A stretch of DNA of 64,000 nucleotides from assembly GCA_003342815.1 (NCBI GenBank), contig PTEX01000006.1:3231338-3295337 (forward strand), read 5' to 3'. The position numbers and the translations under genes were made by a program. This stretch comes from Eudromia elegans. Taxonomy: Eukaryota > Chordata > Aves > Tinamiformes > Tinamidae. A model generated the notes under the pieces. The model had not been told where the DNA came from. It saw only the letters and a list, made by a program, of their open reading frames with translations, and ran no database searches. Of this stretch, positions 1-64,000 are shown piece by piece (position 1 is the first letter of the stretch; each line of letters opens with the position of its first letter).

Positions 1-722
1 TCGTACAGGACACCATTGGATTTCATTAACAGGGCCACTGTGTTTAGCTATATGAAATACTAAATTTCGGGGGACTTCAGATAATCTGTATTTGGATCCC
101 AAGTAGGGCTTAATTAATTCAGAGACCTTTGTCACAGTCTGCTCTCCTGAAATAGCTAATTTAACATGACAGTTTGAATTTTCTCCCTGATGAGATTCTT
201 TTTCTTCGCACATTATAGAATTTTCTTGACGCAGCCTTTTAGGGATATATGGTCTAATTCCCTTTACAGAAGTAATACTGTCTTTATGTATTCGCTTCTG
301 AGAAGAAATGCCAGAGTTTATTGAAGAGCCTGATGCTTGTTCATAGTTTCTGTAGGTCATGCATAATGCAGTGTGGTTAGGGAGAGCCCTCCCGCAATAA
401 GGAGATGTCAAATCAGTGTTATTATTCTGGGAATAGCGCTCAGGGGGATCTTCACAAACAATGCCCAGGCCAGAACTGTCAGCGTTCTCAGTATGTTGCA
501 TTTCATACACTGCTTTTGTGCCCAAACTATCAGGTGCAAAGCTCTGAACATGATTTACAGAACTCAGAAGGTTTTTTCCTCTACTAGATGTATCAGGAGC
601 CTCAGTCTTTTCCATTTCTTCTTCAGAGTCTGAATCATCATAAGCAACCAACGACAAACTCATTATGGCTACATACAGCAACCTGCGGAGATCCCAGTGC
701 TGCAATCCTCCAGAAGAACGAT
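1..722 (-). CDS. WDR25: WDR25, first coding exon (WD repeat-containing protein 25), partial
   Basis: The minus strand is open from an ATG at 663-661 to the window edge (221 codons, continuing outside). The product begins [19 protein letters not shown], which resembles the acidic N-terminus of vertebrate WDR25. A low-complexity region follows, and the exon end reads [14 protein letters not shown], typical of the start of the first WD40 blade. A good acceptor (pyrimidine-rich stretch, then TTGTAG) puts the exon start at 722, so 59 nt of 5' UTR precede the ATG in this exon. The family is a WD40 beta-propeller related to the splicing factor CDC40/PRP17, and its exact role is poorly known. The remaining exons lie beyond position 1. 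The identification rests on N-terminal similarity, the WD start and synteny next to WARS1. Confidence 0.88.
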
Positions 723-1961
723 CTACAACAAAGAATTGATCATTCAGAATGCAATTCATTATAGATTCTACAGTTTGAATCAGTTAAAGCATATTTAAAT
801 CCTTTTACAAATATCCATGCCTTCATTACTGTTTACCTGTATATTTTATTGCTTTATTATAACACATCCATATATTCAATTATGCAACATCATTTGTCTC
901 TAAGCACTTTATATACATTTTTAATGCATTGCAGAGATATACTTGCATACCACAAAAAGCAAAAATGAACAGAAAATGAAAACAGTTATACATAAGTACT
1001 GTAAATTACTTTAACTGTACTTGCTACAGCACTTTTTCCTGAGACTAATGCCATTATGCAGTGCTTTGGGATGTACTTCTGTAGTAATAAAAATATTTCC
1101 AGTTTGGAGCAAGGCTAATGCTCATTTCTTTTGAGTTCTCTGCACTGTGAAATAGCATAAATGTGTTTGACTCTCAGCTAAAAGGGAGTAACTAGATTAC
1201 TCATGTGTTAAAAATTTACAAGGACCCTTTCAAACTCTATCCATAGTGTAAATTGCATATAGCCTGTATTTTACTTAACAGATACCAAAAGATGCAGTGA
1301 ATTCACTGTTTCCATCAACTTTTATAGAGGGAAGGGAAGGGGGCGTGGCGGGAAAAAAGCATGGAGGCATTTCTATGGAGTAAGCACTTCCAAGTTCCTG
1401 TGAGTAAGAACACACATATCAAGGCTGGATATGCATCACACTGAATAATCTAGAACCAACAATCCAGTCTTTTTCCAAGAGCTTGCACAGAAGATGTGAA
1501 AAACAGGTTTAGCTCCATTCAATAAATGGGTTTGTCCAAAAAAAACCCCAAATAAACAGACTTCTACTAGTTACAGTCAACAACTCTAATTGAGCATCTA
1601 GACAAAATACAGCGACAGCATTCCTCCTTCATTTTCACACTTAGCTGCTAGCACTGGTCACACGATGCAACTTAACACTTTCAGATCAGATGCTGAACTC
1701 CTTGCTGCAGAGATGCAACACACATTATGCAGAATGTTGGAATTCAGAAGGATTGCTCACTCCAGAGTCAAGATCATATTTTAAGTTAAAAAACAAATGT
1801 AAAAACTGTTTAAAAGGTGGTTTAACCTTTAAAAGGTATTACAGATTGCGGTCTGTATTCTGCAATGAAATTTTCAAGGACAGACACAGACATCAAGCTC
1901 CTATTAAAACACACACATATATATTCAGGAAACCTCCTCAAGATAAATGACTAGTATTTAC

Positions 1962-2071
1962 CTGGAACAAGGTGAGTAACTTCAGTCACATAAGAAGTAT
2001 CACGATCTCCCTCTAGAGGACATTCTAGCTCTTTATCTGAACTTCATACTTGATAAAAGCAGTGACAGAAA
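1962..2071 (-). other. WDR25: Probable 5' leader exon of WDR25
   Basis: On the minus strand a strong acceptor (CTTGCTTTTTCAG) ends at 2072 and a strong donor (CCAG, then GTAAAT) follows 1962. They define a 110-nt exon upstream of the first coding exon. Joined to 722, its last reading frame runs open into the ATG at 663 but contains no in-frame ATG of its own and has a TGA upstream. Two short out-of-frame ATGs are present. I therefore call it untranslated. It is predicted from splice signals only, and transcript data could show it to be optional or absent. Confidence 0.5.
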
Positions 2072-2960
2072 CTGAAAAAGCAAGCGGAAAAACTCCTCCT
2101 CTCAAACAGTACAAATTTATAATTTATTAAAGCACCATTCCACTTAAATAACACCTAGAAGAAAAAAAGCTCCAGCACAAGCATTAAAGAACAGCATCAG
2201 CAGTAAATAAGTGTCCTTCCTCCCACAGTTCAGCTCCGTGAACTAACTGTTATCAAATATAACAATAATAAAACACATTGAAGAATTGCAGTCCAAGATC
2301 ACCATAATCCCTTTAAGTCAAGCTAAAGTTCCAAAAACAGATGTACAAAATACTACAGTCTACTTCAGTAATGGGAATAGCGGTCACTATAACCAACCAT
2401 GATCAACCACAACCTGACTGTTTGAGAAGAACAGATTAAGATTCTGACCTCGGTTCAAAAAGTTACAGCTTGAAACAGACAAGAAAGAATAGAGTGAGAC
2501 TTCACAGCTACTCTACACTTCTAAAGCTGCTCTATTCTGCTTTCAGACACAGAGGGGGGAAAAAAAAAGTAGAAGTCAAAATCAAGACCACTCCTTGAAC
2601 ACACCAGGTAAGAGGTTTCCCTTAGGACACCAGAGGAATGCAGTCAAGCTATATTTGACCAACAAGCTTCTGCACACATAACTCACCAGCCTCAGTTGGT
2701 GGGAAAAGCAAAGCATTTCTGCCAGCTGAAGACTTAACATCTAACTTTCTTCTCTACATCAACATTGTCCCAAAGTTTGCCACTTTGGGCTAACTAAACA
2801 AAACTCCAAACCAGAGCACGCTGCACTTTGCTGCAAACACAGCAGACTTTTAACATCCGCTTTAACCAGCTCACGGCATTGCTGACGTGCTTTATAACGC
2901 AGCCAGCTACCAGAAAGCCGGCAGGGTAAAGAGTAAAATATCCCGATAGCAAAAGGCCAA

Positions 2961-3029
2961 GGCCCCGGCCCCGGCCCCGGCCCCGGCCCCGGCCCCGGCC
3001 CCGGCCCCGGCCCCGGCCCCGGCCCCGGC
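2961..3029 (-). repeat. (GGGGCC)11 hexanucleotide repeat at the start of WDR25 intron 1
   Basis: Eleven perfect GGCCCC units plus GGC are read on the plus strand, which is GGGGCC on the WDR25 sense strand. The tract starts four bases inside the predicted 5' splice site (intron start at 3033). It is unbroken. Its three minus-strand frames would encode Gly-Ala, Gly-Pro and Gly-Arg dipeptide runs. G-runs of this kind form G-quadruplexes in DNA and RNA. Assemblies often collapse such tracts, so the true allele length may differ. Confidence 0.97.
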
Positions 3030-3033
3030 GTAC

Positions 3034-3130
3034 CTGCCGCACCGTCGCCGGTGGCGCAGCACGCTCTGCTGACGCCCGCTCCGGCCTTTAAAGCGCGCCG
3101 GGCGGAAACACACCGTCTTGCTGGAACGGT
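3034..3130 (-). other. WDR25: WDR25 first (non-coding) exon, start uncertain
   Basis: A consensus donor on the minus strand (GGCAG, then GTACG) ends an exon at 3034 inside the CpG island. The sequence above it is very GC-rich, as expected for a TATA-less start. The upstream limit (about 3100-3150) is a guess, because no transcription start can be read from sequence. The intron that follows begins with the GGGGCC repeat. This exon would splice to 2071 or directly to 722. Confidence 0.45.
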
Positions 3131-3700
3131 CCCGCCTGCCCCATGCACAGCCGGTGGGAAGGGGTATGGGAAGAGGACGGAAAAGCCCCGTTCCAGTGGC
3201 AGTAGCCGCCGGTCACTCGGCGTCTCCTGCCGAGGCGCGCCTGGCGGGGGTGGGTAGGGAAGCAGGCGGGAAGGAAAGGTTCCGGAGGGAGCATGTTCCC
3301 AGCCGGGCTGCAGTGAGCGGAGTGCCGGTGGAGAGTGATGCAATGGCAGTGACAGCGGCGCCCTGAGGAGCGACGGTGCGAGCGGCGGCCGGGCCGGAGC
3401 CGGGCCGGGAGGGAACCGGGCCGGGAGGGTGCTGGGAGAGCGGGCTGGGCCGGGCCGGGCCGGGCGATGCAAGCCCGTGGAGAGCCAGGCCGGCGGCGCG
3501 GGCGGGCAGCAGGGCGCTCGGCGCCCGGCGATGCCGAGCGGCGCTTGGCGGGGCCAGGGGACGCGGGTGTCAGCGCTGCGGCGCGGGGCGCTGCATGGGC
3601 CCGACCCGTGCGACGGGAGCGGCGCCGGTGCCCGCGGAGCTGCCGTGTGGCCCCGGGAAGCCCCGGTGAGCGGGCCGCGTGCGGGCTCTGCCGCGAGGTT
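3040..3700. promoter_or_regulatory. CpG-island bidirectional promoter of WDR25 and WARS1
   Basis: The segment is extremely GC-rich and dense in CpG, with many GGGCGG/CCGGGCCGGG-type motifs. It separates the divergent WDR25 (minus) and WARS1 (plus) first exons by only a few hundred bases. No TATA box is evident. Several long open frames cross it on both strands, but their Arg/Pro/Gly/Ala composition is what random GC-rich DNA gives. A shared promoter is inferred from the head-to-head layout. Confidence 0.75.
3376..3665 (+). other. WARS1: WARS1 first (non-coding) exon, start uncertain
   Basis: A good donor (CCCCG, then GTGAGC) at 3665/3666 marks the likely end of the WARS1 first exon in the CpG island. 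The start coordinate is only indicative, because the transcription start cannot be read. In vertebrate WARS1 the first exon is untranslated and transcript starts are multiple, so other first exons in the 3.4-kb first intron are possible. Confidence 0.4.
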
Positions 3701-6700
3701 TTCACGAGAAAATTAATGGTTAATCTGCACGAGAAGCTGTAGAAAGCAGCGTATGTTGGAGTAGTCCTCAAGGCACCTTCCCTGTGGTGTCTGTGGACAT
3801 GCCACCAGCTTTAATTTCATCCTTCTGCCATTGTTTTAATTCAAAGAGACTTGGTGCATTTTTCAGGAGCGTAAGTGCTGTTAGGTTTAGGTACTTCCAT
3901 TCATCATGGAATTGAATGAAAATTTGTCACTTTTGTAACATTAATTTCTTTGGAATGTATCTTCATGCAGTGTTTGTTATGAAGAAGTGCTTCTCTATTC
4001 CACATTTCCCAGTTCTCTGCACTTACAAAATCAGAGCCCAAGCAGTGAAAATGATCGTAGATCTGTGATAATTATTCAGCTGGGAAGATGACAACAACAA
4101 GAGGATGTTTCTGATACCTCTTCCCAGGATTTTTTTTCTGAGCTTTATCTGATTAATGCAAAATTCTTAAATATTCACAAGTGCAGTTACCCATAAGATA
4201 GGAAGAACAAGCATGTAATTCTTGGCTTTCAAGTTTACACTGTAATATGGTAGCATTTAAGTTAATCTTTGGCTCTGGTCTTAAATGTCTTAATAGTTCG
4301 TTTTCAATTATCCCGTGTTTTTTTTTTCCATCTGATAATGTTTGTGTAAATTAATTAACATGTCATGTTTGGTTGTGTAATATCAGTAAGAAATGAAGAA
4401 TAATGATACTAGAAAAAAATGCAGGAAATCCATTTGTTTCTTTGAATAATTCAAAACTGCATTAATGAATTTCAAAAACTTGAAGACCTCTGTCCTATGT
4501 AACTGAATGTCCAGGCTGAATTCCTATAGCAAACCTTTAGCTTTACTGTATTAGTGATTAGGTAACTAGAGATAAGGATAGCAGTCTGTATTTTTCTGCA
4601 TTCTGCAGTCCTTATACCCTCCCCTCTGGCTGCATCGACACGATTACTTTTGCAGCTTCCTACCAAAAATGCATTCTCATTTGGGAATGTTTGCTCAGCT
4701 TAAAGGCATAAAAGCCTTTCAAAAAGGAGGCAATTTATTAGTAAGAACGTACACTCCAGAATTAAGTTAAAAGGCCCCCCAGACACAATTTGCTTAACAG
4801 CAAAGAAACTTCCTGGTTGTGTTGTTGTTGTTCAGGGCTTTTTGGTTTTGTGGGTTTTTTTTGTAAAATTTGAAGCCAGCAAGTATAGCTGGGGTATTTC
4901 TTCAGAAAGATGGTGAGTTAGTTTCATAAGTCTTTCCTAGTATGGATTTATTCTATATATGCTGTTTTCCAGTTAAATAACTTGTGACCATGATAAAGAG
5001 GAAAATACTGATATTCAAATAAATAAATGTAAGTTAATTATAGAATACATGAGAATTATTTTATAGGTTTTCAGTTATCTCTTTAAGATAATACTGTCAG
5101 AGTTCTAATAATCAGACTCCAAGGGATCAATATTAGGTTCAAAACTTAAAGATCACTGATAAAATTCAATTCAGTCTTATTTTAGTCAATTATGCTATTT
5201 AAGTTTGGTATCCATGTCTGTGTTAATATACTACACTAACAGCCTTAGCAAGTAAATGCACACACTTTTCATCTTTCTTACTGGTGCTCAACCAAAGCTG
5301 AAAGCTGGGAACCCTGCAGCTGTCTAACAAACAGCAAGACCTCCTTAGATTTTCTAGGCCTTCAAAGGCTACTCACAGTGGCAGTTTAAATATGTGCTTT
5401 GTAAATATAGCCAAGGTTGCAGCTAGCCTGATTATTTTGTAAAAGAAGGTTTGATACAGTGCTAAAAAGCTAATGCAAATATTATGGGCTTCTTATTGTT
5501 GTGGTAAAGGAGAAACAAATGAATGTGTTTTTTATTAATAGCTTTTATTGTTTACTTAAGTCTATACATCTAATCTGTTCATTTAGATACTCACTTTTCT
5601 TACTTTAAGGCTTCTTTTCAGAAGAGAAATGGCAGTGATCCCAGAGCACAAATCCTTCTACAATTCCATTTAATATGAAATCTTTAATGGGCAGCCTGCA
5701 AGGTATATTTAGGCCTGTTTACACCATCATGAGGAACAGGATTTCAGTGGCTGTTTTAGTGTCTCTGAACCTTCAAGTAACTCTCTTTGAATAAATACCA
5801 CTGTCCATATAATTCTTTAGAAGTCAAGGTATTTAATTGACATGAAAATCTTCCTATATGGACCAAAAAGTGGGCACAGCAAGATAGAAAATGCTTAGGG
5901 TGAATGCTGTTTTTCTAATACATCACTCTTTGCAGCTTAATAAGAGGCCAGCTTACTCTTCCAAGTTGCGTTACTTTTGTCACTATCACATCTGAATACA
6001 ATATATATAAAAAGCATCAGTTTGTGAATTGAGATGACCTTCCTAAAGAAAAAAAGATACAAAATAGCTTGGGTCAGTCACAGCAGATTGGGTTGTAGGA
6101 CTTTGCCAGGGTGGCCAAGTTAGTGTTCATAGGAAACTTTACTTCTACCTATGATTAGGACTTTAACAAGTATTTCATGTTACAAGAATTGTATCAAAAC
6201 GTTTTATAATTATCTGTATCCTTTTCTGTGTACCCTGCTCTGATGATATGTTTATCCCGAAAGAATCATTTTGTGATAGTGGCATTTTTACATATAATGT
6301 TATTTTTCAGACAAATTATATACTCCTCTCCATTTTTAAAACTTTTTCTTCTGAGTAAATATGGTAAACTCACTGTAATTGGAACCATAATGGTTTTAAA
6401 AGTGGCTCTCACAGACCAAGTTAATGCTTGTTTTTGCTTAGTTTCAAATATTTAAACAGCACATTGCTTGATTTTTTTTTTTTAATAAAAAAAATATTTA
6501 GAGCCCATGTGCTTCAAAAACCCTAATAAAGAGCTACTGAGTTTGAACAACTTCTTAAAATAAAATATCTCTGCCTCTGCAGTTGAAATATGTTTTCACT
6601 GTCATGGCAGGCAGTAGCAGCCTCCCCATATTTATGACATCAGTCTGTAAAGACCGTGTATCAGGTGATTTTTGAAATGTTAGAAGAAGAAACTCCTGTA

Positions 6701-7101
6701 GCAGCAGATATTGCTGTGTCTCTGCACATATGTAATATAATAAAATGGAAGTTAATCCAGTGTAATCCATATCACATGAATTTCCCTTCTTTGAAATGCT
6801 AGGGTGTATACTAAGATGTATATTAACTAGTATTATGTGAGGGAGAACTTAGTTATGACACATTTATAGATCTTAACTAAAGGGATAAAGATCAATATGT
6901 TTGTGACATAGAACAGTAATAACTTTACTTGTTCTAATGTGATTCATAACCAAAATTGTATGCTTGCTTAAGCATACGTCATTTAGCATTTTGTATTTTA
7001 TGAATTACTCGCTTGTAAGCTATGCAGTTGTAGTTTTCCACAGTCTTCAAATGGATGAAATTAAGTATGGGGTCAATATACTTTTTATATTTTTATTCCA
7101 G
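3666..7101 (+). other. WARS1 intron 1, no gene seen
   Basis: AT-rich intronic sequence between the CpG-island exon and the leader/start-codon exon. I see only short T-runs and no recognisable repeat family, RNA gene or coding exon. Its open frames are all short and unlike known proteins. It ends in an acceptor (TTTTATTCCAG) at 7101. Confidence 0.6.
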
Positions 7102-7273
7102 CATTCTAATCTTGAAGATATGCATAAAAGAATAAAACACACTCTTTATCACCCTACAGTTCTACTTCAGTTTGATGCTACCGTTTTGAGTCTACAAACT
7201 GAAAAACTGGAAGACTTATCTAAAGAAGATTTATCTAAATAGTAGATAAAAAGACATTTTACACTCCTGGAAA
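7102..7273 (+). other. WARS1: WARS1 5' UTR part of the start-codon exon, with an upstream ORF
   Basis: The acceptor at 7101 gives 172 nt of leader before the ATG at 7274. Inside it, an ATG at 7120 opens a 40-codon reading frame ending in TAG at 7242, 31 nt before the main start. The uORF product is Lys/His/Leu-rich (MHKRIKHTLYHP...) and I recognise no family. A uORF of this size would be expected to reduce initiation at 7274, if the exon is transcribed as drawn. Confidence 0.55.
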
Positions 7274-20857
<13,584 letters not shown>

Positions 20858-21190
20858 AGGAATGCCTAGGTAACTTCTCACTTGATAAACCAAAATCAAA
20901 TGCTTGTTGTCTTCTGTTGTATGTCATCACTCCCTGGTTATGTACAGCCGCCTATCAGTGCTTTATAAATATTGCTTTTAATGAGTGCGTACAATAAACA
21001 TCAGAGTACAGAAAAAGTTTTAAAATATGACTCATAACTATTTAAAATCAAAATATGTTAATTGAGGAATTGATTCTATATGAGACAGAATTGTCTGATC
21101 TTGCAGAGAAGCATGTCTGTCAGCACAGGACCCTATTTTATTGTATTTCATGTTGAAAATATAAATAAAATTTCCATTTTGATGCTGAAG
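20858..21190 (+). terminator. WARS1: WARS1 3' UTR and polyadenylation signals
   Basis: After the TGA, AATAAA hexamers occur at 20993-20998 and 21164-21169, with a further one at 21963-21968. The first two give 3' UTRs of roughly 150 and 325 nt. T/G-rich sequence follows the second. Which one is used cannot be told from sequence. Confidence 0.65.
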
Positions 21191-24100
21191 TCTAACTTGT
21201 AAATTGTTTTACATATGTTAGTCATATGTAAGGTCATATCTCAAACTAATAATAGCTCCACTTTCTTTTGTCCTGTGTAGCTTTGTTTACTAGAGTTGGT
21301 GTCCTATCGGGCGACCAGGGAACACGCTGCGTGCATGAAAATGATGAATGCTCTGAAGTAGATTCCATAGTGACCTAGCCTGAGGTCAGTGCAGACAGGT
21401 TGGAGGCCTCTGGGCTGAACACAGGAGATAGTAAAAATCTAGTTGGCTTTGTTATCCTCTTCCTCGTGGACCTGGGGCAAGTCGCACGCAACTGCTTTCA
21501 TTTCTGCAACCATAAAACTAGTCTGGATGCCTCTGAAGGGAGGAGGTAAAACAGGGTTGTAAAGTTCCTTGATGTTCTCAGGTGGAAGATATTATAAAAA
21601 TGCACATTTTTGTTTCTACTAAGTGTTGAGTCGTGCTGTGAGAATGAAGTCACTGCTGGACACAGCGATATTTGTAGGGTTATCTGTCCTGTTTTATTGC
21701 ACCAGAACATTTAAACTAGTGCTACTTGTTTTAAGATCTGCCCCAATTAGGAAACCTGCTTTGTTAAAATACCTCATGTAATACCTCATTATTTCCCTTC
21801 TTGAAAAGGACTTCAGTGTCTCTGGTATGATTTATGGAAGAGCAATTCACATGAATAGCTAGTTTGTTTTAATATGTACAGTGCTGACTACATATTATTA
21901 AATCTATCTTGTATTTATATAGAGTGGACGGTAGCTAGCCCAGATCCATCTTATCTAAAGCAAATAAAAATACCTCTGATAACACAGGTGGGCATTGATT
22001 TGCGGTATTTGCAAGTCATTTAAAATATGAAGCAGAGAATGAGAGTGAAAAATTTAAGCTTTAACAGACTGTACTCTGGAACCTAATAGATATATGTAGT
22101 CTTTTTTTTTTTTTTTTTTTTTCCTTAAAAAAGTACTTTTAATTTGTCTTTAAACCTTTGAAGGCAGCTAATTTGTTACACTTGAACTGAGGGAGAATTT
22201 TCAAGGCGGAGGCTTCTCAATGACTTAAGTGGATCTTGGGTCACTCTGTTTAGTGCATCAGAGTTTGTTGCACTACTTGTCCTGCCTGGAGCTGGGAGAC
22301 GTTGCAAAATGACTCCCTTCCCACCTGTACTGGCTCCGTAACAGGCAGACACGTCCTGTCCAGCAATGACCTTGGCTCTCGGAGAAGCAAACATTTGGCT
22401 GCCTGGCTGCATGCAAGTGACTTGTGTTAGTGTTACGGTTATGTTCGTGCAAGGGACCAAGGAAAGACTGAATTTCACAGCAAATTTAGTCTTGTTATGT
22501 GTTCCAAGCTTGTGTTAAAGCTAGGAATGTTTAGCTTTCTGCTTTCATCCTTTCAGTTTACGTGACCTACCATCGTTAATCTAACCACTGACTCTGATGC
22601 ATTAAAGTAAATGTTTACCAGTAGCCTACCTCTCTATTACCCATGGTCATAGCAAGTGCTTAACAGTCAGTAAATACCTTTATTTCTTTTTAAATTCATA
22701 GAGCACTGCCTAGAAAAGCAATACAGCAGTAAATGCACTAATGGTTTGTTGCTGTGGAATTTTCAGTGGTACCTTTCTCTTCTCACAATGCAGTGTTTGC
22801 CATCTTCGAGCGACACATAATGGGCAGCTCTTATGTTGATCCTAAAGGGCTCTTACAAACCCATAATGCAGATTTCTTTGTGCAGATTTTCCATCAGTCT
22901 TGTAAGATTTGTTTCCTTAGCTAAGAATTAATTCAGTTATTCAGGGGAAGAGATGGGTATGAGACAAACTCATAATATTCTATTCTAACTAAATTTATGA
23001 ATTAATTCTGTAACATAGCAATTACAATCACAGTGGAAAGTTCTAGGAGGGCACGTGGTAACAAAATAAATGATAATTTGTTTATTGAGAAAGCACTTAG
23101 GACTCACATAAATGCTCACAAAGTCTTGTGCGTCTCAATCTCATAGAAATGATAAGGTTTCTTGAAGGAAGCTTGGAAAATGCCTAAATCTTTTGTAATT
23201 ATTATTCATGTTCTAGAGGTATTTAAAGATCATGACAGGGCAGTCTTGAAAAGCACAGGTGAAATATCTGAGAGTACTATCAGGTAATGATCATTATGTT
23301 TTCCTCAATTTGTTGACATGTTGTTTATCTTGCTGTAATAAAAATGTAGCACAAAGTCTGTATCCAACTCATTTAACTTTTGGGGTTTTTTTTTAATATT
23401 AAAAAAAGAAAACTTTTAAATGGTTTAATTTACACTTACTGTGTTTTAATTTTTCTTCCTGCCCTTTTGGGTATTGAGTCATTCAGTGGAGTTGTTCTTA
23501 GTTTTGGGTTCGGTGGATTTCAGACTGCTGAAAATCCAAAGAGGGGCTGGTTTTGGGACTGGGAGATGAATTTGTGTGGACTGTGACCAGCTCAGAGCTA
23601 TGGGGAGATCACTGTGACCTTTTACTTGGTTCTTTCATAGGTCTGGCATAAATTGGTACTTAGAGGAAAGCTGGCATTGGGTGACTGCAGTTGTCTGAGG
23701 AACACAGGTCCTGAGTAACTTCCCTTGGCTCTTCCATACTCACATGCTGCAACCAAGTATTTGTGAGCATTGCCACAAAACAGGAACTAACAGTGACTTG
23801 AAAACATGAAGCAAAATGCTCCCAAAGGAAAGTTTCCATTTTCAAGGCCAGGAAGTTTATTACTGAAAGCAAAAGTCTGTACAGAAAGCTGTGGTCCCTA
23901 GCAAAGTCAACCCGTCAAATGTGGTGTCTTCCTTCTGCTGGCTGGCCTTCAGCTAGGTAATTTATCAGAGAAAAAGTCCTGTGATTATCAGAGCGGCAAA
24001 CAGAAGCTGAAGGTCAAGGCAATGCAAAGAAATGAGAAAATTAGCAGCCAGGTTCTGAAATCCATAAGCCAAATACCCAGCATGGGTACATGGAGCTAAG

Positions 24101-26461
24101 GATAAGCTGTATAATATATTTTTTTTTCTGTTTTACAGTGTAATATATTGTTAAACAAAAAATAGTTTTTGTCTTTTTTTTTAAATTTGTATGCCTGGAT
24201 TTACAGTATTAACACAGTTGATTCCTTTACACGTGGGTCATTTAGCTCAGTGCAAATTCGCATGAAGTGTTTGCTTAAAGCCAGGCTGTCACCAATACAC
24301 TGCATATCTTTATTTTCCTGGTAGATGCTTGCAGGCTCAATGTATTGCAGTCAACTTCCTGAAACAAGCTGCCCGGAGAGCTGAGCTGCCTCTCAAAGAG
24401 CACGTGTTCAGGCTGCGTGGGAACCTGCTTTTCTATGATGATGAGTACACGGAACCTTACACAGCTCAGCCCCTCTCACCAGGTTCCTCAGTTTTATAAT
24501 TCACCTCTAATTCCTGTTTCTTGAAACCACCTGTGTTTGGGTTACACCTCCAGGAGGAGGAGTTTTTAGTCATTTGAGCCTGTTGGCAACATTGAGCTAC
24601 TTCTGACTAGACTTTGTTTACAAAGCTAAGGCTGACCAGAGATGGTATCAATGCTGCTTGGTGATAAATGATTGTTTTGTCTTATTTATAGGTATTTTTT
24701 CCTGTCTCTCTTTTTAGAAGACATAATGTCCAAGAATCGAGTTAGGCTGGGAATAACACAGTGTAAAGGAGCTTGATTCCAGGAAACAGGCAGAGCTGGG
24801 ATAAATCATCACCCTACTGGGAGAGCACTCAGCCTAACGCATCCCATATAGAAAGAGGTGAGAGGAAGTAATCTCTTAAGAGACATCTTAAGAGGAACTT
24901 CACATCTGGCTGGCTTAAATAGTTCCTTTGTGGCAGGGACTTTGAGATTAAAGGAATTTTGCTGCTTATATCCCCAAGATGCAACTGAGGGTACTAGTTT
25001 GCTGAGTCCATTTGTGTCCTCGGATAGACTTGGGCTCCATGCTGGGCTCTACATTTCACAGCATTTTAAAGGGACCGACTCTGAACCTCCCTGTGGTCTT
25101 TTAAGCCTAACCTTGGGATGGCTGCAGGAGCTGATAGACTCTGAAGAAGAATATTCATTGATATGCCATTTGATAGCTGTAAAATGTAAGTGTAAAAAGT
25201 TGAAGGCTCAGATTTCAGGAGGATGGTTCTGGAGCTTTTTACTAGTCTTTCTGAAGTGGAGACAGCCTCTTTTAATCTTTGCTAATATCACTTAATTTTT
25301 TTAAGCCTCTCTAGTACAGGATTTTCTTCCATTTCCAGGTTAGCTGTTGAGTTCTGCCTGCCACAAAATTGCTGTGACTCTCATCAAGGCCATGCAAAGA
25401 GCCAGTAAAAGGGGATGTGGACCAGAACCTCCCTGAACAAGAGAACTTTAAAACACAGTCTTTCCCTCTTGCTTTAAAAAGCACAGTTTTGGGGTGAGAT
25501 CCAGTCTATTCCAAATTTCCTCTCCCAGACAGAAGAGACACTTTTCAAAAGTAATTAAACTTAATTACACTGTGCAGTTCTGCACTTCTCCTTTACTTTA
25601 GCTGACTCCTAATGTGTGGAGCTTAGGGCAGGTTTCCTTCAAGAGGCAGAGGCTTCTGCTCCTCTTTCTGCCTCTTTCTTCCAGTACAAGAACAGCCTGT
25701 ACAAAAAGCTTTATCACCACCAGGAACATGGTACCTTCTACCACCAGAAGGGGACTGAAGCTTTACAGCTAAGGCTTGTGCTAGGAGGAAAATCACATGA
25801 TTTACTTGAAGCGAAGCCTGTTTTCATGTTCAGTGAGGCCATTAGAAAGGTTATGTAAACATACCGTGTCTGCCACTCATTTAAAGACCACAGGAGAAAG
25901 CAATGCAATTCATATTCCAGCTGCTACCAAAGGGATGTAATTCTGGAGCGCTTGGACAAAATTTCAGAGAGCCATGAAAGGGCTGCCAGTTGTGGCTTGA
26001 AGTACAAATATGTATGTTAGCAACTGAATGCACACAGTGTATTACATATAGACAGCACACGTCGTATAGTGTTAAATCTAACACACAGAGGCTGCTCTCA
26101 ACTCTTGCCTTGGTAGTAAAGATCAGGTTTGGTAGGGATAGAAAAGGTGGATCTTTTGTCAAAAATCTCTAGCCAGACTGAGAGCTTTGTAGAACATGAG
26201 TATTTGCAAACGTTTCAAGGCTTGAGTAGCAGCTGCAGCCTATGTGCAATAACAGGATAAAGGGAAAACTGACAGAAAGTTCAAGACTTCCTCATAGGTC
26301 TGTGATCCTATAAGAGTGGAATAGGAACATCAGCCACCTGGTTTTGTGCTGCAATGCCCCTACCTCTTACCCTGACCATCAGTGAGAGCAGAGTTCGGCA
26401 GTTTAGTACCTTGTTACCAAAAAGGACTTTAAAAACACACCTTTGAACAGAGAGCCATAAG
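21191..26461. other. Convergent intergenic region WARS1 / SLC25A47
   Basis: The 3' ends of two convergent genes face each other across about 5 kb. It contains a T21 tract at 22102-22122, scattered AATAAA motifs and several medium-length open frames (for example 24858-25295 plus and 22176-22478 minus) that look like no family I know. One coding-like stretch at 24335-24499 is listed separately. The SLC25A47 polyadenylation site is not obvious. Confidence 0.55.
24335..24499 (+). other. Unexplained coding-like stretch flanked by an acceptor
   Basis: An AG acceptor (GATGCTTGCAG) is followed by 54 sense codons and TAA in one frame. The peptide has a protein-like mix of residues, including LPLKEHVFRLRGNLLFYDD and then DEYTEPYTAQPLSPG. 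A possible donor (CCAG, then GTTCCT) falls at 24482. I do not recognise the family, and no neighbouring exon with matching phase was found. It could be a last exon of an unannotated gene, an exon remnant, or chance. Confidence 0.25.
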
Positions 26462-29400
26462 CTATTTTTCATGTGTGAGATGACTCGTAAACCTCAGCAC
26501 AGCCTCGTACGTCACGAACACAACCATGTTGACAGGGAAGGCGCGCAGGCAGTTGAGGCCGAGTCCCTTGCAGAGCACCTTGACTCCCTCCTGCCTCACG
26601 CTTTCCCGCGCGCAGTGCACGAGGCCTCTGTACTTGTGCTGTGCTGACTCGTCCGTTTGCAGCCGGGATTTGAGGACATCCATGGGGGTGGCCAGTCCCC
26701 AGGCCAGGACCCCAGCAAAGCCGCCGGAAAGCAGCACAACGAGGAAACCTGCGAGCGAAGAGGAAGGGGCTTAACTTGAGCACTGGGCTGCCACAGCTAC
26801 GTGAATCTCCGGTGTATTTTCTGCAGCTGCCCATTTAAGGCTTTCCCGATCTAATTACACAAATAATTTTAGGAACAGAAAATGGAACAGAAAGCACAAA
26901 ACTGAAATGTTGCTGTCTTGCATGCTTGGGCCTGCCCACGGTGTCAAGCTGGGATGACTGCATTAACATGACTGCACTCCTGTAGGCTCTCTAGCATTTT
27001 TGAAATGCTTTTCCATCAAATGTCGCTGGAATTCCGATCCTTTCCCTGGATTCAGCCAGCCTGGGTGGTCTCCGTCAAGGAATTTGCCTTCGCAGGCCCC
27101 TTGTGTCTGCCTCCCCTCCACCACGGAGCAATCTAAACAGCACGCTCCAGAGACCAGCGCCCGGCATGCGGCGCCTGGAGCAGCGACCACCGCCTGACCC
27201 GCTCTGGCAGAATAGAGGGAAAAAGAGCTGCAGAACACACAGCGAGTCCAGCAAACGCGGAGCAGGGGCGTGCGCATGGCCAAACAGCAAACTTTGCTCC
27301 TTGCAAAGGGGAGGAAGAGCAGGAGCTTTTTCCACGAGCTGCTTAGCAAGTGCTACCTTTCTAACCCGCGTTTCTTTTCAGCAGCTAATTTGCATGGCTC
27401 TTGCAGGTGTGTATTCCTGGTGATCTCATGCAAAACATGTGGCCTCTCGGCTTCACAGCGGGCTCGTTCGGCCCGCACTGTGCTGGCCCGTGCGGAGGCA
27501 GCGGCCCTTTCAACACGGCGTGAACAGAGCGCCATCAGCCCGTCACCGAGGCGCTGAACCGCCGCAGCCTGGGAATGCTTAGGATTATTTTCCTATTCCT
27601 CAGGAACATTCCCTTTGCTACATGGAGAAACCTTGGTTTGTCTCCCTGGTGTTTTCTCCAAGGTCGAGGTAGATAGTTGCTTTTTAGGGCTAAGTCACCC
27701 ACTGGAAAACTGGTTTTGTTCTGGTACCGCGTCTCTGCAATGGGTGTTCAGGGCAGATGCAGCTGGGAAATGCTGCTCTCAGTACTGCAGCTATAGGCAA
27801 GAATGAACCCGAAATGCATAAGTGCTTCCCTGCCTGAACTGTTCCAGTGAGGAATGTGCCAGGAGGGAGAATGCCCTTGCCCTGGGTCACCCTCCCCGCT
27901 GCTGGAGGAGGGGGAGCCCCTTCTGCGAGACAGGGAAATAATGAAACGTGCCCCTCTCAAGGGACATTTCCGAGTGAGGCCTCCTCAGTGCTGGGCGATG
28001 CCTCCTGAGAATATCTTTTCCTCTGAGCACGGTACCACGTGAGCGAGCTGTTTTTTGCAGAGCAAAAGGCAGAGCAAGCCTCTCGTACCTAGCAAAAGGC
28101 AGAGCAAGCCTCTCGTACCTACCTGGTTTGTTTTTCCCCTCTGGTGTAAGCCAGTTGCACAGAACAGAATAGGTAAGGAAATATATCGCAGAGGAGGAGC
28201 AGTCCCTGCAGAGCAACGCAGAGCAGCCTTTGTAGAGGCCCCCGAAACCTTCCTCCTTCGCTATCACCCTCAGGCAGTGCAGGGATCCTCGGTACTTGGG
28301 CTTGGAGGCGGGATGGGGAGATGCCGCGGACGGATGCGGTCGCCTCTGCGTTTGCATCCGGACTTTGGCCACCTCGCTAGGGGTCATCAGCATAACCTGT
28401 GAAGGAGGAGGACGGGATTTGAACCTTGGCAGCAGCAGCAGGAAACGCAACCCGAGTTCAGCCACCTTACGTGGTCCTTATGTGGCCGCTCTGCGGCCCG
28501 AGCCCCCGGGCAGATCGTGACCCCCGGCACCAGAGCGGGATTTGGCTCTCCCTCCAATGCCCTTCCCACTGTTTACCTACCCGGACGGCACCTGTGCCGC
28601 TTCCAGCAAGGACAATGTCCAGCTTGGAGGGCTTTGCGTCGGCGGCGCCGTATCGCCACTTGCAGATGCTGCGGAGGAAGTTTCTGTAGGTGCCAAACGA
28701 AACAGAGGAAATCAGTGATACCGAGAAGACGGAGGCAGACACGCCTTTGTAAAAGCCCCAGACCTGGGTGGAAACAGAGGAGAGAGAAAAAAAAAAGACA
28801 ATTTTAAAAAGGGAGAACAGCAAGGGATCCACTCTAAAACCCTGCCCTGGTATTGCTGAGCCAACCTTATTTCTGTTTCTATTACTGCTGGCGAAGCTGA
28901 GCTGGATGCTGAGCGTTCTGCCAGGGAACAGCTCTGTGTCCGTGCGGCCTGTCCCCCCACAGGAGAGCAGCGGCTCTGCTGCCCCGGAGGCCTCTGCTCC
29001 TGCTCCCCGAGCAGCAGCCCCAAGGCACCCGCCCCTTGGAGGAGCCGCTCCTGCGGGCACCCACCTTTTCTGTCCTGTAGGTCTCTTGAATGCAGTGCCA
29101 GATTCCTCTGTAACGCCTTTCCGTCTGAATCCTCACCTGGGAACACAGGGGCAGCTTTGACACATGGACAGCACGTGTAAAAATGTGCTTTTTAATCCAG
29201 TAATGCTTTACCATCAAACCAGTTAGTTAATCATGAAACAGCATTCCTGAACGATTTAAGTTGTTTAAAAAGAGCAAAAATCCCACATCCAAATGAGCAG
29301 AGTGACATGAAGAGAGAGTTGAATGGAACAAAGATTAAAGCATTCGGTTACCAGACTGGTTTTCTTAAAAGGGGGGCAAAAAAAGGCACAAGGGTCTGTT

Positions 29401-32400
29401 TGCCTTCAGCGCGCAGCCAAGAAATGAAGAGGCGAGCGGTACCTTCACTGTGTCCAGCGGATACCCCACCGCCGTGCTCAGGCCGCCTGCAACAGACACC
29501 ATAGGCACAAGGTTAGCAGTGCTGGCCCGGGCCAGCGCGAGGGGGACACGGAGGGACGCAGCTCCGGATCCCCAAGCCCCCGGGCTCCAGCTGGGGGTGC
29601 TGGGGCCGAGGAGGGCCCCCGCCTGCCGCGGTGCACTTGGCGAGGCGCACGGAGCCTCCCCGAGCGGGAGCGTCGCAGCCCCACGCTGGTCTGAGCCCCC
29701 AGCGTGGCTCTGCCAGCCCCACTCCGGGATCAGCGGGATCAAGCTCTGGATTAGTGCCGCGCCGCACGGCCCCGCACGCAGCTGGCTCCTCGTCCCCCCC
29801 TCCCTGCTGACAGCAGCCGCGTTTTCAGCGGCCTCAGGGGATTTGCCAGCCCTCTGCCAGCACACAGGCTCACTCTGAGGCCTTAAAATAGCCGCTGGGG
29901 CTGGAACCGCGCGGATCCCGTGAGACAAAGTCACTGCCTTAACTGCGGGTGGGGAGGGAGGCGGGAACAGCTCCATGGGGCTGCCCGCTGCCCCCTCCGC
30001 ACGTGTCTGCTCGCACGGGCGGCCAAGGGGCCCAGGAGCCGAGTCCTGCCAGGGACAGAACTGCCAAGGGACCCACAGGGAAATCAGCCTGGGGACAACG
30101 GGGCTGTGTCCATGCGGGTTGTTTACACAGGGATCAAGCTCATAAAACAGCCCATACGAGCTCGCCAGGAAGTCATAAAAACACTGCGCTTCAGGTGGCC
30201 TGTGGTTTAGACAGTGACAGGGTTCATTCCTTCTTTTTGAAGAAACAAAGAACTTGTTGGAAGCGCGCCCGCCGCTGCCATTGGTGCAGGCGGCGTGTTC
30301 CCTGCGAGTGCCTCGGGAACTCGGGAACATGGAGCTTGCCCACAGTATTCCAGAGAGGAGCAGCAGCTGCCGGCGGGAGCCACCCACTGCCAAAGCCCGC
30401 AGGGCTTTAGTCGCAAGAAAACAACAGGCAGAGGCTTCTTGCAGAAGGGAAAATGAGGCTCGCTCTGCAAAAACCCTTATCGGATCTGCCAGTAGGATGG
30501 ATCAATAGCACGGAGACAGTGAATGGGCCATAGAGCTGCCTTCTGTGTTTCAAAGCCAAAATGAGATCGGGTTGAAAGGGAGAGCGAGCGAGAGGGAGAA
30601 GCTTGGGACGGAAGGAAGCGACGGCAGGATGGGACAGCCGGGAGGAGCAGGACATCCAGCTGACCACGCACCAGGCGCCCCCAGCCACCTGCACTGCCCC
30701 AGATCGCCGCCCTCGACCTGGAGACGGACACCGAGCTCCGACGCATCCGGCAGACAGGTGAGTGCCCGTGCGCCTGCGCTGCGCCCTGGCGCCAGCACCC
30801 CAGCCCGGACCGAGGTCTTGGTGCTGCAGTGCCGGCGGGCTGCAACCCCAAAGGCAGCAGGTCTGGATCAATGTTGGACAAAAAGCGCTTCCCTTATGGA
30901 GCAATCGCTCCATTCACACGTTAGGATGGAGACAGCAGCACTGACCAAACAAAAGCAGGTTGCCCCAAACCATCTTGTTCCCCATCGCTTTTCAGTCCAA
31001 AGGGCTCTTGTTCACTTTCATTTCAATGGGAACTAATATCCCTGCCTGGAGAAAGACCATCAAGATCAAGTTTTCACTGCTCCTGCCAAAGGAGAGAGGT
31101 GGGTCCTGCAAACCTGCCAGCCTGCCATGAACTGAGCTCCTGAAGCACCAGAGCACTCAGGGCAGCCAAGATTTTCAGCTGAGGAGCCAAGCCAAGTCCG
31201 TGAAGAGCAGGGAAGAGGGACTCTGTACAGCGACAGATGACATAAACAGCCCGGGACGAAGACAGCCTGACCCTCACGTGCGCTGCACAGCAGCAGCAAC
31301 AAAGGGCAGCTATGTGTAGGATGCCTATGGGAACGGGATCCCGTGGGGCTCCCATTCAGTAACACTGCACCCGTTGGGAAGAAAACACCGGCAAAACAAG
31401 GTGAATGATAAATGCTGGGGTTTAGGCAGCCGGTTTTCCTGCCTGCTTGGTCTGAGATGACAGCCTGAGATACCGTGGAGAGGCTGCAGCAGTCCCTGCA
31501 TACACCCACAGAGCAGGCACAAAACCTGATGACTCGTCGTCTGTTCACTAGTCAGGCCATTTATAATTAACTGCAGTTAATGGCAATTAACATAAGGAGA
31601 GACCCTACCACTAGAATAGCAAATCAATAGACAGCAAGTAGCTGTATGGAGCCCACCAGATGTAATAGCTTTTCACTGCAGGCAAAACCCTGGCCTGGAG
31701 ACACAGGGAGAAGCAGAGATCATGGACGATGCAATGGATGGAGAGCAAGTTCCCAAGAGCTGTACTTGGCAAAAAGCTGCCCCAAACCCCAAACAACCTG
31801 AGTTCCATCCAGCAACATTTCCCTGGAAGTGGCCAGCAGTAGCTATTTCAGCTGGAGGGACACGGAGACAGCATATTCCTCTGTGGGTCGAGCATTTGTC
31901 AACCACATGTGACTGGTGTGTAACCTTGCAGCAGGATGCAGAGGAGCCTGGACATGCCACAGAGTGGGGCAGTGTTGGCTAAGCCTCAGCTTCCCTTTCC
32001 CAGATCTCTGGCTCAGGCCCAAGAGTCAAGTCACCCTTAGTCATCACTGCTCAGGCCTTGCCATGGCCTGGCTTGCTGTGATAGCAGGGCTCGAATCAGA
32101 TACAAGCTCAAAGGGAGGTTGGGAGGGACCTCAGGAGGCCTCTAGCCCAACCTCCTGCTCAGAGGAGGGTCAGCTGTTTTGGCCATCAAGGACACCCTTA
32201 GAGATAAGCCTCTTCCCTGCACCTCCAGCCTCATTTTGTCATTGCTGAAAACCTCCAAATTTTCTTGCTAAACAATTTTCTCTCTGCTGGTTTCATCTGG
32301 AATTGCCGCAGATCGCTGTTTCCCAGGCCGAAGGTGCTGGGTTTGTCCCATGGCCACCAACGCAGGAGCTCAGAGGAAAAGCCCAACAATATTCATGTCT

Positions 32401-34353
32401 GCTCCTGCGCCAGGCCGGATCTTTCCACGGCACTCGAAGGGGCTGCACCTCTGCTGTTTTCTGAGGTGCCCAAGCTGTGTTTTCTCCAACACATCCGGAA
32501 AACACAACACGGGCACAAGAACATCATTTACTAAACACAGCCTCCGTTGTTATCTGCTTTGCCACTTGGGTTGCTTCATGCAGTTCAGCTGGGTTTGCAG
32601 CAGCTTTGGGAATGTGAAGTCTGCTTCAGCTCTACCAAGCACAGCTGTGAAACGGCCTCACAGTGCCAAAAACATCCCTGCTCTCACCGGAAAGCTGTCC
32701 CAGCCCTGGGAGCTGTCCCACATCAGGGTTGGGACCGTGGCTCAAACCTTGCACGTGCAGGCTCTGTATGCAAGCTCCCAGGAGGAGACATGCCAGAAAA
32801 CACCCGTCTGCCACTGCAAGATTCCAGTGTCCCTCTTAAAATATTGATGCACGCAGGGGAGTGAAGTGCATTAAATTAAGCAGGTACATTTCTCTTTCCA
32901 GCTGGAGGATTCTCCACCAGCTCCTGCCCAGGCTGATTCCCCTGCCTGGGCCTGTTTCCCAGGCCCATGGGCACCACAGATGATGTTTGCTGCCTTGCTG
33001 GATGGTTTTGACCCATGTTTTTGACTTTTCACATTCCCCAGCAAAAGAAGTTTGTTGTTAAGTAGTTCAGTTATAGCAGTGCCAACAAAAGCAATGGAGT
33101 CCCAGCAGAGAACACAAACATTGCTGCCCAGCTGAGCCGAGCTCATCAGCATCATCACATTAACCATGACACCGAAGATGAGGCTCAGAGTCTCCTTCAG
33201 AGCTGGACTGGCCATTGCAAACAGCCACAACACCAAGCCCAAAGCTCCACTGGGGTTCTAGCAGTCAACAAGGAAGAGGAGCAGAAGGGAGAGATGTCAG
33301 GGAGGAGTTGTAGGCCCCTCTCCCACCAAGAGCCCATCCCAAGCCATACTCGAGCATTGGGCACCTCTGGGCATCCCTGAGCAGCCAAACGTGGCCGGTG
33401 TCCACAGGTCGGGCAGCGAGCGCAAAGGGTAAAACTTGCCAGGATCCTTCCTGGCAAAAGGCCATTTGTGACCAGGCCACAGGTCACTTCTGGTTAGGAA
33501 AAATCTGCCAAATTTCAGCAGCTCTCCGAGCCTCGCAGGGTTTGACGTGCAGGGCTTGGGCTGCGGCTCAGCCACCTGGCAGGTTTACCTGGCCTCTCTG
33601 CCGGCTGCGGCCCCAGGGCGCTTGTCTTGTTATTTGAGACCATGCTAAATCTGACAAGGAGATTTCAGAGAAGAAATGAGACCAGCATCTACATTTTATC
33701 ATTTAGAACTAAACTGGGTTTCGAGCAGTGCCCTCAAAATGTCTAAAACTAAAGCACACCTATTTTGCTGTTGTTTAAATATAGCTACATTCACTACATC
33801 AAAGCCTGCTATGCGGCAGCCTGCAGTGAAATTCCCATCAGAGCTGCAAATACGTCTCAGCCTAGAATTACATAAACGTCACTCCTCCAGACCTGCTGCA
33901 CCGACACAAAACCATGACCCCCTCCCCATTTTAGGGGATGCTCCCTCAGCCCCCCAGCCCAGGACTGACCCCGGCCAGGACCCCCTGGCATCGGACGGGA
34001 GTGGATCTGCTGCCCGGGCGGTGGTTGCCGGTTTGTATCTGCATGCAGCATTTTCCACGCAGTCGCTTCCTATCAGAGCTTCGCTCCATCACTAGGCTGG
34101 AGGAGATTGTAGGGCAACGACCCCAGCCAAGCAATCTGCAGGGCTCCTTCCTCCGTGAACCTGCTCTGTTGACATTTCCCGCTTATTAAAGAATGCATTT
34201 TTAACAAGCAGCCCCCACCAAAAGACACCCAGCTCTACCACTGCCATCAGGACCTGCCCATCAGCTTCATAACAAGGAAACACAGCTATCTGCTTTCATC
34301 AACAAACACTATTTGATTTATTTACCTCCAATGGCCCCGGCAATGAAATCCAT
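26462..34353 (-). CDS. SLC25A47: Mitochondrial carrier SLC25A47, complete (6 coding exons, 295 aa)
   Basis: Inner-membrane carrier of the SLC25 family. The mammalian protein (HDMCP) is liver-enriched and has been linked to uncoupling and NAD transport; the substrate here is not visible from sequence. Coding exons, minus strand in order: 34353-34326, 29486-29443, 29136-29065, 28763-28581, 28396-28123 and 26748-26462 (TAG). Phases join without a break. The product starts MDFIAGAIGGGLSTAVGYPL and ends TSHLTHEK. The three carrier signatures are present: PLDTVKVRIQ, TPSEVAKVRMQ and TPMDVLKSRLQ, one per repeat, each with its following GLYKG-type motif. Human is 308 aa, so the protein is near full length, the difference lying mainly in the linker after the second signature. 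Synteny with WARS1 and SLC25A29 agrees. Coding intron 1 is 4.8 kb. Confidence 0.93.
28061..28120. repeat. Exact 30-bp tandem duplication next to a SLC25A47 splice donor
   Basis: The unit AGCAAAAGGCAGAGCAAGCC plus TCTCGTACCT occurs twice with no mismatch. It lies in the intron starting two bases after the GT of the donor at 28122. Each copy carries a GGTACG that reads as a weak donor on the minus strand. Confidence 0.95.
29487..34325 (-). other. SLC25A47 intron 1
   Basis: A GC-rich half (29500-31000) is followed by more ordinary sequence. Long open frames here (for example the minus-strand frame over 29365-30393) are exon 2 read through into the intron or GC-rich chance frames. It contains a CR1 fragment at about 32110-32320 and an exon-like plus-strand segment ending in a strong donor at about 30760. 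The GC-rich part might hold an internal promoter, but no direct sign of one is visible. Confidence 0.5.
32110..32320 (-). mobile_element. CR1 LINE fragment in SLC25A47 intron 1
   Basis: The plus strand reads GGTTGGGAGGGACCTC, then CTCTAGCCCAACCTCCTGCTC, which is the inverted CR1 3' end without its terminal octamers. Diverged CR1-like sequence continues for about 200 bp. Borders are approximate. Confidence 0.75.
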
Positions 34354-37300
34354 CCGGACCGAGTCTGCTGCCTTAGTTACCCTGATTAAACGCTAGGGAA
34401 GCAGAAGAAGGGAGGGCTGCAATTCAGCCTTTGGAGAAACACAGCCCCGCAGGTCCGTCAGAGGCAGCGTGATCTGCAGGAGGAACCACCTTCCTAGCGC
34501 CTTGGCTTGCCTCTGGGGGCTGTGAGGCTGCTGCATGCCCAATGAGCCTGCACACGGGAGGCAGAGACGGCGGCTGGGACCCGTTCCAGGCACGCAGTGA
34601 ATAAGTAATCCCGCGAAGCCCTGCAACGCTGCGCCCGGGCCGCCCGTCCCCGAGCCTCGCTGCCTGGAAAATCACAAGGGGAGGTGCCTGGTCGGGTTAC
34701 GTGGGCTGCGAAGAGGACATTCCCTATCGGATTTATTAATCCCAGAGGATGGCTTTGCACCCTTGTTTGCTGAGGGATGTTCACCCTGTGTCATGGGGAA
34801 GGGACCCTCCTTTCCCCCAGCCCAGTCCTGTTGGAGCAGACCCCCTTCTTGCCAAGGACAGAGCTCGTGCCCTTCCCATGCTCCCCAGGGATCTTGGCTT
34901 CCCTGGTGAGCCCTAAAGCCCTACCCAGATCCCCGTGAATCTTCACCTACTCACTGCGTGTGCACCTAGTGAAATCCAGAAATAAACCCAACTGCTTCAG
35001 CATTTGCTTCCCTGCCAGGCTGCAGGGTGGTTACCCCAGCCCCTGGAGGAGCTCAGGCTCCTGGTCTCCTTTCCAATACCTCCCCATCACCAGTTCAGCT
35101 GAGGAGCGGGAATGGTTGCTGCTGGAGCACATCACTCACCAGCCCCTGCAACCCGGGGAAGGTGAAGGATGAGGTTTTGCCAGGAGACTGACCTCAGAAC
35201 CTCACTTTTGATTCCTGATCACCCCCAGTCCTGGAAGCCAAACATGGTTTTCTGGAGAATTTTGGTCCACCTGGAAAAAATCCGATCCCAGCAGGTGAAA
35301 GAGAAAAGTGCTGCTGAGGGAAGGGCTCTGGGCTCTTGGCTCTTGGCACTGCCTATTTTTGCACAACGGCCCTGGAGGGCAGCCACCTCGGTGCACGAGC
35401 AGCCACGTTCTGCCCAGAACAAACTGAAGTCCCCATGTGGTGAAGACTTGCCAAGTCAAGTCATAGCCTGAATGCACTTCTCTCGAAGAGGTTTCCCCGG
35501 GTCACAGCCCAGGCACATTGGCAGCCAAGGGAGAAGATATTTCACGGCCGCTGGCAGAAGCCGAGGGCTTCTTTGGCCCCAGCGCGAAGCCGCCAGCACA
35601 TTTCACAAGAATCCGTTTCTCTCTGAAGTGCATGTTCTGCTGGGCCAAATGTGCCCACATTGGCAGTGGCTCACAGCACATGTCAGAGCTGGGAGTCTCT
35701 GCGAACTGAATACTAAAGAATTCCTGTCAATCTCCTCCGCACAACTTCTAACAAGCCCTTCACTGAACAGGGGTCTGAACTGAAGAGAACATTTTATTCC
35801 ACAGTGCAACATTGTGCAAAGACAGCAAAAACTTAAAAACAGAAGTAAAATATTATCTAGAGAGACAGCAATGTAGCTGCTGAAATGCACTGAGTTATTC
35901 AGTACCCTGCCTGTTACATCTGGTAACTGCACAGGAATTATTAACGGTTCATCAAGAGTCCATGTGTGCCAAGTGTGGGGAAAGGTGCTCTCCTTTCCAT
36001 TCCTTCTACCTGCTCCTTCCCAATGCTGTCCTTGTGTGCCCCGGGCAGCAGTGGCAGCTGCTGTGGGACTTCCTTTTTGCAAGATAAAATTAACTCACTC
36101 TTACCATCTTCCACACGCATTCACTCTAACACTCCAATCAAAATGGTAGTTTGTTGTACACAGCAAAAAGCTTCTTCTAGATTCTGGTAGTCTTTTGATT
36201 ATAGCTTCGCTCATGTTGATGAAGTAGACCGTGAGAAATTAGATTTTCTCTCTGACTAGAATCACTGCATGACTAGAAGGAGTAGAGAAGGGCACCTGCA
36301 GCATCACGTCAGGACCCACTGTGTCCTCTACAGCAGCCGCCAGCCCTTCTCCTTGGGGTCTGGCCCTGCGTCAGAGGAAGGCAGTATCCCATGCCCGGGT
36401 GTGTGATTTTAGCTGCGTGACTCACTCGGGCCAGCTGCCACGTGATGGAGATGGGAGTAGAGCCTGCTGGAAGCAGAGCAGTGGGTGGGTGGAGAAGGGC
36501 TCCTATGTCAGGAAGTACGAAGGTGTGATTCCTAAGGGAAATCTCAGCTGAGAAATGAAACACGTGTTACTGCATTGGCTGTTATCTGTCAACACCCCCA
36601 GAACTGCAAGAAACCAGCCCACTGCTTGCTTCCCTCTTGATTTTAAGATGGTTTAACACATATAGCAGCCTGCCGGGTTGGATACCCAACAGAACTGGTG
36701 GGGCAAGAGTACTTTCCTCCCCCAGGATGCTGAACTAGTGGCACCTGGGGCGGCAGCTTCCCAGCTTCTCCTCACTACACAGCTTCTGCTCATCTCCACA
36801 CTAAAGAAAAAGCTCTGAACAATTCAGCTTCCCTTTTCAGGAGTCCTCGTAGAGATTTGGAGCCCTTAAAGCTTTTTGGGGTTTTGCTTCATGAGTGGAG
36901 GCATTCTTCTGCCCACTCAAACTGAGGGAAGAGGTTCATGGCTAAATGGGCAGCAAGGTTAAAGGACTGGCTCAAGTGTGTGAACCAAAGAGGCGGATGG
37001 GGTAAGCAGTAAGAGATAGGTGGGTAATCAGTGGTAAGTGGGAGCTTTCAGGTGAGATACAAGGGCAGAAGTGTCCTTTTGCCCCTCTCCTTCTACAGTC
37101 ATTCCCAGGGCATGACCACTCTACAAAGTGGGAGAAAAGCCCGTCCTCTTCAGCCTCTGCAACCCCCTGCCAGGCACTCAGGCCGGCTTGGCTGAGAAAC
37201 CCTCCCTGTCTCATCCCACGGCATTACAGGCTGTGTTTTCTATCCCCGCTGCGCTGTTCTACACCAGACTCGCACGCAGACCTATTAATTTCTGGGCAGA

Positions 37301-40300
37301 TTATTTTAGAAAATCCTTGACTGAAGAGATTGTTCAAAGAGCAGGAGCCCCTGCTACGTCACCGGGCTGTTTGCAAATCGCAGAAGAGGCGGCAGTGACA
37401 AGAGCAGCCTTGAGCCGTGCGGCTGGAACTTGGCTTGCGAGTCGGGGGGTGGACAAAGGGGTGGACCGGCCGGCTGTGGTCACGGTGCGGGCTTTCAGAT
37501 CAAACTGTCTCGTTGTCAGGTAAGAGATAAAAGCCAATAATACCAAGGACTCGGAGGTTCACGGCAGGTATTTCACAGCAAAGCAAACAAAGCCAGTGAA
37601 GGAACCACTCTGAGCAGTGGCAACTTCTAGCCCGGTATAGACGGTCAGTGATTTCACCACTGGGAAGCTGATGTAATTTGTGTCATTTCCAGACACATTT
37701 CCAAAGAAAGTAACCTCTCTATGTGTAATCTTCTCATCAGGGCTGCAGGCATACGTGTGCCCCCCACCACAGGGTCACCAGGCAGCTTTGAGCACTCGTG
37801 AGGCACCCAAACATCTCAGCTCAGGAGTGATTCGTGGGGAAATAGCAGTGTGAGCCCCCACCCTATAAAAACACCCATAAGAAAATATGTATTCAAAAGT
37901 GCATTGCTCTCTGGGTTCTTTTTAGATGTGATTTAAACCTTCTCCCAAAATGATAATATTTCCAATAAGAAAGAGGGAGCATGTCAGTCAACTCCTGTAA
38001 AGGATGTTATGCCAGTCTAAACAGCCGTATTTTGGAAGGAGTTGCCAGTTCTGCTGCAGAGAGGGCTTATCAGGACTGCTTTTGACTTCCTAATTGCACA
38101 CTGAGCCCCTTTCCAGCACCTTGCACATTTTCCTGCTCTCTAATTGACAGATTGATGGAGTCCTGAGATGGCCGCAGGCTTGGAGAGATGGGAAGTTCTT
38201 CGCCCTGCTCCCACAGGGCAGACGTTCACCTTCCTGCCTCTGCCTGGCAGGAGGGCAGTATCTGTTTGTCACGACAATATTAAGGTGCTGCCCAAAGCCT
38301 CCTGTTAGCAGCAGAGATAGTTCAGCTGTTTGTAGCTCTAAACCACAGCTGTTTTGGTGGGGGCACCAGACACAGGAACAGCAACAACCACAAAACACGT
38401 GTATGCTGCCACTGCAGCCCCAGCGCTCTCTCCAGGGCCTCCATCCCTAGGTCTTTTGCCCCAGTATTCTCAGGATGTCCCCCTACACAGACCTCATCTG
38501 CTTTAGCCCAGTGAAAGATGTATGAGATGTTATGTCCAAAGTGCCATCATTTTGACTAGCCCGCTCTCTTTCTGCCCACCTGAACTACCAAAGCTGTTTA
38601 ACAACCTCGGTTACCTGGAAATTGAGAACAAAACCCGGCTCTAGGATTGTAAAGCATTGGTATTTAAGAATTTGATACCAGCTGCTAAAATCACATGGGA
38701 AAGATTGTTACAAAGGTATTTAGCTGGCAAAAGCAGCACTAACAAAATCAGAAAAAAAAATCTAAATACCGGTGTTATTATGAGCTTAGGCTAAGAGGGC
38801 AGATAAACAAAAGAATTTAAGAAGATTTTTTTCCTTGTGGGAGTGGAGAGCAAATGAAACCATGCAGCATTAACCAACGCACTCAAGCAAAAAGGAATCA
38901 TTTCCCTTAAAAGTTGTGTTACCCATCAAGTTAAATGTCCACGCAGACTCCAGCCCTGGTGTGGCCAACAGCTACTGGTACCAGGCCCGCCTGCTCTGTG
39001 CTGACTCAGCAGTGCCTGCCATGAGCCCCTGCAAGCGACATGCACAGCCCTATCGCAGGCAGAAGTGTTCGGTCTGTGCCTTGGATGTCAGCGGGATCTT
39101 TTCCATAGGGTCAGGCTGGAGAAGACGCGTCTCCAAGCCAGGGCTTGCCCCAGGTCTTTCCACAGCAGCTGCAGCAAAGAGCGCCCAGCGCCCAGTACAA
39201 ACAGCACTGGCCTCCGACCACCGCGACAGGTTCAGCGCCTCGTTTATCTCCCCCAGTTTGTGTCTCTGCCCGCTCTCCTGGAGGCCTCTGAAGCTTTTCT
39301 TGGAATCTCAGAGATCCTGACAAACCGATGCCGTTTTGTCTGACTAACGCCATAACAAACACATCGCTGATGACTGCTGTAAGTCCACGTGTGACCCAGC
39401 AGGAAGCTATCTCGAAGACAGGCCAAGATATTGCAAATATACCTGCCCATAAACCTTGCTGGCCTCGCCTCCCAGCACATCCCCGCTTCCTGGGCTCGCT
39501 CGCTCCCAGTCCTTCTCCCTGCTCTCTGCACTGCGATCTGCAGGGTTAAACAGCTGAGCAGTTTGGTGCTGCAGGAGACCTGGTCTCTCCATCAACAGCC
39601 TTTTGTGGATACAAACTGTGCCAAAGGATTTCAAGTATCATGTTGAAAGTATATCTATGTAGCTGTTGGTGGAAAAAATATTTGCCTTACAGAATTGCTG
39701 CTATAAAAACAAACACAGTGGCTTAAAAATGAAGCTGGGATTTGGGCAGAAGTTGTTCTCCTCTTAGCTCTGCTTCCGTTTCCCTTAGGAATGAAGGACA
39801 AGGACCAATCTTCTTATCTGTGAATTAAAAATAACTGCATATTTTTACTTCACAGAAACAACTTCCTTGATGTTTACTCTATATTGTAAAATATTATTTT
39901 CCCTCTTGGAAAACGTGGCAGAAATACCAAATACTGAGTTTTTATCTTTCTTTCTGAACAATTTTCCAACAGACTGTTTTTTTGCTCAAGCCCCAAGTAT
40001 ATTTGGTGGGTGACTGAGTAACATTCTTGTTTAAAATTAAAAGTACTGCTGAGGAAAGGACCTTGGACTAACTCTTGTAAACATTTTTTTTCCCTATTTT
40101 GTGTTTTTGAGTTTCTCACCTGCTGCAGGGAAGCACACAGGGATTTTGGCCGTGGATTTATATTTTAAACAAAGCATAAGCCAGATGAATATGAATATGG
40201 ATGCATTTTGCTGCAAATCATTATGGATTATAACTATTTTAAATGCAAGCAGCACTTCTTCCACTTGCCTTTTCCAATAGACTAGTATATTTAAAACCAG

Positions 40301-41544
40301 TAACTCAAACTAAAAATGCTCCTCTGCATACACAATATTGCTATGGAGGAGAAGCCAAGACCAAGAACAGAAAGCACATGCCAGAATTTGGCCTCCTCCA
40401 TTTAAAATTACAAAGGTGGGATTTCCAGGTGATATGCGTGCCTAACAATAAAAATGTTCCATTTCACTGTGAGAAACTATGGAAAAGTTGGATAATCTCA
40501 GCTTTATCAGGGCACTTCACAGCTGTGGTCACAGCATACTGAGCAGCAGCTCTTGATCTCCACAGCTCCAAAGCTGAGACTCCCATGTATCACCTCGAAC
40601 AATTATTCATCCATCACTGCCATGAATTCTTTTGGAACTGAGGGGACCTCACAACCTGAGCTCATGAGCAGGACACTTTGGAGGACCTCAGAGCCCCCCT
40701 CTCTCTCTCTCTCTGTGGATGTGTAAGCAAAGCAGCTGTTTCAACAGGACTTGAACATGTGTATTAGACCTGTTTTATCATGTTTAGAAACACTAGCCTT
40801 ATCAAAACATTTTATCAGGCAACGGAGTTTCAACATTTGATATATAGCATCTTTGAAGCCAGAGGGATAATTACACCAGTGAACACCCTACTTGTGGTTA
40901 TAAAGTTAATGGATAATAAAACCATCTACTCTGCTATGAATAAAACCACAGAAGCTCTGTCTTCAAGGCCAGTTGCATCTTCAGGAAATGGAGTACACCA
41001 AGATCTGAGCCAACAGCATAACACTGAGCAGGGAAAATACAACAGTTCAGGAAAATTAGGGAAATGGATATGAATCCACCCAAAGATACTGAGTGATTTT
41101 GCTTGCAGAAGAATCTTTTTCAGATATTGGGCACTTCCACAGAACAGCTCAGCTTATAAATTTTTCTTTCATACTAAAAATTGTGTCCCAGCTGTTGTGT
41201 CATTTCATTGTTTTGATGTATATGCTGTTGCTTTAGATTGTCAGCCGTGCAGTGAAGCATTAGATGGTCCTCATTTCTAGATGCGCTGGAACTGCAGTCT
41301 CTGCGAAGTGCGAGGTTTTCCTTGCTAGCAGGGGTGCCCCCTTCACAGGGCTGGGTGCACGTGGTCTAAATGCCACCTTGGCCACATGTAAGCTGGGCAC
41401 GAAGAGTTAACATCTCCGAGAGTCCTTGAAGAGGACTCTCCTTCAGAGAGCCAGACCCAAATCCAGATCAACACAAAGATAGAAATTGATGCGTTTTTCT
41501 GGATGACACAGCAAGTACTGGTGTTGTGATGCTGCAGCACTGTA

Positions 41545-41915
41545 TTGCTGTGGAAGACTGAGAAGGGACCTGGTTAATGCATATAAATACCTCAAAAGAG
41601 GGAGCGAGCAGGATGGGGCTGGCCTCTTCTCAGTGGTGGCCAGTGATAGAACTAGAGGAAACGGCCACAAATTGAGGCACCAAAAGTTCCACAGGAACTT
41701 GCGAAGGAATTTCTTAACAGTGAGGGTGACAGAGCACTGGAACAGGCTGCCCAGAGAGGTGGTGGAGTCTCCTTCTCTGGAGATCTTCAAAACCCGCCTG
41801 GACATCACCCTGTGCCACATGCTCTAGGGGACCCTGCGTGTGCAGGGGGGTTGGACTAGATGACCTCTAGAGGTCCCTTCCAACCCTAGCCATTCTATGA
41901 TTCTATGATTCTAAG
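41545..41915 (+). mobile_element. CR1 LINE 3' end
   Basis: Sense-oriented CR1 tail of about 370 bp. It contains GGAACAGGCTGCCCAGAGAG, GTGGAGTCTCCTTCTCTGGA, GGTTGGACTAGATGACCTC and the terminal ATTCTATG octamers at about 41892-41912. The 64-codon frame at 41633-41827 is the C-terminus of the CR1 ORF2 protein. The copy is 5'-truncated, as is usual for CR1. Confidence 0.93.
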
Positions 41916-42639
41916 ATAAAGACGGACTAGGGCCAGAAGAGTGTAGGAAAGGAAATTCTTCCTCTTCCAGCCCTTCTAGAGCTGGCCATGGTGCCATCCA
42001 AAAGAGAAGCTAAATACTCCCAAACAAAAAGGGAAGAAAAGAAAAAAGCAGGGAAAACACAGGCCCTCGCTGCAGTTCTCTAGGAATGCACCCCTGCTAG
42101 TTGTGGGCAACGTTTGGAGAAAGCCACCACGGCTGAGCCAGCTCTCAGGAGCCCCAAGGGCACAAGAACTTGCAGGCGATGCCTTATTGATGCTCCGAGT
42201 CGGAGGCGTTACCCGTCAGCAAAGCGGATGCAAGATCAGACACAGCCTTTGAACTATCCAGAACGGCGTGAGTTAAGAGGAGAATAATTAGGTCTGGATT
42301 TCCTTGAGCAACAGGTTCGCTCTCCTCTCCCAAACTGCATACTTTCACGCACACACATAGCTCTGTATCAATGCACAAAACAGTTGATACAAGTAATGCT
42401 GCCAAACTCTGACTTCCTTCCTTTTATCACAGAGCTCACACCCAAGCACAACACATGTTCAGTGCTTAGTGACATATATGCATCTGCATTTTATGTGAGA
42501 AGGTCTCCCCTGAAATAGCAAACTTTCTACCTATTAACCCTCACTTTTCTCCCTGCTAAATATAATCCCCACCATCTGAAGCACATGCCTATTACAGCAG
42601 AGCTCAGTAGCATTAAGTGAAGCTTATTAGGAACAGCTC

Positions 42640-43170
42640 AAGCATGCAGGGACATGACAGACCTTGGGAGATTACAGCAACCTGGGAAGGGCTGCACAAA
42701 CCCGGACAACACAGTGAGAATTCGAGCGATGTTGACAAACTGGAAAAGCCATCTGGGAAAAGCAGTTGGGCATGGACCACCAGGAAAAACACAAGAGAAA
42801 AACACTGGGCTAATACAAGATAATGCTGCAGAAAAGGATTTGGGTTTATAATGAGTCATGGGCTGAGCACAAGCCAAAAATTATTGGGCTATTGGAAAAA
42901 GAAAAGGAAGAGTAAATTTCATATTCTGATACATGAACAAGAGTGTTGTCAGCATATATACAAAGTCATCCTGCCCCCTTGTTTTCTCATCAAGGTTTCT
43001 GGTTCATTCAAGGAAGTCCAGATCAGCTGAAGGAAGTCTATGGGGGAGTAACAAGAATCAAAGATTTAAATATCATCATCAATATAATTCAGAGAAGAAA
43101 AGACTAGGACTTGATGACTTAAGGGCGCCTGCAACAATAGAGGAAATGAATTGTTTTTCATGTTCACTGT
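42640..43170 (+). mobile_element. Ancient, degraded CR1-like LINE remnant
   Basis: Sequence such as GAAAAGGATTTGGGTTTATA, GAGTCATGGGCTGAGCACAAGCC and AACAAGAGTGTTGTCAGCA follows the order seen in older CR1 3' regions, in which a 'GGATTTGGGTGT...GATCACAAGCTGAAC...AACAGGAGTGTTGT' pattern occurs. It is too diverged to be recent. Both borders are approximate. The 196-codon open frame starting at 42933 overlaps it and is not taken as a gene. Confidence 0.6.
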
Positions 43171-43989
43171 GGGTGAACGTTAAATTATGGAAAGCTTCTG
43201 GTGGTAAGAGCAGCTCCTCCAAGGCAGATTGCCCTGGTGACTTTGCAGAAGAGCTCAAAAACGCCTTGTTTGGGAATGCTGTAGCCTGGTCCATCCAAGG
43301 CTTGAGCCTCGAGAGAGACCCAGGCACCCGCTGGAGGCAGCGTGGTGCACAGCAGCTCCTCCCTGCGCTCTCCGGAGCAGACAAGGTTCCGCCAAGCCAC
43401 CCGCACCTCTACTCGGAGAAATTATTCAGGGAAAATATCTGCGTTTGTGTGAATATTTCGTGCCCAGGGCCACCTCTCTTATTTCAAGTGCTAACTTCAG
43501 GTGTGTGGGATCAGAGAGGCTAAAGGTCCCCATCTCAGGGTGGGGTTTGAGAGGTTATGGGTCTGGGCAGGAGTCACGCAGCTGCCAAAGCCACTTGTGC
43601 TCCAGCAAGGGCCGTGACCGGCTCCCCTCACGTGCCCTCTTGGGCGTCATCTGGTTACCCCGGGCGGGATGGGCACATCCAGCGGGGAATCCAAGTGGTC
43701 CTGAGGGCGCACGGGTGACTGGTTTGATTTGACGGTGTCTAGAGGCAAGAAGGAAGCCACCGGAGCCAGCGTCCTTCCCGAGGGATGGAAAAACAAAGAG
43801 CACGGAGCAGGCCGGGGGCTCGCCAAGTGCTTCCCCTTTCCTCTCACCTGCTTGCGGGCTGCAGTGACAGCACAAGAGGTGCTGTTAGTCAGGGTCTGGA
43901 CTGCTTTAATGTACTTTGAGGCCTCCTTGTCAATGTCCTCATCATTTTTCACTTGTGTTCTTTGCACAGGAGGGGAAATAAATATAAAT

Positions 43990-45070
43990 CTGGCTCGAGA
44001 TTTCCCATTGCTGCTTCACACCTCGGGTCAGCTGGGCGGGTCCGCTCCGGGCACGGCCCGCGAGGCACAGAGCGGCTCGGAGAGGACCCCCTGCAGCCGC
44101 CAGGCCCCACGGCGGCGGCGCTGGGGACGGCGAGGCCGGCGGGGGGAGCGGCCGGGCNNNNNNNNNNNNNNNNNNNNNNNNNNNNNNNNNNNNNNNNNNN
44201 NNNNNNNNNNNNNNNNNNNNNNNNNNNNNNNNNNNNNNNNNNNNNNNNNNNNNNNNNNNNNNNNNNNNNNNNNNNNNNGTCCGGGCGCGGCGGGGCGGAG
44301 CGCGCGGCCCGGCCCCCCGCCGCGCCGGGGCGCTAGAAAGGGGGCGGCGGCAGCAGCACGGACGGTAACGGCAGCGGCGGTAACGGCAGCGCGGGAGGCC
44401 GGGTCCGCCGCAGCAAGCTGCCGTCATGGCGCTGGATTTCCTCGCTGGATGCGTTGGCGGTGAGGAGCGGGGCGGCCTGCGGGGCTGCGGCGCGGCAAGG
44501 GCCGCGGCTCGGAGCCCGAGGCTGCTCGGAACGGGGAGCTGAGGGCCGAGGCCGCCCGAGCCGGGGCCGCTGCCGGCTACCGGGGCCGCGGGGCGGGCGC
44601 TGCCGGGGAGGCGGCAGCCCCTGGGCTGGAGCCGCTTCCAGCCCGCGGTTACATCACGAGCGGAGCGTGTGTGTAGCTCTGTGTACGTGGCCTGTCTCAT
44701 CCTGCTCCTATCCAAGACATCGACCGTTTTGTTTTATTTATTTCTGGCTTCCTCCGTGGTGAGGCTCCCCCCAGGAGAGGCTCGCTCCTCATCCGTCTCG
44801 GCGGTTCTCCTTGCCCCGCTCCCCTTGCCGTCCTGCCGCGGGAGGGCTCTGCGTTCTCCCCCGCTTCACCCCAGTCGCATCTCCGGGATGTTGCGCGCTG
44901 AACGGGGCCAGCGCGTGCGGCCGCCTCTGCGACGGGGACCGTCCTGCGCCTCCGCTGGCCCTTGCAGCGTCCTTGGGCAGCCTGGAGCCTTCATCCCCGC
45001 GCGGGCGCGGAAGGGACACCCGCCCCTGGCCCTGGGCGGGAGGGAGGCGCGCTCTCGTTCCGCACGCGTG
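43990..45070 (+). promoter_or_regulatory. SLC25A29: CpG-island promoter of SLC25A29, interrupted by an assembly gap
   Basis: GC- and CpG-rich sequence surrounds the SLC25A29 start codon. Its upstream half is cut by the N run. A short direct repeat CGGTAACGGCAGCG (twice, about 44364-44391) precedes the ATG and is likely in the 5' UTR. The transcription start is not visible. Confidence 0.7.
44158..44278. other. Assembly gap (121 N)
   Basis: A run of N inside the GC-rich SLC25A29 promoter. The true size may differ. Open frames drawn across it are meaningless. Confidence 1.
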
Positions 45071-48000
45071 TGTGTGGGTGCATCCGAGCACGGTTTGTAC
45101 TCCTTGCTGCGGGCCAAGGACGTCAGCGGATTTAACTCTTTGTCCTGCAGCAGGAGAGGAGAGAGCATGTTTTGAGACTTGTCTCTTGATGCAAAATGTA
45201 TGGGTTCAGATTAAAGCAGATAACTAAAGGGTCAGCATGTGACTCCCAGAAATTCCTTTTTTTGGCAATGCATGCTCCTCCTGCACGTGCTCCCCGCCCC
45301 TCTGGAAGTGGGAAGGTCCGCATAGTGAAGGCGGCAGGCACGTGGAGCATCCTGCTTCACGGGAAACTGCTGATTTCTGCCCCCTGCATGGCCTCTGGCC
45401 GAGGCCAGGACCTGCTCCGGTGGGATAGAGTCCCACACCTCATCCCTGCGTGCAGGACTACAGCCTGGCTAAGGCACGGGGGCATCCAGCATTGCCTGCA
45501 GGCCTCAGCCCTCGCTCCAGCTCCTCATTGCAAGGACGCTCCTTAGCTGGCCTGCCAGCAACACCGTGTCCTTCTGCTTGAGATTAATACTGTGCCCCAG
45601 GACAACCGCAGCCCCAGTTTGGGGAAGAAAAGTCATGAACTGCCCTTTGTTTCGTTTCAGGTGCTGCCGGAGTGCTTGTAGGACACCCATTTGATACCGT
45701 TAAGGTGGGTCGATTATGAAATACTTCTGTCTCTGTGTAGGGAACTTGAAGTTATTCCAAGGAACGGGGGAGGAATTAAAATCCCCAGACACTGTAGAAG
45801 CTTTGATGGCAATCTTGGAATGAGTCTTTTGAGCTTATGAGTTTATAGTCTTGTGGAGTCTCCAGATCTTCAGAAGTGATTTTTTTTTTTTTGTGCGTGT
45901 GTCTAACTCGCCCAGTAACATGACACAAGCTGGCCTAAGCCACAAGTTCAGCAGCATAACAGCATCAGTTTATTTGGACACGTGATCTTGCATTTAACTT
46001 AATTTTGTTCTAAGCTTGTTTCTCTGCAGCTGTTTATCACTAACTGCTAAAATGGCCTCGACCTGCACCTGTAACACAAACCTCTATTAGGTTGAAATAT
46101 TTGCTCTTGTGGGATTTTTTTTTTTGTTTGCTTTCCTTGCCCTCCTCACCCCCAAGCTCTGCTACTTGCTCTTCAAACATTAATTTGTTATACTAGCCAC
46201 TGGGTGCAAGCGTACAAGCATGAAGCTTATTTGGAGCCTTTTTCCTCTTTTTTTTTTTTTTTGGCTTTCCAAGTGAAAACCTGATTTTGCTTATTCTGAC
46301 AATCATATAGCAGTATGCGTTATGCATGATTATACTAAGAGTAGCTAAGTTCTTCAAAGAGAAGATTTTTCTGGAAAGCTTTAAGGCCTTATGGGAGGCC
46401 CTTCAACAGGATCCCTAGTGCTCAAGCCCATTTTTCAAAATGGGATGATGACTTGAGTCACTTTTTGGCAGTCTTTTCCAAAGTCTCTCAGCGGAAGAAT
46501 AGAACAGGGAGTCCAGGATATTCGCTACTAAATTAATACATCAGATCACTTGACTGCAGCAGACAGCAATGCCACTTGCCATAGCTATATTTGGAAGAGG
46601 TCCCTGCCCTACTGCATTTAGCTGTGCAAAGGGCTGATGGTATTACAGAGGTCATCGCCATACTGAATATTCTAGCCACATGGTTAAAGCCATGCAGAAC
46701 ATTTCCTAGCTGGTGGGTACTAGTCCTTGTCTGTCAAGTGCAAGCTGTTCAAACAGTAAATATTGCATATATATTTCTCACCCTATGAGAAATCTGACTG
46801 TTAAGTAATTCTGTTGAATTCCAGTAAATATTTTTGGAGATGGTGTTATGCAGACTTGCACTTCTTAAGGCAGTACAGAAAAGGCTTTTTCTCGCTCTTC
46901 CCCCTTTTCCTGCCAAGTCTTATGTGGTTAACTCATGGTGATGGGTCATTGCACTGAAGCCAGCAAAACTACTAAAATTCCCTGCTCAGACTAAAGTTAA
47001 GCATGTGCGTTTCTTTCTAAAGTGGAACAGCTTAGAGTGCATGAAACTAAACACTTAAGTGTCTGCAAAATTGGGAGTCTAGTGCTAGTAGTCCTAGCAG
47101 CTCTATTAATGCAAAATAAGAACCATATTAGCTTCAGGAAAAAAAAATCTTGATGTACAGTGTTGCAGAATGGATTGCTTCCAGATGACTTTACTGCCTT
47201 TATTAAATCCAGGGTAGCACACACTTTTCATACCCTTAGAAGGGACAGCATCTCTTCCTAGGACAGCATCTTCATATTCCTCCTGATAGAGGAAAATATT
47301 GTTTGTGTTATCAGGTGGCTAGCACAGTCACTACTGTATGTGGGAGAAGTAACACTAAAACTGGTCTCTTAAAAAAATAAAGACATTGTATAAGTTGTTG
47401 TATATGTACATGTGTGTTAAGATTAACCCTTTTTTTTAATAGTACTATAGTGTTTAAAGGAATAGATGCATTAGATGTTAAGGTTTTAACCTAAGTGAAA
47501 GCTGCATAGATCAAGAATTCACCCTCAACTCCATTTCTTTTTTTTTTTTTTTTTTTTTTGAGTGATCATGTTTCACAGGCCCAAGTACGAGGAGGGAGGG
47601 GGTTGGTGGGACATGCAAGGAGATGAAATCTATAAAATTGCACTGAGAAACCCACAACTGAGCTGACCTCAGAAAAGGCAAGCTCTCTATCCCTGGTTTG
47701 TTGATGAAATGTTTAAAATTGCTTTTTTGCTTTTAACTGCCTTTACTTTCTGAGCTAGGGGCTGTCTTCATTAACAGCAAAAGTGTTACTTTGTTGTAGA
47801 TGACAGATAAGCCTCATCACGGGAGAGTTACCTAGTAAGTATAGCCCAGGTGAACACTTCTGTTTCTCTCAGTCTTAATTTATTCCAAAATGTAATAGTT
47901 CAAATAAAAATCTAAAATACATATGAAGCTTTTTGGTTTTTTATTTTTAAACTGATGTGTCCCTCTTATACATCTATGACATGGAGGGAGTGGGGGTTAA

Positions 48001-51000
48001 ATATCCCTGTTTTTAATGTAAAGTCTTATTCTGGGCCTTCTTTCTGGTATGCATTTATTCCCACATACTGTGGCTCTGAGTATCAGGCATGATGCTGCTG
48101 AGCTCCTATCCATTACATGTGCTCAACAGTTCATTGCTCAAACTTCTAAACTGCTTCACATGCTATTAAATATTTGGGGATTTTTTTTTTTGTTTTAGTC
48201 TTGGATCCCTTTGTTATGGGTCTTTAGTGATAAATTACAAAATGCCACTATTGGACTCAAAGCCTTAGTAACAAAGATTTCAAGAAGGAGGAGGCCAGAT
48301 GAAGGGAGAACCTGCTCATTAGGCAATGAATAAAACAGAGCGCTTACCTTGGTAAATAATCCACCTTTTATAGTTGTACATGATACGTAAGAGCTCCTTG
48401 ACGATGGAAAAAACAGCCATGACAAATAGTTTTATATGCATTTCCTACCTTCTCTGTCATTCTGCCAACCCCTGTAGCCCAGGTGGTCATCACTGCTCAC
48501 ATTTAAGATGCATTTTATTCTTGTTAAACTTGGACTTTAGCTTTCTGAATCTTTTAAACAGAAAACAGGGCTTAAATGCTCAATATTTCACAGATTATTC
48601 AGGCAGAAACAAGGAAAGCTGTATGTCAACAGGAAATTCAACCTAGATATAGACTATCAGTAACTTGACACTACTAAAAACAAGAGTATAAAGGAGTTAA
48701 ACTAACAAGATTCCTAACTTGGAATTCTTTTGATACCCATACCTGTCCAAGTCCTTAACTTTAGATGGTCTGGACTTTAAACAATACTTGTGAAACTGTA
48801 AATATGCCTTGGTTTGGGGCAATTATGAAAGCTCCTTTAGAGCTTATGGGGCTGTTGCTTGAGTGGTTTTAATACCCCCACCCTAAAAAAGCCCAAGCTT
48901 CTACTGAAACCTCACCATGAGGTGAGGTCTCTCTCTGCCTCCTGCTGTAAGCCTACTTCTAATCCAAAGATGATTTAAAAGCTTGCTCAAATTGGAAAGG
49001 CTTGAGGGGAGCATAGCATTGGTGCAGGGCTGTATACAGTGGTGTACGTACTAAAGAGATGCTAAAACTTAGTTTTGATTTACACAGAATGGCATGCTGT
49101 ATTTATGCTAAAAACACTAATATGGAACAGATTTTTTCCTTTAAGAACACTAACCTCAGCATGGAATTCAGACCAACCAGGCTCCCATATCCATTCTGAA
49201 CCTATGTCACTTTAAGGGTCTTTCATCATCATGATGGTGTTGCTGCTTACTTCAGACTTTTAGGACTTTTTGTTTGGTTGTTTTTTTGGCCCTGGAGTTA
49301 CAGCAGCATTGATGGGTTGATAAACATTGTCGCTGAAAAATAATACAGCTTTCCATGCTGGAAATCAAAACCAGATTTCTAACTTTACCAACTCAACCTT
49401 TTTGAAGTGTGTGAAAGACAAATTAATGGGAAAAACTGAACTGATTGACTTCATTTAAGTTTAAAAACTAGAAAGTGGGCCTGTCTCAATGTCCCAGTAG
49501 CATCAATTTGTTCAGTTTTGGAGAAACAAAGTGATTATGTGAACTGTAAATTACATAGAAATTATATATTGTGCATGGTCAATGGAACACCTAACAAAGG
49601 CCCAGGACAGCCACAACCTTGTGAATCATTTGCTTTCAGCAGGTTAAAAAACAGGCTTAGAAAAGACTAAGATTTAAAGGGACAAGTATGGGTTTTATTC
49701 CTTTTAATATGACATCTTAAGAGCCTCTTTAAATCTGCTTTCTGAAAAATAAGATCCCTATTAAGTGGCCCGAGACTGGCAGTCAGACACACTATTGTTG
49801 AAAGTCTCCATTCCTCTAAACCAATCCCTATTTCATGATAAAACTGTAAATAAAATTTTATAAAATGCAATGCACCGTCAGGTTTGTACAGATATTCTTT
49901 ACCGTGGACAGAAGTACAGGCAGGTAGAGAAAGGAAATGCTTTTTTTAGCCAGCACTGGAGAATTTCTACCAGAAGCTTTCGAGACTATAAACCCCGTTG
50001 TACTTCCACATTCAATTTTGCTAGTTTTTCACAAAAAGTTGAGTTAATAGTCCTCCTCCCTTCATATATTTTCCCTGAAAAATCATTCAAAACCCTTACA
50101 GAATATTTTAAGCAATTTTGCACATATGGCATTTTAGTGTCCAGTCTTTCCATATGCACACATTGCTATAGCAAGTCTCCATATATGCACAAGACACTAG
50201 TTTACCAATTGCACCACTTTTGATATACAAATCAACATCTCATGCAACTTTTTACAGGTTCGTCTACAAGTTCAAAATGTAGAAAAACCTCTCTATCGTG
50301 GGACCTTCCATTGCTTTCAGTCCATCATAAAGCAAGAATCTGTAAGTACAAAATTAATCACTTTTAGATGTTGTATCTTTATATATTTTGTATTATAAGG
50401 GTGAGAAAGCTGCAAATAGACAAAACTGCAAATATTGCAGAAGAAGATGATATCATGAACCTGACGAAACAGATATTGCAGTTTTGGCACACAACTAAGT
50501 ATTTTGCATGGGAGGTCTCAGGTTTGGGTGCTTATGTTCAGAAGTTTGCCAAAAACTTCCTAAAAAGACCACTAGGCTGAAAGGTTCAATTCTGAGTTGA
50601 AATACTTTTAAAATGGAATAACTAGTTCCTTGAATAAGTAATTTACAGAAAATGCAAGCCATCTAAGCAGTGAGTGAATAAATTAGGTTTACACTGAACC
50701 TATAAGACTATAAGGATGACCTTAAGTTTTCAGCTATTAAGAAGATAAAATGTACTATATATAATTTTAGTTATTCAAGTTTTCATTTTCCTTACTCAAA
50801 AATATGCATGTATATATTTGTACTGCTAGAAATATTATTTTAAGATGTTTATATCTTAGTTAGCAATCAAATTATTATTGCAAAGCAAGGTTGCACTTAC
50901 TTATCTACTGGATACCTTTAGAATGTTAAAACATACGTGAGAACCAGAAAGTACATTTTCTGGGCTGTTTTGGGAGATTATCAGATTATTATATTATTAT

Positions 51001-51786
51001 TATTATTATTTTTAAAAGTTTTTATCTTGCTTCTTCCCCTAGGCTTTTGGACTCTATAAAGGCATTGGGTCGCCAATGATGGGACTTACCTTCATTAACG
51101 CACTTGTGTTTGGTGTACAAGGAAATACACTTCGTGCCCTTGGAAAAGACACTCCTCTAAACCAGTTTATTGCCGGGTCAGCTGCAGGGGCTATTCAGTG
51201 TGTCATCTGCTGTCCCATGGAGCTAGCCAAGACAAGAATGCAGCTTCAAGGAACAGGTGAATACAAATTAAAGACAAAGAACTACAAAAATTCCCTGGAC
51301 TGTTTGATCAAAATCTATCGAAAGGAAGGGCTGAGGGGTATCAACAGGGGCATGGTCTCTACGTTCATAAGGGAGACACCAAGCTTTGGCTTCTACTTCC
51401 TGACCTATGACTGTATGACCAGATACTTAGGCTGCGAAGCTGAAGACAGTTTTGTTATTCCCAAGCTGCTGTTTTCAGGAGGGATATCAGGAATTGTATC
51501 CTGGCTCTCAACCTACCCTGTGGATGTGATCAAGTCCCGGCTTCAGGCAGACGGAGTTGGTGGAGTCACCCAGTACAAGGGCATTCTAGACTGTATGAGG
51601 AAGAGTTACCACGATGAAGGCTGGAGGGTGTTCACGAGAGGTCTGACCTCTACCCTGCTCCGCGCTTTTCCCGTTAACGCAGCTACTTTTGCCACTGTCA
51701 CCGTGTTCCTAATGTACATGAGGTCAGAGGACGACCTTCGGGAGTGTGAGCCAGGCCCAGCAATCCAGCAGCCTTCCAGTTTGTGA
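44426..51786 (+). CDS. SLC25A29: Mitochondrial basic amino acid carrier SLC25A29, complete (4 coding exons, 301 aa)
   Basis: Inner mitochondrial membrane carrier. The mammalian protein moves arginine, lysine and other basic amino acids; it was first described as a carnitine/acylcarnitine-like carrier (CACL). Coding exons: 44426-44459, 45661-45704, 50258-50341 and 51043-51786 (TGA). The product begins MALDFLAGCVGGAAGVLVGH. It carries the three family signatures HPFDTVKVRLQ, CPMELAKTRMQ and YPVDVIKSRLQ, plus GLYKG, and RAFPVN near the end. It ends in QPSSL, as in the human protein (303 aa). The last exon encodes 247 residues in one piece, unlike SLC25A47, where this part is split. The ATG sits in a good Kozak context (GCCGTCATGG). 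Confidence 0.96.
45705..50257 (+). other. SLC25A29 intron 2, no gene seen
   Basis: AT-rich intron of 4.55 kb. It contains poly-T tracts (the longest, T22, at 47538-47559) and no recognised repeat family, RNA gene or coding exon. Intron 3 (50342-51042) contains only an ATT microsatellite at about 50985-51010. Confidence 0.55.
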
Positions 51787-53260
51787 ATGTCACATTTTCC
51801 CTCTTGATCCAAAGCCCCTCTCCCCCTTTTTTAATGTAGACACTTGAAGTGTAAATATATTCTCTCTGTATAAAAATTCCAAAATGCATCAAAATTAATG
51901 TTTCATCTCATCGCTTGTACAAGGAGCATGTGGCCTTACTAAGGACTTAATATCTAAATGTAACCACATAAGATGGGACCTGCCTTTAGAAAGTACTGTA
52001 CGGATATTGCTATGTCTGCAGAACAGGGGCTGGAGGATGCCATAGTACCAAAAATCACTTTTTCTTCCACTCATGTTCTGAGTGACCGATCTGAATCAAA
52101 TGCAGAAGTGTTTTCAGAAGAGATTTTTTTTTTTTTGTATATGACATAGACAGTCTATATGGTAAAGCAAAGGGAAGGTGAGAAGTTAAATGGTGAGAGC
52201 ATTTTGCAGGTAACCCTGAGCTGTTTTAAGTCATCCTGCAAGGCACGTGCTTCACTTTTCCTGTTTTTGACGTCAGTGGTTTTAGTAGCGTCTTTGTGCA
52301 TATTGGCTAAGAACCAATTCGTTCCTGAGCTATTTTCTCACCTTTCTGCTTTGCATAAGCATCTGAAACGCAGAGTTACTGTCTGCATTCATGTGCACTC
52401 GTTCTTTCAAATTTCAAGGCTAGTAAGGATTTAAGGTAACGCAGAGCTACCAAGATTGATGCTTTTTACCTTCATCACCATTTCTTACTTGCTGAGTGCA
52501 CAGAATGTAGTAACCAGCTTCAGCCCAGCTAGATTTTGTTCTCTGAATTTTGTACCTCTGTTACCTGTGTTACTGTTCAAAACGTAGCGGGTGCAATGTT
52601 AGCTTAGCAGTTTTAAGTACTAACGATGTCCTCACATCTTCAGCAGTGGAGGTTTCATACCTTCCCAGAAAACAGGGGTGCAAGTGTCTGAAATGGTTAG
52701 CGCTCGATACACCTGCATTCTGAATTTAAACAATACTGTGTTTTAAGTGTTTAGTTACAGTGCTACTGGAAGGAAGCAGCCTGTTCAAGATGAATTACTT
52801 TAGAGCAAGAGCTATAAACAGTTATTAACATTTGGAATAGGAACCACGCATATTTGGCACAAACAGCCATGAGGAAGTAGTGCTTGTGAGGGGGCAATAT
52901 TTACAAAAGCATCAAGCTCGCTCAGTAAGTCAAACTTGTTACAATTTTGCTTGGGACGTGTGCAATATGTGTTTAATTTATATGGATTTTCTAAGGAAAC
53001 CTTAATTCATAGCATTTTGCACTGTAACAAAGTATGCTGGAGAAACCTGTAAAACTGGTAAAACTTTTTATACCTTGGAGGTATGTTGGATGTTTTAGTG
53101 CCTACTTGCACTGAGATTCAAATTGAATGTTAAACATGTCTACTAAGCTGCATATGCACAATGATTCAAAGCAAAGACGATTTACACCTTTGTACAGTAG
53201 TCTGTAATTATTGTACATAAAACCTGAGGGAATAAATTTTTTTTTTTAAATTGTGACTTC
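51787..53260 (+). terminator. SLC25A29: SLC25A29 3' UTR with poly(A) signal
   Basis: After the stop codon about 1.45 kb of AT-rich sequence ends in AATAAA at 53231-53236, followed by a T-rich and then TTGTGACTTC element. I see no earlier canonical AATAAA in it. The ORF at 52159-52434 inside it is a chance frame. Confidence 0.75.
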
Positions 53261-55900
53261 AGTTCCATAAATTTTCTTGGTATTACTTGGATGCCACGTC
53301 CTCTTTTTAATCACAGTTTGCAAGAGAGCAGCTTTTCTGGCTTTTGCCTGAAGGAACTTGTTATTTCTTTGCCTTCTATGCATCACCAGGGAGGAAAATC
53401 CCTTGAATATATCAGTTTCTTGGAGCTGCCCGAGCTCCCACTTTTACATTGATTTTTGTTTCAGCAAATACCTTACTTAAAGGCGTTATAGCAGTTTCCT
53501 GAGAAAACAAGTCTAATTTCAGAGCTAGCAAAGTGCCAGGGTATTTGGCCCTTCTGCACCCTGTGTTTATTCTGTCTAAGAGGAATAAACCTCCTGGCTT
53601 ATTCCAGGAGATCTGGACCAGGCCTGTACACTGCAGAAGTCACGGCTGAATCACACCGCAATCGAGCACCGTCCCCAGGGGAGCTGTTCACGCCTGAATC
53701 AGAGCAGTCATCAGCTCGGAGCTGCCCAAGTTGGACTAGGAGCTTCGCAGGCTGTAGTTTTATCAACCTGCAACATCTTCATTCTGTGCTCATTCAGTTT
53801 TTATGCCATTTTTTTACCCATATTCTGTTTTGCTGTCCAAGATAGTAAGTCTCTCTAAAGGAGGCAAGCTGCACTTGGAGTTTTCCCCTTGCTGAGGGGA
53901 CAATGAGACCTCAACACTGTCTTTTGTATTCCCAACTTAGACTCACTCTGTCCTGACTGTTTTTAAAGCAATTAGCCCTCAGAGAAAAGCACCAGTATTC
54001 CAAATGAAAAACAAACAAGCAGCTCCGGGAAAGCTGGATGATGGGGTTGTGACCTATGGGGAACAAAAACACCACCACAACTCCCTGCTGGCAAGAAGAG
54101 AGGTCGGGTCCTGGCTCTGTTAATTCCTCTTCTTAAAGGGTAGAATACACTTAACTGAAAAGAACCCAGACAAGGATGAGTTTGCTGGAAAAGAAGAGGG
54201 AAAGGCCATCACTGCTCCATGACAAGGGCCAGCTCTACTCAAGCACTGGTTACTCCTGCTGAGAGCACAAACTTTGTTCTCTCAGGCACAAAAGCAAAGC
54301 CTTGGAGCAAGTGAACAGCTTCTTTGGGAAGACAATCCCTGGAAGAGAGTAGCATCAAAAGAACAGAATAGGCTACACAGTATTTTCCTCAATACTTGCT
54401 AAAACAGACCTTCTAGATATCTTAAAATAATACATGTCTTAAAACGATTAGTAGCAGGCTGTTAAAGCTACTGATACAACGTAATAAAGAAGGTTAAAGA
54501 AAAGATAAAAGCCAGCCTCCACCCTGTCCTGATATCAACCTGTGCTGTGATATCAACCGCTTGAAGCCCGTGCTTGGTCCAGCTGATAAATCCAGCCAGC
54601 CCAGCAGCCTCATTCTGTTCATGTGCTCAGTGTCGACCCCGCTTCACCTTCCAGGGAGCAGCACTGTCTGCTCCCGGAGAGCCCAGCTCCAGCTCTGCCT
54701 CCCTCCAGCTGCGGCGCGTGCCGAGAGCTCTGCTCCGGGGTCTGCAACGGGGAACAAGGCTCAGTGGGGGTCACTGCACTGTGCAGGACTCTCACCCTGC
54801 CCCAGGAAGGTTCCAGGTCCACGCAGAGAAGGAATACAAATGTTTTTAAATGCTCCAGCCCACAGCAGTGCTACACTGACCTGCCTGTGCCCTGTGAACA
54901 ACCGGAACAGAAGGGAGCTCCAAACCACTACGTAGGTACCATGTACGCATTGCCCAGCGGGCGGGCTAGCGCAGAGATAAGGAGCCACAAGCAGTCAGAC
55001 ACTGGCTGGAGCAGGAGGCCTCACAGGAGATACATCACCACAGCAAGTCTAGAAACCAAACTGGTACAGCTCACAAAAACACTGCAGACCCCACTTCCTC
55101 AGGGCCCTCTCGCTCTTTCCCTCTCCCCCAGGACACAGATTAAGCACCAAAGCCTTTCCTTGTACGGCCAGCTATGAGCTTTGTGTTCCGGACGGGGTGA
55201 ATGGGAACCTGGGATTAAGCTCAGCAATCTGTGACAATAACCACCCCGGGCAGGCAGGCCTCATACAGACAGCACCGGAGCAGCTTTCCCTTCGGACCAA
55301 GGGAGTTGCCCCACACCAACGTGGCAACTACCACTCTCCCAAGGGCCGCATGGAGGGCTCAGTAGAGCTCAGGAGAAAGAGCAGCCAGTGACATCTGCGC
55401 TATAACCAAGACCCGCCGCCTTCATCTTCTCTTGACCCATCCTGTTACTCAACTACAAGCTGCAGCCACAAAACTAGCACAGGAGAAACACTGAACCTGT
55501 GGGCAACCCACTGCAGCATGGAAAATGGGAAGCTTTGATCCAACGCCCTCCAAAGCTGAGGAAACTTCTAAACAAATGTGAAGAGGAAGGATTCTCACAC
55601 TGCAAAACATTTCCATGACAAATTACACTATTCACAGCTAGATGCTGTCGAGCTCAAGGTGTTAAAGAGGTCACTGTAGAACAGCTACTGAGCTGAAATT
55701 CCATGCATTTAGTACATCCATCATGACAACATGACAGAATTCCTGGTTTATTTGCTTCTCTTCTTTGCATTTCTTTGCATGTGTGCCTCTTGTTTCTTTT
55801 ATTAAAAAAAAATAAAAGTTGACATGATGAAAAACTATTATTTCATGCATGCACATTTTGGGTGCAGGACAGGGAGCACACTGAGAAAACCAGGACTTAA
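53261..55900. other. Convergent intergenic region SLC25A29 / YY1
   Basis: Ordinary sequence with no recognised repeat or gene. Three overlapping plus-strand frames around 54561-55177 lie in a short GC-richer patch and look like no known protein. The boundary with the YY1 3' UTR is not known. Confidence 0.45.
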
Positions 55901-58900
55901 ACCATAAAAGTTGACCTTGCCGAGAAGGAACATGTTTATTCTGTAAAATTAAACAAATGTACTGTTACACTGGGCAACAAGCGCTAGCGGCTGCTGTTGG
56001 TCAGACTTTTGATCTACATAGTTAAAGAACAACTCAGAGGCCAGAAGTGCACCACACACCACTAGATTAGCAGCAGGGGCACTTAAATACCTTTTCTACG
56101 TACCAAAGTGCCAGAGAAAATAGAAAGTTATCCAAGGCAATTTCCCATATCGAGGACTACAATCATGAAGGGAGATAAAGGATACAGGGGATCACAGGAC
56201 TCTGGGAAGTACAGCAGACAGTCAGTAAAGCAGCAGAGGGTCAATCCTACTGCATACAGATGCTGAAAACTACTTGTTTCAGTGTTCAAGTCGATAGGAA
56301 TTTAGGTATGTTCATGAGTGGCGGAGGAAGGCAGAGGAAAATGCAACTCACTGCAACCATTTCATAATTTTTGTCCCAGTGCTGCCCCTATTGACTGGGA
56401 AAATACTTATCATTAATGATGAGAAAATATACAAAAAATAGTTACTATATGCAAAATGAAGTGACTTGAACTAGAATGTTATTTTAAACTAGATAATTTG
56501 ATCAGAAAATCAATTCTAAGAAATCAGGGCAAAATCTGCAGTAAAAAAACAGTACCCTAAAATAGGAACTGATACTATTGGGAGAGAGGCCAATTTTAAA
56601 GGGCATAGACCATTTTCAGGCCTATAAAAAATTACAGTTGGTTTATAACAAATAATGAATGATACCAAGAGACAAATCAACCTTTTTTTCCCCTCACTTA
56701 AAGAACCACCTCTACTTTTCTACCACAGCAGTAAAAAGGGGTTGTAGTATTTTAACCATATCCTTGTTTCTCTCGATAAAATATGAACAATGAAAATGGA
56801 CCTCGTGGTCTGCTAACACACTGCTTGCTACACATACTGCATAAATAGGAAGAACTGTTGCTAGACTAAGTTGGCCGGGCTAGGCTGAGGTTTGTAGGAA
56901 AGAAAACGAATGTTCTTTCTCCAGGATGTGACCTAATTGCTGTCTTTCTTCTAGATTAGCAATAGTGACGTGTTCCAGCCAAGCTGGCCATGTTCCTTAG
57001 TCTGTTTAGGAACAAAGAGGGAAGGATTCCTTGCCCAAAGGGCAAATCTTTTGTTTTGCAGAGAAAAAAGAAACTTTTATTTAATGGAAATTGACACAAG
57101 TTGGATCATGCTACACATTAGGTAATCAATCATATACTAAACTCAGCAAGCCCAAATTGCTACTGGTAACATCAGTGAGGTCCTTGGCAAATACCCTGCA
57201 GCTCTGAAGAACAGCTGACTATGAACCAATAATTTGATAAACTGTAACTAAAAAAGCAGCATTCCTATGGATTTGTCTCACAGCTGATTGATGGAATGAA
57301 GTTTGGCTGAAGGGCATCAAGACATACCCATTAAAGCAGCTTTCCTCACTATGGATTTAGCAGGGAGCGTAGCTTATGCCTCCGCCTTTCTCTGCTCTAT
57401 ATTTTATCTCAAAATTTATGGTTTTTTTCCCCTCACAAATAGTATCTCTTTTAAATAACACACATTTTTTGTGGGCCTGCTCCAGAGAGAGAAGCAATTT
57501 GCTGGAGGGGAGGTTTTGGTTCTCTCAGGAGCAGCAATGCTGGGGTATCTGATGCCGCGCCTGTTCTGAAAGTCCATGCAACGGCCCTGCAAACATGGGG
57601 AACAGCAACATGCCAAAAGTCCAACTCGGAAGCTGGAACTGCCTCGAGGGAATCCACCCTAACAGTTCAGCACCAAGTCACTGCTGTCATAAAGCACTGG
57701 AATTTTATAACATTCATTAGCTTGGTATCACTTTATTAACAGCACACTACTAGATTCCTCCTTTTCTCTTTAAAGATACTAGTCTTGAATCTGCATTTGG
57801 GCTTGGGAAGGGGGTTCCCCTCACAACACAAGGGGGTCCATGTCACACTGCAGAGCTTTTCTGTTCCCGTTTCAAACGCGCCGCTGCTCCGGTGGTTAAA
57901 GAGCACGCGGCAGGCACGTGGGGCAGCCGGAGGTCGGCACGGCCGAGTTCCCTTCCTTCATGCTGGCGTGGGGAAAACTGCTCTTTGACACCGACACGTT
58001 CACGGTCTGACAGGGCCTACACTTAGCCCTACTTTCCTGAGCTGCAGAGAAGCTCCTCTCCTCTCCAACTTGCTCTCATCAAGGCAGCCTGACACTGCTA
58101 TTCTGGCTGCTACTCATTAAACAACCTGGTAATGCACAGCCATCTCCTGGGAAATCACCCATCGAGAACTTCTGCGCACGCTGAAATAGCTTCTGCGCCC
58201 CCCACTAGAGTGAAACCTTACTTAAACTTACAAGAAGTATTCAAGAAAGTGAGAGAAAGATCCAGACATCCTGCAAGGACCCCACAGGATTCCTTCTCCC
58301 CCCTTCCCTTCCCAAACTGACAACATTTCCACGGAACTTAAGGCCTACCTCTGAAAAGAGCTTCCAGGCTATAGAGGAACCCAGTGAGAAGAGCAGCTCA
58401 CAAGAATTCTATGTCCATCTTAACAGAGAATAAAACTGATTGCCCACGAGAAACAATGGTATCCAATATCAAAGCCTTTCTGACATAAGTAACTGAAGAA
58501 TGTGAAAGAAAACCAAAAAACTGAGTTGTGTAAGCAGTAATTGCTAGGGGTAGTCTTACTCATTTGTCTAAAGCAAAAATGTGGGTTTGCTGCTGCTTTA
58601 TGGGAACCTAGGACCTAGTGGACCTTCTCCAAAATGAAATTTATTATATTCCAAACTATGCTCTGTGAAATGAGGAGACTGCAAAAAAATTCCAAAGTTG
58701 CCTTAACATAGGATTTTTGTAAGTATATATAAAGTTGTCTGAGCTAGTTTAGTTTAGGAAGAGAATGAAACTGTGTAAGGGTTTTAACCTTTTTACTACT
58801 GGCAATTTAATATTCAACTGGCAGTCCCTTATAAATCAAAGCCTGCTGCCATCCAGGTGAAATGCCAGCATTACTGTAAGCCCATTTTCACACTCCTGGC

Positions 58901-61900
58901 TTCCTACAATGCGATACTAAATCAATTCATATACCAAGATGAACAACACAAACACATACATTATTCTTTTAGTTTATTTGTACCTTTGTGGATTATTACT
59001 TCAATCTTTCAGCTTGATGTGCCTTCTCACACCCTCCTCCTCATAGCATTCTCCCATTCTTTTGCCCTGGGATAGCCAAAACAAACTTAAGAAAAATATT
59101 TTTCACTCTTCTCAAGGAAATGCTACTTATTAACTACAGCATTTACACCGCTATAAAGAACAGTACTGGTCCCAAGCCCAACTTTTATTTATTCATGCCT
59201 GCCAGTTTTACTCCTAACATTCAATTCTGAAATCCACTGCAAGCCCTATTGCTTCTGAAAGACTTGTTGGTTTCTCCACAGCTTTAAGCAATAAAGCAAT
59301 AAAGAAGCAATAAAGTTATTAAGAATCCCTGGCTGACACAGAAATTTACTCCCTTTGCTCTCTCAAGCCATGATAATGCAGATTTAAGAAAGATGCAGCA
59401 GAGTGGGTAAGGTTATCAGTTATTCCAGAATACAGTTCTGCTAGTTTGACTGGATCAAAGCCAGTGACAACATCTGCAGGCTTGAGCTGGACTCCTTCGA
59501 TTGATTTGTTTGGCAGCACTGCCAAAATACCGACTCACCTTCTCAAAGCACTAATGAACCCCATTTTTCAATGGAGTCCCAGGAGGCTATTCATTGAATA
59601 GTATGCCCAAGTTTGTCTACCTCATCTGAATGGAAAGACACAGAATTTCCAGTCTTTCCAGGACAGGCACTGATGATACCTGTGCTGCATGCACCTTAGG
59701 GCGGGGGGTGATCATACGGAAACATCTTTTATGTCTCGCTGTCAATGCCCTTAAATCTAGCACTCTGAAAGGATTCATTTCCTTCAAACATTTTAAAGCC
59801 TAATAAGTTTACTCATTTTATTAACTATTGCTTCTTTTTGCCCTAAACCTAATAGCAAAGAAAAAATGATCTCTACCATTAGAATTATGATACTGCTGGC
59901 AGCTACATTATTCCACTGTATATAGTATACGGTGCCATGGAGAGATAAATTGAGACCAAGATGAAAATGTGAATTACCAGATCGTGCTGCCTCAACCCAA
60001 GAGCAATCCTATTGGTCCAAAAAGATAACTAAACTCAAGTATGAGCACAGCCGAGGCCCTAGAAAACAAGAACAATTAATCCTGAGTTCTAAACTATGAA
60101 TTTATCCACTTACCACTTGGAAGTTCTATCTGGACTCCTTCTACGTACTGCTTAAAAAAAGAATCTCTAAAAATAAAGGGTATTTAAGTTTAGTTTTTCT
60201 TTCATTTAAGGCATAAAGCTGTTGTTACTGGTGTGCCATAGAGCTGGAAAAGTCTATAGCTATTCTTCCTTTTAAAAGGTTCTGAGTCCAAGAAATACAA
60301 AGTCACAAGTACAGCTGCAGAAATTTTCTCCTTCTATTTTGGCTGCAGGAGAACCAGATAACATGAAAAGTAAGATAAAATGAGCAATAAAAAAGCCTGG
60401 TAAGTTCTCAAATCTCTTACCAGTTATGGAATTGGTAGTTACATTTCTCCTACCCCTCAGACTCTCCTTCCCTTACCTGAACTTGCTTCCAACACAGCGG
60501 GGTAAGTGCAGGCTCCTGTGGAGAGTAGAGTGGTTTCCAGGTCAATTCTGCAGCTATTCCCCAAAGCTTGTAAGTTCTTCACTCAAAGTCTGTAAGGAGA
60601 ACTCTGGAAGCAATTATGTGTGAAAGTTTGAAGGGCAGGATGTGCCAACTGTACTTTAAAAGCTTAAATAATTTACAGAAGCTGCTCAATGTAAGGATTT
60701 ATTCATTCCCAGTGCGGAATTCACCAGTTACAAATAAACAAAACCCCAAAACACACACAAAAACAAAGCCAAAACAAAGCCTCGCACATCACTCTCTTTC
60801 CTGTAACTGACTTCAGTTTAACTCAGGAACATCCAACCAATTCAAAGAGAGGTCTGAAATCCCAATGGTCTGCCCTTAATACATGCTGTGTAAAGAGAGA
60901 TAACACAAGTTTTAGCTCCTACTTAATCTTCAAGCTAGTATTGAAGACATTTAACTTAGTCTGAAAGGCAGGTTCAAGGATGAAGTACAGAGACAACTGA
61001 GGAATCCTTTTATCTTGCAGCTTGATAAAACTGGTTAATGATTTATCTCACTAGAAAGCAGACCTCTGAATTAGACTAGCATCTGCTTATACAGTGTTTA
61101 AAGAAATGTAAGGTCAATTAGAACTAGACCGAACTGATTTTATTTCCTTCCAAAAAGAATAGACACTAATTTAACTGCATACAGAAATTAAGTTAAAGTT
61201 AACTATACACATTTCATGTATCGCCCATTCAAGAACCACTTATAAAAAATACTGCCAAAACTCTAATGCACACTTTACAGTTAAGTGTCCCATCTTGCTT
61301 TCCACTCCTAATAACCTCAGGCTAGTGCTGTGGTGTCCACAATAACTCATGTACGGATGAGGAATCCCCCGCTCATCTTAGGTTTATCTTCACGTTACCC
61401 ATGTTTTTCACTACTGCCAGAACTGGACTCAAAAGTAATAATTCCTGTAATAATCATGAAAAGTTTGATGAACTTTGTAAGAACACAACTGACAAAAGTC
61501 TGACAACAGTTTTACAATACACATTCCTCTAAAAAAAAAAAAAAAAAAAAAAAATTATACATTTCTGTGCATATTCTTGTTTATTAGTCTGTCACATTTT
61601 ACTATAGTATCTGCAAATTTCTTACTTTGAACACTTGAACAAACAAGTAGCAACCACTTTCAGTTAGACCATCAAAACTCCATCAAATTATTTTAGAGAA
61701 CTTTTAAGCTCTTATTTTGAAGTAAAAGGTGACCAAGGAGGTTCCAAGATTTTTCATTATAATATCTAGGCAAACAAGTTAGCCAAAAGAAGATTTTTTT
61801 TTTTCCTGGTATCACCACTGAACCTCTACTGTTCCCACGCTTTATACTGCCATTGAATTTAAACCTCCAGGGTTCCTTACCTTGACTAAGCAAAGGTGCC

Positions 61901-63099
61901 CATAGGGTTATATACTGTCCTGTTCCGCCCACCTGCAGGTCAGGCGCACTGACAGCTCTTTTACGACATCACCACGTCTCCAAATCCAGTCAGTGGAAGT
62001 CACTCAACAAACCCAGAGGTACAGGCACCAATTCTGTCTGGGCACTCCAACTCATGGGGCATCGTGCAATTTCATTGCATTCAATTACAATGATTTGTAA
62101 AGGAAACTTGAGTTTATTTAACTTCCAATTTCTGGGACGTTCAAGAGGAACTGGAATTGCTCTGGACAACAAAAGAAAATAGACTGTGCTTACAGATCAT
62201 TTTCTGCCATATTCTTTCTTTAGGACCACTGTTTTATTGTTGCCCCTTCTATTACATGGGATGTACATATTATCAGGTGTTAATAAAAGGTCAGTGCCTG
62301 TACAATACATTCTACAACTGAGCACCACTTTCCGTAACTGAACAGGCAAAGAAATTACACTGAACATCAGCATCTGGCAGTATTTTTCCAAAAAAAGTGA
62401 CTAAAATGGGTTTAAATTGATTAACACTATTAAATCACATCTAATATTTGATACTACATGATTTCATTACAGCTATACGATACAATTATACAAAATGTGT
62501 TAACATCAAAGAATACAACCAAAATTAAGATAGCAAACAAAACCTATATAACTTTTTTTCTTTACAGGAAAATACTTTTGAAGTATGCATGTAACTGCCC
62601 ATTCTTTTAAAGAAAATCTACTGCAAGCAAAGTTATCAACCTCCAGAAAAATCACACATAGCATTACTAAGCATATCCCCAAAAAGTGTACAATATGCAC
62701 ACTTGGAAAATACAAAATTAAAAAAATTGTAAGCAACAGGTGAGCTTCATATTTATAAGAATGTGAAAAGAAGTCCAATTTTAGCACTGTTGTATAAAGA
62801 ATTGTCTTTTTTGACGCAAGTTCATGAGCTGACCCCTCCGGTCGGAGCCGCGCTTTACAAAACACCGTGTTCTTGAAACGGGATTACAGAGCAAGGTAGA
62901 GCATCTTAGCAACGTCACCTTAAAGTTTTGTGGTTTTTTGCTTTTTATTTACTACTTATCAAAACACGTCCTTTATGTTTGTAGGGTTCTTTTTTTTTTA
63001 AAATTCTTTCCTAGAAACAATATACAAAGGGGAGGCATATTTATTCCCGATCATTCTCCTGTAAGATGTTTTGAGTTCCAGAACTTTCTCCTCCTATTT
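55901..63099 (-). other. YY1: YY1 3' UTR and downstream flank, end uncertain
   Basis: Below the YY1 stop codon lies 7 kb of AT-rich sequence with no long protein-like frame. Human YY1 has a 3' UTR of several kilobases. On the minus strand AATAAA hexamers occur at 63045-63040, 62949-62944, 61585-61580, 60703-60698 and further down (for example 57737-57732), so several ends are possible. An A24 tract lies at 61531-61554. A GC-richer block at about 62815-62890 stands out. How much of this is transcribed cannot be told. Confidence 0.45.
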
Positions 63100-63336
<237 letters not shown>

Positions 63337-64000
63337 TCAATCACTAGGCTGTACAGCCTCGAGGCCAGAAGATCATTCTCACAAAAAAGGGTCAGTAAAA
63401 ATTACCTAAATAAGCCTGATGCAGTAAAATGAGGCAGTATGCAAAAGAGTATTTCAGGTTGTTTCATCACAGTAAAATTTTAAATTTAAAGAGAAAAATG
63501 ACTTCAAGCTCGAAAGCAAATATATAACCAAAATCACTGTACCCCAAACATTATTTTGCTCCATATACCAGAAAACAAACACAATGTTTCACATCAGAAT
63601 TTCAGTGATAGATCTGTTCCTTTTACCAGCTTCAGATTCAAGATGGGCTCAGATCACTAAGGGCAGCATGTTTTGAAAACAGTATTGATACTGAACACCT
63701 CCAGCAAAAGCAACTATCTGAGGGTTGCAAATCAAATTTCTCAAAACATTCATTTCTCCAAGAGGCTAAACAACGTACACATATAAGAGGCACGTCTTCT
63801 ACTCAAGACTCTGAAGCACTGTGAACAGCATTTACACACAAAACACACCATACGAAGTAGCCTGGGGACCTCTGGTGGCAGAAGCTCACGTAACTTGGTA
63901 TGAATAGAGACAGATTCAGTGTCTTTTTGTTAGAAGTTGATTAATAACCAACATTCTAGATTAGTATGATGAACCAACAGGGCTAAGAGCCTTGGGACAC

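Follow-up and report, generated by a model that had tools for sequence, protein, structure and literature searches.

Is the GGGGCC array in the promoter shared by WDR25 and WARS1 a C9orf72-like locus, or is it a promoter microsatellite? In this study, the array was analysed within the window, that is, the whole 64 kb stretch of Eudromia elegans DNA. The array is probably a pure GC-rich microsatellite that grew by slippage in the CpG-island promoter of the two genes and lies a little downstream of the WDR25 start. The CpG-island thresholds, the G4Hunter rule, the splice matrix and the transcription-factor motifs were entered by hand. The coordinates of the features are collected in Table 1.

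Table 1. Features around the GGGGCC array and its neighbouring genes, by position in the window.
Feature	Position	Strand	Details	Basis
WDR25 first coding exon	1–663	-	runs off the window	protein matches
Rival 5' splice site	2681–2689	-	CTG/GTGAGT, +1 at 2686, score 6.22, rank 26 of 6394	hand-entered matrix
CpG island common to WDR25 and WARS1	2792–3838		called at GC 0.55 and CpG o/e 0.65	200-base steps
TATAAA, TATA-like	2891–2896	-	below the tract; repeat untranscribed if this is the WDR25 core promoter	motif scan
TTGGCC, degenerate neighbour unit	2955–2960	-	2 mismatches; 3' edge of the tract	flank comparison
(GGGGCC)11, perfect array	2961–3026	-		unit count and Tandem Repeats Finder
Predicted 5' splice site	3028–3036	-	CAG/GTACGC, +1 at 3033, score 4.23, rank 73 of 6394 GT sites	hand-entered matrix
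CTG in the poly-GA frame	3057–3059	-	33 nt upstream of the first full unit; -3 is G and +4 is C	frame scan
TTTAAA, TATA-like	3087–3092	-	above the tract; palindromic, reads on both strands	motif scan
Imperfect GGCCG/GGGCCGGGAG tract	3387–3465	+	G-rich in the WARS1 sense direction; includes a G4 motif, 3402–3464	Tandem Repeats Finder and pattern scan
Candidate WARS1 first-exon donor	3663–3671	+	CCG/GTGAGC, +1 at 3666, score 4.74, rank 54 of 6394	hand-entered donor matrix
Presumed WARS1 start codon and partial WHEP domain	7274–7500	+	stretch as scanned	WHEP match below the Pfam curated cut-off

The initial annotation had reported eleven perfect GGGGCC units on the WDR25 sense strand, and this was confirmed by unit count and by Tandem Repeats Finder. 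The units run from 3026 to 2961 on the minus strand and read GGCCCC on the plus strand. Tandem Repeats Finder gave 2961–3029, with 11.5 copies, 100% matches and 0 indels. Including the partial first unit, the pure tract was 69 bases long (3029 to 2961, minus). The annotated end at 3036 took in the CAG of the predicted donor; the array proper ends at 3026 or, with the partial unit, at 3029. The description of the repeat as starting four bases inside the donor holds for the pure tract, whose partial unit begins at predicted intron position +5 (3029), and fails for the first full unit, which begins at +8 (3026). Among the flanking units tested against GGGGCC, TTGGCC alone resembled the motif, and the others differed by 3 to 6 bases. 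A single motif-like flanking unit is what would be expected of recent slippage.

No second run of at least 2 in-phase GGGGCC or GGCCCC units was found within the 64 kb window. The array was the only run of at least 3 units of any G/C-only hexamer in the window, and the only other G/C-only hexamer run, of 2 units, was GCGCGG at 44999. For comparison, 2000 sequences were simulated with a first-order Markov model of the surrounding island, the repeat being left out. The longest run was 0 units in 57 sequences, 1 unit in 1929 and 2 units in 14, and never reached 3. An origin of the array by chance is rejected, the simulated runs having a maximum of 2 units against 11 in the array. The survival of a 69-base pure tract in a promoter could mean selection.

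The array lies in a CpG island between divergent genes, in agreement with the setting claimed for it earlier. On the left, the exon at 1–663 (minus; 221 aa scanned) had its best match, among the matches listed, in WDR25 of Apteryx owenii (173 of 222 identical), and the other avian WDR25 matches listed over the full query were at 62–70%. The protein database searched was clustered at 90%, and most full-length WDR25 records were outside the length range searched. A Pfam scan of the exon found no family, and its identity as WDR25 rests on the protein search. Together with the SLC25A29-like matches given below, the protein search points to a palaeognath, perhaps a tinamou. On the right, position 7274 (plus), which we take to be the WARS1 start, partly on the known WARS1 protein, showed a WHEP match of 31.6 bits against a curated cut-off of 32.5. 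With WDR25 on the minus strand left of the island and WARS1 on the plus strand right of it, the two genes stand head to head. The imperfect GGGCCGGGAG-type tract (3387–3465, plus) mirrors the WDR25-side repeat as a G-rich tract in the WARS1-facing half of the promoter. Immediately beyond the candidate first exon of WARS1, TTCACGAGAA at 3701–3710 (plus) loosely matched the interferon-type GAS pattern. WARS1 is interferon-inducible in mammals.

The GC skew of the plus strand was −0.20 at 2701–2960 and −0.15 at 3030–3100, both outside the repeat, and it was +0.19 at 3101–3300 and +0.25 at 3301–3700. The sign of the skew switches near 3100, also with the repeat left out, and the sense strand is G-rich downstream of each predicted divergent start. 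For both WDR25 and WARS1, G-rich tracts also fall on the sense strand. A sign change of this kind is the pattern of a divergent promoter and suggests a promoter centre near 3100. The repeat would then lie just downstream of the WDR25 start and be G-rich in RNA, and its sense transcription from the WDR25 side is plausible from the base composition. The negative skew extends well below the island. It is therefore not a clean start-site marker; it fits a general transcription asymmetry and does not place the start.

The repeat had been assigned to the 5' splice site of WDR25 intron 1. A predicted donor does exist at 3033; it is of moderate strength (rank 73 of the 6394 GT sites on both strands of the window, top 1.1%), and a stronger rival lies at 2686 (rank 26). 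These were the only minus-strand donors scoring above 4 between 2100 and 3700 with the hand-entered donor matrix. At the window rate (at least 73 such sites over 128 kb of strand), about 0.07 chance sites as good as 3033 are expected per 125 nt, and about 0.08 as good as 2686 per 400 nt. At these rates, neither donor is preferred, nor does either stand clearly above chance within its own stretch. Judged from sequence, the repeat may lie in the intron with a chance of roughly one half, in the 5'UTR with about a quarter, and in the upstream promoter with about a quarter or slightly less.

If the repeat belongs to the 5'UTR, WDR25 would start above 3034, and its first exon would include the whole repeat and end at donor 2686. 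This placement is possible and would agree with the GC skew pattern and with the greater strength of the 2686 donor over 3033; donor 3033 likewise scores above most GT sites, and the near-equal chance rates of the two donors favour neither. The repeat would be upstream promoter DNA if WDR25 started below it, driven by the TATAAA at 2896–2891, with a first exon ending at 2686, which is the best minus-strand donor of 2100–3700 (6.22, rank 26 of 6394). This arrangement is doubtful, since the skew changes sign above the repeat and the TATAAA is close to the AT-richer margin of the island, where GC was 0.44–0.58 in 200-base steps from 2701 to 3000.

The G-quadruplex potential proposed for the repeat was supported by the predictions: G4Hunter gave 1.59 over 3033–2953 (minus), and one G3+N1-7 motif spans 3026–2963 (minus). 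The 135 nt of RNA around the predicted donor folded to −86 kcal/mol. With a z of −0.72 and 45 of 200 shuffles as good, this fold shows nothing beyond composition, and RNA folding was rejected as proof of function. In one setting, the fold was modelled with 0 to 20 units; with at least 3 units, donor bases −2 to +4 were unpaired with a probability of at least 0.89, and without the repeat the probability was 0.02–0.71. The donor was paired in the 135-nt fold and in the G-quadruplex-enabled fold, the outcome depending on the flanks. Repeat-dependent opening of the donor, found in that one setting and absent from the other two folds, was rejected as grounds for a splicing claim. Within 3059–3028 (minus), GCAGGTACGC of the predicted donor can pair with GCGTGCTGC upstream of it, and the donor may sit in a hairpin to which the repeat does not contribute.

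In humans, the GGGGCC unit of C9orf72 causes a motor-neuron disease when it is hugely expanded. For variants 2 and 3 of C9orf72, the repeat is placed 241 bp inside intron 1, and for variant 1 it falls within the core promoter; a CpG island flanks it on either side, and wild-type alleles carry 3 to 30 units (PMC5822839). Alleles of at least 7 units are called intermediate, and the expansion haplotype is shared from 18–20 units (PMC10870140), while expansions have 30–7950 units (PMC11632612). On the human scale, 11 units would fall among the wild-type lengths and be intermediate, below the length range tied to expansion. In yeast, breaks at (GGGGCC)15 were about 10-fold as frequent as at (CAG)85 (PMC11632612), so a modest fragility at 11 units is possible. 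The WDR25 array resembles the C9orf72 repeat in its GGGGCC unit, its G-rich sense strand, its predicted first-intron or promoter placement, its CpG-island setting and a near-cognate CTG in the poly-GA frame. It differs in its locus, in having 11 units, in its full units beginning at +8 of the predicted intron instead of +241, and in a weaker start-codon context. The initial annotation overstated the likeness when it called the position equivalent to that in C9orf72, whose intron 1 has the repeat only after 241 bp (PMC5822839). The disease parallel was drawn too far as well, given expansions of 30–7950 units (PMC11632612) against 11 here. That the array is independent of C9orf72 is true in a trivial sense, as it lies in another gene.

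In C9orf72, a CUG in the poly-GA frame 24 nt upstream is used, with a perfect Kozak context of G/A at −3 and G at +4 (PMC5764992). The CTG upstream of the WDR25 array fails the optimal context, with C at +4 where C9orf72 has G; its resemblance to the CUG of C9orf72 is of interest, though CTG is a common codon. No in-frame ATG was found upstream of the repeat in the stretches scanned, in any frame, the scan of the poly-GP frame reaching to 3388. The minus-strand ATGs lie at 3294 and 3144 and, below the repeat, at 2879 and further. The array is also similar to the (CGG)n repeat of the human FMR1 5'UTR, a GC-only repeat in a CpG island, where the sense-strand GC skew increases across the repeat (PMC3990486). 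Unlike the FMR1 repeat, it is a hexamer, it is shorter, and its transcription is only predicted.

Three further explanations of the array were weighed. A premutation locus in the manner of C9orf72, which expands and yields foci and dipeptides, is very improbable. The pure GGGGCC array on the sense strand is common to both loci, a CTG stands in the poly-GA frame 33 nt upstream as a CUG does 24 nt upstream in C9orf72 (PMC5764992), and the breakage of (GGGGCC)15 in yeast, about 10 times that of (CAG)85, also speaks for it (PMC11632612). Against it are the C at +4 of the CTG, the lack of an in-frame ATG in the scanned upstream stretches, and the length, as the 11 units in this assembly fall short of an expansion to at least 30. 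The length itself might come from an error of assembly, most likely through the collapse of a longer array. A row of 121 N (44158–44278) lies beside a second CpG island (44210–45225). An N run in another CpG island suggests a scaffolded assembly struggling with GC-rich DNA; gaps in such DNA mean that the 11 units may be a minimum. As a single short read of ordinary length can span the 69 bases of the tract, whose flanks are unique on either side, and as neither N nor partial duplication lies close to it, an artefact is quite unlikely. It is unlikely, too, that the array is a maintained regulatory element, a G-quadruplex or R-loop patch that would hold the shared promoter in an open, unmethylated state or adjust the use of the neighbouring 5' splice site. 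The G4Hunter value of 1.59 and the G4 motif at 3026–2963 are in its favour, R-loops are reported to shield CpG-island promoters from methylation (PMC3990486), and at least 3 units freed donor bases −2 to +4 in one fold setting; the flank dependence of that fold, with the donor paired in other settings, counts against it.

A promoter microsatellite in itself is ordinary in birds. In chicken, duck and zebra finch, about 10% of genes are reported to have a 2–6 nt repeat of at least 6 perfect units within 2 kb upstream (PMC4203960). The WDR25 array, with 11 perfect units near the predicted start site, is a perfect promoter microsatellite of at least 6 units of 2–6 nt; the survey in that source took in 2 kb upstream of each start site. 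It is like the GC-rich bird promoter microsatellites (the CCG class and others) in being a short and perfect tandem array within the CpG island of a promoter, and unlike them in being a hexanucleotide, a class outside the 20 bird-promoter motifs tabulated in the same source (PMC4203960). Hexanucleotides are given as the rarest perfect class in 53 birds, at 0.56–3.45% (PMC9951716). Being of the rarest class and untabulated, the motif may be rarer than the word ordinary suggests, and a GGGGCC array in the WDR25 promoter is probably uncommon. Among open-licence PubMed Central papers, none mentioned both WDR25 and GGGGCC, and a search of the literature by titles found no report of a WDR25/WARS1 GGGGCC locus.

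For the slippage-grown microsatellite, the following course is proposed. The array would have grown from a GGGGCC-like sequence in the shared CpG-island promoter and would yield G-rich RNA when transcribed from the WDR25 side. It may add to the tendency of this stretch to form R-loops and G-quadruplexes, a tendency known from other skewed CpG-island promoters, and its influence on WDR25 output would be at most modest. At 11 units, foci, notable dipeptide production and disease would all be unexpected, and the array could be explained without a dedicated function. The locus looks recent and is likely to be transcribed from the WDR25 side and to be prone to R-loops and G-quadruplexes.

A bolder form, rather improbable, is a bird GGGGCC locus unrelated to C9orf72 that varies between individuals, sometimes well above 18–20 units, with R-loops over the WDR25/WARS1 promoter and altered first-intron splicing. 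Such a locus would be a natural animal model of how GGGGCC repeats are kept in check. A tract that is polymorphic and transcribed would allow the limits on GGGGCC array length to be studied outside humans and C9orf72. Failing that, the array would be one more GC-rich promoter microsatellite, of use mainly as a warning that little about disease can be read from the motif by itself.

Elsewhere in the window, Tandem Repeats Finder identified two perfect 30-base tandem copies (AGCAAAAGGCAGAGCAAGCCTCTCGTACCT) at 28061–28121, with mitochondrial-carrier-like reading frames nearby. A Pfam scan of 28467–29132 (minus) gave no family. The last exon of an SLC25A29-like carrier was matched at 51043–51786 (plus), with 234 of 236 residues identical in Nothoprocta perdicaria and 234 of 246 in Struthio.
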